Made by a program: the position numbers and the translations under genes | Part shown: in pieces, positions 1 to 64,000 of the stretch | Numbering within the stretch: position 1 is the first letter of the stretch | How the letters are laid out: each line of letters opens with the position of its first letter | The notes under the pieces: generated by a model | Databases searched by the model: none | Seen by the model: only the letters and a program-made list of their open reading frames with translations | Told to the model about the DNA's origin: nothing | Source: Desulfovibrionaceae bacterium | Lineage (GTDB): Bacteria > Desulfobacterota > Desulfovibrionia > Desulfovibrionales > Desulfovibrionaceae | DNA length: 64,000 bases | NCBI GenBank assembly: GCA_022510785.1 | Contig: JAFLSV010000003.1 | Span: 62,001-126,000 of the forward strand | Direction: 5' to 3'

Positions 1-122
1 GCCTTTTCCAGGACGATGATGTCTTTGACGCCTTTATCTGATGCAGAAATGGCAGCCATGAGCCCGGCAATTCCACCACCGATAACGAGAAGATCGGTTG
101 TATATCTGTTAGTTATATTCAT
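1..122 (-). CDS. FAD-dependent oxidoreductase, fumarate reductase/AprA-like (N-terminal fragment)
   Basis: Only the first 40 codons are present; the gene runs off the left edge. The translation starts MNITNRY and contains a Rossmann dinucleotide-binding motif, VIGGGIAGLMAA (about residues 13-24), followed by an acidic end of the second strand (VLEK), as in flavoproteins of the fumarate reductase/succinate dehydrogenase/APS reductase superfamily. The start follows a strong GGAGG site. It lies 10 bases downstream of a small two-cluster ferredoxin on the same strand, so the two are probably translated together as a flavin subunit with its electron-transfer partner. The substrate cannot be told from this fragment. 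Base composition is clearly more AT-rich than the rest of the window. Confidence 0.75.
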   Translation of the reverse strand, partial: MNITNRYTTDLLVIGGGIAGLMAAISASDKGVKDIIVLEK

Positions 123-132
123 ATATCCCTCC

Positions 133-369
133 TTATTTGTTATAAAGTGTCTTTGATTCTATGTAAGGCATTTCCATTGGCATGGGAATACGTACTTTTA
201 TCGCCTGATGTTTACATTCCATCTCACAGAGAATGCAGTGCCAACATTCATCTTTAAAACGAATTTCTGGAATGGTTTTTTCCTTATTAAAGACAAAAAC
301 ACGCATGGGACAGATTGAAGCACATGTGCCACAACCAACACATTTTTCTCTGTCGATGACAGGCGGCAT
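133..369 (-). CDS. 4Fe-4S dicluster ferredoxin, partner of the adjacent flavoprotein
   Basis: A 78-residue protein starting MPPVIDREK. It has two cysteine groups: CVGCGTCASICP (about residues 11-22) and CWHCILCEMEC (about 42-52) followed by KHQAI, the pattern of 2x[4Fe-4S] ferredoxins and of AprB-like electron-transfer subunits. The start is fixed by GGGAGG about 8 bases upstream; a longer in-frame reading upstream lacks such a site and is not used. It precedes the flavoprotein gene by 10 bases, so the likely role is moving electrons to or from that flavoprotein in the cytoplasm. AT-rich codon use differs from the downstream genes and may point to separate ancestry. Confidence 0.8.
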   Translation of the reverse strand: MPPVIDREKCVGCGTCASICPMRVFVFNKEKTIPEIRFKDECWHCILCEMECKHQAIKVRIPMPMEMPYIESKTLYNK

Positions 370-811
370 ACGATGTCCTCCCGGTAGAAGTTGTGAAAAA
401 ATCAGCCTTATACTCAGAATATATGCCGGGAGGGAAAGCGTCATTAGCGAAGGCTAAAGAAAGGGATATTTCCAAAATTTTTAGGGAGGCGCGGGGCGGG
501 GCCTTGGGCTCCGGAGAGGCTGATTGCGAAAAATTTTTATGGAGCAGGCAAATCCGCGCCGCGGCCTTGGCGTTTTGTCCAGGGAACCGGCGGCGCGGAT
601 GCAGGGCGGATTTTTGGGAAGGTATGGGAAGTGGATCTTTTTCTGACCCAAGGTCAGCGTTCGGTCGCGGAGCGGGTTGTGAGGAGCCTGTCTTCTCCGG
701 AACACCCCGCCTGGAGGACACGGCGGGACAGGCGCTCCTTCCCCTTTATCCTAAGGCAGGGAGGCAAAAACCATTCCATGACGCGGGCGGACGGCAGCGG
801 GCGCCGGGTCT
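370..811. other. Intergenic stretch without a convincing gene
   Basis: This 442-base stretch separates the ferredoxin start from the argB stop. Open frames here have no ribosome binding site or recognisable protein. It contains an 11-base inverted repeat with arms at 552-562 and 590-600, and a short hairpin at 643-657 (CTGACC/GGTCAG). Neither is followed by a T-run in the argB direction, so I do not call a terminator. The base composition shifts from AT-rich to GC-rich around position 480. The promoter of the ferredoxin gene should lie near 400-470, but no convincing -35/-10 pair is visible. Confidence 0.5.
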
Positions 812-1714
812 TCAGCCCGTGATTTCCGTGCCGATGCCCTGATCGGTGAGCAGTTCCAGCAGCACGCAGTTCTCGACGCGCCCGTCAACCACGGTCACCT
901 TGGCAACGCCCTGGCGCAGGGCCTCCAGGCAGCATTCCACCTTGGGGATCATGCCTCCGCTCACCACGCCGCCGGCAATGAGCCTGGCGGCCTCGCTCGC
1001 CGTGAGCTCGCGGATGAGCTCGCCGTCCCCGTCCCTGATGCCCGAAACATCGGTCAGCATGAGCAGGCGGCGGGCCATGAGGGCTCCGGCCACGGCTCCG
1101 GCCACGGAGTCCGCGTTGATATTGTACGTGCGGCCGTCCTCGTCCACGCCCACCGGGGCGATGACGGGCACAAAGTCGTTGCGGATCAGCGAGTGCAAAA
1201 GCTGGGTATTGACGGTGGTCACGGTGCCCACATTGCCGAGGTCGATGATTTCGGGCGGCTGCTCGTCGCCCCTCTGTATGCTCATGGCCAGCTTGCGCGC
1301 GCCGAGCAACAGCCCGTCCTTGCCGGACAGCCCCACGGCCCGCGCTCCGGCCTGGTTGATCTGGTTGACGATGTCCTTGTTCACCGAACCGGCCAGAACC
1401 ATTTCCACCACATTCATGGTGGCGTCGTCGGTGACGCGGCGTCCCTGGCGGAATTCGGACTTGATGGCCAGCTTGTCGAGCATGAGATTAATCTGGGGGC
1501 CGCCGCCGTGCACAATGACCGGATGGATGCCCACCAGCTTGAGCAGGGCCGCGTTGAGGGCGAAGGCCTGCTTCAGGGCGTCGTCGGTCATGGCGTGGCC
1601 GCCATATTTTATCACAATGATTTCATTATGATATTCACGCAGATAGGGCAAACTTTCGATAAGTACCCTGGATTGCATACGGGCCTGGGCCAGGGGATCG
1701 GACAGCTCGGACAT
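812..1714 (-). CDS. argB: Acetylglutamate kinase
   Basis: A 300-residue protein, the usual length for ArgB, which phosphorylates N-acetyl-L-glutamate with ATP in the second step of arginine synthesis in the cytoplasm. The amino acid kinase fold is clear: [10 protein letters not shown] near the N-terminus binds phosphate, HGGGPQIN follows about 30 residues later, and near the C-terminus come [17 protein letters not shown] and the ArgB segment GGMIPKVE. The chosen ATG has GGAGG 8 bases upstream; a 16-residue longer reading has no such site. It stands alone, divergent from yajC. The N-terminal helix before the kinase core suggests the hexameric, arginine-feedback-inhibited type, but that is inference. 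Confidence 0.97.
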
Positions 1715-1794
1715 CGGTGCCTCCGGTGAAGCAGGGCGGGGAAAAAGGCGCGGTTCCGGCACGGAAAAATGGGGCGGGCCGCGTCACAAAGGCG

Positions 1795-1823
1795 TTGCCT
1801 AAACAGCGGCAACAGGGTACTTA
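1795..1823 (+). promoter_or_regulatory. Sigma-70-type promoter for yajC-secD-secF
   Basis: TTGCCT, a 17-base spacer, then TACTTA. Transcription would begin near 1830, just before a hairpin with a T-tract. Prediction from pattern only. Confidence 0.5.
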
Positions 1824-1830
1824 GGAACCG

Positions 1831-1856
1831 TCTTCGGCGCAAGCCGAACCTTTTTT
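1831..1856 (+). terminator. Terminator-like hairpin in the yajC leader
   Basis: TTCGGC and GCCGAA pair around a GCAA tetraloop (1833-1848), then CC and six T. It sits about 25 bases before the yajC start and directly after the predicted transcription start. It could act as a 5' stabilising hairpin or as an attenuator of the sec operon. Confidence 0.5.
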
Positions 1857-1881
1857 CTTAAGCCAACCCTTTGGAGGAATC

Positions 1882-2244
1882 ATGTTTGCCTCTCTTGCCT
1901 ACGCGGCCGCCGGAGCCCCCGGCGGAGCGGCCGGAGCCCAGGGCGGTCTGGTTCAGCTCGTCATGCCCATCGTTCTCATGTTTGCCGTGTTCTATTTTCT
2001 GCTCATCCGGCCTCAGCAAAAACGCGCCAAGCAGCACCGCGCCATGCTGAACGCCCTGCAGAAGGGCGACCATGTGCTGACCTCGGGCGGTCTGCTCGGC
2101 CGCATTGTGGACGTGGAAAACGATATCCTGACCCTTGATCTGGGCGACACCAAGGTGCGCGTGCCCCGCGGTTATGTGAGCGGCACTTACGATCCCAAGG
2201 CCCTGGACAAGGTGGCGGCGGAAAGTCCCGCCGAAGGCAAGTAA
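1882..2244 (+). CDS. yajC: Preprotein translocase subunit YajC
   Basis: A 120-residue single-pass inner membrane protein. After a Gly/Ala-rich N-terminus, residues about 32-48 form the membrane segment (VMPIVLMFAVFYFLLI), followed directly by the family signature RPQQKR and a small cytoplasmic domain with GDHVLTSGG and GRIVDVEND. YajC binds SecDF and supports protein export. The start is fixed by GGAGG 5 bases upstream. It is the first gene of yajC-secD-secF, the common bacterial order, with 123 bases before secD. Length and motifs are normal. Confidence 0.97.
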   Translation: MFASLAYAAAGAPGGAAGAQGGLVQLVMPIVLMFAVFYFLLIRPQQKRAKQHRAMLNALQKGDHVLTSGGLLGRIVDVENDILTLDLGDTKVRVPRGYVSGTYDPKALDKVAAESPAEGK

Positions 2245-2367
2245 GCGCCTTATCAGGGCGCGGCGTCCCCCGGGCGCGTCCCGCCATGCTTCGCCGCCCC
2301 GCGTTTTGCCGGCCGTGGCGGCCGCTTCCGCCGTGGTGACGGATTCAACCATTTTTAAGGATTGCTC

Positions 2368-3939
2368 ATGAAAGCTCTGCGTTGGCGTCTGGTTCTTTCC
2401 CTGGCGGCGCTGGTGGCGGCGCTCGTGTACGCGCTGCCCAACATGCCCGCCGTGGCGGACTCGCCGCTGGGCGGGCTGCTGCCCCAGTCCCGCATCAATC
2501 TGGGCCTGGATCTCAAGGGCGGCATGAACCTGACCCTGGGCGTGGATGTGGAAAAAGCCCTGCAGAATACGCTGACTGTTTCCGGCCAGGATATGCGGGA
2601 CAGGGCTTCCCGCGACGGCGTCAATCTGCTCCGGCCGCGCCTTAATGCGGAGGGGCTTCTGGATGTGGTGCTGCCCAAAACGGATCAGGCCGCCGCTTTC
2701 CTGAAAATGCTGTCTGAGTGGTACCCGGATTTGAGCGTGGCGGGCGAAAGTGATTCCGCCGCGGGGCGCACCTTTACCCTGACCCTGTCCGACGCGGCCC
2801 GCAGGCAGGCCGAGGAAATGACCCTGGAGCAGGTGGTGCGCACCATCCGCAACCGCATCGACCAGTTCGGCGTGGCCGAACCCGATATCCGCAAACAGGC
2901 GGACAATCAGGTGCAGGTGCAGCTGCCGGGGCTCACCGACCCCGAGCGCGCCATTCAGATTGTGGGCCAGACCGCCCACCTCGAATTTCATCTGGTGCGC
3001 GATGATATTGATCCCCGATCTCTGATGCTGCCCCCCGGCACCAGCCGCTTCCCCTCTGTGGAGAAAAACGGGCATGAGGGCTCTCTGGTGCTGGATACCG
3101 AGGCTCTGATGAGCGGCGAGGGCATCACCAACGCCCGCCCCGCCTTTGATCAGTTCGGCAAGGCCTATGTGGCGCTGAAGTTCGATCCGCGCGCGGCCAC
3201 CCAGTTCGAACGCATCACCGGCGACAACGTGAAGCGCCGCATGGCCATCGTGCTGGACGGCAAGGTGTATTCCGCCCCGACTATTCAGGATCGCATCGCG
3301 GGCGGCGAAGCCAGCATCACCGGCCAATTTACCACGGCGGAAGCCCAGGATCTGGCCATTGTGCTCCGGGCCGGGTCACTGCCCGCGCCCGTCACCGTGC
3401 TGGAAGAGCGCACCGTGGGGCCATCGCTGGGGCAGGAATCCATTAACAGCGGCATTCTGGCCGCCCTGGTGGGCGCCCTGGCCGTCATTGTGATCATGCC
3501 GGCCTATTACGGCCTGTCCGGCATCATCGCCGACCTCATGCTGTGCTTTACCCTGACCCTGCTCATGGCGGGCATGTCGGGCTTTGGCGCCACGCTGACC
3601 CTGCCGGGCATCGCGGGCATTGTGCTGACCATCGGCATGGCTGTGGACGCCAATGTGCTTATTTACGAGCGCATCCGCGAAGAGCTGAAGCTGGGCCTCA
3701 GTCCGGGCGAGGCGGTGGCGGCCGGGTTCAGCCGGGCCAGCATGTCCATCACCGACTCCAACCTGACCACCATTATTGCGGCGGCCATTCTGTATCAGTT
3801 CGGCACCGGCCCCATCCGGGGCTTTGCCGTCACGCTGAGCCTGGGCATCATCGCGTCCATGTTCACGGCCATTTTTGTGTCCCACGCGATTTTTGACCTG
3901 TGGATGTCCCGCAACGGCGGCAAACACATCAGCGTGTAA
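2368..3939 (+). CDS. secD: Protein translocase subunit SecD
   Basis: A 523-residue inner membrane protein that, with SecF, uses the proton-motive force to pull exported proteins out of SecYEG on the periplasmic side. An N-terminal membrane helix is followed by the SecD signature LGLDLKGGMNL (about residues 50-60), a large periplasmic P1 region, then RAGSLPAPV and a C-terminal block of five membrane helices with GMAVDANVLIYERIREEL, the conserved TM4 segment. The ATG at 2368 has AAGGA upstream; a TTG two codons earlier is less likely. secF follows after 15 bases. Confidence 0.98.
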   Translation: MKALRWRLVLSLAALVAALVYALPNMPAVADSPLGGLLPQSRINLGLDLKGGMNLTLGVDVEKALQNTLTVSGQDMRDRASRDGVNLLRPRLNAEGLLDVVLPKTDQAAAFLKMLSEWYPDLSVAGESDSAAGRTFTLTLSDAARRQAEEMTLEQVVRTIRNRIDQFGVAEPDIRKQADNQVQVQLPGLTDPERAIQIVGQTAHLEFHLVRDDIDPRSLMLPPGTSRFPSVEKNGHEGSLVLDTEALMSGEGITNARPAFDQFGKAYVALKFDPRAATQFERITGDNVKRRMAIVLDGKVYSAPTIQDRIAGGEASITGQFTTAEAQDLAIVLRAGSLPAPVTVLEERTVGPSLGQESINSGILAALVGALAVIVIMPAYYGLSGIIADLMLCFTLTLLMAGMSGFGATLTLPGIAGIVLTIGMAVDANVLIYERIREELKLGLSPGEAVAAGFSRASMSITDSNLTTIIAAAILYQFGTGPIRGFAVTLSLGIIASMFTAIFVSHAIFDLWMSRNGGKHISV

Positions 3940-3954
3940 GCCCGGAGAAAAGTC

Positions 3955-5076
3955 ATGGCGTTCACTCTGCTCAAAAAGACGACCAATATTGATTTTGTGG
4001 GCGTGCGCCGCTACGCCTACGCCCTGTCCCTGTTCATCCTGCTTCTGGGCGCGCTGTCCGTTGTCTGGCATGGCGGACTGCTCTACGGCGTGGACTTCGC
4101 GGGCGGGGTCATGGTTCAGGTGCAGTTTGAAAGGGATGTGCCCGACCAGCAGGTCAAGAGCGCCCTGGCCGACATCGATCTGCCCGGCCTGACCGTGCAG
4201 CGCATCGGGGATGGCGGGCGCGATTACATGCTGCGCTTTTCCGCCGCAGCCGAAGGGGCGACGGAAAATTTGCGCGCGAATATGAATTCCGCCCTGTCCC
4301 AGCGCCTGCCCGACAACCCGGTGACCATCCAGCGCCTGGAAATGGTGGGCCCCAAGGTGGGATCCGACCTGCGCAACATGGCGGTGGAGGCACTTTTCTA
4401 TTCGGTTCTTCTGATCACGGTGTATATTTCCGGCCGGTTTGAATACAGCTGGTTCGCGGCGGGCATTCTGGCCGCCGTGCTGTGGGCCGTGGTGTTCGCG
4501 GCGGGTTACACGCCCGTGGGGCGCATGTGGGGTGTGGCCGTGGCCATGGTCATCACGGTGATCATGACCTGGAGGCTCAGGCTCAATTTTGCCCTGGGGG
4601 CCATTGTCTCGCTCCTTCATGACGTGTTCCTGACCCTGGGCCTGCTGACCCTGCTGAACCGCGAAATAGACCTCAACATCATCGCGGCCCTGCTGACCCT
4701 GGTGGGCTATTCCCTCAACGATACCATCATTGTTTTCGACCGCATCCGCGAAAATCTGCGCAATATTCCGGTTAAGACCGCCGCGGCGGACATGCCTTCC
4801 ATGGGTTCCATCATCAATAAAAGCGTCAACCAGACGCTGAGCCGCACGCTGCTGACCTCCGCCACCACCCTGGCGGCCTGTCTCAGCCTGTATCTGCTGG
4901 GGGGCAGCGTGATCCACGATTTCGCCCTGACCATTCTGCTCGGGGTGCTTATTGGCACCTACTCATCGATCTTTGTGGCCAGTCCCATTCTGCTGGCCTT
5001 TGGCGACGTGGGTCAGTACCACCGCAGCCAGCAGGCGGAGTCCTACGAAAAACCGGGTGAACACGGCGTTGTTTAG
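3955..5076 (+). CDS. secF: Protein translocase subunit SecF
   Basis: A 373-residue partner of SecD in the SecDF export motor. The N-terminal segment carries GVDFAGGVMVQVQF, the SecF form of the D/GGG motif, then a short periplasmic domain, then membrane helices including VEALFYSVLLITVYI and the conserved GYSLNDTIIVFDRIREN. The family length is about 300-380. The ATG follows GGAGA, 15 bases after secD, so both are one operon with yajC. The C-terminus ends in a short charged tail (QQAESYEKPGE). Confidence 0.97.
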   Translation: MAFTLLKKTTNIDFVGVRRYAYALSLFILLLGALSVVWHGGLLYGVDFAGGVMVQVQFERDVPDQQVKSALADIDLPGLTVQRIGDGGRDYMLRFSAAAEGATENLRANMNSALSQRLPDNPVTIQRLEMVGPKVGSDLRNMAVEALFYSVLLITVYISGRFEYSWFAAGILAAVLWAVVFAAGYTPVGRMWGVAVAMVITVIMTWRLRLNFALGAIVSLLHDVFLTLGLLTLLNREIDLNIIAALLTLVGYSLNDTIIVFDRIRENLRNIPVKTAAADMPSMGSIINKSVNQTLSRTLLTSATTLAACLSLYLLGGSVIHDFALTILLGVLIGTYSSIFVASPILLAFGDVGQYHRSQQAESYEKPGEHGVV

Positions 5077-5218
5077 CCTCGGGCGTCCGGTCTGACGCTT
5101 GGGCCGGCGGCCCTTGCGTCAGCCAGTTCCCGCCGGGGCGGGCGGAAGGCCGTCATGGCCGCGGCCGCCTTGCGCGGGCGCGCCGTCCTGCGGGGAAGGA
5201 CAGGGAGAGGAGCACAGC

Positions 5219-5899
5219 ATGGATATCGACATGGCCCTCCAGCTGGAATACCTGGGCCGTTTGTGCCTGGCCGGGGTCTGCGGCCTGTTTGTCGGCTACG
5301 AGCGCATCAACCGGGGCAAGGAAGCGGGCGTCCGCACCCATTTTATCGTGGCGCTGGCATCCGCCCTGATGATGGAAATATCCAAATACGGCTTTTATGA
5401 CATGCTGAGCCTGGAGGGCGTGGCCGCCCTCCGCTTTGATCCCGCGCGCGTGGCCGCCCAGATTGTCACCGGCATCGGTTTTTTGGGCGCGGGCATCATT
5501 TTTGTGCGCAATCAGACCATCAGCGGCCTGACCACGGCGGCCGGGGTATGGGGCACGGCGGGCGTGGGCATGGCCATTGGCGCGGGCATGTATGTGGTGG
5601 GCATCGCGGGCACGGTTCTCATCGTGGTGGCCCAGGTTCTTCTGCACAAAAATTTTCCCTTCCTGCATGTGCAGGCGTCCGAGCACCTGCGGCTGGAAGT
5701 GGAACGGGACGGCGACGGCCTGAAGCATGTGACCGACACGCTCATTCAGCACAATGTGACGGTGCTGGCGGTGCGCGCGGAGGAAAGCGGCGGGAGCGTG
5801 GTCATATCCATGACCCTTCGCCTGCCGCGCGACTACAGCATGGTCAGACTGCTGGAGCTGATGGCGGGACACCCCTGCGTCAGGGCTCTTGATGTGTAA
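5219..5899 (+). CDS. MgtC/SapB-family membrane protein
   Basis: A 226-residue protein whose N-terminal 140 residues hold about four membrane helices with MgtC-family motifs: GYERINRGKEAGVRTH, then GIGFLGAGIIF and TTAAGVWGTAGVGMA. The C-terminal 75 residues form a soluble domain resembling the ACT-like regulatory domain of this family. MgtC proteins affect survival in low magnesium and F-ATPase control in some pathogens, but most family members have no known role, so none is claimed. The start at 5219 follows GGGAGAGGAGCACAGC; a 40-residue longer reading has a low-complexity N-terminus and is rejected. It lies 142 bases after secF and faces pyrC. Confidence 0.85.
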   Translation: MDIDMALQLEYLGRLCLAGVCGLFVGYERINRGKEAGVRTHFIVALASALMMEISKYGFYDMLSLEGVAALRFDPARVAAQIVTGIGFLGAGIIFVRNQTISGLTTAAGVWGTAGVGMAIGAGMYVVGIAGTVLIVVAQVLLHKNFPFLHVQASEHLRLEVERDGDGLKHVTDTLIQHNVTVLAVRAEESGGSVVISMTLRLPRDYSMVRLLELMAGHPCVRALDV

Positions 5900-6000
5900 G
5901 CGCCCGGCGGGCGTCACAGCGGGGCTGACGCGGGCCCCCGTCCCTGTGGGGCGCGCGGAGCCTGCGCTCCGGGCGCTGCGCTGGGCGGCCCGGGCGAGGA

Positions 6001-7260
6001 TCAGACTATTTTCACCCCGCCCATCCAGTGGGCGCTGACCCGTCCGCGCAGGGTCTTGCCCAGCCAGGGGCTGTTGGCGCTTTTGGAATACAGGCTCTCC
6101 GGCCTTACCACCCATTCCCGCTCGGGGTCGAACAGGCAGAAGTCCGCCGGATCGCCGGGCCGAAAGCGGTTGACCGGCAGGCCGAAGATCTCGGCCGGCT
6201 TCCAGGCGTAGAGCCGCATCAGATCCGCCTCGTCCAGAATGCCCGCGGCGATGAGCGACCACATCAGTGTCAGGGCCGTGTCCAGGCCGGTGATGCCGTT
6301 GGGAGCCTGATCCAGAGGGTGTTCCTTTTCGTGCGCGGCATGGGGCGCGTGATCCGTGACCACAATGTCGATGAGCCCGGATTTGACCGCGGCCCGCATG
6401 GCGTCCACATCGTCCGGCGTGCGCAGGGGCGGGTTGATTTTGGCGTTGCTGTTGTAACCTTCCAGCGCGCTTTCATCCAGGAGCAGATAGTGGGGGCAGG
6501 TCTCGGCGCTGACCCTGACGCCCCGCGCCTTGCCCCAGGCGAGAATATCCAGGGTTCGGCGGCAGGACACATGGGCGATGTGCACGGGCAGGCCCAGGTA
6601 CTCGGCCAGCAGAATATCGCGGCCGGCCTGGATGGTTTCGGCCACATCGGGCTGGCCTTTGACGCCCATCATGCCGGACAGGCAGCCTTCGTTCATGTGC
6701 GTGGCGCGGGCCAGGCCCGGGTCTTCGCAGTGGTCAATGAGGATGAGCCCGAGGTCGGAGGCGTACTCCATGACGCGCCGCACGATTTCCGTATTGGCCA
6801 GGGGCACGCCGTCGTTGGAAACGGCCACGCAGCCGGCGGCGGCCAGTTCGCCCAGGGGGGCGAGTTCCTGGCCCTTGAGGCCCACCGTGGCGGCCGCCAC
6901 GGGATAGGCACAGGGGCCGTGGGGGTGGGAGCGGGCCGCCGCGTCGAGGATATGGCGGGTGACGCTGGCCTCGTCATTGACCGGGTCGGTGTTGGCCATG
7001 CACAGCACGCGGCCCACGCCGCCGTGGGCGGCGGCGGCGAGGCCGGAGGCCACATCCTCCTTCCACTCAAAGCCGGGTTCGCGCAGATGGACATGGGCGT
7101 CAATAAGGCTGGGGAACAGCCTGTGCCCCGCCGCGTCCACGGTTTCGGCATCGGAAGGGATATCCAGGCTGCCGGCCGGCCCGAAGGCCGCCACGCGGCC
7201 GTCCCTGACCAGCAGATCGTAAGGTTCGCCAAGGTAGCGGGCATTGCGAAGGATCATCAT
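6001..7260 (-). CDS. pyrC: Dihydroorotase (class I)
   Basis: A 419-residue amidohydrolase that closes carbamoyl-aspartate to dihydroorotate in pyrimidine synthesis. The metal and catalytic residues are all visible: [10 protein letters not shown] (HxH), SNDGVPL (Asp), IDHCED (His), IAHVSCR (His) and VTDHAPH (catalytic Asp). This matches an active class I enzyme rather than the inactive pyrC-like partner found in some bacteria. The first of two tandem ATGs has GGAG 7 bases upstream. Its start overlaps the pyrB stop by four bases, showing translational coupling in the minus-strand order glnS-pyrB-pyrC. Confidence 0.96.
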
Positions 7261-8225
7261 GCCGGTTCTCCTGCCCCGACGGCGGCGTCGGAACGGGTTG
7301 CGTACAGGTACAGGACGGCCATGCGTACGGCCACGCCGGCGGCCACCTGGTCAAGAATCAGGCTGGCGGACGAGTCGGCCAGCTCGGACGAAATTTCCAG
7401 GCCCCGGTTCAGGGGGCCGGGGTGCAGCACGCGCGCGCCGGGCCGGGCCAGGGCCAGACGCGCCGGGGTCAGGCAGTAGCGGGCGGAATAGTCGCGCAGA
7501 TCGGGCAGCAGGCCGGCCTGCTGGCGTTCCAGCTGGAGGCGCAGGCACATGACGGCGTCCGCGTCTTGCACGGCGTCTTCCACGCGGCTGAAGACCTCAA
7601 CCGGCCATTTTTCCACCCCGGGGGGCAGCAGGGTGCGCGGCCCGCACAGCCGAACCCGGACGCCCAGGCTGGTCAAGAGGTGCACATTGGAGCGGGCCAC
7701 CCGGCCGTGAGCCGAGTCGCCCAGAATGACCAGGGTTTTGCCCTCAAACTTGTCGTGCCAGGCATCCCTCAGCGCATAGGCGTCAAGCAGGGCCTGGGTG
7801 GGGTGCGCGTGGCAGCCGTCGCCGGCATTGACCACCGGGCAGCGCAGGCGCTCGGCCAGAAACTGGGCCGCTCCGCTGCTGGAATCGCGGATCACGATGA
7901 CATCGGGATTCATGGCCTGAAGGGTCAGGGCCGTGTCTTTCAGGGTTTCGCCCTTGAGCTGGCTGGAACCGCTTTTGCCCAGGGCGAAGGTGTCGGCCGA
8001 CAGGCGCTTGCCCGCGGTGTCAAAGGATACCCTGGTGCGGGTGCTGGGTTCGGCGAAAAACAGCACCACGGTCTTCCCCTTGAGGGTGGGCACCTTTTTG
8101 ACCGGACGCCGGTTGATTTCGTGAAAGCTGCGGGCGCTGTCCAGCAGGCGGAACACATCCCGCCGGCTGAGTCCGGTCACGTCCAGGAGGTCTTTGTGAG
8201 GCCAGGGATAGGTGTCCTCGTGCAT
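7257..8225 (-). CDS. pyrB: Aspartate carbamoyltransferase catalytic subunit
   Basis: A 322-residue transferase making carbamoyl-aspartate from carbamoyl phosphate and aspartate. The carbamoyl phosphate loop [12 protein letters not shown] (about residues 56-67) and the aspartate-side motifs [20 protein letters not shown] and HPGPLNRG are intact. No pyrI regulatory chain is present; the coupling to pyrC suggests the class A-like PyrB-PyrC arrangement. The start is ambiguous: ATG at 8225 is used here, but a GTG at 8234 overlaps the glnS stop and neither has a strong ribosome site. It sits between glnS and pyrC on one transcript. Confidence 0.95.
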
Positions 8226-8230
8226 GACGC

Positions 8231-9961
8231 TCACTCGTGCTTTTTTTCGATTTTGGCCCAGCTGTCCCTGAGCGTGACCGTGCGGTTGAACACAGGGCGG
8301 CCCGGCGTGCCGTCGGGGTCGGCGCAGAAATAGCCCAGGCGCTCGAACTGAACCCGTGCCCCGGCGGGCAGCCCGGCCAGGTACGGCTCGGCCTGGGCCG
8401 TGACCGTGCGCAGGGAATCGGGGTTGATGCCCCCGGCGAAACTTTCATCCGGCCCGGCGGCCTGGGGATTTTCGCGGGTGAACAGGTGGTCGTACAGGCG
8501 CGCTTCAGCGGGCACGGCGTGGCGGGCGCTCACCCAGTGGATGGTGCCCCTGACCTTGCGCCCGTCAGCGGATGAGCCTCCGCGCGAGGCCGGGTCGTGG
8601 GTGCAGCGCAGCTCCACGATGGCGCCCGTGGCGTCTTTGATGACCTCGCGGCAGGTGACGTAGTAGGCGTAGCGCAGGCGCACTTCCGCTCCCGGGGCCA
8701 GGCGGTGGTATTTGGGGGGCGGATCTTCGCGGAAGTCGTCGCGCTCGATATACAGCTCGCGGCAGAAGGGCACGGGCCGGGAGCCGTGGGCCGGGTCTTC
8801 GGGGTGCAGCGGCAGGTCGAAGATCTCTTCCTTGTCTTCGGGGTAGTCCTCGATGACCAGCCTGATGGGATCGAGCACGGCCATGCAGCGGGGAGTGACG
8901 GCGTTGAGGTGCTCCCTGCAGCAGAATTCCAGCAGCCCGTAATCCACGATGGAGTCCGAGGCGCGGGCCACGCCGATGCGGGAGCAGAAGTCGCGGATGG
9001 CCTCCGGCGTATAGCCCCGGCGGCGCAGGCCGCTGATGGTGGGCATGCGCGGGTCGTCCCAGCCGCGCACATGGCCCTCCTTCACCAGCTGGATGAGCTT
9101 GCGCTTGGACAGCACGGTGTGCGTGAGGTTGAGGCGGGCAAATTCGATCTGCTGGGGGTGATACACGCCCAGGGCGTCGAGGATCCAGTCGTACAGTTCG
9201 CGGTTGTTGTCGAATTCCAGGGTGCAGATGGAATGGGTGATGCCTTCGATGGAGTCCGACAGGCAGTGCGTGAAGTCATACATGGGGTAGATGCACCAGG
9301 TATCGCCCGTGCGGTGATGCGCGGCGTGGCGGATGCGGTACAGGGTGGGGTCGCGCATGATGACGTTGGGCGAGGCCATGTCAATTTTGGCCCGCAGGAC
9401 GTATTGCCCGTCGGCGAATTCACCGGCGCGCATGCGCCGGAACAGGTCAAGGCTTTCCTCCGCCGGGCGCTCGCGCCAGGGGCTGGGAATGCCTGGTTTG
9501 GTCAGGGTGCCCCGGTACTCGCGGATTTGATCGGCGTTCAGCTCGTCCACATAGGCCTTGCCATCCAGAATGAGGCGTTCGGCAAAGGCATACAGCTGCT
9601 CAAAATAATCCGAGGCGTAGTGGGGCTGCCCCAGCCATTCAAAGCCCAGCCAGCGCACATCTTCCTGGATGGAATCCACATATTCCACATCTTCCTTGAC
9701 CGGGTTGGTGTCGTCAAAGCGCAGGTTGCACGCCCCGCCAAAGTCGCGGGCCAGGCCGAAGTTGAGGCAGATGGACTTGGCGTGTCCGATGTGCAGGTAT
9801 CCGTTGGGTTCCGGCGGAAAACGGGTGTGCACCCGGCTGTCAAAGCGCCCTTCGCGCCTGTCCTGGGCGATGCGGGCCCGCAGAAAATCCTGCCCCGGCG
9901 CGGAAGGGCCGCCGGCGGCGGGGGCGCTGTCGGGCGCGGCGGGGGACTTGGGTTCGCTCAT
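8231..9961 (-). CDS. glnS: Glutaminyl-tRNA synthetase
   Basis: A 576-residue class Ic synthetase that charges tRNA(Gln) directly. The N-terminal extension (about 30 Ala/Pro-rich residues) leads into [15 protein letters not shown], with the HIGH signature, and the KMSKS-type loop appears as TVLSKRKL. The C-terminal half is the beta-barrel anticodon-binding region typical of GlnRS. The selected ATG follows GTGAGG; a 12-residue longer reading is not supported. It is the first gene of glnS-pyrB-pyrC. Its leader holds a clear promoter and a terminator-like hairpin, so expression of the whole operon may be attenuated. Confidence 0.97.
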
Positions 9962-9988
9962 GGCGTCCTCACAGGTTGAGGGGCTGCG

Positions 9989-10028
9989 GAAAAACACGGC
10001 CAGAGCAAGCCTCGCGCGCTGGCCGTGT
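9989..10028 (-). terminator. Terminator-like hairpin in the glnS leader
   Basis: On the minus strand ACACGGCCAG pairs with CTGGCCGTGT across a 15-base loop and is followed by four to five T. It lies between the predicted -10 box and the glnS start, so it would act on the glnS-pyrB-pyrC transcript itself. Confidence 0.55.
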
Positions 10029-10036
10029 CGGGCAAA

Positions 10037-10065
10037 ACTATACGCCGCTTGACGGACACGGTCAA
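10037..10065 (-). promoter_or_regulatory. Sigma-70-type promoter for glnS-pyrB-pyrC
   Basis: On the minus strand TTGACC, exactly 17 bases, then TATAGT. This is among the best sigma-70 matches in the window. The start of transcription would be near 10030, at the foot of the leader hairpin. Confidence 0.6.
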
Positions 10066-10100
10066 ACGGCGCGCTGATCCGGGCGGGGGGGCCGATGCTT

Positions 10101-10117
10101 TTGGCCCGCTCTTTGCA
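10101..10117 (+). promoter_or_regulatory. Sigma-54-type promoter upstream of flgF
   Basis: TTGGCCCGCTCTTTGCA fits the -24/-12 pattern (TGGCAC-N5-TTGCW) with one mismatch. It lies about 85 bases before flgF. Rod and hook genes in polar flagellates are often RpoN-dependent, which supports the call. Confidence 0.6.
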
Positions 10118-10202
10118 GAAGGTTCGGCGCAGGGTTCTGCCGTCAAGGAAACGTCAGTCTGGCGCCGTCCTGACGCGCCGCGGGATCACTGCGGGAGGAT
10201 AT

Positions 10203-10991
10203 ATGGAAAACGCCATGTTCAGCGGGCTTTTCGCCGCCCTGACCAGCGAACACCGAATGGCCGTTATCAGCAATAACCTGGCCAATGTGAACACGGTGGG
10301 CTACAAGGCCGACACCCTGGCCTTTCGGGACACCATGATCCACTTCGCCCACGATTTTATCCGTGAGCCTTTGGAGAACCTGCGTTCCAAGCCCCTGTTT
10401 CCCGAGGCGCAGCAGCGGGCGCGGGTGCGCCTGGCCGTGGAGAAGACGCTTTTTGTCCAGGGAGGGATGAAATACACCGGCAATCCCCTGGATCTGGCCA
10501 TTGCGGGTGACGGATTTTTCCGTATTCAGACACCCAACGGCGATTTTTTGTCGCGCAACGGCGCCTTTTGTCAAAATGTTGACGGGACACTGGTCACCAA
10601 GCAGGGCTGGCCTGTTCTGGGCGCGGGCGGCCCCATTCAGATTCCGGGAGGGACGCGCTCGGTGCAGATTAACAGCGAAGGGCGCGTGTTCGCGGATGGC
10701 GAGGAAGTCGGTCAGCTCGATCTGGTGAATCTGGATCGTCCCGAGGGTCTGGAAAAGGTGGGCGCCAACATGTTCCGGCTGCGGCCCGGCTCCACCGCCC
10801 AGGAAATAGACCCCCGCGCGGACGGCAGCCTGATCAGTCAGGGCTATCTGGAAGACGCTAATGTCAATCCGGTGCTCGAAATGGTCAACATGATTGAGGT
10901 TCACCGCACCTTTGAGGCCATGCAGAAGATCATGCAGACCTCTGACTCCGTGGATCGTGAAGCCATTACCAAGGTCGGCAAGGCTCGGTAA
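10203..10991 (+). CDS. flgF: Flagellar basal-body rod protein FlgF
   Basis: A 262-residue proximal rod protein of the flagellum, exported by the flagellar type III apparatus without a cleaved signal. It has the N-terminal rod motif NNLANVNTVGYKA (about residues 23-35), the central AGDGFFRIQTPNG segment, and the C-terminal helix with NVNPVLEMVNMIEVHRTFEAMQKI that packs in the rod. The ATG is preceded by GGGAGG. A sigma-54-type promoter is about 85 bases upstream. It is the first gene of flgF-flgG-flgA-flgH. Assignment as FlgF rather than FlgG rests on its position and on the closer FlgG match of the next gene. Confidence 0.92.
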   Translation: MENAMFSGLFAALTSEHRMAVISNNLANVNTVGYKADTLAFRDTMIHFAHDFIREPLENLRSKPLFPEAQQRARVRLAVEKTLFVQGGMKYTGNPLDLAIAGDGFFRIQTPNGDFLSRNGAFCQNVDGTLVTKQGWPVLGAGGPIQIPGGTRSVQINSEGRVFADGEEVGQLDLVNLDRPEGLEKVGANMFRLRPGSTAQEIDPRADGSLISQGYLEDANVNPVLEMVNMIEVHRTFEAMQKIMQTSDSVDREAITKVGKAR

Positions 10992-11034
10992 CATATTGGT
11001 ATGCCACTCAGGTTAACCTTGCGAGGATAGTTCT

Positions 11035-11820
11035 ATGATGCGTTCTCTTTGGACAGCCGCCACGGGCATGAACGCCCAGCAGCTCAACATCGACGTCATT
11101 TCCAACAACCTGGCCAACGTGAACACGGCCAGCTTCAAGAAAAACCGCGCCGAATTTGAAGATTTGATGTACCAGACCATGCGCATAGCCGGGTCGGTCA
11201 CCGAGGGTGACAGGCAGATACCCGTGGGCATTCAGGTGGGCATGGGCGTGCGGCCCGTGGCCGTGCACAAGTTTTTTGAGCAGGGTGATTTTCAGAACAC
11301 GGGCAACGCTCTGGATGTGGCCATCGAAGGTGACGGATTCTTTCAGGTGCAGGTGGGTGATCAGCTCATGTACACCCGGGCCGGGGCCTTCAAGCTCAAT
11401 TCCGACGGAACCGTGGTGACCGCCAACGGCTATGTGCTTCAGCCCGAGTTTGTCGTGCCCGCGGAAACCCGCAATATTTCCATTTCGGAAAACGGGCACA
11501 TTTCCGCTCTGGACTCTGAATCCAACGAGCTGGCCGGAGCGGACATCCCCCTGTACACCTTCATCAACCCCGCCGGGCTTGATGCGCGCGGCCGCAATCT
11601 GTACATGCCCACCACCGCTTCGGGCGATCCCCTGGAAGGCGTGCCCGGCGAGGAAAACGTGGGCACACTGGCCCAGGGCTTTCTGGAAATGTCCAATGTT
11701 GAGGTGGTGGATGAAATGGTCAACATGATCGTGGGCCAGCGCGCCTACGAAATGAACTCCAAGGCCATCCAGACCTCGGATTCCATGCTTCAGACCGCTG
11801 TGAACCTCAAGCGGAGTTAG
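11035..11820 (+). CDS. flgG: Flagellar basal-body rod protein FlgG
   Basis: A 261-residue distal rod protein, matching the usual FlgG length. It starts MMRSLWTAATGM and has NNLANVNTASFKKNRAEFED, the FlgG-typical QVGMGVRPVAV, an EGDGFFQVQ motif, and the C-terminal NVEVVDEMVNMIVGQRAYEMNSKAIQ. It follows flgF by 43 bases with GAGGATAG upstream of the ATG, and flgA starts 7 bases after its stop. The shared NNLANVNT segment with FlgF shows the common ancestry of rod proteins. Confidence 0.97.
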   Translation: MMRSLWTAATGMNAQQLNIDVISNNLANVNTASFKKNRAEFEDLMYQTMRIAGSVTEGDRQIPVGIQVGMGVRPVAVHKFFEQGDFQNTGNALDVAIEGDGFFQVQVGDQLMYTRAGAFKLNSDGTVVTANGYVLQPEFVVPAETRNISISENGHISALDSESNELAGADIPLYTFINPAGLDARGRNLYMPTTASGDPLEGVPGEENVGTLAQGFLEMSNVEVVDEMVNMIVGQRAYEMNSKAIQTSDSMLQTAVNLKRS

Positions 11821-11827
11821 CCGCGTC

Positions 11828-12856
11828 ATGCGTTGTTTCGCCGTCCTTGCCGCCCTGGCCCTGTGTTCCGCCGCCCTGTGCGCCCACGCCGCGCCCGCGG
11901 AACTTCGCGCCAGTGGCTCGGATCCACGGGTGTCAGCCCCGCAGGCCGTGGTGCCCGGTTCCGCGGAGGCCTGGCGCCTGCGCGTGCGCGACGCCGCCGT
12001 GGTGCGCGGCGGCGTGGTGCGCCTGGGTGACATTGCCGATCCTCTGGGCGCCATGCCGGCCGGCGAATGGGAGCGTTTGGCGGCCACAGTCCTGTGGCCC
12101 GCGCCTGAAACGCCGGGCAAGCCGCTGCAAATCAACCGTCAGCGCCTGGGCGAAGCCCTGCGCAAGGCCCTGGGCGATGTGGCTGACGCCTGCCTTTTGC
12201 CCAATTCCCTGGCGGTGCAGCGGGATGGCGCGGTGCTTCTGGAAGAGGATTTGCGCTCGCTGGTTGTCAGGACTCTGACGCCGCAGATCAATCTTTTGGG
12301 CGGCCACGGCGAGCTGACGGATTTTCGGCTGCCCGCCTATGCCTTTACCGCCCACGACGGGCAGAGCGTGGTTCTGGAAGCGGGTGACGTGGCGCCCGGA
12401 CGCATCTCTCTGCGCTTTGCCGTGCGCGAGATGGACGGGTCGGCGCTGCGGCGCTTTTCCGGATCGGTCTTTCTCAACCTGTGGATGGATGTTCCCTGCC
12501 CGATGCGCCCCCTGGGCAAGGGCGAGGCTGTCACCCCCGATCTTCTGACCTTTATGTCCTGCAACCTGGCCTATCAGAAGGGCGCGGTGTGGGACGGCCG
12601 GGGCGGCCCCTGGCAGACCGTGCGTTCCCTGGGCGCGTCCCAGCCCATTCTGGCGTCGGATCTGGCGCCCCTGTCCGCCGTCCATCGGGGTGACAGGCTG
12701 ACCCTGGTCTACTCGCAGGGCAACGTGCGCATCACGGCCATGGTGGAAGCCCTGGAGGAAGGGGGCCCCGGCGATACCATCGCCGTGCGCAACCTGGAGT
12801 CAAAAAGACAGATTTACGCCACGGTGCTGGACTCCGGCACTGTCGCCATTAAATAG
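11828..12856 (+). CDS. flgA: Flagellar P-ring assembly chaperone FlgA
   Basis: A 342-residue periplasmic protein that helps FlgI build the P-ring. The N-terminus is a cleavable Sec signal (LAALALCSAALCAHAAPA, cleavage near residue 22). The C-terminal third is the SAF/FlgA domain with KGEAVTPDLLT, RSLGASQPIL and GDRLTLVYSQGNVRITAMVEAL. The length is greater than the enteric FlgA (about 220) but normal for Desulfovibrio-type proteins with an extra N-terminal domain. It is tightly linked to flgG and 30 bases ahead of flgH. Its partner flgI is not in this window. Confidence 0.93.
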   Translation: MRCFAVLAALALCSAALCAHAAPAELRASGSDPRVSAPQAVVPGSAEAWRLRVRDAAVVRGGVVRLGDIADPLGAMPAGEWERLAATVLWPAPETPGKPLQINRQRLGEALRKALGDVADACLLPNSLAVQRDGAVLLEEDLRSLVVRTLTPQINLLGGHGELTDFRLPAYAFTAHDGQSVVLEAGDVAPGRISLRFAVREMDGSALRRFSGSVFLNLWMDVPCPMRPLGKGEAVTPDLLTFMSCNLAYQKGAVWDGRGGPWQTVRSLGASQPILASDLAPLSAVHRGDRLTLVYSQGNVRITAMVEALEEGGPGDTIAVRNLESKRQIYATVLDSGTVAIK

Positions 12857-12886
12857 CGGCCCCGCCGCCTTTGCAAGGAGAAGCTT

Positions 12887-13576
12887 ATGTACCGCCGTTT
12901 CGCCGTTCTGTCCCTGGTGTGTGTCCTGGGTGGCTGCACCGCCGCCGAACAGCGGCCCACGGTCATGCAGCCCGTGCCGCAGCCCATGACCTACCGGGAA
13001 CCCGCCCCCGGCTACAGCAACCCCGGTTCCATCTTCAATGAGAGCGACGCCCAGTATTTGTACGCCGACAGCCGCGCCCGGCGTGTGGGCGATATTGTGA
13101 TGATTAACGTGGTGGAAAGTTCGTCGGCCACCTCCGAGGCCGAAACCAAGGCCGACCGCGACAGTGAGACCGAATACGGGGTGACGGCCCTGTTCGGCCG
13201 GACCAAGATGCCCCTGGTGGGCGGAACCGTGGGCAATACCCCGCTGTTCGGCACATCCGTGGAAAAAAGCTTTGACGGCAAGGCGTCCACGACCCGCGCC
13301 AACAAGGTCACGGCCACGGTGGCCGCCAGGGTCATCAACGTCATGCCTGACGGGCTGCTTCAGGTGGAAGGCGCGCGCGAAACCAAGGTGAACAACGAAA
13401 CCCAGTATCTGGTGGTTTCCGGCCTTATTCGCTCGCGCGATGTGGCCCGGGACAACAGCATCATGTCCACCCAGATGGCCGATGCCCAGATTGCCTATTA
13501 CGGCAAGGGAGTGGTGGCCGACAAGCAGAAGCCCGGCTGGTTCACCCGCCTCATGGATCACATATGGCCATTTTAG
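12887..13576 (+). CDS. flgH: Flagellar L-ring lipoprotein FlgH
   Basis: A 229-residue outer membrane lipoprotein forming the L-ring. The signal peptide ends in the lipobox LGGC with the acylated Cys at residue 17, a substrate for the Lgt and Lnt enzymes also encoded in this window. Family motifs SIFNESDAQYLYADSRARRVGDIV and, near the C-terminus, GLIRSRDVARDNSI are clear. The ATG follows AAGGAG. It is the last flagellar gene of this run; flgI and flgJ, which usually follow, are replaced by a 415-base gap and a transporter. Confidence 0.97.
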   Translation: MYRRFAVLSLVCVLGGCTAAEQRPTVMQPVPQPMTYREPAPGYSNPGSIFNESDAQYLYADSRARRVGDIVMINVVESSSATSEAETKADRDSETEYGVTALFGRTKMPLVGGTVGNTPLFGTSVEKSFDGKASTTRANKVTATVAARVINVMPDGLLQVEGARETKVNNETQYLVVSGLIRSRDVARDNSIMSTQMADAQIAYYGKGVVADKQKPGWFTRLMDHIWPF

Positions 13577-13991
13577 GCCGGGATCGCTTTCGCCGGTGCC
13601 GCGTCACAGCCCCTCCGCGCCGTCTTTCCGGGCGGCAGGGAGGGGTTTGCCATCCGGCACGGCGCGGCGCAGAGCCTCCGGGACAGCCCCGCCATCCCGG
13701 GGGCGCGCCTTTATCCGGGGGCAACGGGGCGGCCCGGCTCCGCCCGTTCTCCCCTCCGCCTGAGAGAGGGAGCCCTTGTCCGGCACGGGACAGCAGGCGG
13801 AACACGGCAAAAATTTTCCTGGTTTTTTGAAACGCTTGAAAAAATATGTGAAATATCACTCTGTTAGGGTTTTTTGTTTGAGGGTGGTCTGCATTGTCAA
13901 AGAAAAGGTATTTTGGTACTTTTCCTTACAAGTGGAAGCGCGGAGAGAAACGCCCGATACCTTTTAACCAAATTTAGGGAGTACTGTTCTC
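13577..13991 (+). other. Gap between flgH and the exporter: GC-rich then AT-rich, no gene
   Basis: The first 220 bases are very GC-rich and show no credible coding frame and no obvious flgI remnant. From about 13800 the composition becomes AT-rich, typical of a promoter region. It contains GTGAAATATCAC (13849-13860, a short dyad resembling but not matching a CRP/FNR-type site in spacing) and the inverted pair AAAAGGTAT (13903-13911) and ATACCTTTT (13957-13965) flanking the likely transcription start. Confidence 0.5.
13894..13922 (+). promoter_or_regulatory. Sigma-70-type promoter for the YeiH-type exporter
   Basis: TTGTCA, 17 bases, TACTTT. The -10 overlaps the downstream edge of the repeat AAAAGGTAT, whose inverted copy is about 45 bases further down, so a regulator could bind here. 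Confidence 0.5.
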
Positions 13992-15713
13992 ATGGCGAAT
14001 GAAACCAGCAACGATGTCGTCGTTGATCGCAGCGAGGCTAAATGGTCCGACCTGTGGCTCAAGGAAGACTATTGGGCCATCTGGATTGGTCTGTTCATTC
14101 TGCTTGTCGCCACCATCATCATGTTTGGTGAAAAGGCGTCGTTTGAAGAAAAACTGGCCTCCTACAACGCGACTATCCAGGCAGAATCGGCCAGGCCGTA
14201 TAAAACCCTGGCCCTCATTCAGGCCCAGGCCGGCAAAAAGGCCCTGGCCGGCACGTCCGTGCCCGCGGCCAAGACCATCATGAGCTACCTGGCCACCCCC
14301 AAGGGCTGGAAGACCAATCCGGTCGCCTCCTTTGTGCTTGGCGACAGCGCGGTGGATCCCAAGGCTGTTGAAGCGTCCAAGGCCGCCAAGGCCGCGGCCG
14401 ATGAAGCCCTGGCCGCCGCCAAGGCCGCCGAGGCCGAAGCCGCCGCCGCGTCGTTCAGCGATGCCGATCTGAACGCCACGGCCGAGCAGGCCGTCGCCGC
14501 CTGGCAGGATGCCGACAAGGCCGCCAAGGCCGCGGCCGGCAAGGTTGCCAAGCCGTATAACCTTATTCCCGGTCTCATTGTGCTGGGCCTGGTGCTGGCC
14601 GTGCTGACCGCCATTGGCATGAAGTTCATGGGCGCCAACGTGCCCAAGTACATGATCGGCTTTGTGGGCGTGTTTGTCCTGTGCGTGCTGGCCAACTTCC
14701 TGGGCGGGCAGGGCACCATGAAAACCTACGGCGTCAATGCCGAAATCTGGTCCATTATCATCGGTCTGGTCATCGCCAACACGGTGGGCACGCCCGACTG
14801 GATGAAACCCGGCGTGCAGGTGGAGTACTTCATCAAGACCGGTCTGGTTCTGCTGGGCGTGGATGTGCTGTTCAACAAGATTGTGGCCATCGGCGTGCCC
14901 GGCATCTTTGTGGCCTGGGTGGTCACCCCCATCGTGCTCATCTCGACCTTCATCTTCGGCCAGAAGGTGCTGAAGATGCCCTCCAAGTCGCTGAACATCG
15001 TCATCTCCGCTGACATGTCCGTGTGCGGCACCTCGGCCGCCATTGCCACCGCCGCCGCCGCCCGCGCCAAAAAAGAGGAACTGACCCTGGCCGTCGGCCT
15101 GTCCCTGACCTTCACCGCCATCATGATGGTTGCCCTCCCCGCCTTGTGCAAGGCCCTGGGGCTGCCGGAAGTGCTGGGCGGCGCCTGGATCGGCGGGACG
15201 GTGGACTCCACGGGCGCTGTGGCCGCGGCCGGCGCCTTCCTTGGCCCCAAGGCCCTGCAGGTGGCCGCCACCATCAAGATGATCCAGAACGTGCTCATCG
15301 GGGTGACCGCGTTCTGCGTGGCCCTGTACTGGTGCGCCAAGGTGGAAAACACCTCCGGCCAGCAGGTCAGCGCCATGGAAATCTGGAACCGCTTCCCCAA
15401 GTTCGTTATCGGCTTCCTGGGCGTTTCCATCATCTACTCGCTGATCACCAGCAGCCTTGGCTCGGAAATGGGCAACATCCTGGTCAGCAATGGCGTCGGC
15501 AAGGTTGCCAACGCCCTGCGCGGCTGGTTCTTCGCTCTGGCCTTTGTGTCCATCGGCCTGTCCACCAACTTCCGTGAACTCGCCAAGTACTTCAAGGGCG
15601 GCAAGCCCATTATCCTGTACGTGTGCGGTCAGTCCCTCAACCTGTGCCTGACCCTGCTCATGGCGTACATCATGTTCTACAAGGTGTTCCCCGACATCAC
15701 CGCGTCCATCTAA
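13992..15713 (+). CDS. YeiH/UPF0324-type putative anion (sulfate/sulfite) exporter with Ala-rich insertion
   Basis: A 573-residue inner membrane protein. The C-terminal 380 residues have about ten membrane helices with motifs of the YeiH family annotated as putative sulfate exporters, for example [29 protein letters not shown] and [14 protein letters not shown]. The N-terminus is unusual: a first membrane helix (about 28-45) is followed by a 140-residue soluble insertion ending in an Ala/Lys/Glu helix (about 125-185) before the core begins near 190. YeiH relatives are about 340-350 residues. The start follows AGGGAG. In sulfite-reducing bacteria a role in sulfite or sulfate movement is plausible but unproven. 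A strong terminator follows. Confidence 0.8.
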
Positions 15714-15728
15714 CCCGTGTTCTCCATG

Positions 15729-15763
15729 CCGCGCGCCGGATTATCCGGCGCGCGGCTTTTTTT
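15729..15763 (+). terminator. Intrinsic terminator after the exporter gene
   Basis: CCGCGCGCCGGAT and ATCCGGCGCGCGG pair nearly perfectly around a 2-3 base loop, followed by eight T. It ends 12 bases before the next start. Confidence 0.85.
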
Positions 15764-15774
15764 CAGGGTTTGCC

Positions 15775-16098
15775 ATGTCCAGATCAGCCGCGATGACTTC
15801 CCGCCCGCGCCGCCATGCCTGGCTGCGTCTGGTCGGGTGCGCCCTGGCGCTGTGGGGCTTTTTTGGTTTTGTCGGGCCCTGGATGGTCTCCGTGATTCCG
15901 GCCTGGCGGCAGTACTGCGAGGTTCAGGAAGCCCATGGGCTGAACAGTGGGGCCATTTTTTACACGGATGTGCCTGTGTCCCTGGAGGCCGAACGCGCCA
16001 ACCGCGCCGCTGTGGAGGCGGCCATGAGCCGCCGCCGCGCCGCGGCCCGGAAGGGGGCGGATGCGCAGGGCGTGCCGCATGAAGTTCGCGCGCCTTGA
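15775..16098 (+). CDS. Small single-pass membrane protein of unknown function
   Basis: A 107-residue reading with a basic N-terminus (RPRRHAWLR), one hydrophobic segment (about residues 18-38, LVGCALALWGFFGFVGPWMV) and a soluble tail containing YCEVQEAHGLNSGAIFYTDVP and an Arg/Ala-rich end. I do not recognise the family. The start has only a weak AGGG 8 bases upstream and lies directly after a strong terminator, so its transcription depends on read-through or an unseen promoter. GC-rich third positions fit a real gene. It is followed by terminator-like hairpins, which supports expression of this unit. Confidence 0.55.
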   Translation: MSRSAAMTSRPRRHAWLRLVGCALALWGFFGFVGPWMVSVIPAWRQYCEVQEAHGLNSGAIFYTDVPVSLEAERANRAAVEAAMSRRRAAARKGADAQGVPHEVRAP

Positions 16099-16175
16099 TT
16101 TTTGCCTGCTTGTGCTGTTCCCGCCAAAACGGAACGGCGCACAAGGTTCCGCGAAGAGACGAAGACGGACATGAG

Positions 16176-16199
16176 ACGGGCGTTCCGCCCGTTTTTTTT
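16176..16199 (+). terminator. Intrinsic terminator after the small membrane protein gene
   Basis: ACGGGC and GCCCGT pair around GTTCC, followed by eight T. Confidence 0.75.
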
Positions 16200-16227
16200 G
16201 TGCCGCCTCGGGGCGGACAGCTCACCG

Positions 16228-16263
16228 TGCAAAAAGCCGCCCTGAAAGGCGACTTTTTGCACA
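16228..16263. repeat. Inverted repeat, probably bidirectional terminator
   Basis: GTGCAAAAAG and CTTTTTGCAC are perfect arms flanking an inner imperfect GC stem (CCGCC/AGGCG). The A and T tracts lie within the arms, so it can terminate transcription arriving from either side, including flgM from the right. Confidence 0.6.
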
Positions 16264-16402
16264 GGCGGCGGGCGCCGGAAATATTGCATGAATGACCCCG
16301 GGCGTCCTGAAAGCGCGCTCCCGGATATCCAGAGGGGCGCTCAGGGCCGCGTTCCTGATGAAAATTCCCCGTTCGCCCGGGGGCAGCGACGACCGGATAC
16401 CG

Positions 16403-16708
16403 CTAGGAAGAGAGCAAAAGCTCCTCGCCCAGCATCGTGGCCGCGATGCGATGCGGGTTGATGCTGTAAGTGCCGGTGGCGATTTGATCCCGGATGGCGC
16501 TGACCTTGTCTTCGCGGATATCCTGGGTGTTCATGGCCGTGCGGTAAGCCTCGGTGCGCAGGATAGCCTCGTCCGACACGGAGACGGTATCCGCCTTGGC
16601 GGCAGCTGTGCCGTGCGCCGGCGAGGGGTGCGACCCGACCCGTGTTTCCGGTCTTTCCAGGCGCACACGGGTATACATATCAACTTGGCCGGTATTTCTG
16701 ATGTCCAT
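16403..16708 (-). CDS. flgM: Anti-sigma-28 factor FlgM
   Basis: A 101-residue protein that holds the flagellar sigma factor FliA inactive until the hook is complete. The C-terminal half shows the FlgM helix pattern DKVSAIRDQIATGTYSINPHRIA followed by LGEELLL, the sigma-binding part; the N-terminal half is disordered, as in other FlgM proteins. Two tandem ATGs exist; the second (16708) has GGAGG at 7 bases and is preferred over 16711. It lies 24 bases after the FlgM-associated gene, and both are probably driven by the sigma-28-type promoter at 17209-17236, giving autoregulation. Confidence 0.9.
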   Translation of the reverse strand: MDIRNTGQVDMYTRVRLERPETRVGSHPSPAHGTAAAKADTVSVSDEAILRTEAYRTAMNTQDIREDKVSAIRDQIATGTYSINPHRIAATMLGEELLLSS

Positions 16709-16732
16709 CATCTGACCTCCGCGGAGGGTTTA

Positions 16733-17185
16733 TTAAAGCATGGTGGCATCCACCTTGGCAAGGGTGATGTCCCACAATTCGGTGAGCACCTCGCGGCGTT
16801 CCGCGTCGCTCAGTTCGCGCGGGCCTTCCGGGCCTTCCCGCGCGATGCGCACATCCACTTCACCCGGGGGATACCAGAAGCTGAAATGACCGTTCAGTCT
16901 GTGATCAAGCTCCTGGCGCACCTCCTGCACGATGGGGTTGTCACTTCCCGTAAACAGCAGGTTTTCCAAAAGCTCCCGCGCGACATGCTCCACCATCACG
17001 CGCCGCCGGACTTCCGCCGGGGCCTCATGGTTATCCGTTGTTCCTTCACCTGTCTGGCGCGTCAGCGCCGATGCGTCTGCCGGGGGGTCGGCCCCGGGCC
17101 GAATGCGGGCAAGGCGGCGGGCCGCCACAAGCTGTCTGTCGTATTGGGACAGCATGTTGCGGTAATAAAACGACGGAATGCCCAC
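16733..17185 (-). CDS. FlgM-associated protein of the DVU0524 type
   Basis: A 150-residue soluble protein starting MGIPSFYYRNMLSQYDRQL. Its position directly upstream of flgM and its length and motifs (FYYRNML, VARELLENLLFTGSDNP, VQEVRQELD) agree with the protein found beside flgM in Desulfovibrio vulgaris, known as the DVU0524 family. Its function is not established; co-transcription suggests a role in flagellar gene control or FlgM export. The start lies downstream of GAGGGAGAGAG. The family assignment is from memory and was not checked by search. Confidence 0.75.
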   Translation of the reverse strand: MGIPSFYYRNMLSQYDRQLVAARRLARIRPGADPPADASALTRQTGEGTTDNHEAPAEVRRRVMVEHVARELLENLLFTGSDNPIVQEVRQELDHRLNGHFSFWYPPGEVDVRIAREGPEGPRELSDAERREVLTELWDITLAKVDATML

Positions 17186-17208
17186 AATACTCTCTCCCTC
17201 GTTTCCAT

Positions 17209-17236
17209 GTATCGGTCGTATTAAGGCGGGACTTTA
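17209..17236 (-). promoter_or_regulatory. Sigma-28-type promoter for the flgM operon
   Basis: On the minus strand TAAAGTCC, 12 bases, then ACCGATAC, close to the FliA consensus TAAAGTTT-N11-GCCGATAA, with the spacer one base longer. It lies about 25 bases before the first start codon. Confidence 0.5.
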
Positions 17237-17329
17237 GGGGGTAAAAACAGTTTTTTCGTTTTTTTCCGCCGGCCTGTTTCGCGCTCTGCGCGGCCTGTCC
17301 CCGAGGGGCGCGGGCATTCGGGTTTTGCA

Positions 17330-17358
17330 TTGACGACTCATCGGGATCGTCCTAGATA
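17330..17358 (+). promoter_or_regulatory. Sigma-70-type promoter for the MFS transporter
   Basis: TTGACG, 17 bases, TAGATA, about 80 bases before the start codon and divergent from the flgM operon. Confidence 0.55.
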
Positions 17359-17439
17359 GGAAGGGCCGACACGGGCCGGGCCGCGTCGGGCGGCCGGCTT
17401 CGGCCTGCCTTGCTTTTTATTTCACAAAAAGAGGAAAAC

Positions 17440-18951
17440 ATGAACGATTCCGGTTTGCGCTCTACCATGCTTGCGCTGGCCCTCTGCAATTTTATGGTGT
17501 CGTTCATGGTGTCCGGCGTGGGGGCCATTCTGCCGGCCATGGGCGGCGCCCTGCACGCCAGCGCCGCGGATCTCAGCCTGATTAGCGGCATTTATGTGCT
17601 TGCGCTGGTTATTTTTAATGTAGTGGCCGCGCAGCTCATCGTCAAGTTTGGACAGCGCCGGGTATTTCTGGGCGGTTTTGCCCTGTTCCTGATCATGTGC
17701 GGCAGCCTGGCTCTGGCTCCCAATATGCTGTCAGTGTGGACACAGCGCTTTGCGCAGGGCGCTGGAGCGGCCATGGTGGCCACCACATCGGTCACCCTGC
17801 TTCTCACACTGGCTCCGCGCGCCATGCAGGGCCGCTTTATGGGAATATTGACGGCGGCCACCTATGTGGGCATTGCCCTGGGGCCGCTGGTGGGCGGCGG
17901 CATAGCCACCATGTTCGGGTGGCGATGGCTGTTTGTGGTGCTGCTGCCGCTGGGCGGCCTGGCCTGGCTGATCATGTTCCGCAAAATACGCACGCCGTGG
18001 CACAGTTCCCCCAGCCAGCTGGATTATCCGGGCATCGCCATCATGGCCGCGGCCTTTTTTCTGCTGACGGTGGGGGCCAGCAGCATAGGCCGCAGTCAGT
18101 GGGCCACCCCCCTGCTCTGTGCCGGAGCTGCGGGCCTTGTGCTCTTCGGGCTGGTGGAGTGCCGGATGAAAAACCCGGTGGTCAACGTGCGCTTCATTGC
18201 CGCGCACCCGCCGCTGATTCTGGGGCTGTTCGCGGCCTTCGTCAATTTTGGGGCTACCAACGGCAGCCTGTATTATTTTATGTTCTATCTTCAGCAGCTG
18301 CGTTTTCTGTCACCCTTTCAGGCGGGAGCCTTTGTTGCCCTGCAAAGCGTCACGCAGTCGCTGCTGGCCCCCCTGGCCGGAAGCCTGACCGACCGCTTTG
18401 GCCCCGATCCGGTGGCGGCGGGCGGCCTGGGCTTTTGCGGTGCGGGCATTTTGATGTCGTCGCACCTGAGCATGGACACGCCGCTTCTGTATGTGGCCCT
18501 GTGCCAGTGCGTCATTGGCATCGGGCTTGCCCTGTTTGCCGGCCCCAACACGCTGTCCATTGTGCGCAGTGTGGACAGGACGCGCACCGCCGAAGCGTCG
18601 GGCCTGGCCAATACCCTGCGAACCATGGGGATGCTGTGCGGACTGATCATCGTGTCGGCCACCATGACCCGCTTTCTGGGAGCGGAAGGCGTGTCGCCGG
18701 CTGTGGCCGATCGCTTTCTGGCCGGGCAGCGCTTTGATCTCATCCTGTTCGGGTCGTTCAATATCCTTGGTCTGGTGCTGGTGGCCCTGCGCATTCTCAA
18801 CACCTACCGCTGCGGTCTGGGCAAGGGGGTGGACTGTGTGCCCGACGAGTCGTTTCTGGACGATGATGAGGATGACGACGAGCCTGCCCCCAGCGGGGAG
18901 CCGGGCAGCGGCACTCAGGACCCCGAGGCCTCGCGGGATCGGGGGCGGTGA
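17440..18951 (+). CDS. MFS drug/metabolite transporter, DHA2 (14-TM) type
   Basis: A 503-residue major facilitator with about 14 membrane helices. The first helices carry NFMVSFMVSGVGAILPAMG, then the loop motif KFGQRRVFLGG and the antiporter-like segment GIALGPLVGGGIATMFGWRWLF, which resemble EmrB/QacA proton antiporters. The C-terminus ends in an Asp/Glu-rich tail (FLDDDEDDDEP) of about 40 residues. The start is fixed by AGAGGA upstream; ten extra codons are possible but unlikely. No membrane fusion partner or regulator is adjacent, so its substrate is unknown. Confidence 0.88.
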   Translation: MNDSGLRSTMLALALCNFMVSFMVSGVGAILPAMGGALHASAADLSLISGIYVLALVIFNVVAAQLIVKFGQRRVFLGGFALFLIMCGSLALAPNMLSVWTQRFAQGAGAAMVATTSVTLLLTLAPRAMQGRFMGILTAATYVGIALGPLVGGGIATMFGWRWLFVVLLPLGGLAWLIMFRKIRTPWHSSPSQLDYPGIAIMAAAFFLLTVGASSIGRSQWATPLLCAGAAGLVLFGLVECRMKNPVVNVRFIAAHPPLILGLFAAFVNFGATNGSLYYFMFYLQQLRFLSPFQAGAFVALQSVTQSLLAPLAGSLTDRFGPDPVAAGGLGFCGAGILMSSHLSMDTPLLYVALCQCVIGIGLALFAGPNTLSIVRSVDRTRTAEASGLANTLRTMGMLCGLIIVSATMTRFLGAEGVSPAVADRFLAGQRFDLILFGSFNILGLVLVALRILNTYRCGLGKGVDCVPDESFLDDDEDDDEPAPSGEPGSGTQDPEASRDRGR

Positions 18952-19079
18952 GCCCATGGATTTTGGGGCACGGGCGTGATACTATGCCGTCCCGCATCAT
19001 TCAGAAACGCAACTCTCCCGCCCTGCCCGGACAGCAGCCGGTGTGATGGGCGGGTGAAAACACAACACGGATGCCATCT

Positions 19080-19952
19080 ATGGAACATTTTGAGCAGCTG
19101 ACCGACAAATGGTACCCCCTGCTGGCCTCTTCGGCCATGATTCCCGGCGTTATTGGCACTACCCTGAGCCAGGGCGGCACGCGGCCGGTGTGGAACGTGG
19201 AGCTGGGTGACACGCAGACCATGCTGATGGCCTGGCCGGAACATTCGCTGCTGCGCTCGGGCGTGGTGGTCAAGGGCCCGTGTGACGGGAAGCTGGAACC
19301 CGTGACGGTCATGCCGTTCCTGGAGGGCTTTCCCAACCTGCTCACCGTGGTGGATGTCCACCCCTGGGGCAAGGGAGGGGAAGTGGGCGAAGTGCTGGCC
19401 CAGCCCGAGGACGGGGGTGAGCCCCTGTGGTTCTTTGATCCGCTTTTTTTCCGCGACGCCAGGGTGGATCTGACCCCCGGCGTGACGCAGACATTCTATC
19501 TGGCGGGCCTGTGCCTGGGCATACGGCGCGCGCTGCTGGATGAAATGACCGTGACCGAGGGCCCCATGTACGAGGCCCACGCCGCCCAATGGCTGGAAGC
19601 CAACCCCGGAAAAACCCGCCTGGATGTGCCGCCGCTCAAGGTGCCCCTGAACGGGGTGCGGGTGCTCGGCCCCACGGATCGCTGCAGCCAGTATCAGGCC
19701 CGGGCAAGCATTTACGATGTGGACAGCTTTGACTTCGGCCCTGAGGGCGCGCAGGAAAAGGTGTACCGCTTTGGCGTGACCCTTGGGCAAACGGAAAAGC
19801 CGCTTCATTTCATTCTGTATGCCCCGCAGCGCATATGCATTAACGGCTATGAACCCAGGGAAGGGCACGAGGTTGACGTGATATTCTGGATGCAGGGCCG
19901 TGTGGTGGATGTGGATGATGAGGCTCCGGAAATGGAGGATGAGCCTCATTAA
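19080..19952 (+). CDS. Conserved-looking hypothetical protein
   Basis: A 290-residue soluble protein without signal peptide or membrane helix. I do not recognise the family. Visible features are many short beta-prone segments, GVIGTTLSQGG near the N-terminus, WFFDPLFFRD in the middle and an acidic C-terminus (VDVDDEAPEMEDEP). The ATG at 19080 is used because the more upstream ATG (19071) adds only three residues and neither has a strong ribosome site. Coding character is consistent along its length and a clear terminator follows, so it is probably real. It may be expressed with the MFS gene 128 bases upstream. Confidence 0.7.
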   Translation: MEHFEQLTDKWYPLLASSAMIPGVIGTTLSQGGTRPVWNVELGDTQTMLMAWPEHSLLRSGVVVKGPCDGKLEPVTVMPFLEGFPNLLTVVDVHPWGKGGEVGEVLAQPEDGGEPLWFFDPLFFRDARVDLTPGVTQTFYLAGLCLGIRRALLDEMTVTEGPMYEAHAAQWLEANPGKTRLDVPPLKVPLNGVRVLGPTDRCSQYQARASIYDVDSFDFGPEGAQEKVYRFGVTLGQTEKPLHFILYAPQRICINGYEPREGHEVDVIFWMQGRVVDVDDEAPEMEDEPH

Positions 19953-19962
19953 TTGCCAGACA

Positions 19963-20145
19963 TTATCCTGCCTTTTTTAGCGAACTGTGCCCCGCATGTG
20001 GCGGGGCACTTTTTAATTTGTCGTATATATTAATCCTTTGTTTATGATCGGTATACATTTCTTCTTTATCAGCTTGTATTAATGAATTTATTTTTCCATT
20101 ATTAAATGGGTTATTCATGAAATATAGAGGCTCATGGGATAACAT
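19963..20145 (-). CDS. Possible small protein in AT-rich island
   Basis: A 60-residue frame beginning MLSHEPLYFMNNPF with GAGGAAG about 6 bases upstream of the ATG. It is rich in Asn, Lys and Ile, unlike the neighbours. Its C-terminal codons overlap the rho-independent terminator of the opposite gene, which argues against a conserved product. No family is recognised; it may be a relic of acquired DNA or chance. Confidence 0.2.
   Translation of the reverse strand: MLSHEPLYFMNNPFNNGKINSLIQADKEEMYTDHKQRINIYDKLKSAPPHAGHSSLKKAG
19987..20018 (+). terminator. Intrinsic terminator after the hypothetical gene
   Basis: GTGCCCCGC and GCGGGGCAC form a perfect 9-bp stem with loop ATGTG, then five T, two A and three T. 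Confidence 0.85.
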
Positions 20146-20313
20146 TGGTTCTTCCTCAACAAGATACTAAGAATTTTCTCTAAAGAAGTTTAATTTTAAA
20201 TAAAGCCCGCGCTGTAAATTTCTTCATGAATACCCCGATATTCAGAATACAGAGGCTTGCTTTGAGGAAAGCAGCAAAAGCTGCAAACCGGACAAGGCCA
20301 TGGACGCCACTGC

Positions 20314-20589
20314 CTAATCGTTGAGAAATTCTTTCAGCTCCTTGCCCGCGCGGAAGAAAGGCAGGCGCTTGGGCTGCACATCCACCCTTTCGCCCGTGCA
20401 GGGGTTGCGTCCGGTATATGCGCCGTATTCCTTCATTTTGAAGCTTCCAAACCCGCGGATTTCGACCCGATCTCCCTGAAGCAGCGCGTCCTTCATGCAG
20501 TCAAAGAAGGTGTTGACCACCTGGGTGGCTTCATCCATGGGAACATCCGACTGCTCGGCAAGGGTTTTGATTAATTCGCTCTTGTTCAT
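20314..20589 (-). CDS. HU/IHF-family DNA-binding protein
   Basis: A 91-residue histone-like protein that bends DNA. It begins MNKSELIKTLAEQ, carries GDRVEIRGFGSF (about residues 39-50) and the DNA-arm signature GRNPCTGERVDVQPKR (about 60-75), ending with FFRAGKELKEFLN. The start has GGAGG 5 bases upstream. HU and IHF subunits cannot be separated reliably from this alone; RNP at the arm tip fits both. It follows the MinD-like gene set on the minus strand but with its own 137-base upstream gap. Confidence 0.93.
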   Translation of the reverse strand: MNKSELIKTLAEQSDVPMDEATQVVNTFFDCMKDALLQGDRVEIRGFGSFKMKEYGAYTGRNPCTGERVDVQPKRLPFFRAGKELKEFLND

Positions 20590-20715
20590 GGCGCCTCCGT
20601 CGTGGCTGAACCGGCAGTTTGGGCGGGAAGCGTACGATGCGTCCGCGCGTGTGAATGGTCTTGGCTGATAGGCCGATCTCTGGCAGCGGGCCTTTAATGG
20701 CTGGCAAAATAACCC

Positions 20716-20748
20716 GGTTCGCGGCCTTAGGCAAGGGGCCGCAGAACC
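20716..20748 (-). terminator. Likely terminator at the end of the MinD-like gene
   Basis: On the minus strand GGTTCTGCGGCC pairs with GGCCGCGAACC with one bulge, overlapping the stop codon, then GGGTTATTTTG. It would end the long lptD-to-ATPase run before HU. Confidence 0.45.
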
Positions 20749-21536
20749 GGGCGGGCATGCAGGGTGTCGAGCATGGAGCCGCGCACCTTGAGCAGGCGCT
20801 GGGCGAGGGCCAGAATGTCCTGCGCGGCGGGTGAATTGGGGTACAGCGACAGCAGGGGGCGCTGGCGTCTGACGGCTTCGGACATTTTGGGATCGTTGCG
20901 CACGGAACCCAAAAGCACCGGGTTAATCCCCAAAAAGCGCTCGCAGGCCATATTGAGGCGCTGGAAGCAATGCTCCTCATCGCGGCTGTTTTCCACTTCG
21001 TTGATGACCACAAGAAAGTCTTTGACGCCCAGGCGCGTGTGGAGCACCTTAATGAGGGCATACGAGTCTGTCAGAGAGGTGGGTTCCGGGGTCATGACCA
21101 CCAGGCGCGCGGCGGCCATGGCGGCAAAGGACTGCACCGTGTTGTGGATGCCCGCGCCCAGATCCAGCAGCACCATGTCGTACTGTTCCAGGGTGGATTC
21201 CAGCCGGCGCAGCAGCATATCGCGCATGTCGGCATCCATTTCGGCCAGTTCCGGCACACCCGACGCGGCGGGCAGAATATCAAACAGGCCGCGCCCCTGC
21301 TCACTCAGGGGATGGATGATGTCCGCCACCGGCGCGTCGCGCAGAATCACGTCCTGCAGATTGCCTTCCGGCGTGATGCCCAGCAGCACATCCAGATTGG
21401 CCAGACCCAGGTCGCAGTCCATGAGCAGGAGGGGAAAGCCTCCCCTGGACAGGGCATAGCCCAGGTTCAGGGCCAGATTGCTCTTGCCCACGCCGCCCTT
21501 GCCGCTCATGACCGCCACGCTCAAGGTGTCCCTCAT
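20727..21536 (-). CDS. MinD/FlhG-like P-loop ATPase
   Basis: A 269-residue cytoplasmic ATPase of the ParA/MinD group. The deviant Walker A SGKGGVGKSN lies at residues 11-20, the A' region MDCDLGLANLDVLLG at 39-53 is the FlhG/MinD form, and VLLDLGAGI is Walker B. No MinE or MinC is near. Members of this type (FlhG/YlxH/FleN) limit flagellar number; others place division or chemotaxis proteins. The length is typical of FlhG. No FlhF is in the window. Its start overlaps the stop of the preceding degenerate GGDEF gene by four bases (ATGA), so the two are translationally coupled. Confidence 0.85.
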   Translation of the reverse strand: MRDTLSVAVMSGKGGVGKSNLALNLGYALSRGGFPLLLMDCDLGLANLDVLLGITPEGNLQDVILRDAPVADIIHPLSEQGRGLFDILPAASGVPELAEMDADMRDMLLRRLESTLEQYDMVLLDLGAGIHNTVQSFAAMAAARLVVMTPEPTSLTDSYALIKVLHTRLGVKDFLVVINEVENSRDEEHCFQRLNMACERFLGINPVLLGSVRNDPKMSEAVRRQRPLLSLYPNSPAAQDILALAQRLLKVRGSMLDTLHARPVLRPLA

Positions 21537-22459
21537 TGCGCACCACCGAAGAAAAGAAAGTGTTTTTCACTGGCCAGAACCAGGGTTTCCCGCTCGTGCG
21601 GGACTTCGCTCACGCGGAACAGGCGAACCCGGTCGTGGACACTTGCGCCGGGCAGATGGGCGGCCTCACTGAGAGCCTGGCGCGCCTGTTCCAGCAAACG
21701 TTCATCCTGGTGACGGGGCTCGCCGCCCTCGTCGTTTTCGCCCGGCAGCCCGCCCTTTTCGTCCAGGCAGGCAAGACCCGCCCGCACCGAGCAGGTCAGG
21801 TGCTGGACGGTCAAATCGTGCTCGGCTTCCTGAACCACATGCTCGGCCACGGCCAGGGCCTGAAAGCGGCCGCAGGCGGGCAGGGCCAGGGCTAGGACGC
21901 CGGGTTGCAGGCGCCCCAGCAGATCCGTCCCGGCCGAAGCTTCCCACAGGCGCGAGCTGAGGGCCCGCAGGGCGCTGACAGCGGTATGGGGGGGCAGGGT
22001 CTCAAGCCCCCCTTCCTCAAACAGAATCAGGGCCAGGGCCCGGTGCTCGCTGCGGGCGTGCTCCACCTCCGCGTTGAGCCGCGCGCCAAACGGGGTGGCC
22101 CGCCACATGCCGGTGACGGCATCGCGCTCGTGCTCAGCGGGCTCGTGAGCGGCATTCCCGCCTTCGGCCCGCGGGGTCGCGTTCTCCAGGGGCAGGGCGA
22201 ACCAGCCGTCGCACTGGGCGGATATGCGCTGCCAGTGGGGCAGATCCAGGCCGGGCACCAGGCGAACCACCGCTGTCATGCCCGGCGTATCCTGCCCGGT
22301 CGAGCCGCGCAGCAGTTCGGCCATGCGGGCCAGCTCCATCAAAAGCTGTTCCGGGAGCCGTTCCGGTGAGGATGCGGCGTTATCCGGGCCGCGGGGGGAG
22401 GACTGGGCGCCCGGGGGGCGATCCGGAGCGGAAGGGCGTGTGTCAGCGTGTGTGTTCAT
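21533..22459 (-). CDS. Degenerate GGDEF-like domain protein
   Basis: A 308-residue soluble protein. After a Pro/Ser-rich N-terminus (about 35 residues) and a helical segment, residues about 112-215 follow the order of a diguanylate cyclase domain: DAVTGMWRATPFGARLNAEV, then RALALILFEE, and a segment equal in place to GGDEF that reads LQPGVLALALP, lacking the catalytic signature. It should therefore not make cyclic di-GMP; it may bind nucleotide or act as a scaffold. The start overlaps the prfB stop by 17 bases and its stop overlaps the MinD-like start. This coupling suggests that it works with that ATPase, perhaps in polar flagellum placement. Confidence 0.65.
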   Translation of the reverse strand: MNTHADTRPSAPDRPPGAQSSPRGPDNAASSPERLPEQLLMELARMAELLRGSTGQDTPGMTAVVRLVPGLDLPHWQRISAQCDGWFALPLENATPRAEGGNAAHEPAEHERDAVTGMWRATPFGARLNAEVEHARSEHRALALILFEEGGLETLPPHTAVSALRALSSRLWEASAGTDLLGRLQPGVLALALPACGRFQALAVAEHVVQEAEHDLTVQHLTCSVRAGLACLDEKGGLPGENDEGGEPRHQDERLLEQARQALSEAAHLPGASVHDRVRLFRVSEVPHERETLVLASEKHFLFFGGAQ

Positions 22460-23553
22460 GGCGATACAGCAGGTAGTCGCGCAGGAAGGAGCCCAGGCGG
22501 CCGTTCAGCACGGCGTCCACGTCTCCGCTTTCCGAGCCGGTGCGGTGATCCTTGACCAGCCGGTAAGGCTGCAGGGTATAGGTGCGTATCTGACTGCCGA
22601 AGGCAATGGCGTCCTTGCCCGCATAGTCCGCCTGGCGCAGGGCGTCGCGCTTGCTGCGCTCGTGCTCGTACAGGCGGGCCCTGAGGACGCGCATGGCGCT
22701 TTCGCGGTTGCTGTGCTGCGATTTTTCGTTCTGGCACTGAACCACAATGCCGGTGGGAATGTGGGTGATGCGCACAGCCGATTCCGTTTTGTTCACATGC
22801 TGGCCCCCCGCGCCCGAAGCGCGGTACACGTCGATGCGCAGGTCGGCTTCCTTGATGTCGATGGAAATGTCATCCCCGGCGTCGGGAATGATGTCCACCG
22901 AGGCGAAGGACGTGTGCCGCCGCCCCGAGGCGTCAAAGGGCGAAATGCGGATCAGGCGGTGAATGCCCTTTTCGCCCTGGAGCAGGCCAAAGGCATTCTC
23001 GCCCTGGATTCGCAGCGTCACGCTTTTGATGCCCGCCTCGTCACCGGGCAGATAGTCCAGAATGTCCACCTTGAACTTTTGGGCGTCCGCCCAGCGCAGG
23101 TACATGCGCTGCAGCATTTCGGCCCAGTCCTGGGCTTCGGTGCCGCCCGCGCCGGGGTGGATATCCACAAGGGCGTTCATGTGGTCGGCTTCGTCCGCCA
23201 GCAGGATGGACATTTCCGTGTTTTCCAGCAGCGCGTCCAGCAGCTCGGCCTGCTCACTGAGCGAGGGCAGGGCCTCCTCCTCGCCGTCCACGGCCAGGTT
23301 GAGCCAGTCCTGCATGTCATCGTGGCAGCTTTTCAGCTCGCGAAAACGGGCCACTTCCCCTTCTACGCGGCTTTTTTCACGCAGAACGGGGGTCAGGGCT
23401 TCCTGATCGGCCCAGGCGTCCGGCTGCGAGATGATTTTTTCGATGTCGTTGAGGCGCGCCTCCCGCGAGGGGAGGTCAAAGCCGCCTCCAGAGCGAGTCG
23501 AAGCGTTCCGAAAGTCCGGCGCAGCGCGAACGCAGTTCTGCCAGTTGCAACAT
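22443..23553 (-). CDS. prfB: Peptide chain release factor 2, with programmed +1 frameshift
   Basis: RF2 reads UGA and UAA stop codons and hydrolyses peptidyl-tRNA. The product is 369 residues, made from two frames: 23553-23479 encodes 25 residues ending LWRRL at an in-frame TGA (23478-23476), and after a +1 slip on CTTTGAC translation continues from 23477 to 22443. GGAGG lies just upstream of the slip codon and acts as the internal Shine-Dalgarno element. The SPF stop-recognition tripeptide (about residues 204-206) and the GGQ catalytic motif (about 249-251) are present. Thus RF2 level controls its own synthesis, as in most bacteria. The gene follows lnt by 150 bases. Confidence 0.96.
23475..23490 (-). 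promoter_or_regulatory. RF2 programmed frameshift site
   Basis: On the minus strand TGGAGGCGGCTTTGAC: an SD-like GGAGG, the slippery CTT codon, and the in-frame TGA followed by C. Normal translation of the rest of prfB needs the +1 shift here. Confidence 0.93.
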
Positions 23554-23703
23554 AGCGCTATCCTTCTTGAGTTCGTGCGGAAGGCGTTGTCCGTCCATCC
23601 CCGGGGCCGCCTTATCCCCACGGGCCGGGTCGCGCGCGGGGCGGCGGAAAACGGAACGGGCCGCCGAATCCGGCAGGGCTTAAACGGCGAAGACCGCACG
23701 GAA

Positions 23704-25341
23704 TCATGTTTTCCGGCGGAAGCCGCGCAGCGGCCCCGCGTTGGGGGGCTGAGCGCGCCAGCAACGCGCAAGCGGCCATAGTATAAAGAGAAACAGCAGA
23801 AAAGCAAGGCTGGGCAGCCAGGGATGCAGCACAAAATAAAGGGTGCGGCCTGAGCGGGCGCGCACGGTGCGGGTGAGCGATGCCTCGATGAACAGGCCGG
23901 AGCCGTCGCGGATATCGCCCAGGGCGCAGAGCCGGCCCCAGGGGTCGGCAAAGGCGGTCAGGCCGGTATTGGTGGCGCGGGCCAGCCAGCGCTCCTGCTC
24001 CACGGAGCGGAGCAGGGCAAGGTACAGGTGCTGCGCCGGGGCGGAACTGCGATTGTACCATGCGTCGTTGCTGATATTGACAAGAATTTGAGCCCCTTCC
24101 GCCACGCGCGCGCGGGCCAGCTCGGGGAACACGGCTTCGTAGCAGATGAGCGCGCCAAGCATGGCCTCGCCCCGCCTGTCCGGCAGCATGAGGCGAAGGG
24201 GCGGCAGGGATGCGCCGGGGCTGAAGCCGCCCAGTCCCTGCATCAGCGAGGCGAACAGGGAGGAATCAAGGACGGGCGGCAGATATTCCCCAAAGGGCAC
24301 CAGGTGTTCCTTGTCGTAATGGCCCGCGTCATCACCCCGCGCGTCGAGGAAAAAGGCCCGGTTGTACAGGGCGGGCGCCGCGGCCTGGCGCCTGCCGTAA
24401 GCCGGGCCGCCGAACAGCAGGGCTGTGCCGCTATCGCGCGTGAAGGCGCGCACGGAGCCGGACAGCGGGCCCCCTTCCTGAAAGAAGAAGGGCATGGAGG
24501 TCTCGGGCCAGATCAGGGCGTCCGGATGCTCCGCTGCGACGGCCCCGGCGCTCAGGGTCAGGTATCTGTCCACGGTGGCCCGCTGAAAGGCCGGATCCCA
24601 CTTGAGATCCTGGCGCACATTGCCCTGAATGAGACTTAAGGTAAGCGGAAGGCCGGGATCGGCTTCCCTGTCGGCCTGGTACAGCCGGGCCGCGCCGAAC
24701 AGCAGAAGAAGGCCAAGCAGCCCGCAGGCGCTCAGCAGAAAGGGTCGCGGCGAACGGGGGGCGGAGGGATCCCCCGCGGCCAGAACAGCCTCCGCGAGCA
24801 GGCAGCCCAGCCCGGCCAGCAGGCCGGACAGGCCATAAGCCCCGATGACGGATGCGCTCTGGATGAGGACAGGCCAGGGGGACTGCCCCGAGGCCAGCGT
24901 CAGCCAGGGAAAGCCCGTGCAGAACCAGCCGCGCGTCCACTCGCCAAGATACCAGAGCAGGGCGGCGGCCGTGCAGCGCCGCCACGCGGGCAGGGGCCGC
25001 AGCAGACGTATCAGCCAGGCGAACAGGCCGCCCCACAGGCCCATATACATGCCGAGCAGCACGGCGCAGGGCACAGCCAGCGGCCAGGGAAAGCCGCCGT
25101 AGTCATGCACGGCCACGCTGATCCAGTAGAGCCCGCCCGTCGCGCCGGCAAGCCCTGCGCACCACCCGCGCCGGAAGGGCTGGGGCGCTGTCAGGCCGAT
25201 GGTGTACAGGGCGGCCGGGTACAGCACGATGAGAAGCGGCAGATGGACGAGGGGATTGGCCGAGCCCAGAAACAGGGCCGCGGCGCCGGGCGGAATCCAC
25301 CACACAGACGGGGCCGGGCGTGCAGGCTGGGCGGCTATCAC
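23704..25341 (-). CDS. lnt: Apolipoprotein N-acyltransferase
   Basis: A 545-residue inner membrane enzyme that adds the third acyl chain to lipoproteins in the last step of their maturation. N-terminal membrane helices (about 20-220) are followed by the periplasmic nitrilase-like domain with the catalytic triad visible: Glu280 (IWPETSMP), Lys344 (YDKEHLVPFGEYLP) and Cys400 (ICYEAVFPE). A final membrane helix ends the protein. A GTG start overlapping the comM stop by four bases is chosen; the longer upstream reading lies inside comM. The matching first enzyme, lgt, is at 48424. Confidence 0.95.
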   Translation of the reverse strand: MIAAQPARPAPSVWWIPPGAAALFLGSANPLVHLPLLIVLYPAALYTIGLTAPQPFRRGWCAGLAGATGGLYWISVAVHDYGGFPWPLAVPCAVLLGMYMGLWGGLFAWLIRLLRPLPAWRRCTAAALLWYLGEWTRGWFCTGFPWLTLASGQSPWPVLIQSASVIGAYGLSGLLAGLGCLLAEAVLAAGDPSAPRSPRPFLLSACGLLGLLLLFGAARLYQADREADPGLPLTLSLIQGNVRQDLKWDPAFQRATVDRYLTLSAGAVAAEHPDALIWPETSMPFFFQEGGPLSGSVRAFTRDSGTALLFGGPAYGRRQAAAPALYNRAFFLDARGDDAGHYDKEHLVPFGEYLPPVLDSSLFASLMQGLGGFSPGASLPPLRLMLPDRRGEAMLGALICYEAVFPELARARVAEGAQILVNISNDAWYNRSSAPAQHLYLALLRSVEQERWLARATNTGLTAFADPWGRLCALGDIRDGSGLFIEASLTRTVRARSGRTLYFVLHPWLPSLAFLLFLFILWPLARCWRAQPPNAGPLRGFRRKT

Positions 25342-26858
25342 GGCTGTTCCCGATCCAGAACCCGGCAGTTGACGGCCTCGGCCAGGTGGGGCAGGGCAAT
25401 GGCGGAAGAGCCGGCCAAATCGGCGATGGTACGGGCGATGCGCAAAATCCGGGTGTAGGCCCGGGCCGACAGGGCCAGAGATCGCATGGCCGCTCCCAGA
25501 AACGTGTGCTCCTCCCGGCCGAGGACACAATGGCGCTCAAGCAGGGCGCCGTTGAGGTCAGCGTTGGTGCGGCAGCCTGTGCCCTGGTAGCGTTCGCGCT
25601 GCACGGCGCGGGCCCGCGCCACGCGTTCGCGCATGCTGGCGGAATCCGTGCCGGGAGTGGACGCGCGCAAGTCGTCGTAGGGCACGGCGGGCACCTCCAC
25701 ATGGAGGTCAATGCGGTCAAGCAGCGGCCCGGACAGCCTGGCCCGGTATCGTTCCAGTGCCGCCTGGGTGCATACGCAGGCATGGGAAGGATCGCTGCGG
25801 TAGCCGCAGGGGCAGGGATTCATGGCCGCCACCAGCATGCAGTCCGCCGGATAGGTCAGGGAGCGGGCCACGCGGGATATGGTCACCACGCCGTTTTCCA
25901 GGGGCTGGCGCAGCACCTCCAGGGCGGAGCGGCGAAACTCGGGCAGCTCGTCCAGGAAGAGAACCCCCCGGTGGGCCAGACTGACTTCGCCGGGCCGGGG
26001 CCAGGAGCCGCCTCCGATGAGGGAAATATCCGAAATGGTGTGGTGCGGAGCGCGGAAAGGGCGTTCGTCCAGCAGCCCGCGCCCGTTCAGCAGCCCCGTC
26101 ACACTGTATATTTTGGTGACTTCCAGCGCCTCTTCAAAGTCCAGCGGCGGCAGGATACCGGGCAGGCGCTGGGCCAGCATGGTTTTGCCGCTGCCCGGCG
26201 GGCCGATGAGCAGCAGGTTGTGCCCTCCGGCCGCCGCGATCTCCATGGCGCGTTTGGCGTGTTCCTGGCCTTTGACCTCCGCGAAGTCCAGGGGAAAGGA
26301 GGGCGGCGCGTCCGGAGGCGTCACGCGCGCGGCGGGCAGGGAAAGCGAGCCGTTCAAAAAGGCCGCCGCCTCGCCCAGAGTGCGGGGCGCGTAGACGGCC
26401 AGGCCCTCCACCACGGCCGCCTCGGAGGCCGCGGCCGGAGCGGTGAGCATTCCCCTGCTTCCCAGCGAGCGGGCCAGAAGCGCCAGGGGAAGAATACCGG
26501 GCACAGGCTTGATGTCACCGCTGAGCGAAAGTTCTCCGGCCAGCATCCAGCCCGTCACGCGCTCTGGATCCAGCTGGCCGGCGGCGGCCAGCAGCCCGAG
26601 CGCCAGGGGCAGATCGTACGCGCTGCCCGCCTTGCGGCGGTCGGCCGGGGCCAGGTTGACGGTGATCCGGGCCGGAGGCAGACGAAAGCCCGACGCGCGC
26701 AATGCCGCGAACACCCGTTCCTTGGCTTCGCGCACGGCCCCTTCGGCCAGCCCGACCATGACAAAGGAGGGCATGCCCTGCCTGGTATAGTCCACTTCCA
26801 GATCCACGCGAAAGGCGTCAACACCTTCCAGAGCTCCACAGATCAGACGCGCAATCAT
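25338..26858 (-). CDS. comM: YifB/ComM-family Mg-chelatase-like AAA+ ATPase
   Basis: A 506-residue AAA+ protein. It has the N-terminal Lon-like S5 domain (GLAEGAVREAKERVFAAL and GSAYDLPLALGLLAA), the Walker A LIGPPGSGKTMLAQRLP (about residues 217-233), Walker B VLFLDELPEF, and a C-terminal Mg-chelatase domain with CPCGYRSDP. ComM in Vibrio is a hexameric helicase promoting branch migration during natural transformation; many bacteria that are not known to be competent also have it. The gene follows lptD by 9 bases and its stop overlaps the lnt start. Confidence 0.93.
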   Translation of the reverse strand: MIARLICGALEGVDAFRVDLEVDYTRQGMPSFVMVGLAEGAVREAKERVFAALRASGFRLPPARITVNLAPADRRKAGSAYDLPLALGLLAAAGQLDPERVTGWMLAGELSLSGDIKPVPGILPLALLARSLGSRGMLTAPAAASEAAVVEGLAVYAPRTLGEAAAFLNGSLSLPAARVTPPDAPPSFPLDFAEVKGQEHAKRAMEIAAAGGHNLLLIGPPGSGKTMLAQRLPGILPPLDFEEALEVTKIYSVTGLLNGRGLLDERPFRAPHHTISDISLIGGGSWPRPGEVSLAHRGVLFLDELPEFRRSALEVLRQPLENGVVTISRVARSLTYPADCMLVAAMNPCPCGYRSDPSHACVCTQAALERYRARLSGPLLDRIDLHVEVPAVPYDDLRASTPGTDSASMRERVARARAVQRERYQGTGCRTNADLNGALLERHCVLGREEHTFLGAAMRSLALSARAYTRILRIARTIADLAGSSAIALPHLAEAVNCRVLDREQP

Positions 26859-26867
26859 CGGGCGGCC

Positions 26868-29342
26868 TCAGCTGTTGAAGCCCAGCAGTTCGAGGCTGAA
26901 GTGGTAGCTTTTTTCCCGGCCCTTATGGATGTACTGGCCGACCAGATTGAAGCATTGATGGGTATATATCAGACCCAGGCGATGTTCGTAGGCTTCACCG
27001 CTGCGCAGATTAAAGCTGTTGTAATAGCTTAAGTTCAAGCGTGGAAACAGGTGAAAATTGATACTGTTGGTCAGCAGACTGAGTGATTGTTCAAAATCGA
27101 TGTCCTGCAGGACGTCGTGCTGGACTTTGCTGGCGTAGTCATACTGCCAGTTGCGCGAACTGTAGCCCACGCTCCATGAGCCCCAGCGCTCATGGTAAAA
27201 GCTTAGGGCCTCGTCACTGCGGGTGACGTCGCCGCTGTGGGGGGATACATAAATTTTACCGGAAATGCCGAACCATTTGGCCGGGTATGTGGACAGGTCG
27301 GCCATGACGTCCAGCATGGGACGGCGGGGGTACTGCTCCACATGGCGTGTACGGGTCGCTTCACTCACATCGTAGCCCGTTCTCAGGCGCAGCCGCGCCA
27401 TATCAAAATAGGTGGAAACCAGCGAGGCTGAAGCGGATTCCTGGCTGTCAGGGTTGGGGGTGGCCACCACGCTTTCCTGATGCACGGTAAAGAGGTTGTC
27501 CAGGGTGAACATCATGCGGTTGGTGGGCCGCAGGCGATCCTCTTCCAGATAATAGGGATTGCTGGTCTGATCCACGTTGGGAATCCAGGAATACTCGAGA
27601 CGGGGCTGGAGCATATGCCGCACGGCGACCCAGCGGGACTGGCCCGCGTTGTCCGGCGTCAGTGGGAGCGGCGTGTCATGGGGCATCTGCCAGACCCGGC
27701 TGGCCTGGGTGAAGGCCACAAGATCAAGATCCGGAATGGTGCGGCTTTCGCCTCCGCTTCGTTCCCAGCGCGGCAGCTCACTGTTGGATCTGTGTCCCTT
27801 TTGGGAGGAGCTGTTGGAATAGATGGTCTGGCGCACGCCGGCCGAGGCCAGCAGGGTCGCATATTTTATGTCCACAGGCAGGCTGAAGCGCGGGTACAGT
27901 TCCGTGCGCAGGCCGCGGGCGCCTGTGGCGCGGTACATGTAGGAGCTGTCCAGATGGGTTTCCACTTCCAGGGGCAGGTTGGGCACGAGCCTGCCCTTGT
28001 ACAGGTAGGCGTTGAAGCTCGGAACCTGCTGGACAAGAGTATCGGTGCTGTGGCGGGCGTTGCCGTGGCCGAGGGAGGGATCTTCCTCATAGCGCGCGCC
28101 AAAGCTGATGCCGAAACGATCCCAGTCGCGGTACACATAGCCCTGTGTGATCCGGTTTTTGTCCAGCTCCTGGAGATCCCGGCTGAAATAGTCGGCCAGC
28201 GTATTGCGCGTGGCGTCAAACCCGGTCTGGCGCTGCTGAAATTCGCGCAGGAAGTTCTGATCCGACACATAGTCCAGGTCATATTTGTAAAACCACGGCG
28301 AACGGCCAATTTGCCCCTGGCTCATGCCGCGCAGCCAGTAGCGGTTTGCGTTGGTGCGTATCCTGCCGTCGGTGGGGTCGATGGGATCCGAGTCATCCGT
28401 GCGGACAGTGGTGCTGTCAGTCAGAAAGTCCAGGGCCAGCCAGGTTTTGTTCTGGTCGGTGGTATGCGAGCGGTATTCCACGCCGGGCATAAAGCCCTTG
28501 CGTTCCAGCCAGGTGGCGTAAAACGTGAGGTCACGGCTTTTGTCAATGACCCAGAACCAGGGAATGGTGGCATAGACGCCGTGCAGTGAGCTGTAGCCAT
28601 AGTCCGGCTTGAGCAGGCCGCTCTGGCGGGTGGTTTTGGCCGGAAGCACCAGGTACGGGGTATAGATGACCCCCTGATCCTTAACCTGCAGGGTGGAATG
28701 GGACAGTGTGGCGTAGCCGTCGATTTCCACCACGGCTTCCTGCGCCGCCACGGACCACGCGGGCTCGGGGCCGTCGCAGGCCGTCACCTTGGCGTTTTCA
28801 AAGGTGTAGCGGTCGCCCCAGTGCTTGGTGACATGCTCTCCGGCAAAATAGATGTGGGGCCCCGCCATGAAGACAGAGCCATTTTTAAGCCATCCCGTGC
28901 TGGAGTTGAGATCAAATTCCGCCTCGCTGGCCTTCAGCTCGTCCCGGCCCATGCGCACAATCACGTTGCCGCGCACAAAAACCCAGTCCGTGGTGGTGAA
29001 ATAGCGGGCGAAATCAGCGTACAGGGAATCGTCGCCGCGCTCCAGCACCACGTTGCCCGATGCCTCGACGATAACGCCGTCGTTCAGGCTGATCAGTTTA
29101 TCCGCCGTGATGTGCCAGGGAACTTCTCCCCTGGTGTCCATGCCGCCGGACTGGTCAGCGGAGGTTTCGGCGCCGGATTCCGTGTCCCGGGAATCCGTTG
29201 CGGCGTTAACACCCTTTGCCGGCGGATCAGCCGCGGCGGCCCGCGCGAGCCCTGGCAGGGCGCCGCCCGCCAGTCCCCACAGGCACAGCAGGCATATCAG
29301 GGGGCGCAGGGCGCGGTGAAACAAAGAAAGCAAAGCGGACAC
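26868..29342 (-). CDS. lptD: LPS-assembly outer membrane protein LptD
   Basis: An 824-residue outer membrane beta-barrel that, with LptE, inserts lipopolysaccharide in the outer leaflet. A signal peptide (LICLLCLWGLAGGALPGLARA) is followed by the jellyroll LptA-like domain (WHITADKLISLNDGVIVEASGNVVLERG) and the barrel with QSGLLKPDYGYSSLHGVYATIPWFW. The mature protein shows few cysteines (one in TACDG, one in THQCFN), so disulfide linkage differs from the four-Cys E. coli protein. The start is uncertain: GTG at 29342 gives a clean signal peptide, TTG at 29363 is possible. It heads the run lptD-comM-lnt-prfB. Confidence 0.93.
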   Translation of the reverse strand: MSALLSLFHRALRPLICLLCLWGLAGGALPGLARAAAADPPAKGVNAATDSRDTESGAETSADQSGGMDTRGEVPWHITADKLISLNDGVIVEASGNVVLERGDDSLYADFARYFTTTDWVFVRGNVIVRMGRDELKASEAEFDLNSSTGWLKNGSVFMAGPHIYFAGEHVTKHWGDRYTFENAKVTACDGPEPAWSVAAQEAVVEIDGYATLSHSTLQVKDQGVIYTPYLVLPAKTTRQSGLLKPDYGYSSLHGVYATIPWFWVIDKSRDLTFYATWLERKGFMPGVEYRSHTTDQNKTWLALDFLTDSTTVRTDDSDPIDPTDGRIRTNANRYWLRGMSQGQIGRSPWFYKYDLDYVSDQNFLREFQQRQTGFDATRNTLADYFSRDLQELDKNRITQGYVYRDWDRFGISFGARYEEDPSLGHGNARHSTDTLVQQVPSFNAYLYKGRLVPNLPLEVETHLDSSYMYRATGARGLRTELYPRFSLPVDIKYATLLASAGVRQTIYSNSSSQKGHRSNSELPRWERSGGESRTIPDLDLVAFTQASRVWQMPHDTPLPLTPDNAGQSRWVAVRHMLQPRLEYSWIPNVDQTSNPYYLEEDRLRPTNRMMFTLDNLFTVHQESVVATPNPDSQESASASLVSTYFDMARLRLRTGYDVSEATRTRHVEQYPRRPMLDVMADLSTYPAKWFGISGKIYVSPHSGDVTRSDEALSFYHERWGSWSVGYSSRNWQYDYASKVQHDVLQDIDFEQSLSLLTNSINFHLFPRLNLSYYNSFNLRSGEAYEHRLGLIYTHQCFNLVGQYIHKGREKSYHFSLELLGFNS

Positions 29343-29381
29343 GGGCAGATCCGGGTGTTGCAAGCCTGAACATGTGGGGTT

Positions 29382-29408
29382 AAAAAATGGCGCTTCTCCG
29401 TGAGAAGC
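29382..29408 (-). terminator. Terminator-like hairpin in the lptD leader
   Basis: On the minus strand GCTTCTC and GAGAAGC pair with a 3-base loop, then GCCA and six T. It lies between the lptD start and its likely promoter region, so it may attenuate lptD rather than end another gene. Confidence 0.4.
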
Positions 29409-29494
29409 TCTGGTGTTGCTTTAACACAGTTTTATGCTGAAAAAAACCCCTCGGGCCGTTCGCCGCGCGCCCGCGGTCTGTCCGGAGTTTCACC

Positions 29495-30610
29495 ATGCCT
29501 GTTTGCGTGTGCCGTGTCCGCGTCAATCATGATCATCTCAGGCACAATCTGGCCCTGTTGCAGGCGACGGGCAAAGCCCTCATGCCGGTGGTGAAGGCCG
29601 ATGCCTACGGCCACGGGCTGACGGATGTGGCGGCCACCCTGGCCGCCGGGGGCGTGGATCACCTGGCGGTGGGCTCCGTGGCCGAAGCCGTGCGGTTGAG
29701 GCGCAGCGGCTTTGGCGCCTGCATTGTGGCGCTGCTCGGCGCGGTGGACGATGAAAACCGGGCGGCCGCCCGGGCCTGGGACATCGTGCCCCTGGTGCAT
29801 GACTGGCCGGGCCTGAGCCGGCTTGCCGAAACGGAGGCCAAGGCCGAAAAGCCTTTGCGTGTGGCCGTCAAGTGCGATACCGGCATGAGCCGCCTGGGCT
29901 TTGCCGTGGAGGACATGGCGCGGGTCGCGCAGGCGCTGGCCGCCTGCCCCGGGCTGCGGGCCGACATGCTTATGTCGCACCTGGCCGTGGCCGACGAACC
30001 CGAAGAGGATGCCTATACCCGCGCCCAGGCGGCCCGTTTCGGTGAAGCCGCCCGCGCTCTGCGGGCGTATTTTCCGCAATTGCGGCTGTCTCTGGGCAAT
30101 ACGGCCTGTCTGCTGACCTTTCCCGACCTGGCGGGAGATCTCGCCCGGCCCGGACTGGGCCTGTACGGGGTTAATCCGCTCCACGGGACGTCGCGCGCCG
30201 GCGCGGGGGCGGGGCTGAAGCCGGTTATGGAAGTCAGCGCCCCGGTTCTGGCCGTGCGCCCCCTGCCCGCCGGCCGGACGCTGGGCTATGGCCGAACCTA
30301 TACGGCGCTGACAGATCGGCTGGTGGCCGTGGTGGGCATCGGGTATGCCGACGGCTACCGCCGCGGCCCCGCGCCGGCAACCCGCATCTGTCTGCGCGGT
30401 GTGCGCGCGCCTGTCATCGGCCGGGTGGCCATGCAGATGACCTGTGTGGACATCACGGAGCTGGCGGCTCAGGGCCTGGATATCCGTCCCGGGGACGAGG
30501 CCTTTGTGCTGGGCGGCCCGGGTCATGCCGTAACGGCGTGGGATCTGGCCGAGCAGTGGGGAACCATTCCCTATGAGGTGATCTGCCTTCTGGGGAAGGG
30601 CCGGGCTTAG
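29495..30610 (+). CDS. alr: Alanine racemase
   Basis: A 371-residue PLP enzyme converting L- to D-alanine for peptidoglycan. The PLP lysine is in PVVKADAYGHG (Lys34), and the opposite catalytic tyrosine is in IGYADGYRRG (Tyr284). Further motifs are VKCDTGMSRLGF and NTACLL. The start has CGGAG about 8 bases upstream. It is divergent from lptD. Length and motifs fit a single cytoplasmic biosynthetic enzyme; no transporter or regulator sits next to it. Confidence 0.96.
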   Translation: MPVCVCRVRVNHDHLRHNLALLQATGKALMPVVKADAYGHGLTDVAATLAAGGVDHLAVGSVAEAVRLRRSGFGACIVALLGAVDDENRAAARAWDIVPLVHDWPGLSRLAETEAKAEKPLRVAVKCDTGMSRLGFAVEDMARVAQALAACPGLRADMLMSHLAVADEPEEDAYTRAQAARFGEAARALRAYFPQLRLSLGNTACLLTFPDLAGDLARPGLGLYGVNPLHGTSRAGAGAGLKPVMEVSAPVLAVRPLPAGRTLGYGRTYTALTDRLVAVVGIGYADGYRRGPAPATRICLRGVRAPVIGRVAMQMTCVDITELAAQGLDIRPGDEAFVLGGPGHAVTAWDLAEQWGTIPYEVICLLGKGRA

Positions 30611-30706
30611 TTCCCTCGGCGCGATGCCTGAAATGCCCTGGCGCGCGATGCCTGATTCCGTCACGGACGGAACGGGTTCTGTCCTTCAGGCGGATGGAGC
30701 CGGGGC

Positions 30707-33700
30707 TTATCCGTCGCGGCGGTGGCGCGCCACCTCGGCCCGCAGCTCCGGCACAAGCTGGGCCACGGTCTCGAAATCGTCCCGCTGGGCCGCTTCCTTC
30801 ATGCACAGGGCCACATCGGACAGGGCGTGCAGGCCGAAGGCCGCTGCCTGATCGGCCATGCGGTCGGCCGCGTTGATCAGATCCTGCGGATTCCGGCGCT
30901 CCAGGGCGCTGTCGGCCTGTTCCAGGGAGCTGGTCAGAACGCGCAGCAAATCGGGCGCCTGCTGAACCAGGGAAGAATGTACCACATCCGCTTCGGTCAG
31001 CTCCACAATATCCCCGCTGTCCGGTTCCGGCCCGGCGGGCGGCCGCAATTCCAGCCGCGCGATGCCGCCGGCGCCCGAAGTCCTGACAGGCTCCGGGGCA
31101 TCATGGCGATCCATGGACAGGAAGGGCACATTGTCCATACGGTTTTTGCGGCGCTTGTGCTTGCCGCCGTGCTTGTGCCGCCCCTTGGCCGGCGCCGTGC
31201 GCGGAGCTGGCGCCTGAACCGGCGGCTCGTCCGCCGGCTCAGCTTCGCCGGAACGGACGGCTCCGCCGTTTGCCCCGGCCTCCTCCGCATATGCCGGCGT
31301 CCGCTCCCGCGCGGGAGAAGCCGGCAGCCTGGCGCCGCCGTCATTTTCCGCAAGGGATGCGGCCCGCGCGGGATCGTCTTCGGCGGGCCTTTCCCCGGCG
31401 CTGTCCGCCGTGGCGGGGCTTTCCGCCGGGCTGCCATCTGGAGCGCCGGCCTCATCCATCGGGGGGCGCGCGGCAGTCTGGGGTACGGTAAGGTCAGGCC
31501 CTGGAGCGGTCGCGAGGCTGAGTCCAGATGCGGGGTCTTCCTGATCCGGATGCGAGGCGGGCTGTGAAGCGCCGGGAGAGGCATGAGGGGAAGCCGTGAT
31601 GGGCATGGGCTCACCCACCCATTCCGAGGATGTGTCGGGCAGGATATCGTCCAGAGCTTCGGGCGCTATGCGCGGCGTGGGCTTGAGCAGGCCGCTCAGC
31701 CAGCTCAGGCGCTTGCGCGGCTGGGGGGGCAGATGGAGTCCCTGGGAGGCCAGGGGCTGCGCGCTCATGGTCAGCGGCGGGGCGGAATTGGGGGTGGGCG
31801 CCTGTCCGCGGGCAGGAGTATCCGGCAGGGCCGGCGCGTCCGGAGCGGCAGCCGGGCCTGGCTTTCGGGTGAGCGGCGCGCCTGTGGGCATGTCGGGGGA
31901 CGTGCCGGGAACGGCGTGGCCGGCGTCTGGCGCCGGCGCATCCGGCTCTCCGACGGCATTCCGGGCCGGGATTTCAGGGGCGCGGCTGGGGGAAACGCGG
32001 TGCGGCAGGGCCGCTGGCCCGGGATGAGGGCCGGACGGAGAGGCCAGGCTCAGGCAGAGGGCCTGGAATTCTCCGCGCCGCACGGGCATGGGCAGGGAAT
32101 GATCGCAGCCCGCCTGGCGCAGGCGTTCGGCCTGCTCCCCATCCAGCGTCAGGGCGAGGAAAGGGGTTGCCGGCAGGCTTCGCTCGCCTTCAAAGGCCCG
32201 GATGGAAGCCACGGCGGTGACGATGTCCTCTTCGGGCAGGCGGCCGTCGAAAACAACCAGGGCGGCGGGGCTGTGGGCATACAGAGCCGCCGCTTCCTGC
32301 GCGTCGCGGGCTTCCCAGATGTCCTGGCCCTGGTCTTCGAGGAAAAAGGCCAGCATTTGCCGGTTCAGGGCCTGCGGGGAGGCCAGAATGACCAGGCGGG
32401 GATTGGGCTCGCCCTCGGCGGGTTGATCGCTGACAGCGGCCGGGGGCACGGGGCGGGGAGTCTGCGCGTCGTCGTTCAGGGCCACGCAGTTCAGGCTGAA
32501 GCTGATTTCCATGCCCTGGGGCGTGCTGTCCACATACAGGTTTCCCCCGTGATCGGCGGCCAGTTCCCATGCCTTGGCGAGCGCCAGGCTGCTGCGCCGC
32601 AAGGGCGGGGTTCCGCCGCCGGTATCGGCCACCGTGAACTGAAGATGCCCGGGGTTGGGGCTCATGTCGGCGCGGCGCACACGCAGGCTCACCGCGCCCT
32701 GGTCGGTGGCGCGGGCCGCGTTTTCCAGCAGCATGGACAGCACAAAGCGCAGGCGATCCCGGTCGCCCCTGTACAGGCGGCCCAGATGGGGGGCAATGTA
32801 CCAGGAGAGCCCAAGGTCGCCTTTTTGCAGAGTGTCGCTCACATCGGCAAACACGCTTTGAACAAGCTTGAGCAGATCAAAGACCTGGCGCTTGCTTTCG
32901 GGCGCGCCCCGGCGCCGGGCAAGGCGGGGGAGCTCGCTGACCAGCGTGGACATTTCGCGCGCGGCGGCTACCAGATTGTCGGCGCGCCGGCGCGCCTGCC
33001 GGGTATCCTGGCTGCCGAGGGGCTGTTCGCCGTCCGGCTGATCCAGAATCTGATCCAGCAGGCAGGCCTCGCGCAGCAGAGTATCCAGAGGATCGCGCAG
33101 AATTTCTTCCAGGCGCAGGGGCGGGGGGCTATCCTCGCGGGCCTGTTCTTCTGCCTCAGGAGAAAGGGCGTGGTCGCTGTCCAGGGGGGGAGTTTCGTCC
33201 GTGCCGGCGTTCCATGGTGACGGGGCGGAGCGGGGGGCCGCTGCCGTAAGCAGCAGGCTGGCAAAGACAATCCCGGCCAGGGCGGCCTGTTCCCACAAAG
33301 GCGCTGCCAGGCCCTGGTTCACGCCCCACACGGCCAGCCCGCCGCCCGTCACCAGGCCCAGGCAGGCCAGGCTGAACAGCGCGCTGCCCGGCACGTCATA
33401 GGCCAGAAGTATCAGAGCGGGCAGCAGGGCAAAGGCTGCGCCCAGGGGCCACAGGCTGAAGAGCCGCGCGGTCCAGGCAAACCCGGGCAGCAGCGGCAGC
33501 ACAGCCAGGGCCGCGCCGGGCAGGGCCAGAACAAGCAGAAGCATGTCCAGACGGGGATACCCGTCCCGGGTATGCATGATGCTGCGCCCGACATGGGGCA
33601 GAAGCATAAGGGCCACGCCGGCGGCCATCAGGCCGGGCATGCTGAGGGCCGTGACCGTGCCGCCCGGGGTGGAGGGCGCGCCCCAGAGCGCGTGCAGCAG

Positions 33701-34402
33701 CGCCGCGCCGATCAGCGCGCCCGTCCACAGCCGTCCGTCGCCCCGTTCGGTGAGGCCGCGCACCAGACAGAGCATCAGCAGGGTTGCGAGCGCGGCCAGC
33801 AGCAGGGGATGAACGCGCCGGTCGGGGGCGCTCAGCGAATCCGACACCGTGCGGAGCGCGGGCGCGAACCACAGGCCGGGCAGGCCGTCCAGGCGCACGA
33901 ACACCTCGCCTCCCCCGTTCAGGCCGGCCAGGGAAAACAGGCCTTCCCGCGCTTCGGCCGGAACGGGCGGGTGGTCGGCCGTGCGGGTCCATACCGAGAC
34001 CTTGCCCGGCACCTGGCCGCCGAGATCAAGGCGTGTCTGGGCCGGGCCGGACACGGTGGCGGACGCCGCCGATGCGGGGGCCAGGCGAAAGCGCAGCCAC
34101 AGAGTCCCCGCCTGCTGGCGCAGAACGTGAATCCTGAAGCGCCGGAAGTCCTGCGCCCGATCCGCCGCGCTCACTTCGGCAATATCCAGCTTGCCTGAAG
34201 GATCGAGCAGAAAGTCCAGAAAGGGGGTCAGGGCCAGTCCGCCTTCGGGAATGTTCAGTGATGGCCCTTCGCGTTCCGCCGCGCTCCGTTCTGCCCCGGG
34301 CTGGGCCCAGGCCGCGGCGGGCATAAGCAGCGTGAGCAGCAGGACGGCGGCCAGCGGCCTCATCAGGCGGACACGGCGGGTTGGAAGCAAGGGCAGACGC
34401 AT
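30707..34402 (-). CDS. 7TM (DISM-type) pseudo-hybrid histidine kinase
   Basis: A 1231-residue membrane protein: signal peptide (to about 34), a beta-rich sensor resembling 7TMR-DISMED2 (about 45-200), seven membrane helices (about 205-400), a helical region, an HATPase-like domain (about 515-640, LLENAARATDQG and VADTGGGTP), a receiver-like domain (about 665-790, VVFDGRLPEED) and, after 340 Pro/Ala-rich residues, an Hpt-like helical domain (about 1140-1231). The dimerisation helix ADNLVAAAREMSTLV has no phospho-accepting His; the Hpt-like helix reads NAADRMADQAAAFG with no His; the receiver's conserved Lys position reads MPV. It probably signals by binding rather than phosphotransfer. It follows a TPR gene by 23 bases. 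Confidence 0.7.
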   Translation of the reverse strand: MRLPLLPTRRVRLMRPLAAVLLLTLLMPAAAWAQPGAERSAAEREGPSLNIPEGGLALTPFLDFLLDPSGKLDIAEVSAADRAQDFRRFRIHVLRQQAGTLWLRFRLAPASAASATVSGPAQTRLDLGGQVPGKVSVWTRTADHPPVPAEAREGLFSLAGLNGGGEVFVRLDGLPGLWFAPALRTVSDSLSAPDRRVHPLLLAALATLLMLCLVRGLTERGDGRLWTGALIGAALLHALWGAPSTPGGTVTALSMPGLMAAGVALMLLPHVGRSIMHTRDGYPRLDMLLLVLALPGAALAVLPLLPGFAWTARLFSLWPLGAAFALLPALILLAYDVPGSALFSLACLGLVTGGGLAVWGVNQGLAAPLWEQAALAGIVFASLLLTAAAPRSAPSPWNAGTDETPPLDSDHALSPEAEEQAREDSPPPLRLEEILRDPLDTLLREACLLDQILDQPDGEQPLGSQDTRQARRRADNLVAAAREMSTLVSELPRLARRRGAPESKRQVFDLLKLVQSVFADVSDTLQKGDLGLSWYIAPHLGRLYRGDRDRLRFVLSMLLENAARATDQGAVSLRVRRADMSPNPGHLQFTVADTGGGTPPLRRSSLALAKAWELAADHGGNLYVDSTPQGMEISFSLNCVALNDDAQTPRPVPPAAVSDQPAEGEPNPRLVILASPQALNRQMLAFFLEDQGQDIWEARDAQEAAALYAHSPAALVVFDGRLPEEDIVTAVASIRAFEGERSLPATPFLALTLDGEQAERLRQAGCDHSLPMPVRRGEFQALCLSLASPSGPHPGPAALPHRVSPSRAPEIPARNAVGEPDAPAPDAGHAVPGTSPDMPTGAPLTRKPGPAAAPDAPALPDTPARGQAPTPNSAPPLTMSAQPLASQGLHLPPQPRKRLSWLSGLLKPTPRIAPEALDDILPDTSSEWVGEPMPITASPHASPGASQPASHPDQEDPASGLSLATAPGPDLTVPQTAARPPMDEAGAPDGSPAESPATADSAGERPAEDDPARAASLAENDGGARLPASPARERTPAYAEEAGANGGAVRSGEAEPADEPPVQAPAPRTAPAKGRHKHGGKHKRRKNRMDNVPFLSMDRHDAPEPVRTSGAGGIARLELRPPAGPEPDSGDIVELTEADVVHSSLVQQAPDLLRVLTSSLEQADSALERRNPQDLINAADRMADQAAAFGLHALSDVALCMKEAAQRDDFETVAQLVPELRAEVARHRRDG

Positions 34403-34425
34403 GGGGGCCTCGGTGCGGCAGGGAT

Positions 34426-35208
34426 TTAAGGGCGCCCTGGCGCGTTTTGCAAAGGCATGGAAGGGGTGCCGGGCGGCACGCCGGCATCGGCGTGGGGCAG
34501 GCCGCTCCGCGCGTCCTGTCCGAGCAGCGCGTTTCGCGCTTGCAGGGCCGGGCTGAAGTCCGGGTCTATGCGCAGGGCTTCGCCGTAAGCCTCAAGAGCG
34601 GCCTCGCGCCGGCCCTGCTGCTCAAGCTGCTGCCCCGCGTCCGTGAGCAGAGGGGCCAGAGCCTCGGCCAGAGGCGTGTTGCCGCCGATGACGGCATGGG
34701 GGTCGCGGGCCAGCAGGTCGCGCCATACGGCCAGACCTTCGGCCGGCCGGCCCATATCAAGAATCAGGGTCACGCCCTTGTTGAAACGGGCATTCTGGTG
34801 GCCGGGGTCGGCGTCCAGAACCTGCGTGTAGAGAGCCAGCGCTTTGTGCGGCTGCCTGTCCAGCCGGTACATGGTGCCGAGATCCGTCATGACATTGGCG
34901 TCACCCGGCTTCAGCTGCAGGGCCCTTTCATAGGCCCTGATGGCTTCCGCCGCGTTGCGGGCGTCAAAAGCGAGATTGCCGAGATGAATCCACGCCTCCG
35001 CGTCGTCGGGGCGGCGAATTGTCTGTTCCCGGGCCTGGGCCATATGGGTATCCGGCCCAGGCTCCCGCGCCGCGTCGGGCGCGCTCTGCCCGCGCGGCGC
35101 CAGAGATCCGAGCAGCAGCCCGGCGAAAAAGGCGATGATCGCAAGCAGGCAGGCCGTACTGGTCAGCATGGTTCCCTTCGGGCGGGAGGCGTGTGGTTGC
35201 TGCGGCAT
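34426..35208 (-). CDS. Membrane-anchored TPR protein
   Basis: A 260-residue protein. After a short basic N-terminus comes one membrane segment (about residues 18-36, LLAIIAFFAGLLLGS), then at least three TPR units (AWIHLGNLAFDARNAAEAIRAYERALQLKPG, then VMTDLGTMYRLDRQ and ARFNKGVTLILDM), and a final repeat-like helix pair. TPRs bind partner proteins; the adjacent pseudo-kinase, 23 bases downstream, is the obvious candidate. The ATG at 35208 has GGAG upstream, and earlier codons are low quality. It sits behind the terminator of the M16 protease gene, so it likely has its own promoter. No specific function is claimed. Confidence 0.8.
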   Translation of the reverse strand: MPQQPHASRPKGTMLTSTACLLAIIAFFAGLLLGSLAPRGQSAPDAAREPGPDTHMAQAREQTIRRPDDAEAWIHLGNLAFDARNAAEAIRAYERALQLKPGDANVMTDLGTMYRLDRQPHKALALYTQVLDADPGHQNARFNKGVTLILDMGRPAEGLAVWRDLLARDPHAVIGGNTPLAEALAPLLTDAGQQLEQQGRREAALEAYGEALRIDPDFSPALQARNALLGQDARSGLPHADAGVPPGTPSMPLQNAPGRP

Positions 35209-35295
35209 GAACGCTCCGGAATACGCGCCGGAACTGGCGGTTTTTTTGGAAATACCCCAAGAACCGGTCAGCGGCAAGAGGCAGGAAGCGTGCTG

Positions 35296-35328
35296 AAAAA
35301 ATCCGTCCGCCGGAGGGACGGCGGACGG
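35296..35328 (-). terminator. Intrinsic terminator after the M16C protease gene
   Basis: On the minus strand CCGTCCGCCG and CGGCGGACGG form a perfect 10-bp stem with a 6-base loop, then A and six T. Confidence 0.85.
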
Positions 35329-35337
35329 ACGTGTGAT

Positions 35338-38244
35338 TTACAAAAGGCGGGTGCGGAGCCAGCCGTGGGCCTGAGCCGCGGCGTCGGCGTCAGAACCGCC
35401 CAGCACGCAGGGGACGGCCTCGTTCAGGGCGCGGGCCAGAAAGGGCGCGAAGTTGTGGAAATCCTGAAGGGTGGTGGAGAGGATTTCCTCGCGGATACGC
35501 TGCCGGATGGCCGCTGTGTCGCCGCAGAGACGCCGCCACAGCGCGGCGTTGCCCTTGGCTCCCGGCAGGAGGTAGGCGTCCATGTCGCCGATGGCTCCCA
35601 CGATGGCGCGGGTCACGTCTTCGGCGCTCAGGCTCAGATTCCCCAGATAGTCCGCCGCGCCGCGGTAGACATCCAGGGTGCGTTCCACATTGGGGTCGCG
35701 GTAGGACACAAAGGCCAGGGTTCCGCTGGCGCGGTTGTACTGGACAAAGGAACCGTAGGCGCCGCCCTGCACACGCACCCGATCCCACAGGTAGCCCATG
35801 CGCAGGTGCCGCAGGATCACCCTGGCCGAGCCGTGAAAGCTGTAGCCCGTGTTCCGCAGGCTGGCCCCCAGGCCCACATAGTTGACCTGCGCGGGTATCA
35901 GCAGGGCTTCCGGTTCGGGCTGGCCGGGCTGTTCCCAGTGTTGCGGCTCCACCGGACAGTCCGGCAGGGCGCGGGTGAGATCGCGCAGCAGCTCTTCGGA
36001 GCTGGCCAGGGTTCCGGCATCCGCCGTCAGGCTGACCAGGGCCTGATTGCGGCGCGCCACCAGGCGATGCAGCTGACGAAGATCCGCCAGTACCGAAGGC
36101 CAGTCTTGTTCCAGGCGCTGAGCCAGATCCCGGATATAGAACAGATAACTGACCCCGCCGCTGCGTTCGGCAAGCCAGCCGGTGGGGGAAAGGCGAGCGC
36201 CCAGGCGCACGCTGACCAGGCTGTGACCGGAGGGGATCAGGCTTTGTTCAAGGCGGGCCTTCTCTTCCATGACCATCTGGGTGAAGCGTTCCCGCTTGTC
36301 AAAGCAGGTCTCCGTCAGAATTTCGCGCATGAGGCCGGTCAGTTTGCCGGCTTTGTCCGCGGTTGCCTTGCCGCTCAGTTCCAGGCGGGCCAGGGGGGCG
36401 GCGTCGGACAGCCGGGTGTGATAGACGGGGCCGGCGTCCAGACTGCCGGTTTGGGCGGCCACCTCAAGGCCCAGCTCCACATAGCTGTGCCGGGCCGTGC
36501 CCATTTCAGTCAGGGCGCGGCCGTAGAGAGGGAGCAGGGGCAGAAGACGGGAGGGTACGCCATCCAGGGGCAGCAGCAGCTTGGCGTACAAAATTCCCGA
36601 GCTGTCCAGCTCGTGGAGCAGGAAGGGCACGTCTCCCGCTTTTTCGGCCTGGGGCAGGATGGCGTTGTGCCGGGGCAGATCCCCGAGGCCCAGGGCGGGA
36701 ATGGAGGCCAGGGCCTCCGGGCTGTCCGGCGCGGCCTGCGCCAGGTGCAGGCGTTCGGAAACGCGGGCGATTTCCTCCCGCTGAGCGGCGCTCATGGATG
36801 TGCGTATTTCAGCCAGGCGGGCGTCTTCACGGGCCTGGCGCGCGGCGGCCAGAGTTTCGTCGGGCGTCAGCACCACGGTCACGCGGTGCGTGTTGTCCAG
36901 AAACCAGCGGCGTATGGCGTTTTCAAACACGGGTTCCCGGCGCTTCAGGCGCGCCTTGACAGCGGCCAGGGGTTTTTCCCAGGCGAGCGGCGCAAAGGGA
37001 TCGCCGTCATACAGCCATGTGGACAGGCTGCGGAACATGGCCGCCAGCCCGCGCGGAAAGCGGCCGGTGTTGTTTTCGCGCAGTTCAAATTCCAGGCTGT
37101 TGAGGGCGGCTTCCACCGCCCTGGCCGGCACGCCTTCCGCGGCCAGTTCGGCCAGGGTGTCCATGATCAGGGTTTCCGCCGCATCGCTGTCCTGGGGGCG
37201 GATGGAGCGCAGCCCGATGGAAAAATAGGCCTGGCGGAGATCGGTCTCCAGACCGGCTCCCGTGATATCGTCACCGAGGCCGGAATCCATCAGCGCCTTG
37301 CGCAGGGGCGAGCCTGGCAGGCCGGTGAGGATATGCTCCAGCATGTCCAGCACCAGCATTTCCTCGGTATCGGCCGTTTCGCACAGCAGCCAGTTGACCG
37401 TGACATGACCCTGACGGGCGTCGCCGCTGGGTTCCTCTTCCGCCGGGTAGGGCACTTCCACCTTGCGTGCCAGGGCCCGGCGTTCCTGCAGGGGCACGGC
37501 CGATTCCACCTGGCGGCGCTCAAAGGACGCGAGCACGGCATCCAGCCTTTTCAGGCGGGCGTCTTCAGGATCGTCGCCCCAGAAGAAAAAACGGGCGTTG
37601 GATGGGTGATAATAGGCGCTGTGGAAATGGCGAAACTGCTCGTAGCTGAGGTTTGGGATCTCCTCCGGATTGCCGCCGGAATCCAGAGAGTAGAGCGTAT
37701 CGGGAAAGACCGCGTGCTGCGATTCCTCCATCAGCACGGAATCGGGCGAGGAATACACGCCCTTCATTTCGTTGAACACCACACCCTTATAGTGCCAGGC
37801 GTCCTGCTGCGGCTCCACATCAATGTGCCAGCCTTCCTGGCGCAGCACATCCTCATCGATGCGCGGAAAAAACACGGCGTCAAGGTAGACGTCGATAAGA
37901 TTGTAGAAATCCTGAAGATTGGTGCTGGCCACCGGATAGCAGGTCTTGTCCGGAAAGGTGAGCGCGTTGAGAAAGGTCTGGAGGGAACTTTTCAGGAGTT
38001 CCACAAAGGGTTCCTTGACCGGATAGCGGCGGGAACCGCACAGCACGGAGTGTTCCAGAATGTGGGCCACCCCGGTGGAATCGCGCGGCGGGGTGCGGAA
38101 GCTGACGCCGAATGACTTGTTTTCGTCCGTGTTGAGCACCGACAGAAGCTCGGCCCCGCTTCGATCATGCTTCCACAGGCGTACCGTGCCGCCCGCTTCG
38201 GACAGGTTTTCTTCCCTGATCAGGGTAAATCCGTATGTGGTCAT
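35338..38244 (-). CDS. M16C zinc metalloprotease, PreP/falcilysin-like
   Basis: A 968-residue protein of the insulinase superfamily, clamshell type, which degrades unfolded peptides in a closed chamber. The inverted zinc motif HILEH is at residues 61-65, with the family context FRTPPRDSTGVAHILEHSVLCGS and, downstream, KEPFVELLKSSLQTFLNALTFPD. The distal conserved Glu lies in a NEMKGVYSS segment (about 160). The C-terminal half is the inactive homologous domain. No signal peptide is seen, so it is cytoplasmic. The ATG follows GAGGATACAGTC. Length agrees with PreP (about 970). Confidence 0.93.
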   Translation of the reverse strand: MTTYGFTLIREENLSEAGGTVRLWKHDRSGAELLSVLNTDENKSFGVSFRTPPRDSTGVAHILEHSVLCGSRRYPVKEPFVELLKSSLQTFLNALTFPDKTCYPVASTNLQDFYNLIDVYLDAVFFPRIDEDVLRQEGWHIDVEPQQDAWHYKGVVFNEMKGVYSSPDSVLMEESQHAVFPDTLYSLDSGGNPEEIPNLSYEQFRHFHSAYYHPSNARFFFWGDDPEDARLKRLDAVLASFERRQVESAVPLQERRALARKVEVPYPAEEEPSGDARQGHVTVNWLLCETADTEEMLVLDMLEHILTGLPGSPLRKALMDSGLGDDITGAGLETDLRQAYFSIGLRSIRPQDSDAAETLIMDTLAELAAEGVPARAVEAALNSLEFELRENNTGRFPRGLAAMFRSLSTWLYDGDPFAPLAWEKPLAAVKARLKRREPVFENAIRRWFLDNTHRVTVVLTPDETLAAARQAREDARLAEIRTSMSAAQREEIARVSERLHLAQAAPDSPEALASIPALGLGDLPRHNAILPQAEKAGDVPFLLHELDSSGILYAKLLLPLDGVPSRLLPLLPLYGRALTEMGTARHSYVELGLEVAAQTGSLDAGPVYHTRLSDAAPLARLELSGKATADKAGKLTGLMREILTETCFDKRERFTQMVMEEKARLEQSLIPSGHSLVSVRLGARLSPTGWLAERSGGVSYLFYIRDLAQRLEQDWPSVLADLRQLHRLVARRNQALVSLTADAGTLASSEELLRDLTRALPDCPVEPQHWEQPGQPEPEALLIPAQVNYVGLGASLRNTGYSFHGSARVILRHLRMGYLWDRVRVQGGAYGSFVQYNRASGTLAFVSYRDPNVERTLDVYRGAADYLGNLSLSAEDVTRAIVGAIGDMDAYLLPGAKGNAALWRRLCGDTAAIRQRIREEILSTTLQDFHNFAPFLARALNEAVPCVLGGSDADAAAQAHGWLRTRLL

Positions 38245-38342
38245 GACTGTATCCTCAATAGGTTACGCTGCCTGGCCGCGGGGCCGGGCGGCACGGGCTG
38301 GCGGGGCCGGGCCTGAAAGCGCGGGCACGACAGCCCCGTCAT

Positions 38343-38370
38343 AAAAAAAGGGTGGCCTGGCGCGCCACCC
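38343..38370 (-). terminator. Intrinsic terminator after the 127-residue gene
   Basis: On the minus strand GGGTGGC and GCCACCC pair around GCGCCAG, followed by seven T. Confidence 0.85.
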
Positions 38371-38398
38371 CTTCATGTGTGAAACACAAGGGAAAGCA

Positions 38399-38782
38399 TC
38401 AGCAATTGGCGGCCCGCAGGGTTTCCTCCACCAGTTTCAGGGAGGGGGTGGCTCCATCTTCCAGCCCGCACAGCGAGCGCACGGCCAGCATGAGCAAATC
38501 AAAAGGCATGGTCATTTCGGTGCGCCCGTTATGCACGGTGCAGCTGTCGCCCTGCACCGCGATGCGGTAGGCGCGGCGGCTCCGGTTGGGCCCGGAACCG
38601 GTCACCACCGAATACACCTGTTCGCGTTCACCGGTAATATACAGTTTTTGATGGGTCAGGGCGCCGCTTTCCTCGTCGTACCAGGAAGCCTCGGAAAAGA
38701 GCCTGCCGCGAAAATCAAGGATGGCGCCGTTATCGAGCTTGAGGGCGATGTCTTCCATCGTTTTTTCTGTCGCTTCGGTCAT
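38399..38782 (-). CDS. Small hypothetical protein
   Basis: A 127-residue soluble protein beginning MTEATEKTMEDIALKLDNG. The ATG has AGGAGG 6 bases upstream, which rules out a longer reading. It has no signal, membrane segment or known motif; notable stretches are WYDEESGALTHQKLYITGERE and the C-terminal PSLKLVEETLRAANC. The gene is flanked by terminators, so it is a single-gene transcript. I do not recognise the family. The downstream terminator and strong start make it a real gene. Confidence 0.75.
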   Translation of the reverse strand: MTEATEKTMEDIALKLDNGAILDFRGRLFSEASWYDEESGALTHQKLYITGEREQVYSVVTGSGPNRSRRAYRIAVQGDSCTVHNGRTEMTMPFDLLMLAVRSLCGLEDGATPSLKLVEETLRAANC

Positions 38783-38902
38783 GGCTCCCTCCTGGGGAAC
38801 GTGGGGGCTCTGGCTGTCTTTGCGGAAATCCGGTATTTTTCCAGCCCGCGCGGCGGGAGAAGTTCCGTCATTCCGAACCTCGCTGAGTCTTAGCACCGGC
38901 CC

Positions 38903-40894
38903 TCAAAGCTTGTCAACGTGAAGACCGTGAGACAAAGCCGGTTCGCTGGTGGAAAGCGGCGTATTGTCCGTGGCATGGCGTATTCCGGGTTCCGCCTCCG
39001 GCCCTTTTTTTTCCGCGAATCCGGCGTGTTCTGATGGGTTCCGCTGATGTGGTTCCGGGGAAGGGGCGCCGCCTTCGGGCGCGGGATCATGCTTGTGCGT
39101 TTCAGCCTCCGCGGAGTCCGGGCCTGCCGGGTTTTTGAACTGCATCTCGTACAGGCGCCGGTACTGGCCGTTCTCAAGAGCCATCAGTTCCTCGTGCGAG
39201 CCCAGTTCCACCAGTTCGCCCTCGTGGATGACGGCAATGCGGTTGGCGTTTTTGATGGTGGACAGGCGGTGCGCGATGACGAACACGGTCTTGTCCTTCA
39301 TGAGGTTGTCAATGGCCTGCTGGACAATTTCTTCCGACTTGTTGTCAAGGGCGGATGTGGCTTCGTCCAGCACCACCACCGGCGCCTGCTTGAGAAAGGC
39401 GCGGGCGATGGCCACACGCTGCTTCTGGCCGCCGGATAAAAGGATGCCGCGTTCGCCGATTTCCGTGTTGATCCCCTCGGGGAGACCGTTGACGAAATCG
39501 GTGAGATAGGCGCATTCCAGCGCGTGGGCGATATCGTCCCCGGTGGCGTCCGGATTGCCGAGCACGATATTATCCCGGATGGTGCCCGTGAACAGAAAAT
39601 TGTCCTGAAACACCACGGCAATATTCCGGCGCAGGGATTGCAGCGTGATATCGCGGATGTCCACGCCGTCAATTTTTATGCTCCCCCCCTGGATGTCGTA
39701 AAAACGGGGCAGCAGACTCACCAGGGTGCTTTTGCCTCCGCCGGAGTTGCCCACCAGGGCCAGGGTTTCGCCCACCTTGACTTCCAGCTGAATGTTTTTC
39801 AGGACGGGACGCTCGGGCTCATATTCAAAGATGACGTTGTCAAAGACAATATTGCTGCGGATGTCCGGCAGATCCCGCGCGCCGGGCCTGTCGCAGATGG
39901 GCAGGGGCGCGTCAAGCAGGTCAAAAATACGTTCGATGGCCATGAACGAATACTGCACGGCCACCACGTTGCCGCTGATGTTCTTGAGCGGGGTGTACAG
40001 CATGAGCAGGGCGGTGATGAAGGACACAAAGTTGCCCGATGTGATGGTGCCGTTGACGATAAGCCAGCTGCCCAGGGCCACGGCCAGCCCCAGGCCGATG
40101 GAAATGACAAAATGCATGAAGGGCGACAGCCAGGCCGTGCGCCTGGTCATGGCCACAGTCAGGTCAAATACGGATTCCAGCAATCCGAAAAATTTTTGCT
40201 TTTGATAGTCTTCAAGGTTATAGGAACAGATGGTTTTGTTGCCGGCAAAGGTTTCATTATATGTGGTATTCAGGGCGGTAAGGGACATGGTATTTTTGCT
40301 TACCAGGCCCTTGATGAGCTTTTTTACCCTGACCAGCGGAGCGACCGCAACAAAGAGAATAATGATGGCCACAATCGACAATTGCCATGAATTATAAAAA
40401 AGTACTCCGATAAGCGCAATGGAAGAAAAAATGCGGGTAATGAAGTTTTTCAGGTTAGTGAGAAGTCCGGCGCATGCCGTATCAGCATCGGTATTATACC
40501 GATAGATAATTTCTCCGGAAGTGGATTTGTCAAAGTAGGCCGGATCAAAGCACACCAGTTTTTCATACAGGCGCTTTTTCAGCGACATGGTGAGCTTGCC
40601 CCCCACCCAGACGCTGAGAAAGGTGGCCGCGTAGTTCAACAGCCCCTGAACAAAGGTAAAGGTCACAATAAGAAGGGGAATATACCAGGGCGAGGACATA
40701 TCCTTGCCCACGACCACGATGTCCGTATACGGCTTGAGGAAAAGCGCGATGGCCGCATCCAGGGAGCCGATGGGGATGCAGATGAGAACGGACAGGAGCG
40801 CCCAGAACCAGATGGGTCTGACAAAGGGCCACATGCGCCTGTAGTTGGTGACGAACTGATTGGCCGTGAGGATTTTTTTGACGTCGTGCGGCAT
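38903..40894 (-). CDS. MsbA-like ABC exporter (fused permease and ATPase)
   Basis: A 663-residue half-transporter. Six membrane helices (about 20-300) precede a nucleotide-binding domain with Walker A GNSGGGKST, Q-loop VFQDNFLF, signature LSGGQKQR and Walker B VVVLDEATSAL. This is the ABCB type of MsbA, which flips lipid A-core. A 75-residue charged, Pro/Ser/His-rich C-terminal tail follows and is unusual. The chosen ATG (MPHDVKKI) is preceded by weak signal; 45 upstream codons lack coding character. Part of the permease region (about 40170-40530) is more AT-rich than its surroundings. LPS flipping is likely but not proven. Confidence 0.85.
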   Translation of the reverse strand: MPHDVKKILTANQFVTNYRRMWPFVRPIWFWALLSVLICIPIGSLDAAIALFLKPYTDIVVVGKDMSSPWYIPLLIVTFTFVQGLLNYAATFLSVWVGGKLTMSLKKRLYEKLVCFDPAYFDKSTSGEIIYRYNTDADTACAGLLTNLKNFITRIFSSIALIGVLFYNSWQLSIVAIIILFVAVAPLVRVKKLIKGLVSKNTMSLTALNTTYNETFAGNKTICSYNLEDYQKQKFFGLLESVFDLTVAMTRRTAWLSPFMHFVISIGLGLAVALGSWLIVNGTITSGNFVSFITALLMLYTPLKNISGNVVAVQYSFMAIERIFDLLDAPLPICDRPGARDLPDIRSNIVFDNVIFEYEPERPVLKNIQLEVKVGETLALVGNSGGGKSTLVSLLPRFYDIQGGSIKIDGVDIRDITLQSLRRNIAVVFQDNFLFTGTIRDNIVLGNPDATGDDIAHALECAYLTDFVNGLPEGINTEIGERGILLSGGQKQRVAIARAFLKQAPVVVLDEATSALDNKSEEIVQQAIDNLMKDKTVFVIAHRLSTIKNANRIAVIHEGELVELGSHEELMALENGQYRRLYEMQFKNPAGPDSAEAETHKHDPAPEGGAPSPEPHQRNPSEHAGFAEKKGPEAEPGIRHATDNTPLSTSEPALSHGLHVDKL

Positions 40895-41013
40895 GGGTAA
40901 TCCGAAAGTTAGCGGGACAGGCCGCGCGGGCTCATGGCCGCCTGTTCCCCGGCGCTGAAACATCAATCGGCGGAATGCCACGAAAACATCCCGCCGAAAT
41001 TCAACCCGGGCTG

Positions 41014-41045
41014 GCCGGAGGGAAGACAAGCCTCTTCCCTCCGGC
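41014..41045 (-). terminator. Hairpin ending the dsr operon
   Basis: GCCGGAGGGAAGA and TCTTCCCTCCGGC form a perfect 13-bp stem with a 6-base loop, a few bases after the dsrP stop. The T-run is missing, so it may act as an RNA end protector or need Rho. Confidence 0.6.
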
Positions 41046-41052
41046 GCAGCCG

Positions 41053-42249
41053 TTATATGTTGGTGGCCTCTTCGGCGGGCAGTTCAAACTCTTCGCCCGT
41101 TTCCTTCTTGATATCAAGGGCGATTTTCCACAGCAGGGAAATGATCAGCGCGCCCACCGCGAAGACGCCGAGCCCGATGGACACTTCCCAGAACGAAGGC
41201 GTGTAAACCTGGTAGGTTTCATAGGGGGTGGGCATGAAGCCGCCGATGAGCAGGCCCAGGCTCTTGTCGATCCAGGTGGCCACAAAGAGCATGAGGAGCG
41301 CCCAGGGCAGAATCTTGTCGTTGGTGCGCAAGCGCGGGGGCAGGAGCAGGGCCATGGACAAAAAGGCGAAAACCACGGCTGTCCACATCCAGCCCGTCAC
41401 CCACACATTCAGTCCCTCGTGCCCCGCGAACAGGAAGATGAGGGGATGCTGGTGGCCGGGAATGCCGCTGTAGAAGGCGGTGAATACTTCCAGGCAGTAG
41501 AAGAAGATATTGATGCCCATGGCGTAGGTGACAATCAGCGACAGCGGACGCACCACGGCCTTGCCGGCATCAAAGCCGGTCAGGCGCTTGAGCAGAAACA
41601 GGAGCAGAAGCAGCAGCGCCGGCCCGGAGCAGAAGGCCGAAGCCAGGAAGCGGGCGGCCATGATGGCGGTGAGCCAGTAATGGCGGCCGGGCAGTCCCGC
41701 GTACAGGAAACCGGTGACGGTGTGGATGGAAAAGGCCCAGAAAATGGACACATACACCAGGTACCTGATCCACCTGGGCGGCTGGACGTCACAGCGTTCG
41801 GCCTCCAGGGTGGTCCAGCCGATGACGGCGTTGAGAATCAGGTAGCCCAGCAGCACGGTGGCGTCCCAGAACATGACCGAATTGGGCGTGGGGTGCAGGA
41901 ACATGTTCATGACCCGCTGCGGCTGTCCCATGTCCACCACAATGAACAGCATGCACATGACCACCGCGCCGATGGCGAGGAATTCGCCGAAGATGATCAC
42001 GCGCTTGAAAGGCTTGTAGTGATGGAAATAGGCGGGCAGAACCAGCATGACGGCGCCGGCGGCCACACCCACCAGATAGGTGAACTGGGCGATGTAAAAG
42101 CCCCAGGACACATTGCGTGACAGGCCGGTCAGCTTCAGGCCGAAGATCAGCTGAAACACATAGACGACCATTGCGTAGCCTATGACGGTCAGCAGAAAGC
42201 AGAGCCACGCGTAGTACCTGGGCGACCCTTTGAGCACTCGTTCAAGCAT
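41053..42249 (-). CDS. dsrP: DsrMKJOP complex membrane subunit DsrP
   Basis: A 398-residue NrfD-family integral membrane protein with about ten helices (for example VIGYAMVVYVFQLIFGLKLTGL near the N-terminus). In the DsrMKJOP complex it exchanges electrons with quinones and passes them to the periplasmic DsrO iron-sulfur protein. The start at 42249 has AGAGGAG 6 bases upstream; a longer reading crossing dsrO is rejected. It is the last gene of dsrMKJOP but separated from dsrO by 133 bases holding a repeat-like hairpin, so its level may differ from the rest. A strong stem follows the stop. Confidence 0.95.
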   Translation of the reverse strand: MLERVLKGSPRYYAWLCFLLTVIGYAMVVYVFQLIFGLKLTGLSRNVSWGFYIAQFTYLVGVAAGAVMLVLPAYFHHYKPFKRVIIFGEFLAIGAVVMCMLFIVVDMGQPQRVMNMFLHPTPNSVMFWDATVLLGYLILNAVIGWTTLEAERCDVQPPRWIRYLVYVSIFWAFSIHTVTGFLYAGLPGRHYWLTAIMAARFLASAFCSGPALLLLLLFLLKRLTGFDAGKAVVRPLSLIVTYAMGINIFFYCLEVFTAFYSGIPGHQHPLIFLFAGHEGLNVWVTGWMWTAVVFAFLSMALLLPPRLRTNDKILPWALLMLFVATWIDKSLGLLIGGFMPTPYETYQVYTPSFWEVSIGLGVFAVGALIISLLWKIALDIKKETGEEFELPAEEATNI

Positions 42250-42382
42250 GGCAGTCTCCTCTAGAGCATTTGATGGTGAGCCGCTCGCGCGGCGCCTGGC
42301 GGCGCGGGAAAACCGCGTCCGCGCCCGCGTGGCGGGCGGCCGCCTGTGCGGCCGCCAGAGCATTTCGTGTCGTGGAAATGCT
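42250..42382. repeat. Repeat-like element between dsrO and dsrP
   Basis: The 133-base spacer contains AGAGCATTT at 42263-42271 and again at 42357-42365, and the inverted copy GAAATGCTCT at 42375-42384, overlapping the dsrO stop. Between them are several GC-rich dyads. The arrangement resembles a short REP/MITE-type mobile repeat. Confidence 0.5.
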
Positions 42383-42384
42383 CT
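42357..42384 (-). repeat. Hairpin at the dsrO stop codon
   Basis: AGAGCATTTC and GAAATGCTCT make a perfect 10-bp stem with an 8-base loop. Its last base lies in the dsrO stop codon region, so it can fold in the dsrO-dsrP mRNA. Confidence 0.65.
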
Positions 42385-43168
42385 AGATGATGTAGTACAC
42401 GCCGGGGTCGGTTCCCAAGTCTGGTTTGCGGCGCATGCTGAAATTTTCGGCCAGCGCCTTGCGCACCGTGGATTCCGGATCCATGAGATCCCCGAACAGG
42501 ATGGCCCCGTCCGACGCTTCCACGCAGGCGGGCAGCAGGCCCTTTTCCAGACGCTCGGCGCAGAAGGTGCATTTTTCCACCACACCGCGCATGCGGGTGG
42601 GGTACTCCGCATTGAGATCCTTCAGGAAGGGACGCGGATCCTGGAAGTTGAAGCTGCGTGAACCGTAGGGGCAGGCGGCCATGCAGAAGCGGCAGCCTAT
42701 GCAGCGGTGGTAGTCCTGGGCCACCAGGCCGTGCGCTGTGGTGTATGTGGCCTTGACCGGGCACACCCTCACGCAGGAAGGGCTGGTGCAGTGGTTGCAC
42801 AGCATGAGGTAGCGGCGTTCCTCCACGTCCTTGGGCAGCACCGGATTGGGGTCGGAGGCGAAGGCGTGGTGGAAGGTATCGTCCCATATCCACTTCACTT
42901 CCTGGGGGCCGGGAATGGTGGGCACGTTGTGGGCGGCATGGCAGGCCTCGACAATGGGCCGCAGGGCTTCGGGCGAGGTCAGACGGCGGGTGTCAATGAC
43001 CATGGCCCAGCGCTTGGCGCGCAGAGCGCCCTTGTCACTGGCGTACGCGCCTTTGCCCGCCGGGGCCGGGGACAGCACGGCCTGGGCCGCCTGAGCGCCC
43101 GATGCGGCCGCCAGGGCAAAGCCTGACAGTCCCGCGACTTTCAGAAAGTAACGTCTACTTGAATTCAT
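42383..43168 (-). CDS. dsrO: DsrMKJOP periplasmic iron-sulfur subunit DsrO
   Basis: A 261-residue periplasmic electron carrier. A twin-arginine signal (SSRRYFLK at residues 3-10) directs folded export by Tat. The mature part holds cysteine groups for four [4Fe-4S] clusters: CNHCTSPSCVRVCP (about 124-137), CIGCRFCMAACPYG (about 156-169), CTFCAERLEKGLLPACVE (about 200-217). This is the HmeA/DsrO type. The start overlaps the end of dsrJ by 14 bases, indicating translational coupling. It passes electrons between DsrP and the triheme DsrJ. Confidence 0.96.
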   Translation of the reverse strand: MNSSRRYFLKVAGLSGFALAAASGAQAAQAVLSPAPAGKGAYASDKGALRAKRWAMVIDTRRLTSPEALRPIVEACHAAHNVPTIPGPQEVKWIWDDTFHHAFASDPNPVLPKDVEERRYLMLCNHCTSPSCVRVCPVKATYTTAHGLVAQDYHRCIGCRFCMAACPYGSRSFNFQDPRPFLKDLNAEYPTRMRGVVEKCTFCAERLEKGLLPACVEASDGAILFGDLMDPESTVRKALAENFSMRRKPDLGTDPGVYYII

Positions 43169-43592
43169 GATTGTTCCCCTGGGGTACGACGTGGCAATCC
43201 CAGCAGTACGGGTTCACGCTGTTTTGATCGTGGCACTTGTCGCAAAAATCGGCCTTGTTGCCGTGGCAGGCCATGCAGGTGTTTTGCAGGCTGGTGTTCC
43301 ACTCTCTGCCGTCACTGGCGACATAGACGCGCTTTTCCTCGCGCAGGGCCGCGTCGCGCCAGTCAAGCAAGAGGCTCATGTGATTGGCCCGCATCCAGGC
43401 GCCCGGTTCCACGCAGGCATCGCCGGCGTTCACGGTCACGGGTTCGGAACCGCCCTGCAGCGTCACCTGGCCCTGCGGCTTCGCCACGTCGGGATAGACA
43501 TACGCGGGTGAACACAGGTTGATCCAGAAGGGCAGGGTCACTATCCCCGCAAAGATCACCAGACCGGGGATGATGTATTTGGCGTTGTACAT
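43155..43592 (-). CDS. dsrJ: DsrMKJOP triheme cytochrome c subunit DsrJ
   Basis: A 145-residue periplasmic cytochrome anchored by one N-terminal helix (about residues 8-24). Three heme c sites are visible: CMACH (106-110), CDKCH (117-121) and CWDCH (130-134). Cys60 in DACVEPGAW stands where the known DsrJ proteins carry a cysteine axial ligand for one heme; His71 (RANHM) may be another ligand. The ATG immediately follows the dsrK stop, and its end overlaps dsrO, so translation is coupled in the order K-J-O. Confidence 0.96.
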   Translation of the reverse strand: MYNAKYIIPGLVIFAGIVTLPFWINLCSPAYVYPDVAKPQGQVTLQGGSEPVTVNAGDACVEPGAWMRANHMSLLLDWRDAALREEKRVYVASDGREWNTSLQNTCMACHGNKADFCDKCHDQNSVNPYCWDCHVVPQGNNHEFK

Positions 43593-45248
43593 TTAGGCGT
43601 CCTCCTCCACAGTATCCGCAGAGGCCTCGGCGTCTGCAGGGTCCTCGTCGGGGAAGGGCAAATCCTCCTGCCGCATGTCCATGGTGCGGGGGATTTCGCC
43701 CTTCATGACCAGCGCGTTGGCCACCAGCTCGTGCAGGCCGCTCACGGTGACGCCGGGCACCCAGTAGTTCACCAGCGGGGGCAGGGCCGCGCGGTCAAGG
43801 GCGCACACGCAGCCCATCCAGTTGACCCCGTGCTTGTCATGCACATAGCGCAGGGCGTTGGCGCGTGGCAGGCCGCCGCGCATGCGCAGATCCATGATTT
43901 CCTCGGTATTCAGGCCCGAGCCCGAACCGCAGCAGAAGGTTTCCTCGCGGATGGTATGGACGGGCATTTCCACAAAGTTGTTGCACACGGCCCTGAGCAC
44001 GGCCCGGGGCTCTTCCAGCAGGCCCATGGCCCGCGCGGGATTGCACGAGTCGTGCCAGGTGGCGATGATGTGGTTGTTGCGCTCCGGCTTGAGGTTGAGC
44101 TTGTTGTGATGGATGAGGTCGGCCGTGAATTCGGCGATGTGCACCATCTTGGTGGCCGCCGCATTTGTGAACACCGTGCCGGTGACGGGCGAGACGGGCT
44201 GTTCCATCTTGGGCGGGGTGGGGCCATTGTAGGTGGCCATGTACTGGTTCACCACGCGCCACATGTGGCCGCACTCGCCGCCCAGAATCCACTTGGAGCC
44301 CAGGCGCTCGGCTTCGGCATACATTTTGGCGTTGAGCTTCTTGGCAATGTCAAAGGACACAAAGGAACCGAAATTGCCGCCTTCCGAGGCGTAGGTGGAC
44401 AGGGTGTAGTCCAGCCCCAGCTCGTGGAAGAGCATGAGATAGCCCATGAAGGTGTAGATGCCGGGGTCCGCGAAGTAGTCGCCCGAAGGGGTGATAAACA
44501 GGATTTCGTGCCCCTTTTCATTGAAGGGCGGATCAATGCGGATGCCGGTGATGGTTTCGATATCGTCGCACAAAAACTCGACGATTTCCTTCATGGCGTG
44601 GGGCTGGATGCCCAGATGGTTGCCGGTGCGGTTGCAGTTGGACACCGGATCCATGATCCAGTTGGTGCCAAGGCCCAGTTCCAGCAGCATTTCGCGCACG
44701 ATGACCGTTATTTCTGCGGTGTCGATGCCATAGGGGCAGTAAAGCGAGCAGCGGCGGCATTCGGAACACTGGTAGAAGTAGCTGAACCACTCCTTGACCA
44801 CGGCCTTGTCCAGCTTGCGGCCGCCGGCATACTTGCCCAGCAGCCTGCCGGCCAGGGTGAAGTCCTGCCGGTAGACCGAGCGCAGAAGTTCGGCCCTCAG
44901 CACGGGCATATTCTTGGGATCGTTGGTGCCCAGGAAAAAGTGGCACTTGTCGGCGCATGCGCCGCAGCGCACGCACACGTCAAGGAAAATCTTGAGGGAG
45001 CGGTGCTTTTCCAGGCGCTTTTTCAGGCCGTCATACAGAATTTGCTCCCAGTTTTCCGGCAGGTGCCAGTCTTCCTCGTCGGGGGCCCAGGCATGGGCGT
45101 TGGCAAAACCCATGCCGGCCATGGTTTCGGGCTTGGCGGGGTAACAGAAGGTTCCGGCCCTGAAATCCGGTTTGGTATCCATCCAGTTCCGGGCGGGGAA
45201 AGCCGGCGTGGCCGCCAGCAGTTCATCGGGCGTAGGCATTTTGGCCAT
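43593..45248 (-). CDS. dsrK: DsrMKJOP cytoplasmic subunit DsrK (HdrD-like)
   Basis: A 551-residue iron-sulfur protein related to heterodisulfide reductase HdrD. It carries two ferredoxin-type groups, CVRCGACADKC (about 92-102) and CSECRRCSLYCPYG, and two CCG-type regions with GECGHMW and CCGSGSG that build the noncubane cluster. It is thought to reduce the DsrC trisulfide with quinol electrons. The start at 45248 gives GGAG at 8 bases; 45254 is possible. It lies 24 bases after dsrM. The C-terminal 25 residues are acidic. Confidence 0.96.
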   Translation of the reverse strand: MAKMPTPDELLAATPAFPARNWMDTKPDFRAGTFCYPAKPETMAGMGFANAHAWAPDEEDWHLPENWEQILYDGLKKRLEKHRSLKIFLDVCVRCGACADKCHFFLGTNDPKNMPVLRAELLRSVYRQDFTLAGRLLGKYAGGRKLDKAVVKEWFSYFYQCSECRRCSLYCPYGIDTAEITVIVREMLLELGLGTNWIMDPVSNCNRTGNHLGIQPHAMKEIVEFLCDDIETITGIRIDPPFNEKGHEILFITPSGDYFADPGIYTFMGYLMLFHELGLDYTLSTYASEGGNFGSFVSFDIAKKLNAKMYAEAERLGSKWILGGECGHMWRVVNQYMATYNGPTPPKMEQPVSPVTGTVFTNAAATKMVHIAEFTADLIHHNKLNLKPERNNHIIATWHDSCNPARAMGLLEEPRAVLRAVCNNFVEMPVHTIREETFCCGSGSGLNTEEIMDLRMRGGLPRANALRYVHDKHGVNWMGCVCALDRAALPPLVNYWVPGVTVSGLHELVANALVMKGEIPRTMDMRQEDLPFPDEDPADAEASADTVEEDA

Positions 45249-45272
45249 GACCATAACTCCTTGCGAAACGAC

Positions 45273-46286
45273 TTACGCGTCGGCCTTGGGTTCGGGCTGC
45301 TTTTCCAGGGGCAGGCCGGCTTCCGCCATGGCGTCGCGGAAATCATCCTCGTATTCGGCGTATGTGTGGTACTTTTTGGGCGGATTCCAGGGGTTTATAT
45401 GACGTTCCTGGCGCGTGTTGATCCTCATGGTGCGGGTGGGTGACAGGAACACGCCGCCCATGTGCATGAGCTTGGAGAAGGGGAAGTAGATGAGCAGCGC
45501 GCTCACGAACGTCAGGTGGACAAAGAAGATATGGCCCAGCCCCTCGGGGGACACGGGGCGCAGGGTGGCCAGGCCCATGATGAATACCTTGGCCTGCGCG
45601 ATATCGACCTTATCCATGTAGCGCATGCAGATGCCCGAGCCGGCGATGCCGATGAGCAGGAACAGGGCGAACCAGTCCGCGGGCAGGGAGATGGCGCGCA
45701 GTTTTTCGGAATTGAGCCTCCGCGCGAACAGGAAGAGCAACGCCAGCAGAATGAGGGCGTCGGTCATGTAGAAGCGGGGCGCGCCTATCTGCATGACGCC
45801 GTCCACAAATTCCACCACGCCCACCCACAGGGGGACGGGCTCCAGGAAGAGGCGGGCGTGCCGCAGCAGGATGACCAGCATGCTGTAATGGAACAGCAGC
45901 GCGAAGACCCATATCCATTTTGAGGAATAATAGGTGATGCGGGGCACCCCGTTTATGGTGCCGCGCTCCGCGTTCGTGTTGCGGAACAGCGAGCGGAAGG
46001 TCAGAATTTCGAGCGCCATGCGGCCGATAACGGCGGTGTTGGTCCAGGGCGCGTCCAGGCGCGAAGGCTTGATCCAGTCCAGCGACTTCTGCTGGCCGCC
46101 CACGGTGGGAATGGCGAAGGGCACGGGCGATTTGGCCCAGTACACCACTCTCCAGATAAAGCCGACGACGAACACGACGGCTGCCGCCAGGGGAAGCACC
46201 ACCCCCAGCAGGTACTGCAGGCCCAGCGCGGCCCCTGCCCATCCTATAAGCAGGATGATCAGGGACGCCCCCAATGCAATGGTCAT
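45273..46286 (-). CDS. dsrM: DsrMKJOP membrane cytochrome b subunit DsrM
   Basis: A 337-residue integral membrane protein like the NarI-type b cytochromes; about six helices with His residues for heme b (for example FHYSMLVILLRHAR and FFVHLTFVSALLI). It links the menaquinone pool to DsrK. The chosen ATG (MTIALGASLI) follows AAGAGGA; 44 upstream codons of a longer frame are ruled out by composition. The C-terminal 40 residues are soluble. It is the first gene of dsrMKJOP, 52 bases after the RsbRD-like gene. Confidence 0.95.
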   Translation of the reverse strand: MTIALGASLIILLIGWAGAALGLQYLLGVVLPLAAAVVFVVGFIWRVVYWAKSPVPFAIPTVGGQQKSLDWIKPSRLDAPWTNTAVIGRMALEILTFRSLFRNTNAERGTINGVPRITYYSSKWIWVFALLFHYSMLVILLRHARLFLEPVPLWVGVVEFVDGVMQIGAPRFYMTDALILLALLFLFARRLNSEKLRAISLPADWFALFLLIGIAGSGICMRYMDKVDIAQAKVFIMGLATLRPVSPEGLGHIFFVHLTFVSALLIYFPFSKLMHMGGVFLSPTRTMRINTRQERHINPWNPPKKYHTYAEYEDDFRDAMAEAGLPLEKQPEPKADA

Positions 46287-46338
46287 TCCTCTTACCCCTC
46301 GGATTTGCAGTTTCAAAACCGGCGACGGGCCGTGTTCC

Positions 46339-46926
46339 TCACATGGCGGCAGACGGATCGCCCGGCGAAGCGGTGATTCCGTCGGCCCTGTCCTGCCGCA
46401 GCGTGGCCCAGCGCACAAGCTGCGACTGGCTCCGTTTTATTTCTTCCACCCGCAGGTTGAAGACTTGTTCACGGTCGCCCGCGTACAGATCAAGGGCCAT
46501 CAGCCCCAGGCTGTCCACGCGCGACTCCGCGGCGAGATATTCATCCAGAAGCGCCGCCGCGCCGCTGTGTCCGGCGTCTCCGGAGCCCTGGCGCGGGACT
46601 TCGGGCAGCACGACTTCGCGCAGCAGTGTCTTGAGCAGAAAAATGGGGCCGATGGCCTGGGAGGGCGGCATGTCCTGCACGGCGCGCAAGCGCATGAGGT
46701 CGGCCAGGGCGCGGTTCACGGCATCCGGGTCGGCATCGCCGCCGGCCACGGCGTCAAACAGAACGGGCAGCGCTTCCCGCACGATGCGGCCCACCGGATT
46801 GGCGAAGGGATCTGGCTGAGTGCGCAGAAATCCCGGACTGCTCAGGGGATACGCGGCGAAAAAAAGCTCCGTCCAGCGGGGAAGGAGCGTGGCGCGTCGC
46901 TCATGGCACAGTTCGGTGATGCTCAT
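46339..46926 (-). CDS. RsbRD N-terminal-like domain protein upstream of dsrM
   Basis: A 195-residue soluble helical protein beginning MSITELCHERRATLLPRWTELFF. The pattern R..LL.RW near the N-terminus, then ANPVGRIVREALPVLFDAV and AVNRALADLMRLRAVQDMPPSQAI, agrees with the RsbRD N-terminal globin-like sensor domain, but no STAS domain follows. In related sulfate reducers a gene of this type often precedes dsrM, as I recall, and may sense redox state or bind heme. The ATG at 46926 is chosen since upstream codons have low complexity. It lies 52 bases before dsrM and is likely in the same transcript. Confidence 0.65.
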   Translation of the reverse strand: MSITELCHERRATLLPRWTELFFAAYPLSSPGFLRTQPDPFANPVGRIVREALPVLFDAVAGGDADPDAVNRALADLMRLRAVQDMPPSQAIGPIFLLKTLLREVVLPEVPRQGSGDAGHSGAAALLDEYLAAESRVDSLGLMALDLYAGDREQVFNLRVEEIKRSQSQLVRWATLRQDRADGITASPGDPSAAM

Positions 46927-46957
46927 AACAGTCTTTGGCTTGCGGGCTCGGCCCGAT

Positions 46958-46980
46958 GCCGGAGGCGTGGCGCCTCCGGC
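46958..46980 (-). promoter_or_regulatory. Leader hairpin upstream of the RsbRD-like gene and dsr operon
   Basis: GCCGGAGGCG and CGCCTCCGGC form a perfect 10-bp stem with loop CCA on the minus strand, 31 bases before the start codon. There is no T-run, so it may protect the RNA end or host a regulator. Confidence 0.4.
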
Positions 46981-47013
46981 CGGTAGATACGCGGGTATGC
47001 CAGCTTCGGGCAA

Positions 47014-47041
47014 CATCTAAGCTTAGCGGTTTTTTTTTCAA
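47014..47041 (-). promoter_or_regulatory. Possible promoter for the dsr operon
   Basis: On the minus strand TTGAAA, 16 bases, TAGATG. A perfect palindrome CTAAGCTTAG (47017-47026) overlaps the -10 box and could be an operator. Pattern only. Confidence 0.35.
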
Positions 47042-47097
47042 TGCACAAGCCGGGACACATCAAAAAACGCGCAAAAAGTGCGCCCGCGCCCGATGGG

Positions 47098-48180
47098 TCA
47101 CTCCACAGCGGGAGCGGCGGCCTGCCGGCCCTGATCTCCGCGCATCAGACTATCCAGGCTGCCTGAGCCTTTCCGGGCGGCGACCCCGGATTCGTCGCAG
47201 GAGCTGCCCTCGCCGTCGCAAAAAGCGTTCACGCTTAAAAAGGGCAGGGTGTCCGCGCGGGCTTCGGGAGCCTCGGCGCGCGGAGTTTTCTGGGCATGCG
47301 CCGGCGAATGCTGAAGAGCGGCGGGCGCGCCGTGAAATTCCACAAAGGGCAGGCGGGCGGAGCCTGCCCTGAGTACCCGCGCGGCATTGCGCCACAGGCG
47401 AAATTGCAGGAGCAGAGCGCCGGGGCGAAGCTGGGAGGCCACGGAAGCCTGACCCGCCCCGGCGGCCAGCGAGGCGTCGAGGGCGGCGGCCAGGCCGGCG
47501 GCGTCGTGTGCGCCCCGCTCATCCATGCGCCGCTTTATATCCGCGATAATTGCCGCGTCATGCCCGTTTTCGGCCACGGGGCACCACGCGCCCGGGCCGG
47601 AGAGTGCCTCGTCATAGGAGCGCACGAGCGAAACGCACGCCGCGCACGACGGCGAAAAATAGATCCGCGCGGCGGCTTCCGAGCCGTCGGCGGGTTCGGC
47701 CAGAGCCCAGGGGTCAAGGCTGTCGCGGACGAGGCAGCCCGCATTCACAATGAAGACAAGAGTCCACAGGGCCAGGAGGGGCGAAACGGAGCCATCCGGC
47801 CGGCGGCGTTCGGCCTGGCGCACGGCGGCGCGATAGGCGCTGAAGGTCAGGGCCAGCAGAAGGCCGATGATGAGGCAGCTCACGCAGGGGGCGGTGAACA
47901 GCATGACAGACAGCAGCAGGCAATCCAGGCCAAGCCCCAGCCCGGAGCACAGCATGCCGCCCAGCCTGAGACCCGGAACGGCGAGGATCAGCAGCAGGCT
48001 GAAGCCGGCCACGCCCCCCCACCACAGGGAAACACCGGCCACGGTATAGGCATGGAACAGGGCGCAGCCGTCGCTCACGCACAGCGCCGAGGGGTCGCCC
48101 AGCACATTCCACAGGGAAAACAGGATACCCGCCAGGGCCAGAAAAAACGGCCAGGGCAGGAAGCGTTGTTGAAATGCCAT
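47098..48180 (-). CDS. VKOR-like membrane protein with thioredoxin-like C-terminal part
   Basis: A 360-residue protein with about five membrane helices in the first 155 residues. In the longer numbering from 48189, Cys37 and Cys42 (CVSDGC) form a loop pair and CVSC (102-105) lies at the start of a helix, as in the VKOR family that makes disulfides in the cell envelope. The C-terminal soluble part has a further pair, CAAC (182-185, within YFSPSCAACVSL), a thioredoxin-like active site, and a late Cys pair (CDGEGSSC). VKOR fused to a thioredoxin domain is known. A role in oxidative folding of periplasmic redox proteins is inference. Start 48180 or 48189. Confidence 0.6.
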   Translation of the reverse strand: MAFQQRFLPWPFFLALAGILFSLWNVLGDPSALCVSDGCALFHAYTVAGVSLWWGGVAGFSLLLILAVPGLRLGGMLCSGLGLGLDCLLLSVMLFTAPCVSCLIIGLLLALTFSAYRAAVRQAERRRPDGSVSPLLALWTLVFIVNAGCLVRDSLDPWALAEPADGSEAAARIYFSPSCAACVSLVRSYDEALSGPGAWCPVAENGHDAAIIADIKRRMDERGAHDAAGLAAALDASLAAGAGQASVASQLRPGALLLQFRLWRNAARVLRAGSARLPFVEFHGAPAALQHSPAHAQKTPRAEAPEARADTLPFLSVNAFCDGEGSSCDESGVAARKGSGSLDSLMRGDQGRQAAAPAVE

Positions 48181-48423
48181 GGCTTCCATCCTTTTCCGCG
48201 TGACAGGCAGAGGCGTTCCCTAACGTCCGCCTGATTCTGCCAGGCCCATTCGCGGCGCGGTGTTTTTCCAGTAACGCACGGCGCAAAGTCCGTAAAGCTT
48301 TTTTCCGTGCATTTCCGGCGAACCGGCGCCTTTCCGCGCCGAAGGCTCATTTTCCGCTCTGGCAATACCGGGCGCTTCGTGATAGACAGCGTCTGTAACC
48401 TCCAAAAATTTTTCGAGGCATCC

Positions 48424-49266
48424 ATGCTGTCCTATCCCGCCATTGATCCCGTTGCCGTTTCCTTTGGTCCTGTGCGCCTGCACTGGTACGGCGTCATGTA
48501 CATCGCGGCCTTCCTGGTCGCCTGGCTGCTGGGCCGCTGCCGGGCCGCGCGCCCCGGTTCGGGCTGGAGCAGCGACCAGGTGGACGACCTGGTCACCTGG
48601 GCCATGCTCGGCGTCGTGCTGGGCGCGCGCTTCGGGTATGTGCTGCTGTACGATCGGGAGACCTATCTGGCCGATCCCCTGGAAATATTCCGGGTGTGGA
48701 ACGGCGGCATGTCCTTCCACGGCGGGCTCGCCGGCGTGCTGATCATCGCCCTGGGCTGGAGCCTTGTCCACAAAAAGCGCTTTCTGGACGTCACCGACTT
48801 CATCGCCCCGCTGGTGCCGCCCGGCCTCCTTTTCGGGCGTCTGGGCAACTTTATCAATGGAGAGCTGTGGGGCAAGGTGACCACGGTGGAATGGGGCATG
48901 GTTTTTCCGGGCGCGGGCGATCTGGCCCGTCACCCCACCCAGCTTTACGAGGCGGGGCTGGAAGGGCTGGTGCTGTTCGTGATATTGTGGTTCTATTCCC
49001 GCAGGCATCGCCCGCTGGGCGCGGTGTCGGGCCTCTTTGCCGTGCTCTACGCCCTGTTCCGCATGACGGTGGAATTTTTCCGCGTGCCGGATCCGCAGCT
49101 GGGCTATCTGTTGTACGGATGGGTGACCATGGGCCAGCTTCTGTGCCTGCCCCTCCTGCTGGTGGGCCTTTTGCTGCTGGCCCGCGCCTCGCATGAGAAG
49201 AATGACCCCAGCAGGAACAAGGTTGTGCTGGACGACGGTTCCGTGGTGTGGATCAAAAGGCGCTGA
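48424..49266 (+). CDS. lgt: Phosphatidylglycerol-prolipoprotein diacylglyceryl transferase
   Basis: A 280-residue inner membrane enzyme that adds diacylglycerol to the lipobox cysteine, the first lipoprotein maturation step. Seven membrane helices are seen with the Lgt motifs HWYGVMYI (about residues 20-27), GGMSFHGGL (about 97-105) and the signature FGRLGNFINGE (about 137-147), followed by RHPTQLYEA. The ATG is preceded by CGAGG. The final acylation enzyme, lnt, is at 23704, and flgH encodes one of its substrates. The C-terminal 30 residues are soluble and charged. Confidence 0.96.
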   Translation: MLSYPAIDPVAVSFGPVRLHWYGVMYIAAFLVAWLLGRCRAARPGSGWSSDQVDDLVTWAMLGVVLGARFGYVLLYDRETYLADPLEIFRVWNGGMSFHGGLAGVLIIALGWSLVHKKRFLDVTDFIAPLVPPGLLFGRLGNFINGELWGKVTTVEWGMVFPGAGDLARHPTQLYEAGLEGLVLFVILWFYSRRHRPLGAVSGLFAVLYALFRMTVEFFRVPDPQLGYLLYGWVTMGQLLCLPLLLVGLLLLARASHEKNDPSRNKVVLDDGSVVWIKRR

Positions 49267-49444
49267 CCCTTCCTGAAAGCGCCTTGCCCCCCATGGTGCG
49301 CGCTGCCTGCCGGGTCTGCGCGTCCTGTTTTTCCCGGGCGCTGTGCCTTTGCCAGGGCCATACGGTCAGAAAAGGTTTTCCCGTTCACCCGGGATGGGCG
49401 ATCTCCCTGCGCGAAAGGGGGAATGCCGCGTTATTCCGCGCGCA

Positions 49445-49473
49445 TTGACAGGCGCCGGATTTTATGAAATTCA
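49445..49473 (+). promoter_or_regulatory. Possible promoter for infA
   Basis: A perfect -35 TTGACA with 17 bases to AATTCA, a weak -10. Located 23 bases before the infA start. Low certainty. Confidence 0.3.
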
Positions 49474-49495
49474 GGCGGTCTGATTTGGAGGTATC

Positions 49496-49714
49496 ATGGC
49501 AAAAGAAGACGCCATAGAAGTGGACGGCGTGGTGGAGGAAGCTCTGCCCAACGCCATGTTCCGGGTGGAACTGGAAAACGGACACGAGGTGCTGGCGCAT
49601 ATTTCCGGCAAAATGCGCAAGTTTTATATCCGTATTCTGCCTGGTGATCGCGTGAAGGTGGAACTTTCTCCCTACGACCTGACCCGCGGGCGCATTACCT
49701 ACCGCATGAAGTAA
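49496..49714 (+). CDS. infA: Translation initiation factor IF-1
   Basis: A 72-residue OB-fold protein binding the ribosomal A site. It begins [19 protein letters not shown], continues [21 protein letters not shown] and [25 protein letters not shown], which is the IF-1 signature at normal length. A strong GGAGG lies 5 bases upstream. The last base of its stop codon is the first base of the next gene's start (TAATG), so the DUF4911 gene is co-translated. Confidence 0.98.
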
Positions 49715-50040
49715 TGCCCAAGGCTCGTCCCGCGCCGGGCGGCGTGCGCGCGGGCCGCCGCAAGGCACTTTCGCTCCCCCCGGCTTTTTCTTCCGCCGCT
49801 CTCGTGATCCGCATCGCTCCGCGCGATGTGGGTCTTTTTCGTTTTCTGCTGGAGGGGCGCGACAATCTCGGCCTGTTTACCGTTCTGGATTCGCGCGCGG
49901 CGCTGCTCAAACTGCTTTTTTCCCCTCACCAGACTGCCGACATGCGCGCCGCCCTGGCGGAAATGGCCGAACTGGTGCCCTTTGCCGTGGAAGAATGGCC
50001 CGCGCCCCGCGGGGCGGGGAGGGGGCATCCGGCAGCCTAG
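49714..50040 (+). CDS. DUF4911-type protein
   Basis: A 108-residue soluble protein. The core (about residues 30-95: VIRIAPRDVGLFRFLLEGRDNLGLFTVL, then MRAALAEMAELV) matches the DUF4911 pattern of small proteins with unknown function, as I recall it. The start overlaps the infA stop by one base; there is no separate ribosome site, so re-initiation is implied. Its 3' end overlaps the convergent ABC permease gene by four bases. Identification is by pattern only. Confidence 0.65.
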   Translation: MPKARPAPGGVRAGRRKALSLPPAFSSAALVIRIAPRDVGLFRFLLEGRDNLGLFTVLDSRAALLKLLFSPHQTADMRAALAEMAELVPFAVEEWPAPRGAGRGHPAA

Positions 50041-50960
50041 GCGGAGCGGACGGCCCGCTTGGCCCCCATCTGGGTGCGGCGCACCACCCGTGAAAGCAGC
50101 CGCCGCTCGGCCCGGCGCAGTATCCAGGACAGGGTGAGGGTGACGCACAGGTAAATGATGGCCACGGTGAGCCAGATTTCAAAGGCGCGGAAATTGATGG
50201 AGATGATTTCCTGCCCCTGGCGGGTGAGCTCGGCCACGCCGATTACCACCAGAAGGGAGGTATCCTTGAGGGAAATAATGAACTGGTTGCCCAGGGGCGG
50301 AATCATGCGCCGGAAAGCCTGGGGCCAGATGACATAGAGCATGGCCTGGAAGCCGGTCAGACCGGTGGAGCGGGCGGCCTCGCCCTGGCCGGCGTCGATG
50401 GAGACAATGGCTCCGCGCACAATTTCCGCGATATAGGCCCCGGCGTTGATCCCGATGGCCACGATGCCCGCGGTGAGCGGCGGGATGCGGATTCCCATGA
50501 CCAGGGGCAGGCCGAAATACAGAAACATCACCTGAACAATCAGGGGCGTGCCGCGGATGATTTCGATGTAGGTCACGGCCAGGGCGCGCAAAACCCGGTT
50601 GTGGCCAGTATTGACGAGGCCCGCCGCGCTGCCCAGGATAAGCCCCAGAATGAGCCCGCACACGGTGATGAACAGGGTCAGCTCCAGGCCGCTCAGTGCC
50701 TGTCCGTCACCGCAGATCTGGCTTGCCGCGATGCCGAGCGCCATTCCCGCCACCAGGCCGCCCACGCTGAACAGAAGTATCCGATCGAGATATTCGGAGC
50801 GGCTGGCGTCCTCCTGACGAACCACGCGGACTGCCGCGACAAGCCCCGCCAGCAGGCCAAGCATCAGGCCCGCCGCCGAAATTTTCAGCGTCAGTCCCTG
50901 GATGCCCACCAAAAGAGGGATGCTGTCAAGCATCACTTCGGGATGGAATTGAAACGCCAT
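50037..50960 (-). CDS. Polar amino-acid ABC transporter permease with N-terminal extension
   Basis: A 307-residue membrane permease of the GlnP/HisQM family. The core includes VTYIEIIRGTPLIVQVMFLYFGLP and the EAA loop EAARSTGLTGFQAMLYVIWPQAFR. Usual permeases are about 220 residues; here an additional 85 residues precede the core. That region (GLTLKISAAGLMLGLLAGLVAAV) looks like a second copy of the first core helix (LELTLFITVCGLILGLILGS). It works with the binding protein upstream; no ATP-binding gene is adjacent. The ATG at 50960 follows AAGGCGG. Its stop overlaps the DUF4911 gene end. Confidence 0.88.
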   Translation of the reverse strand: MAFQFHPEVMLDSIPLLVGIQGLTLKISAAGLMLGLLAGLVAAVRVVRQEDASRSEYLDRILLFSVGGLVAGMALGIAASQICGDGQALSGLELTLFITVCGLILGLILGSAAGLVNTGHNRVLRALAVTYIEIIRGTPLIVQVMFLYFGLPLVMGIRIPPLTAGIVAIGINAGAYIAEIVRGAIVSIDAGQGEAARSTGLTGFQAMLYVIWPQAFRRMIPPLGNQFIISLKDTSLLVVIGVAELTRQGQEIISINFRAFEIWLTVAIIYLCVTLTLSWILRRAERRLLSRVVRRTQMGAKRAVRSA

Positions 50961-51072
50961 GCGATCCGCCTTGAGGCTTGAGAAGCGCTGAGCCGCCTGT
51001 ATCGGCGCGCCCAGCATGGCCCGGGCTCAGGAGCCGGCGCGCGGCCGGGAAGAAGGGCCCGCCGCGCGCGAA

Positions 51073-51101
51073 GACCGGGCGGACACCGTGTCCGCCCGGT
51101 C
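51073..51101 (-). repeat. Hairpin between binding protein and permease genes
   Basis: GACCGGGCGGAC and GTCCGCCCGGTC pair in a near-perfect stem of up to 13-14 bp with a tiny loop, 9 bases after the binding protein stop. No T-run follows on the minus strand, so it probably stabilises the binding-protein RNA and lowers permease expression. Confidence 0.6.
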
Positions 51102-51109
51102 ACAACAGC

Positions 51110-51862
51110 TTATTTTGTGTCCGGATCCACGTCAAACCACTTGATGTACAGCGCCTTGTAGGTGCCATCGTCCTTCATGGCCTTGAGGGCGTCGTTGACC
51201 TTCTGCACCAGGTCGCTGCCCTTGGGGAAGCCTATGCCGTAGGACTGCCCTTCATAGAGGGGGCCCACCACGGTCAGGGCGCCGTCCGAGGCCTTGGCGA
51301 AGTCGCGCACCACGGATTCGTCAAAGAACGCGGCGTCCGCGCCCTTGCCCAGCACTTCCAGATACATGCCGTCGTTGTTGGGGAAGAGCTTGACTTCCTT
51401 GGCCTTGGTGAACTGGGTTCGCAGATAGTCCGCCGACGAGGTGCCGGTTTTGGTGGCGATGACCTTGCCTTCCAGGTCTTCCAGCTTTGTGTAGGTACCC
51501 GCGTCCTCGCTGCGGACGATCAGCATGATGCCGGTGTCGTAATACGGGTCGGACATGTCCACCACTTCCAGACGCTGGGGCGAAATGGTCATGGCCGCGA
51601 TGGCCGCGTCGAGGTTGCCGGTCTGCAAACCGGGGATGATGCCGTTGAAGTCCATGGGCTGGAAGCTGTAGTCCAGGCCGGCGCGTTTGGCGATGTTGTC
51701 CCACAGCTCAATGTCGAAACCGGTGTAGGTGCCGGTTTCGTCCTTGAACTCGAAGGGCTTGAAGTTGGTGTCGTGGGCCACGACCAGCGGCGCGGCGGCG
51801 GCCATGCCGCTTATTCCCAGGCTCAGGCACAGGGCGGAAAGCAGGACGGAAATGCGTTTCAT
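51110..51862 (-). CDS. Amino-acid ABC transporter periplasmic binding protein, GlnH-like
   Basis: A 250-residue solute-binding protein. A Sec signal (LLSALCLSLGISGMAAAA, cleavage near residue 24) precedes the family-3 fold: DTNFKPFEFKDETGTYTGFDIELWDNIAKR, then MDFNGIIPGLQTGNLDAAIAAMTIS, matching glutamine/basic amino-acid binders. The ligand cannot be fixed from the sequence; GlnH is the nearest memory match. The start has GGGAGA 6 bases upstream and an excellent promoter (51969-51997). The permease is 149 bases downstream, separated by a hairpin. Confidence 0.93.
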   Translation of the reverse strand: MKRISVLLSALCLSLGISGMAAAAPLVVAHDTNFKPFEFKDETGTYTGFDIELWDNIAKRAGLDYSFQPMDFNGIIPGLQTGNLDAAIAAMTISPQRLEVVDMSDPYYDTGIMLIVRSEDAGTYTKLEDLEGKVIATKTGTSSADYLRTQFTKAKEVKLFPNNDGMYLEVLGKGADAAFFDESVVRDFAKASDGALTVVGPLYEGQSYGIGFPKGSDLVQKVNDALKAMKDDGTYKALYIKWFDVDPDTK

Positions 51863-52121
51863 GGAGAATCTCCCTCAAGGACGAGAACATGAAAACCGCT
51901 CCCGGCCGGGGCGCCCTGCGCGGACGGCCGGTAGAGAGGCCGAGGCCTTTCCTGAGCGGGAAAGTATCAGTATAGCGGTATTAGCGAAAAAGCACAAGAA
52001 GCCCGCGCCGGGCCGGAACCGGAGCTTGTGGCCCGCGCGGGGGAGGCTGCTGGCATTTTTTGGGTGGGGGGCGGACACGAGCCGCGTGTCGCCGGCCGCA
52101 GGGAATGTTCCGTTTCCGGCT
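51863..52121. other. Promoter region of the amino-acid transporter
   Basis: This 259-base spacer holds the leader of the binding-protein gene and the sigma-70 promoter. No gene is recognised in either strand. Confidence 0.5.
51969..51997 (-). promoter_or_regulatory. Sigma-70-type promoter for the binding protein gene
   Basis: On the minus strand TTGTGC, exactly 17 bases, TATACT. About 105 bases before the start codon, a strong match. Confidence 0.6.
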
Positions 52122-53249
52122 TCAGCGCCCCGCGTTGCCGGGAGAGCGGAGCGCGGCGGACACAGGGGAGTCCTGGTTCAGCACTTCGTCATACAGGGCC
52201 GCGTATTCCGCGCCAAGGCGGAAAGGCCGGAAGCCCTCCAGCGCGGCATGACCGCCCGTCACCAGCTTCTCCCGCAGGGCGGGTTCCTGCATAAGGCGCA
52301 GCATGGAACCGGCCAGGGCCACCGGGTTGGCCGGGGACGAAAGCAGAAGCGACGTTTTGTCTTCGCCCAAATCCCGGTGGGCCGCCAGGGCCGTGCAGGC
52401 CACGGGAACGCCGCAGCTCCACGCATCCAGAATAACCGACACCCCGCCCCGGCCCGCCGAGTCACAGCACAGGGCCGCGTCGGCCGCCTCAAGAAAGACG
52501 CGCCGATCCTGGCCGCCGATGAGGCTCAGCCTGTCCCGCACACCCAGCTTGTCCGCGCTCTCCAGCAGGGAATCGAACAAGGGGCCTTCGCCCACAATGC
52601 GCACTTCCCATTCCGGCAGATCCTCAATACCCATGGTTTGAAGATAGGCCATGGACTGAATGAGGCCGGCATGATCCGCCGCCGGGGTCAGGGCGCCCGC
52701 GGCCACAAAAATGAAGCGCCCGTTCTGGTGCGCGCTGATAAAGCCCGCATGGGCCCTGTCGGGCGCGGCGGGGCGGGCGGCGGGCAGAATGACCCGGATT
52801 TTGGCGTCCGGCACGCCGTTGGCGTGGGCCAGCCCGGCCAGTTCCGTTCCGGCGCAGACCACGGCGTCGAGCTGCTGAATACTCCGGGTGCGCAGTTTTT
52901 TGCCGTTTTCGGGCGCGGTGAAGAGGGTGTGCACAAGGTGCAGCTCGCGGTGACGGCGGCGCAGCAGCGCGGCCCGGGTCAGGGCGCCGGGATCCAGGGT
53001 ATGAAGCAGACGCACGCCGTGACGCCGAATCAGGCGGTGCAGGCTCCACATCAAAGCCAGGGCGGAGCCGCTGTGTTTCAGTTCCACCAGGGGCAGGTCA
53101 GCCTTTCGGGCGCCCGCGGCCAGGGGACTGCGCCAGGGGCAGGCCAGCAGGGCCTCATGCCCGGCGTCGCGCAGGGCACGGGCCAGGAGCAGAACCTGTT
53201 CCGTCTCATCAGAGGCGGTGGAACCAAGATGGAGAAGCAGCATGGACAT
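52122..53249 (-). CDS. Glycosyltransferase, GT4-like
   Basis: A 375-residue protein with two Rossmann halves. The N-terminal half begins MSMLLLHLGSTASDETEQVLLLARAL, the C-terminal half has VRIVGEGPLFDSL and the donor-binding EAADAALCCDSAGRGGVSVILDAWSCGVPV, close to the E-x7-E region of retaining GT4 enzymes. The acceptor is not known; a role in LPS or surface glycan synthesis fits the neighbouring GT2 gene, which is divergent. The start may be 53249 or 53243 since two ATGs are close. No ribosome site is strong. Confidence 0.8.
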   Translation of the reverse strand: MSMLLLHLGSTASDETEQVLLLARALRDAGHEALLACPWRSPLAAGARKADLPLVELKHSGSALALMWSLHRLIRRHGVRLLHTLDPGALTRAALLRRRHRELHLVHTLFTAPENGKKLRTRSIQQLDAVVCAGTELAGLAHANGVPDAKIRVILPAARPAAPDRAHAGFISAHQNGRFIFVAAGALTPAADHAGLIQSMAYLQTMGIEDLPEWEVRIVGEGPLFDSLLESADKLGVRDRLSLIGGQDRRVFLEAADAALCCDSAGRGGVSVILDAWSCGVPVACTALAAHRDLGEDKTSLLLSSPANPVALAGSMLRLMQEPALREKLVTGGHAALEGFRPFRLGAEYAALYDEVLNQDSPVSAALRSPGNAGR

Positions 53250-53516
53250 CGGCGCAGAATAAGCGCCTTTCAGGCGGGGCGCAAGTGCTGGCGTCGCTCG
53301 TCCATGGCAGGCTTATCCTGTTGGAATTTATGGAATTTAATGATAAAATGCGCCATGCGCGGCACGGGATCGCTCAGGCATCGGGGTGGACATGCGCTTC
53401 TGCGGCATGGCATAAGGGCGCGACAGCGAAAAGGTTGAGAGCGGGAACGTCCCGGGGCGGGCGCGATGCCGGCTTCGCGGAGGGGCGCTGGAACGACGGG
53501 TTTTTCGGAGGCCCTC
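53250..53516. other. Divergent spacer of the two glycosyltransferase genes
   Basis: This spacer holds a good sigma-70-type promoter toward the GT2 gene. The promoter region includes the tandem 9-base repeat TGGAATTTA at 53322-53339. Nothing else is seen. Confidence 0.45.
53321..53349 (+). promoter_or_regulatory. Sigma-70-type promoter for the GT2 gene
   Basis: TTGGAA, 17 bases, TAAAAT, in an AT-rich patch about 165 bases before the GT2 start. Two tandem TGGAATTTA copies fill the spacer. Confidence 0.55.
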
Positions 53517-54794
53517 ATGCCTGACGTGAGCATCATCATTCCGGTTCACAACAAGTGGGAGCTCACCCGCGCCTGCCTGCGCTCCCTGGCCGAGCACAGC
53601 CGCGGGACGGAATGCGAGGTGATTGTGGTGGACAACGCCTCCAGTGACGACAGCCCCGCCGCCTGCCCGGCTTTGGGCGAAAGCCTGTTCGGCGCGCGTT
53701 TTCATTACCAGCGCTTTGAAGAAAACCGCAATTTCGGCCCGGCCTGCAATGCCGGGGCCGCGCTGGCTGATTCGGATCTGCTCTTTTTTCTTAATAATGA
53801 CACTCTGCTGACGCCGGGCTGGCTGCCGCCCCTGCTGGAGGCCCTGACGGCGGAATCCGGGCTGGCCGCGGTGGGGCCGCTGCTTGTGTACCCGGATGAG
53901 ACGGTACAGCACCTGGGCATTGTCATCAGTCCGGCCGGAGCCAGCATGGGGCATTTGTACGCGGGGCTTTCCGCCGGGCATCCCCTGGCCCGCCGCCGCC
54001 GCCGCTTTCCGGCCATTACCGGCGCCGCGCTTATGCTGCCCCGCGCTCTTTTTCTGGAGGAGGGCGGCTTTTGGGAAGAATATGCCAACGGCTTTGAAGA
54101 TGTGGATCTGTGCCTGAGCCTGGCGAAAAAGGGCCGGGCCATGAGCGTGGTTCCCGAAAGCCGGGTGATTCATCTGGAAAGCCAGACGCCTGAGCGGCGC
54201 GCCCGTGACGTGGATAACGGCCGCCTGCTCCGGACGCGGCATGATTTGAGCCGTTTTGCCAATATGCATACCCTGGCCGATGAGGACGGCCTTGCCCTGC
54301 GGGTGGAAGCGGATCTTCAGGTGCGCTTTGCAGTGCCCGAAGAACGCCGGCGGGAACTTTTGCTGCGGGCGCGCGCGGCTCGTTCCTCCCGGGGCGATCT
54401 GTGCCTGAACCTGCTGAAGCTTCTGGAAGACGAGCCCTTCTGGGATGAAGGCTGGGCCATGCTGGCCGCGCTGCTGGAGGGAGAGGGCCGCCGGGAAGAG
54501 GCCCTGGCCCTGTGGTTCCGGTATTTGCGCCTGAGCCCCTCGCTGGACGCGGCGGAACAGGCCGTGCGGCTCATGCGGGCGCTGGGCATGGACGCCTCTG
54601 ACCTGAGCGCGGACGTGGCGCGCTGGCACGCGGGTATTCTTGACGAAGAAGCCTATGCCGCCAGACTGGCGGGTATTCTGAGCCTGCTGCGCCGCGACGG
54701 GCCGCGTTCACTCATTCCCGCCTACGAGCGGGCCGCCGCCAGGGCGGCGGAACTGCGCGCGCGTCTGCGTGCCGCGGCGCGGCGGCAGTCATAA
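53517..54794 (+). CDS. Family 2 glycosyltransferase with C-terminal extension
   Basis: A 425-residue protein. Residues about 1-235 are a GT-A fold of GT2: SIIIPVHNKWELTRACLRSL, VIVVDNASSDD, then ENRNFGPACNAGA, LFFLNNDTLL (DxD-like NND) and GFEDVDLCLSLAKKG, as in rhamnosyl- and related transferases. The final 190 residues have no known domain; they are helical, with many Ala, Leu and Arg, perhaps TPR-like (WAMLAALLEGEGRREEALALWFRYL). The start is fixed by GGAGG 6 bases upstream. Acceptor unknown; surface polysaccharide or flagellin modification are possible. Confidence 0.85.
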   Translation: MPDVSIIIPVHNKWELTRACLRSLAEHSRGTECEVIVVDNASSDDSPAACPALGESLFGARFHYQRFEENRNFGPACNAGAALADSDLLFFLNNDTLLTPGWLPPLLEALTAESGLAAVGPLLVYPDETVQHLGIVISPAGASMGHLYAGLSAGHPLARRRRRFPAITGAALMLPRALFLEEGGFWEEYANGFEDVDLCLSLAKKGRAMSVVPESRVIHLESQTPERRARDVDNGRLLRTRHDLSRFANMHTLADEDGLALRVEADLQVRFAVPEERRRELLLRARAARSSRGDLCLNLLKLLEDEPFWDEGWAMLAALLEGEGRREEALALWFRYLRLSPSLDAAEQAVRLMRALGMDASDLSADVARWHAGILDEEAYAARLAGILSLLRRDGPRSLIPAYERAAARAAELRARLRAAARRQS

Positions 54795-54822
54795 AAAAGC
54801 CGCCGGATCGGAATCCGGCGGC
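54793..54822 (-). terminator. Intrinsic terminator of the 123-residue gene
   Basis: On the minus strand GCCGCCGGAT and ATCCGGCGGC pair around TCCG, then six T. It overlaps the stop codon of the converging GT2 gene. Confidence 0.85.
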
Positions 54823-54854
54823 ACGGGCGGCACGCACCGGGGCCGCCGTCAGCA

Positions 54855-55226
54855 TTAATGTTCCACTTCCACCTGGGCGGCCACCGGTGTTTCCGGGGGC
54901 AGGGTGAGGTAGCGAACCTTCACCGAGTCGCCGCTTTTCAGGCCATCCAGGCCGGAGCCGAGCTCCCTGCCCATGACGCCGCCCAGCACTTCCGATTCAA
55001 ACGCGGTCTGGGGGCTGACGCGGAATTCCACATCGCCCTTTTTTTCCACATTGACAATGAAGGTATTGCGGGGGCTGTTCACGGCCTTGACCACCCCGTG
55101 TACCGAGGCGTCATGGCTGGTGTCGCGAAGAATGCTGTCCAGGCCGTTGACATTGAAGGATGCGGCGCCGGCGCTCAGGGGCAGGCACAGGCTGAACCCG
55201 GCCAGGGTCAACCAGAAACTACGCAT
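54855..55226 (-). CDS. Small periplasmic protein, paralogue-like to the upstream gene
   Basis: A 123-residue secreted protein. The signal peptide (SFWLTLAGFSLCLPLSAGAA) ends near residue 21. The mature part is beta-rich: ASVHGVVKAVNSPRNTFIVNVEKKGDVEFRVS then LKSGDSVKVRYLTLPP, an OB-like/CusF-type layout. AAGGAG 6 bases upstream fixes the start; a MNKEY reading 6 codons earlier is excluded. The upstream gene at 55335 shows the same layout, GIVELKRKDG..IRVSDNT and LKKGDRVRARV, so both may have arisen by duplication. Function unknown. Confidence 0.75.
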   Translation of the reverse strand: MRSFWLTLAGFSLCLPLSAGAASFNVNGLDSILRDTSHDASVHGVVKAVNSPRNTFIVNVEKKGDVEFRVSPQTAFESEVLGGVMGRELGSGLDGLKSGDSVKVRYLTLPPETPVAAQVEVEH

Positions 55227-55334
55227 GGTATACTCCTTGTTCATACACGCTTGAGGGCGTTTTCGGGCGTTTTGCCCGCGCCGTCCCTGTTCCCGTGACG
55301 GAACGGCGGCCAGAGGCGCGGGCGTCACGCAAAA

Positions 55335-55838
55335 CTACAGATGAAACACGTCGATGAGGAGGGCGTTTTCCACGTCGTCATGGGCGGGCCATACCCGCGC
55401 GCGCACACGGTCGCCCTTTTTCAGGTCGCGGATGCCCTTGTTGGATTCCCAGGTGAAAATGTCGGCGTAGACATTGTCCACAATGGTATTGTCGCTGACC
55501 CGAATTTTGGCAAGACTGCCGTCCTTGCGCTTCAGTTCCACGATGCCGGCCGCGGCGTCCAGGTTTTCCACGGTGCCCCGCTCGACCAGCAGAAGGGGAA
55601 AGGAAACGACAATTTCCTCGGTGGGCGGCAGAATGGTCAGCACGCCCCACTCGACGCCCTGGGGAAGGGCGGCCCTGGCGGCGGAATTTTGAGCCTTTTC
55701 GGCTTGGACTTTGGCAGCCGCGGCCGATGTGGAGGGGGCGGAGGGGGTGGCGCCGGCAGGGGTATCAGCGGCGGATGACAGGGCGGGAACGCACAGCAGG
55801 CCGACGATCAGGCCCGCCAGGATGCTTTTGCGATGCAT
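55335..55838 (-). CDS. Small periplasmic protein with Ala-rich N-terminal region
   Basis: A 167-residue secreted protein; signal peptide with VGLLCVPALSSAA, then an Ala/Ser/Pro-rich low-complexity linker (about 25-60) and a beta-rich domain with VEWGVLTILPPTEEIVVSFPLLLVE, KRKDGSLAKIRVSDNTIVDN and DLKKGDRVRARVWP. The last segment matches the smaller protein downstream. The start is preceded by GAGAGAGAAAG. Its first 74 bases overlap the 3' end of the aminotransferase gene in another frame, which suggests coupled or fortuitous overlap. Function unknown. Confidence 0.75.
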   Translation of the reverse strand: MHRKSILAGLIVGLLCVPALSSAADTPAGATPSAPSTSAAAAKVQAEKAQNSAARAALPQGVEWGVLTILPPTEEIVVSFPLLLVERGTVENLDAAAGIVELKRKDGSLAKIRVSDNTIVDNVYADIFTWESNKGIRDLKKGDRVRARVWPAHDDVENALLIDVFHL

Positions 55839-56808
55839 AGGCTTTCTCTCTCATGGTTGGAACTTCTGAAAACGGCGTTCCTGCGGCCAGCAGCGCGGCG
55901 TGCAGTTCCTGACGGAGCCTGCGGGCCACGGGGCCGGGGCGGCCGTTCCCAATGGGGCGCCCCTCGTAATGCGTGACGGCCACACATTCGGGCGTGGTTC
56001 CCAGTACCAGGATTTCGGAAGCCTCGTACACGATATCTTCGCTGATGTCGGTGAGTATCACCGGCATGAAGGCGCGGGCCAGCTCCATGGCCAGAAGGGC
56101 CGTGGTGCCGGGCAGGGAATGCTGGAACGGAGGCAGCAGAAGGCGGCCTTCGGCGTCCACCACCGCCACGTTGGCGATGGCCGCTTCGGCCAGGCAGCCC
56201 CGCTCGTCGAAGGAAAAGCTGACGTTGACGCCCCGTTCCGCGGCCTCTCTGGCCATGAGCATATTGGGCAGGTAGTTGGTGGACTTGATTTGGGCCAGAT
56301 AGGGCTGCTTGGCGGGCACGGCGCTGCGGCAGGCCGTGAGGCCCCTGTCCCAGTAATCCCGTGGCAGGGGACGGCTGCGGGTCGCCACCATGAACAGGCT
56401 GCTGCGCGGACATTCGCGCGGATCCACCCCCAGGCCGCCGCCGCCCCGGCCCAGCAGGATTTTCAGGCCGCCATCAGCCACGCCCGCCGCGCGGGCCACA
56501 TCCAGCACGATGGATCGCACCTCATCCCAGGGGCAGGGCGGCTCAAGGCCGAGGGCGGCGGCGGAATCCTTCAGGCGCGCGATATGCGCGTCCAGCTGCA
56601 GGATGCGGCCTTCGGCCATGCGCAGGCTTTCAAAGACCCCGTCGCCGCGGTGCACCAGGTGGTCGTCCAAAGGAACCAGCATCAGTTTGGGATCGCGACA
56701 GAGAGCGCCCATGCGGTGCTCGTAAAAGACCAGCACATTCTCCGTGCCGGGCCGGGGTGTTTCCCTCAGGCGTGCCAGCCAGCCTTCCGCGTCCAGTTCC
56801 TGAATCAT
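55765..56808 (-). CDS. Class IV aminotransferase (BCAT/D-AAT/PabC-like)
   Basis: A 347-residue PLP enzyme of fold IV. The N-terminal half has VHRGDGVFESLRMAEGRIL, the PLP lysine lies in QIKSTNYLPNMLMAREA, and the phosphate cup is near AAIANVAVVD and LPGTTALLA. The family contains branched-chain aminotransferase, D-amino acid aminotransferase and aminodeoxychorismate lyase; the motif set does not decide among them. The C-terminal 25 residues are basic and overlap the following signal-peptide gene by 74 bases, so this tail may not be conserved. It follows asd by 52 bases. Confidence 0.85.
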   Translation of the reverse strand: MIQELDAEGWLARLRETPRPGTENVLVFYEHRMGALCRDPKLMLVPLDDHLVHRGDGVFESLRMAEGRILQLDAHIARLKDSAAALGLEPPCPWDEVRSIVLDVARAAGVADGGLKILLGRGGGGLGVDPRECPRSSLFMVATRSRPLPRDYWDRGLTACRSAVPAKQPYLAQIKSTNYLPNMLMAREAAERGVNVSFSFDERGCLAEAAIANVAVVDAEGRLLLPPFQHSLPGTTALLAMELARAFMPVILTDISEDIVYEASEILVLGTTPECVAVTHYEGRPIGNGRPGPVARRLRQELHAALLAAGTPFSEVPTMREKAYASQKHPGGPDRRPAVRSRPVIRR

Positions 56809-56860
56809 GGAATTCCCGCTTTTTGCCCGGCTTCATGCGCGGGCGTCGTGTCCGTCCGGT

Positions 56861-57907
56861 TTATTTCACAAACATATCCGGCGCGCGCACCGCGAGCAGA
56901 TCGCGCTTCAGCAGTTCCTCGGCAATCTGCACGGCGTTGAGGGCCGCGCCCTTGCGCACGTTGTCCGCCACCACCCACAGATTGAGGCCGTTGGCTATGC
57001 TCTCGTCCTCGCGGATCCGGCCCACAAAGACCGCGTCCTCGCCGGCCGCGTCCACGGCCATGGGGTACATGGTCTGGGCGGGGTTGTCGCAGACCTGCAC
57101 CCCGGGCGCGGTGGCCAGCAGGGCGCGGGCTTCGCGGGCGCTCAGCTTTTTGGCCGTTTCAATGTTGATCGCTTCGGAATGGCCGTAAAACACGGGCACG
57201 CGCACGCAGGTGGCGGTCACGCGGATGCCGGGATCCTCCATGATTTTGGTGGTCTCGTGCACCATTTTCATCTCTTCCCTGGTGTATTCGTTGTCCAGGA
57301 AGACATCGATATGCGGCAGGCAGTTGAAGGCGATGCGGTGGGGATAGGTCTTGATTTCCGGGTCGCGCCCGTTGAAGAGCTGGCGCACCTGGCTTTCAAG
57401 CTCGGCAATGCCCTTCTGCCCCGTGCCGCTCACGGCCTGGTAGGTGGAGACCACCACGCGCCGGATGCCGGCGGCGTCGTGCAGGGGCTTGAGGGCCACG
57501 ACCATCTGAATGGTGGAGCAGTTGGGGTTGGCGATGATGCCGTTGTGATTTTCCAGCGCGTGCGGATTGACCTCCGGCACCACCAGGGGACAGCGATCGT
57601 CCATGCGCCAGGCGCTGGAGTTGTCCACCACCACGCAGCCCGACGCCGCGGCATAGGGCGCGTATTCCAGCGAGGTGGAGCCGCCCGCTGAAAAAAGGGC
57701 CAGGTTCACGCCCCTGAAGGATTCCCTGGTCAGCTCCCGCACCACCAGTTCATCATCCCCGTAGGGCACCCTGCTGCCCGCCGAGCGGGACGAGGCCAGG
57801 GCCAGCACCGAGCTGGCGGGAAAATTCCGTTCGGCCAGCACGCTCAGCATTTCGCGCCCGACGGCGCCCGTGGCCCCCGCGACGGCCACCACCAGAGACT
57901 TCTTCAT
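56861..57907 (-). CDS. asd: Aspartate-semialdehyde dehydrogenase
   Basis: A 348-residue NADPH-dependent enzyme that reduces aspartyl phosphate to the semialdehyde, the branch point for lysine, threonine, methionine and diaminopimelate. The N-terminal nucleotide loop is AVAGATGAVGREM, the catalytic Cys130 lies in NPNCSTIQMV, and the substrate His/Arg region is PHRIAFN and later EDPGIRVTATCVRVPVFYGHSE. It starts with a normal ATG preceded by CAGGAG. It is followed by the aminotransferase gene on the same strand. Confidence 0.97.
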   Translation of the reverse strand: MKKSLVVAVAGATGAVGREMLSVLAERNFPASSVLALASSRSAGSRVPYGDDELVVRELTRESFRGVNLALFSAGGSTSLEYAPYAAASGCVVVDNSSAWRMDDRCPLVVPEVNPHALENHNGIIANPNCSTIQMVVALKPLHDAAGIRRVVVSTYQAVSGTGQKGIAELESQVRQLFNGRDPEIKTYPHRIAFNCLPHIDVFLDNEYTREEMKMVHETTKIMEDPGIRVTATCVRVPVFYGHSEAINIETAKKLSAREARALLATAPGVQVCDNPAQTMYPMAVDAAGEDAVFVGRIREDESIANGLNLWVVADNVRKGAALNAVQIAEELLKRDLLAVRAPDMFVK

Positions 57908-58104
57908 ACCATGTGCTCCTGTCAGCGAATGCGCCCCCCGTCTGTCCGGTCATTCCGCAGAGGCGGCCAGGGCAGGAGGAGGGGCGGCTGGAAAGAAAAA
58001 TTTTTTTGGCATTGCTCCATGGCGCTGTCAAGCCGCTTTTCCCCTTGCCGTGTGCGCTGCCGCATTTCCCCGCGCCGTTCGGGTTTTCCCCGCGTGTTCT
58101 GATT

Positions 58105-59265
58105 TTACCCGGGGGCCGTGAATTCGCCGCTTTTTCCGCCCGCCTTGTACACAAGCCGCACATCGCGGATGATCATGTCCTTCTGCGCGGCTTTGGCCAT
58201 GTCATAGATGGTGGCCGCCGCTGTCTGCACGGCGAACAGGGCCTCCATTTCCACGCCTGTCGCGCCCCTGGCGCGGACTTCGCTTTCCAGAATCACGGCC
58301 GGGGGCTCATCCTGAATGCTGAAACGCAGGTCGGCGTAAGTGATGGAGAGCGGGTGACAGAGGGGAATCATCTCCCAGGTGCGTTTGGCCGCCATGATGC
58401 CCGCTATTTTGGCCGCGGTCAGCACGTCGCCCTTGGGCAGAGCCCTGCGGCGCAGCAGATCCAGGGTTTCCGCCCGCATTTCCACCACGCCCCGGGCCCG
58501 GGCCACGCGCTCGCTTTCGCCCTTGCCCCCCACATCCACCATGCGCAGAGAGCCGTCGGCCGCCAGATGCGAAAAGGCCGGCGCGCGCACCGTGTGTATC
58601 AGGCTTTGCAGAACTTCATCCGGCGTCAGATCGGAGGTGTCGATGACATGGGCGTCCGGCGCGGGCCGCAGCGGATCCACGGCGCGCGTGCGATCCTGTT
58701 CGTCGCGGGCCCTGATGGCCGCCAGCACGGCCGCTTTGTCCGCCGCTTCGCCCCGCTGCGCCAGATCGCGGCAGCGCCGTTCGGCGCGGACTTCGGGCCG
58801 GGCGTCCAGAAAAAACTTGTGCTGGGCTTCGGGAAAGACCCGTGTGCCCATGTCCCGCCCTTCCGCCACCAGCGACCAGCGGCGGCCCATATCGCGCTGC
58901 ACGCTTTGCAGCGCTTCGCGCAGCGCGGGCAGGCGGGCCACCAGCGAGGCCAGCCGGCCGGCCTTTTCGGTGCGGATTTCATCGCCCACCATCCGGCCAT
59001 TGCAGAAAAGGCACAGGCTGTCCGGATTCGAGGGGCAGCTCTCCAGGCTGAAGCGGTATTCCGCGCAGCGCCGCCTGAGTTCCCCGTCGCTGAGGTCGGC
59101 CGCGCCCGCGCCCAGGCCCAGGCCCAGGGTGCGGTACATGGCGCCGGTATCCAGATACGCCACGCCCAGGCTTGCGGCCAGGCGGCGGGCCATGGTGCTT
59201 TTGCCCACGCCGGCCGGGCCGTCCAGGGTGATGACCGAAGGGCTGTCGCGCAGGTCTGGATTCAT
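58105..59265 (-). CDS. Fused cytidylate kinase - cyclic pyranopterin monophosphate synthase (Cmk-MoaC)
   Basis: A 386-residue single-frame fusion. Residues 1-228 are CMP kinase: P-loop GPAGVGKS (16-23), YLDTGAMYRTLGL, and EGRDMGTRVFPEA; it phosphorylates CMP and dCMP. Residues about 231-386 are MoaC, which makes cyclic pyranopterin monophosphate in molybdenum cofactor synthesis: RMVDVGGKGE, LPKGDVLTAAKIAGI, PLCHPLS, GVEMEAL and DMAKAAQKDMII with GGKSGEF. Both active regions look intact. There is no linker, stop or frameshift at the joint (near 58581). The ATG is 3 bases after hisC, with AAGGAG inside the hisC end. Fused CMK-MoaC is unusual. Confidence 0.93.
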   Translation of the reverse strand: MNPDLRDSPSVITLDGPAGVGKSTMARRLAASLGVAYLDTGAMYRTLGLGLGAGAADLSDGELRRRCAEYRFSLESCPSNPDSLCLFCNGRMVGDEIRTEKAGRLASLVARLPALREALQSVQRDMGRRWSLVAEGRDMGTRVFPEAQHKFFLDARPEVRAERRCRDLAQRGEAADKAAVLAAIRARDEQDRTRAVDPLRPAPDAHVIDTSDLTPDEVLQSLIHTVRAPAFSHLAADGSLRMVDVGGKGESERVARARGVVEMRAETLDLLRRRALPKGDVLTAAKIAGIMAAKRTWEMIPLCHPLSITYADLRFSIQDEPPAVILESEVRARGATGVEMEALFAVQTAAATIYDMAKAAQKDMIIRDVRLVYKAGGKSGEFTAPG

Positions 59266-59268
59266 GTC

Positions 59269-60417
59269 TCATCTCCTTAAGGAACAGGGGCGCAGAATAT
59301 CCGCGCATGCGGCCAGGAAGCACCGGTTTTCGTCGTCTGTTCCCACACTGACCCGCAGCCAGTCTGGCAGATGGTAGCCGCCCAGACCGCGCACAATGAC
59401 GCCCCGTTCCAGCAGGGCCTGATGCAGGGCGCGGGCGTCCGGCCCAGCCTTGGGCGGCGCGAACATCAGAAAATTGGCGTGGCTGGGCAGCACCGCGCAG
59501 CCCAGCGCCCGCAGTCCCTCGGACAGGACGGCGCGGCCCTCGGCCGTCACGCGCCGGGTCAGGCTGTGGAAGGATTCATCCCCCAGGGCGGCTATGGCGG
59601 CCTGTTCGGCCAGCAGGTTCACCGAAAAGGGCAGGCGTACCCGCCACATGTACTCTGCCAGGCGGGGGGGCAAAATTCCGTAGCCCACGCGCAGCCCGGC
59701 CAGGCCGTATACCTTGGAAAAGGTGCGCAGCAGGGCCAGGTTGGGCGTCTTGTCCAGGTGCCTTAAAAGGGACTCCTTTTCGTCCGCATCGTCCATGCCC
59801 GCGAAATCAATGTAGGCTTCGTCCACCACCAGCAGGCAGGCGGGGGGCAGGGCGCGGGCCACGCGCAGCAGTTCCCGCGCGGGGGCCAGCCGGCCGGAAG
59901 GGTTGTCGGGTGAGGTGATGAAGACCAGGGTCGTGTTGGCGTCCACCCGTTCCAGCAGCCCGTCGAAGTTAAAGCTGAAATCGTCGTTTAAGGGGGCGCG
60001 GCGCAGCTCCACTCCGGCCAGGCGGGCCTGGGTGACATAGAGCCCGAAGCAGGGCCGGAAGGCCACGGCGTTGTGCTCGCCGGGCACGGCCCGCACCCGG
60101 AAGAGCAGATCAATGACCTCATCCGAGCCGTTGCCCACAAAAATCCGGGCCGGCTCGACCCCCAGGCGGGCGGCCAGAGCCTCCACCAGCCGGGGATTGC
60201 CCGCCTGGGGGTAGCGGAAGACGGATGCGGCGCCGCGCTCCAGCGCCGCCCGCACCACGGGCGACACGCCCAGCGGGTTTTCGTTGCTGGCCATTTTAAT
60301 AACGCGCTCAAGGTGGTAGCGCCGGCGGATATCCTCGATGCTCAGGCCGGGTTCATAGGGCTCAAAGGCCGCCACCTCCGGGCGCACGTCATCGGGAGAG
60401 CTGAAGGGCATGGGCAT
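59269..60417 (-). CDS. hisC: Histidinol-phosphate aminotransferase
   Basis: A 382-residue PLP enzyme that makes histidinol phosphate in histidine synthesis. The family pattern is complete: SNENPLG near residue 44, the aminotransferase segment ITSPDNPSG, DEAYIDF, and the PLP lysine Lys235 in TFSKVYGLAGLRVGYG. The C-terminal LRVSVGT is the phosphate loop. Two close ATGs (60417 and 60411) exist. HisC-type enzymes can also act on aromatic amino acids; no other his gene is in the window. The cmk-moaC gene starts 3 bases after its stop. Confidence 0.95.
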   Translation of the reverse strand: MPMPFSSPDDVRPEVAAFEPYEPGLSIEDIRRRYHLERVIKMASNENPLGVSPVVRAALERGAASVFRYPQAGNPRLVEALAARLGVEPARIFVGNGSDEVIDLLFRVRAVPGEHNAVAFRPCFGLYVTQARLAGVELRRAPLNDDFSFNFDGLLERVDANTTLVFITSPDNPSGRLAPARELLRVARALPPACLLVVDEAYIDFAGMDDADEKESLLRHLDKTPNLALLRTFSKVYGLAGLRVGYGILPPRLAEYMWRVRLPFSVNLLAEQAAIAALGDESFHSLTRRVTAEGRAVLSEGLRALGCAVLPSHANFLMFAPPKAGPDARALHQALLERGVIVRGLGGYHLPDWLRVSVGTDDENRCFLAACADILRPCSLRR

Positions 60418-60538
60418 GGTGTTCTGCCTTTTTTTGCGAGGCCGCCAGGGCCGGCGGGCCGGATAATCGGGAACGGACGGGCCGCCGTGACACGGGGCCG
60501 CGCGCCTTGCGCCCTGCCATGAGGAGGTTGCGCGCGGG

Positions 60539-60587
60539 AAAAAAAGCCGCTTTCCGGCGACGCGGAGCGCGCTCCCCGGAAAGCGGA
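60539..60587 (-). terminator. Intrinsic terminator after uspA
   Basis: On the minus strand CCGCTTTCCGG and CCGGAAAGCGG form a perfect 11-bp stem with an internal GC arm, then GC and seven T. Confidence 0.85.
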
Positions 60588-60609
60588 TACACGGCGCCCG
60601 AGACGAAGC

Positions 60610-61071
60610 TCAGGCCTGCGCCGGGCCATCCTCGGCGGGGCGGATGGTCAGCACGGGCAGGGACGAATTTTTGACCACCTTTTCGGCCACCGAGCCAAAG
60701 AGGATGCGGTCGATGCCCTTGCGGCCGTGGGTGCCCATGACGATGAGGTCGGCCTTTTCATTTTCGGCCAGGGCCAGAATTTCTTCGGCCGCGTAGCCCA
60801 CCACCACTTCCGCCTTGACGGGGACGTCGACGAAATGTTCGGCCACAAAGGTGCTCATGGCCTTTTCCGCGCCGCTGACAATTTCGCCCACGAAGCTGTC
60901 AATGGTGTTGGGAGGCACATGGAAGCCGGTGTACTGGGTCAGCGTGGGGGCGGCGTAAACGGCCACGATGCTTGCGCCGGACAGCCGGGCCAGCATGGCG
61001 GCGTATTCCGCCACGGGCTTGCTGTGATCGGACAGGTCGAGCGCGCAAACGATTTTGTTCAGTTTCGGCAT
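60610..61071 (-). CDS. Universal stress protein UspA family
   Basis: A 153-residue cytoplasmic nucleotide-binding protein. It begins MPKLNKIVCALDLSDHSKPVAEYA and has the ATP-binding UspA motif VMGTHGRKGIDRILFGSVAEKVV (G-2x-G-9x-G-S). The start is set by GGAGG 6 bases upstream; the longer reading of 56 residues is not used. A strong sigma-70-type promoter precedes it (61126-61154), and a perfect terminator follows, so it is one gene, as usual for stress-regulated copies. A divergent sigma-54 gene lies upstream. Confidence 0.93.
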   Translation of the reverse strand: MPKLNKIVCALDLSDHSKPVAEYAAMLARLSGASIVAVYAAPTLTQYTGFHVPPNTIDSFVGEIVSGAEKAMSTFVAEHFVDVPVKAEVVVGYAAEEILALAENEKADLIVMGTHGRKGIDRILFGSVAEKVVKNSSLPVLTIRPAEDGPAQA

Positions 61072-61125
61072 AAGAAGCCTCCAGGTTGAAAACCACATGA
61101 GGGAGGGAAGTCCCTGAAGGTTTCC

Positions 61126-61154
61126 AGAATAGGTGTTTTTTGCCGCATAGACAA
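61126..61154 (-). promoter_or_regulatory. Sigma-70-type promoter for uspA
   Basis: On the minus strand TTGTCT, 17 bases, TATTCT, about 55 bases before the start. Confidence 0.6.
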
Positions 61155-61271
61155 GTGCCGCAATGCGCTGGCGGCGTGTTCCGCCCGGGCGGCACCGGGC
61201 AGGCCGGCATTCTTTGCCTGGCGCATTAAAAAAAAACATGCTATTTCAGGCACTGAGAGAGCCGATACGCG

Positions 61272-61288
61272 CTGGCAGGCTTTTTGCT
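61272..61288 (+). promoter_or_regulatory. Sigma-54-type promoter for the 171-residue gene
   Basis: CTGGCAGGCTTTTTGCT fits the -24/-12 pattern (TGGCAC-N5-TTGCW) with one mismatch. It sits 30 bases before the start codon, a spacing typical for RpoN promoters. Confidence 0.65.
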
Positions 61289-61317
61289 TGCACGAGGAAA
61301 ACAAGCTTGGAGGTCCC

Positions 61318-61833
61318 ATGAAAATTAATGAGGAACTGGAGCGTGTGCTCGGGACGGAAGCGTTCCGGCAGCAGCCGCGCACGGTGGGAGGCTCCGGCGG
61401 AGACGGCTTTGAGGATCTGCTGACCCGGCAATTGATGCAGGGTGAGCAGAAGGACAACGCCGACCTGCTGCGCGCGCTGGGCGATCCTCTGCGCCTGGCA
61501 AACATGGATGTGATGACACTGGGCGGCCTGAACGCCGCCGAAAACCCCGGCGACCCTGATTCCGCCTTGCTGGAATCCCTGACCGCCGGGCTGGCACAGG
61601 GGCTGGACGGGCTGGACAGCTACGCCGCGGGGCTTGGCGATCCCTCCTCCGACGGGCTGCGCCGGGCCTGGAGCGCCCTGGAAAGCCTGGACGGAACCAT
61701 TGCGGGAATGCGCCAGGATCTGGGCAAACTCTCCCAGCCCAACGCGGAACTGGAATCCATGCTGAATGAATTGGAAGTTCTCGCCGCGACCGAGAAGTTC
61801 AAATTCAACCGCGGGGACTACCTGATCGGCTAA
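61318..61833 (+). CDS. Sigma-54-controlled protein of unknown function
   Basis: A 171-residue acidic, Leu-rich, soluble protein with no signal peptide. It begins MKINEELERVLG; visible segments are FEDLLTRQLMQGEQKDNADLLRAL and the C-terminal LESMLNELEVLAATEKFKFNRGDYLIG. Helices and Gly/Asp-rich turns alternate. I do not recognise the family. The ATG has GGAGG 4-5 bases upstream, and the RpoN-type promoter 30 bases before the start links it to the flagellar or nitrogen regulon; the same promoter type precedes flgF. The length and helical character would fit a flagellar assembly protein, but that is a guess. A clear hairpin follows. Confidence 0.7.
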   Translation: MKINEELERVLGTEAFRQQPRTVGGSGGDGFEDLLTRQLMQGEQKDNADLLRALGDPLRLANMDVMTLGGLNAAENPGDPDSALLESLTAGLAQGLDGLDSYAAGLGDPSSDGLRRAWSALESLDGTIAGMRQDLGKLSQPNAELESMLNELEVLAATEKFKFNRGDYLIG

Positions 61834-61859
61834 GTCCGATATCACCCTCTTGCGTCAGT

Positions 61860-61890
61860 TCAGGGCGGGGATAGACTATCCCCGCCCTGA
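61860..61890 (+). terminator. Intrinsic terminator after the sigma-54 gene
   Basis: TCAGGGCGGGGATA and TATCCCCGCCCTGA form a perfect 14-bp stem with a 3-base loop; the T-run after it is short. Confidence 0.7.
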
Positions 61891-61971
61891 CTGTTTGTGG
61901 TCGTCAGGGCCGGCCCCTGGAAAACAAGGCGGCTGTGATGTTTTTCAATGCGTGCTCCCAAGGAGCGTTTT

Positions 61972-62970
61972 ATGAAAAAGGTTCTTCTGCCCGCCCTGGT
62001 GGGCATGGTTGGTCTGGCCCTTGTATTGCTTGCCGTGGGCGGAGCCCTGAACGTCTCGGACAGGCCGGATTTTATTCAGGGGGAAATCGACGCCACCCGG
62101 GTGGACGTTTCGGCCAAAATTTCCGGGCGCGTGGCCGAGCAGTGTGTGCGCGACGGGGCGCAGGTGAAGGTGGGGGATGTGCTGCTGGTTCTGGACAGTC
62201 CCGAGCTTCAGGCCCGCGTGCAGCAGGCCGAGGCCAGTGTGGCCGCCGCCCGCGCCCAGCTTGAAAAAGTGCGCAACGGCACGCGCGTGGAAGAGGTGCG
62301 CCAGGCCGAAAACGCGCATGCCGAGGCTGTGGCCGGCCTCACCGTGGCGGAACAGACTTTTGCCCGCGTCAAGCGCCTGCACGAGGCGAGGGCCATTTCA
62401 TCCCAGAACTACGACGAGGCCAAAAGCCAGCTTGAGGTGGCCCGTGAACGTGAAAAAAGGGCCCGCGCGGCCATGGACATGGCGCATGCCGGGGCCCGCA
62501 TCGAGGATGAGGAGGCTGTGGACGCCCAGGCCCGTGTGGCCGAAGCCAAACTGGCCGAGGTGGAATTCATGCGCGCCGACCTGCGGCTGGAATGCCCCAT
62601 GAACGGTGAGGTCAACAAGGTGCTGGTGCGCCAGGGCGAGCTGGTCAGCGCGGGCTATCCCCTGATCACGCTGGTGGATCTGAACGACGTGTGGGCCGTG
62701 GTGCAGCTGCGCGAGGAATACCTCACCCATATCCGCATGGGCGAAACCTTCACGGCCCGCGTGCCCGCCCTCGGCGGCAGGGAAGTGACCTTCCGCGTCA
62801 CCTATATCGCCCCGCTGGGAGATTTTGCCACCTGGCGGGCCACCAACAATTCGGGCTCCTTCGACCTGAAAACCTTCGAGATTCACGGCGAACCCGTGGA
62901 GCCCGTGCCCGGCCTGCGCCCCGGCATGAGCGTGATTTTCAATATTAAGGACAACAAACCGGGGGCGTGA
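61972..62970 (+). CDS. HlyD-family membrane fusion protein
   Basis: A 332-residue periplasmic adaptor. An N-terminal helix (about residues 8-24) anchors it in the inner membrane; a biotinyl-lipoyl-like half (VSAKISGRVAEQCVRDGAQVKVGDVLLVLD) is followed by a long helical hairpin (about 85-205), the second lipoyl half (LECPMNGEVNKVLVRQGELVSAGYPLITLVD) and a beta-barrel domain ending GLRPGMSVIFNI. It bridges an inner membrane pump to an outer membrane channel. The start has AAGGAG 7 bases upstream. The next gene starts one base after its stop, encoding an ABC-2 permease. Confidence 0.92.
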   Translation: MKKVLLPALVGMVGLALVLLAVGGALNVSDRPDFIQGEIDATRVDVSAKISGRVAEQCVRDGAQVKVGDVLLVLDSPELQARVQQAEASVAAARAQLEKVRNGTRVEEVRQAENAHAEAVAGLTVAEQTFARVKRLHEARAISSQNYDEAKSQLEVAREREKRARAAMDMAHAGARIEDEEAVDAQARVAEAKLAEVEFMRADLRLECPMNGEVNKVLVRQGELVSAGYPLITLVDLNDVWAVVQLREEYLTHIRMGETFTARVPALGGREVTFRVTYIAPLGDFATWRATNNSGSFDLKTFEIHGEPVEPVPGLRPGMSVIFNIKDNKPGA

Positions 62971-62971
62971 C

Positions 62972-64000
62972 ATGGCCGGCGTTCTGGAAGCGGCGGCGCG
63001 CCAGATCCGCTCCTGGCCCGGGAGCCTTGCCTTCTGGTGGCTGCTGGTCTTTGCCCCCGCGGGGGGAATGGGGCTTGTGTGGGCCATGCTGGACGCAGGC
63101 GTGCTGCGCGGCGTGCCGGTAGCCTTGTGTGATCAGGATCACAGCGCTCTGTCAAGGCGGCTGGCCCGGAACATGGATGCCATCCCCAGCATGCGCGTCG
63201 CCCGGGTGACCAGCGGCGCGGACGAGGGTGAAGCGCTGCTGCGCCGGGGTGAGGTGTACGGCCTTATCCTGATTCCCCGCGGTTTCGAGCGCGATGTCCT
63301 GCGCCGCAGGCCTGTCCGGCCGGTGGCCTTCCTGGAAGGACAGCACATGGCCGTGGCGGGCGTCCTGAACCGTGATTTGACGGAACTTGGCCTCGACCTG
63401 TGGCGCGAGCTGGATGCCGACCTGCGCGAGCGCATGGGCGTGCCCGCCTCCTCGGCCCTGCGGCAGGCCTCCACCGTGGGCCTGGATCTGCGCCCCATCG
63501 CCAATCCCGGTTTCAATTACCGCCCCTTTCTTCTGCCCGGTGTGCTGGCGGCCCTGCTTCAGCTCTGCCTCAGCATCATGACCGTCAATTCGCTTGCGCG
63601 CCTGTGCCGCCGTGACGGGCCCGTATGCGGCGTGTGGCGTGAAATTGCGGGCACCCTGCTGCCGCAGGCCCTGTGGATCTGGCTTGTGGGCTGCGCCTTG
63701 ACAGGGCTTTTGGTGCTGCATGGCGATCTGGCCCTGCGGGGCGGTTTTGGCGCGCTGGCCGCGGCCTGGCTGGCCTTTTCCCTGGCTGCCGCCGCTCTGG
63801 GGCTGCTCATTTTTGCCCTGACCAGAAGTTCCATCCAGAGCCTCAGCGTGGTGTCCGCCTTTTCTTCCCCGGCCTTCGCCTTTGCCGGGCTGACCTTTCC
63901 CATCCTCAGCATGCCCTTTTTCGGGCGGATGTGGGCCATGCTGCTGCCCGTGACCCACATGCTCAAGATTATGGTGCTCTGCGGGCAGATGGGATCGCCC
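62972..64000 (+). CDS. ABC-2 type transporter permease (C-terminal part missing)
   Basis: 343 codons are present before the window ends. It starts MAGVLEAAARQIRSWPG, has an N-terminal membrane helix (about residues 20-40), an extracytoplasmic domain with VALCDQDHSALSRRLAR and YGLILIPRGFERD as in YhiI/YhhJ-type ABC-2 exporters, and then membrane helices from about residue 190. The segment FAGLTFPILSMPFF marks the ABC-2 core. The ATG overlaps almost with the HlyD stop, so they form an operon; an ATP-binding gene is probably further downstream. Substrate unknown, typically drugs or lipids. Confidence 0.88.
   Translation, partial: MAGVLEAAARQIRSWPGSLAFWWLLVFAPAGGMGLVWAMLDAGVLRGVPVALCDQDHSALSRRLARNMDAIPSMRVARVTSGADEGEALLRRGEVYGLILIPRGFERDVLRRRPVRPVAFLEGQHMAVAGVLNRDLTELGLDLWRELDADLRERMGVPASSALRQASTVGLDLRPIANPGFNYRPFLLPGVLAALLQLCLSIMTVNSLARLCRRDGPVCGVWREIAGTLLPQALWIWLVGCALTGLLVLHGDLALRGGFGALAAAWLAFSLAAAALGLLIFALTRSSIQSLSVVSAFSSPAFAFAGLTFPILSMPFFGRMWAMLLPVTHMLKIMVLCGQMGSP

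Follow-up and report, generated by a model that had tools for sequence, protein, structure and literature searches.

One gene in a 64,000-nucleotide stretch of DNA from a member of the Desulfovibrionaceae (the window, analyzed at its full length) encodes cytidylate kinase (Cmk) and MoaC in a single reading frame, and this Cmk-MoaC fusion is genuine, one gene with two complete domains. Taken as a whole, the data are probably best read as a two-domain protein that arose by chance fusion of neighboring genes and serves two separate reactions; in one clade of relatives the MoaC chemistry would have moved to a MoaC-MogA protein, while the tail on the kinase would have been kept for structural reasons.

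One gene, two complete domains

The cmk-moaC frame (58105..59265, minus strand) runs from an ATG over 386 residues without an internal stop. The cytidylate kinase domain (residues 12-227; 58585..59232, minus strand) matches PF02224 with 204.3 bits (cut-off 26) over profile positions 1-210 of 211, and the MoaC domain (residues 242-377; 58135..58542, minus strand) matches PF01967 with 172.3 bits (cut-off 27) over the whole profile, 1-136 of 136. Both halves also exceed the curated NCBIfam cut-offs, the Cmk half with 183.5 bits against 135.55 for TIGR00017 and the MoaC half with 172.5 bits against 141.5 for TIGR00581. Residues 228-241 (58543..58584, minus strand), between the two Pfam matches, comprise a short linker and the N-terminal FSHL segment of MoaC. 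A sequence-only reading of this DNA had described one frame with no stop, linker, or frameshift: the shared frame without an internal stop stands, but five residues separate the aligned domain ends and thus form a short linker. The motifs that it had listed (GPAGVGKS, GRDMG, LCHPLS, GVEMEA, QKDMII, and GGKSGEF) are all in the translation.

A ribosome-binding-like site, AGGAGA (59272..59277, minus strand), lies 6 bases 5' of the cmk ATG and matches AGGAGG at five of six positions. Independent translation of MoaC from an internal start was rejected: near the junction, seven start-like codons are in frame, but they are preceded by only two to four of six AGGAGG matches, compared with five of six at the real start. 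A predicted structure of the fusion had a pLDDT of 89.7 and a pTM of 0.62, with the lowest confidence in residues 231-250 (block means 65 and 69) and the first ten residues; the pTM and the low confidence at the junction are in line with two tethered domains. When the genome from which the window derives (G000) was searched, each half gave a single match, so neither a second stand-alone cmk nor a second stand-alone moaC, which the sequence-only reading had proposed to look for, was found there.

The gene is embedded in a conserved neighborhood. The stop of hisC (histidinol-phosphate aminotransferase; 59269..60417, minus strand; TIGR01141, 309.9 bits against a cut-off of 276.55) lies 3 bases 5' of the fusion, and asd (aspartate-semialdehyde dehydrogenase; 56861..57907, minus strand; above the cut-offs of NF011456 and TIGR01296) lies downstream, as it does in G147 and G070, two other genomes of the genus with the live fusion. 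The order usp-hisC-cmk was present in all 14 other genus loci tested, G147 and G070 included, which implies that the genomes with a live fusion and those with the dead tails described below carry the same kinase gene.

A search of 5.8 billion proteins, in which 7997 candidates were scored, found 6532 homologues; both Pfam domains were present in every one of the best 120 of these, which were listed at 51-100% identity and came from several sources. The database search suggested by the sequence-only reading thus did recover the same architecture, but not within one narrow branch: live fusions occur in at least six of 149 family genomes, a minimum, with part of the fetched loci translated, and these span at least three genus groups (G000, G147, and G070 in g1; G073 and G092 in g7; G086 in g40). 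An assembly or sequencing error that removed a stop between two genes, also raised earlier, is therefore refuted: 120 of 120 listed homologues share this arrangement, as do at least six separate genomes, and we found nothing in favor of such an error. Scanning the fusion against genome contigs gave at least 80 loci, with the best segments in the kinase half and very near genomes perhaps missing, and among plasmid records 109 had a match, none of which covered 80% of the query.

The window protein, 34 listed homologues, and the G086 protein were aligned for inspection of the active sites. K51, K67, H77, E112, M113, E114, D128, K131, and K147, which we take to be the MoaC active-site residues and whose numbering is consistent with K51A and Asp128Ala entries, are present in all 36 fusions. 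On the Cmk side, nine of 11 positions are invariant, among them the presumably catalytic K22, R137, D138, R187, D188, D191, and R194 (the P-loop lysine, GRD, and RD..D..R; 36/36), and the two others show S/T and one N for D. The earlier statement that both halves keep their motifs is thereby upheld. The linker varies from five residues in the window protein to 48 elsewhere in this alignment. In all 28 comparisons among eight proteins of the live group, the kinase half changed faster than the MoaC half.

According to one paper (PMC5352715), MoaC acts on 3',8-cH2GTP, the product of MoaA, at the start of the pathway, from GTP to cPMP. The 55 contigs of G000 yielded no MoaA, MoaE, or MoeA; nine radical-SAM matches there all fell far below the moaA cut-off, and at the sites of MoaA and MoeA in G070 the G000 genome has the orthologous neighbors without these genes. 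We considered and dropped the idea that the pathway had been lost, leaving an orphan MoaC. A MoaA (P0143) lies on a 414,186-base contig and the record of the window protein (P0001) lies on a single contig that is also 414,186 bases long, and because of this equal size it is most likely that MoaA exists in the organism and that the G000 assembly (in which contig C23 measures 142,610 bases) has a gap there; MoaE and MoeA are unaccounted for. G000 encodes QrcB and a DMSO-reductase-family protein (above no narrower NCBIfam cut-off), followed by a frame that is ferredoxin-like by eye, all consistent with a functional cofactor pathway. Across the genus, Pfam MoaE was seen in only two of 19 genomes and the MoaA C-terminal domain in 14, and the genus may have a strongly diverged molybdopterin synthase or a substitute for it. 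In many genus genomes, but not in G000, one TGA interrupts molybdopterin oxidoreductase frames of about 1017 residues; these look like selenocysteine formate dehydrogenase.

Dead MoaC tails in relatives

Of the 19 genus genomes searched, three (G000, G147, and G070) carry the live fusion without a second MoaC. Twelve others (G089, G154, G115, G149, G042, G155, G138, G127, G103, G153, G157, and G158, the last with its kinase cut by the contig start) have Cmk followed by an in-frame tail of 115-126 residues, and all 12 also encode an intact MoaC at another locus, with a MoCF (MogA-type) domain continuing its frame; in G127 this protein matches PF01967 and PF00994 in Pfam. Apart from the MoaC of MoaC-MogA, no further MoaC match was found in the four of these genomes that were searched for one (G089, G127, G042, and G153). 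In the tails, K51, E112, M113, E114, K131, and K147 are found in none of the 12, K67 and H77 in one each, and D128 in two. As the active-site residues are nearly all lost, the tails are not classed as MoaC enzymes. Pfam likewise did not report PF01967 in three of the four tails scanned out of the 12 (G127, G042, and G154) and gave 13.0 bits against a cut-off of 27 in the fourth (G089). The tail frame is nevertheless open in 12 of 12 species, and the MoaC fold is predicted to be kept in the one tail modeled, that of G089, the least decayed. With the G127 tail as query, a search limited by shared words, which did not reach the other dead tails, returned five proteins, four of them complete, at 86-98% identity and all with the Cmk Pfam domain only.

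Of the remaining genomes of the genus, G156 was left out of the dead-tail count and of the Cmk tree, its contig ending 32 residues after Cmk; only MoaC-MogA was seen in G150 and G151, and only fragments in G152. A second cmk-like hit in G138 (L167, on G138:C28), a chimeric frame, was left out of the counts; it has an undetermined residue at the join and a second part that by eye resembles a resistance protein, and it is likely to reflect contamination or misassembly.

MogA of the three live-fusion genomes (L172:2411-3496, plus strand; L174:4064-5032, plus strand; L175:4056-4841, minus strand) has an N-terminal extension of about 100 residues in the place that MoaC occupies in the dead-tail genomes. 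The extension had no Pfam match in the two scanned (G000 and G147), and a MoaC remnant within it was rejected as a candidate: the hhalign E value of 0.18 fell within the 0.14-0.78 range of other comparisons.

The dN/dS of the tails in five close pairs was 0.42, 0.20, 0.41, 0.28, and 0.28, two to six times that of the kinase of the same species (0.067-0.096); these pairs all come from one clade, with histories that are not fully independent, and in two of them dS exceeds 1 (1.10 and 1.83), where the simple method is rough. The live fused MoaC, compared between G147 and G070, gave 0.056. Neutral simulations, matched in divergence and composition, reached the tail value in 12, 0, 0, 0, and 0 of 200 runs for the five pairs. 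Neutrality is not clearly rejected for G127-G103, the pair with 12 of 200, whose bootstrap range is 0.15-1.29. Tail evolution is thus relaxed, with dN/dS above that of the kinase, yet slower than neutral in most pairs tested (four of five). In other words, the tails are relaxed but not free.

Origin of the fusion and fate of its MoaC half

Trees were built from a chosen subset of the 120 listed homologues (27 in the first MoaC tree and 25 in the Cmk tree). In the Cmk tree, the 12 dead-tail kinases are monophyletic (100/99) and lie among the fused kinases, which implies one inactivation after fusion. A single clade of fused and dead-tail kinases was rejected (AU p 0.0001), which points to repeated loss of the MoaC half or, less probably, repeated gain, although this should be read with care given several long branches in this tree. 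In the MoaC tree, the MoaC domains of MoaC-MogA form one clade (100/100), and fused and MogA-joined MoaC group apart from the stand-alone MoaC of the family (90/90, and 93/92 in a thinned tree). For thinning, the MoaC-MogA rows of G103, G150, G151, G155, and G156 are absent from the MoaC trees, and the thinned tree also lacks G086 and four distant g40 stand-alone rows. The MoaC of MoaC-MogA likely falls inside the fused group, although a single clade of fused rows is compatible with the thinned tree (AU p 0.478).

Partner swapping is seen in g40. The kinases of G039, G067, G101, and G113 group with the fused kinase of G086 (99/94 in the Cmk tree), while the stand-alone MoaC of these four genomes (L192-L195) is unlinked, shares 43-45% identity with fused MoaC, and sits on a very long branch, which suggests a replacement from outside the family. 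HisC and Cmk share a single frame in G039 (L150:4017-5816, minus strand; 600 residues; PF00155 and PF02224), and in G101 (L151) the kinase continues in frame from HisC in the same way; in G067 and G113 Cmk stands at the end of similarly long frames. This HisC-Cmk protein of g40 is a second Cmk fusion within the same family. No MoaC match was found in G006 and G047 (g7) or in three g13 genomes (73-83% complete), and the Cmk frames of G076 and G012 (g13) and of G006 and G047 are 229-241 residues long, without a tail.

These observations bear on the connection that the sequence-only reading had offered as a speculation, namely, that cytidine nucleotide supply is joined to cofactor synthesis because formation of the cytosine dinucleotide cofactor requires CTP. 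Fusions do often join proteins of one process, and conservation extends to both active sites across the 36 aligned sequences, but we regard such functional coupling as very improbable. The product of Cmk is CDP, one step before CTP, not CTP itself. In 12 relatives the kinase carries a dead MoaC and the intact MoaC is joined to MogA, relatives in g40 have an unlinked MoaC with the kinase on HisC in the two genomes examined, and a linker range of 5 to 48 residues speaks against a precise domain interface. MoaC, moreover, stands at the start of its pathway, according to PMC5352715. A pathway link between the halves is not supported, in agreement with the earlier remark that there is no direct one, and the swapping of partners among relatives fits a chance fusion with a neighbor better than it fits channeling.

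We therefore favor chance fusion. A moaC native to the family would have landed behind cmk in the hisC-cmk operon, where the two likely fused. The N-terminal half would phosphorylate CMP and dCMP and the C-terminal half would convert 3',8-cH2GTP to cPMP, a proposal that rests on the conserved residues and the single copy. MoaC is a hexamer. If this also holds for the fusion, as we assume, six kinase domains would likely be tethered outside it by the short flexible linker, and the two reactions would proceed independently on one chain, without channeling. Within one genus clade, a copy of MoaC that probably came from the fused one would then have joined MogA and taken over the chemistry; the MoaC domain on the kinase lost its active site where it stood, and its fold is predicted to be retained. 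The kinase may by now depend on the tail for folding, stability, or oligomer state, which likely explains why the tail changes more slowly than neutral. This last part, a transfer of the chemistry to the copy on MogA and the recruitment of the original domain, without its catalytic residues, as a structural element that an essential kinase now needs, is put forward tentatively, with slightly less than even confidence.

Two readings compete with that part. The dead tails might be plain decaying remnants without a role, awaiting deletion: selection is clearly relaxed, one of the five pairs is compatible with neutrality, and the tails of other species share only 27-34% identity with the G089 tail. 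We consider this unlikely, though far from negligible, in view of the open frame in all 12 at similar length, the 0 of 200 neutral simulations as low as the tail value in four of five pairs, and the predicted fold of the one tail modeled; G076, G012, G006, and G047, without a MoaC match, have a tail-less Cmk but may never have had a tail. Alternatively, MoaC-MogA and Cmk-MoaC might both be old, through an early moaC duplication followed by differential loss and with no move from kinase to MogA. Fused MoaC rows as one clade were indeed not rejected in the thinned MoaC tree (AU p 0.478). Yet fused rows were split off from all others in 0% of 200 bootstrap trees and in 14% for the thinned tree, fused and MogA-joined MoaC group together apart from stand-alone MoaC, and the nesting of the dead-tail kinases among the fused ones means that more losses are needed. 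An early duplication thus seems doubtful to us, about as much so as mere decay.

Fusions serve to guess function by association, and for Cmk-MoaC such a guess would mislead, since the halves part in close relatives. The genus offers live and dead versions of one fused enzyme domain for direct comparison, and it could be tested with a handful of proteins whether a domain joined by chance can become indispensable for the fold of an essential enzyme after its own chemistry is lost.

Comparison with known fusions

A literature search, with most subscription journals outside it, found no paper on a Cmk-MoaC fusion and none on a MoaC pseudoenzyme, a bifunctional cytidylate kinase domain fusion, or MoaC active-site lysines; within the same limit, cytidylate kinase and MoaC were named together only in an E. 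coli proteome paper. The pair is, however, present in annotation. The JGI label "cytidylate kinase/molybdenum cofactor biosynthesis protein MoaC" (P0040 and P0043; in reversed order in P0041) is automatic and describes the same two-domain architecture, which another source labels simply MoaC (P0007); the dead-tail form is in no label seen. Annotation is thus affected at both ends, with one public source naming only MoaC and Pfam missing the four dead tails scanned.

In three known fusions, as in the window protein, the partner of Cmk comes from an unrelated pathway: pantoate--beta-alanine ligase/(d)CMP kinase (NF010004), 3-phosphoshikimate 1-carboxyvinyltransferase/cytidylate kinase (NF008816), and cytidylate kinase/GTPase Der (NF007071). 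The Cmk half of the window protein matches all three models without reaching their cut-offs (188.5 of 524, 163.3 of 943, and 139.3 of 953 bits, respectively), its own partner being a C-terminal MoaC; none of the known partners (PanC, 3-phosphoshikimate 1-carboxyvinyltransferase, and Der) is a cofactor enzyme of the MoaC pathway. MoaC, in turn, is known in fusions with MoaB (NF002947), a MOSC domain (NF011069), and MobA (NF011070). In these the partners belong to the same pathway or are cofactor related and MoaC is N terminal, whereas in the window protein MoaC is C terminal to a nucleotide kinase; the MoaC-MogA protein of the dead-tail genomes is in outline of the MoaC/MoaB kind. E. coli MoaC (PDB 1ekr, 1eks, 4pya, and 4pyd) aligns without gaps with residues 231-383 of the window protein, in which the nine active-site positions are present, but it stands alone, with no kinase domain attached. 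Other fusions of Cmk and of MoaC are known, then, and the pairing of the two is already a database label; it is the series from live to dead MoaC that deserves attention.
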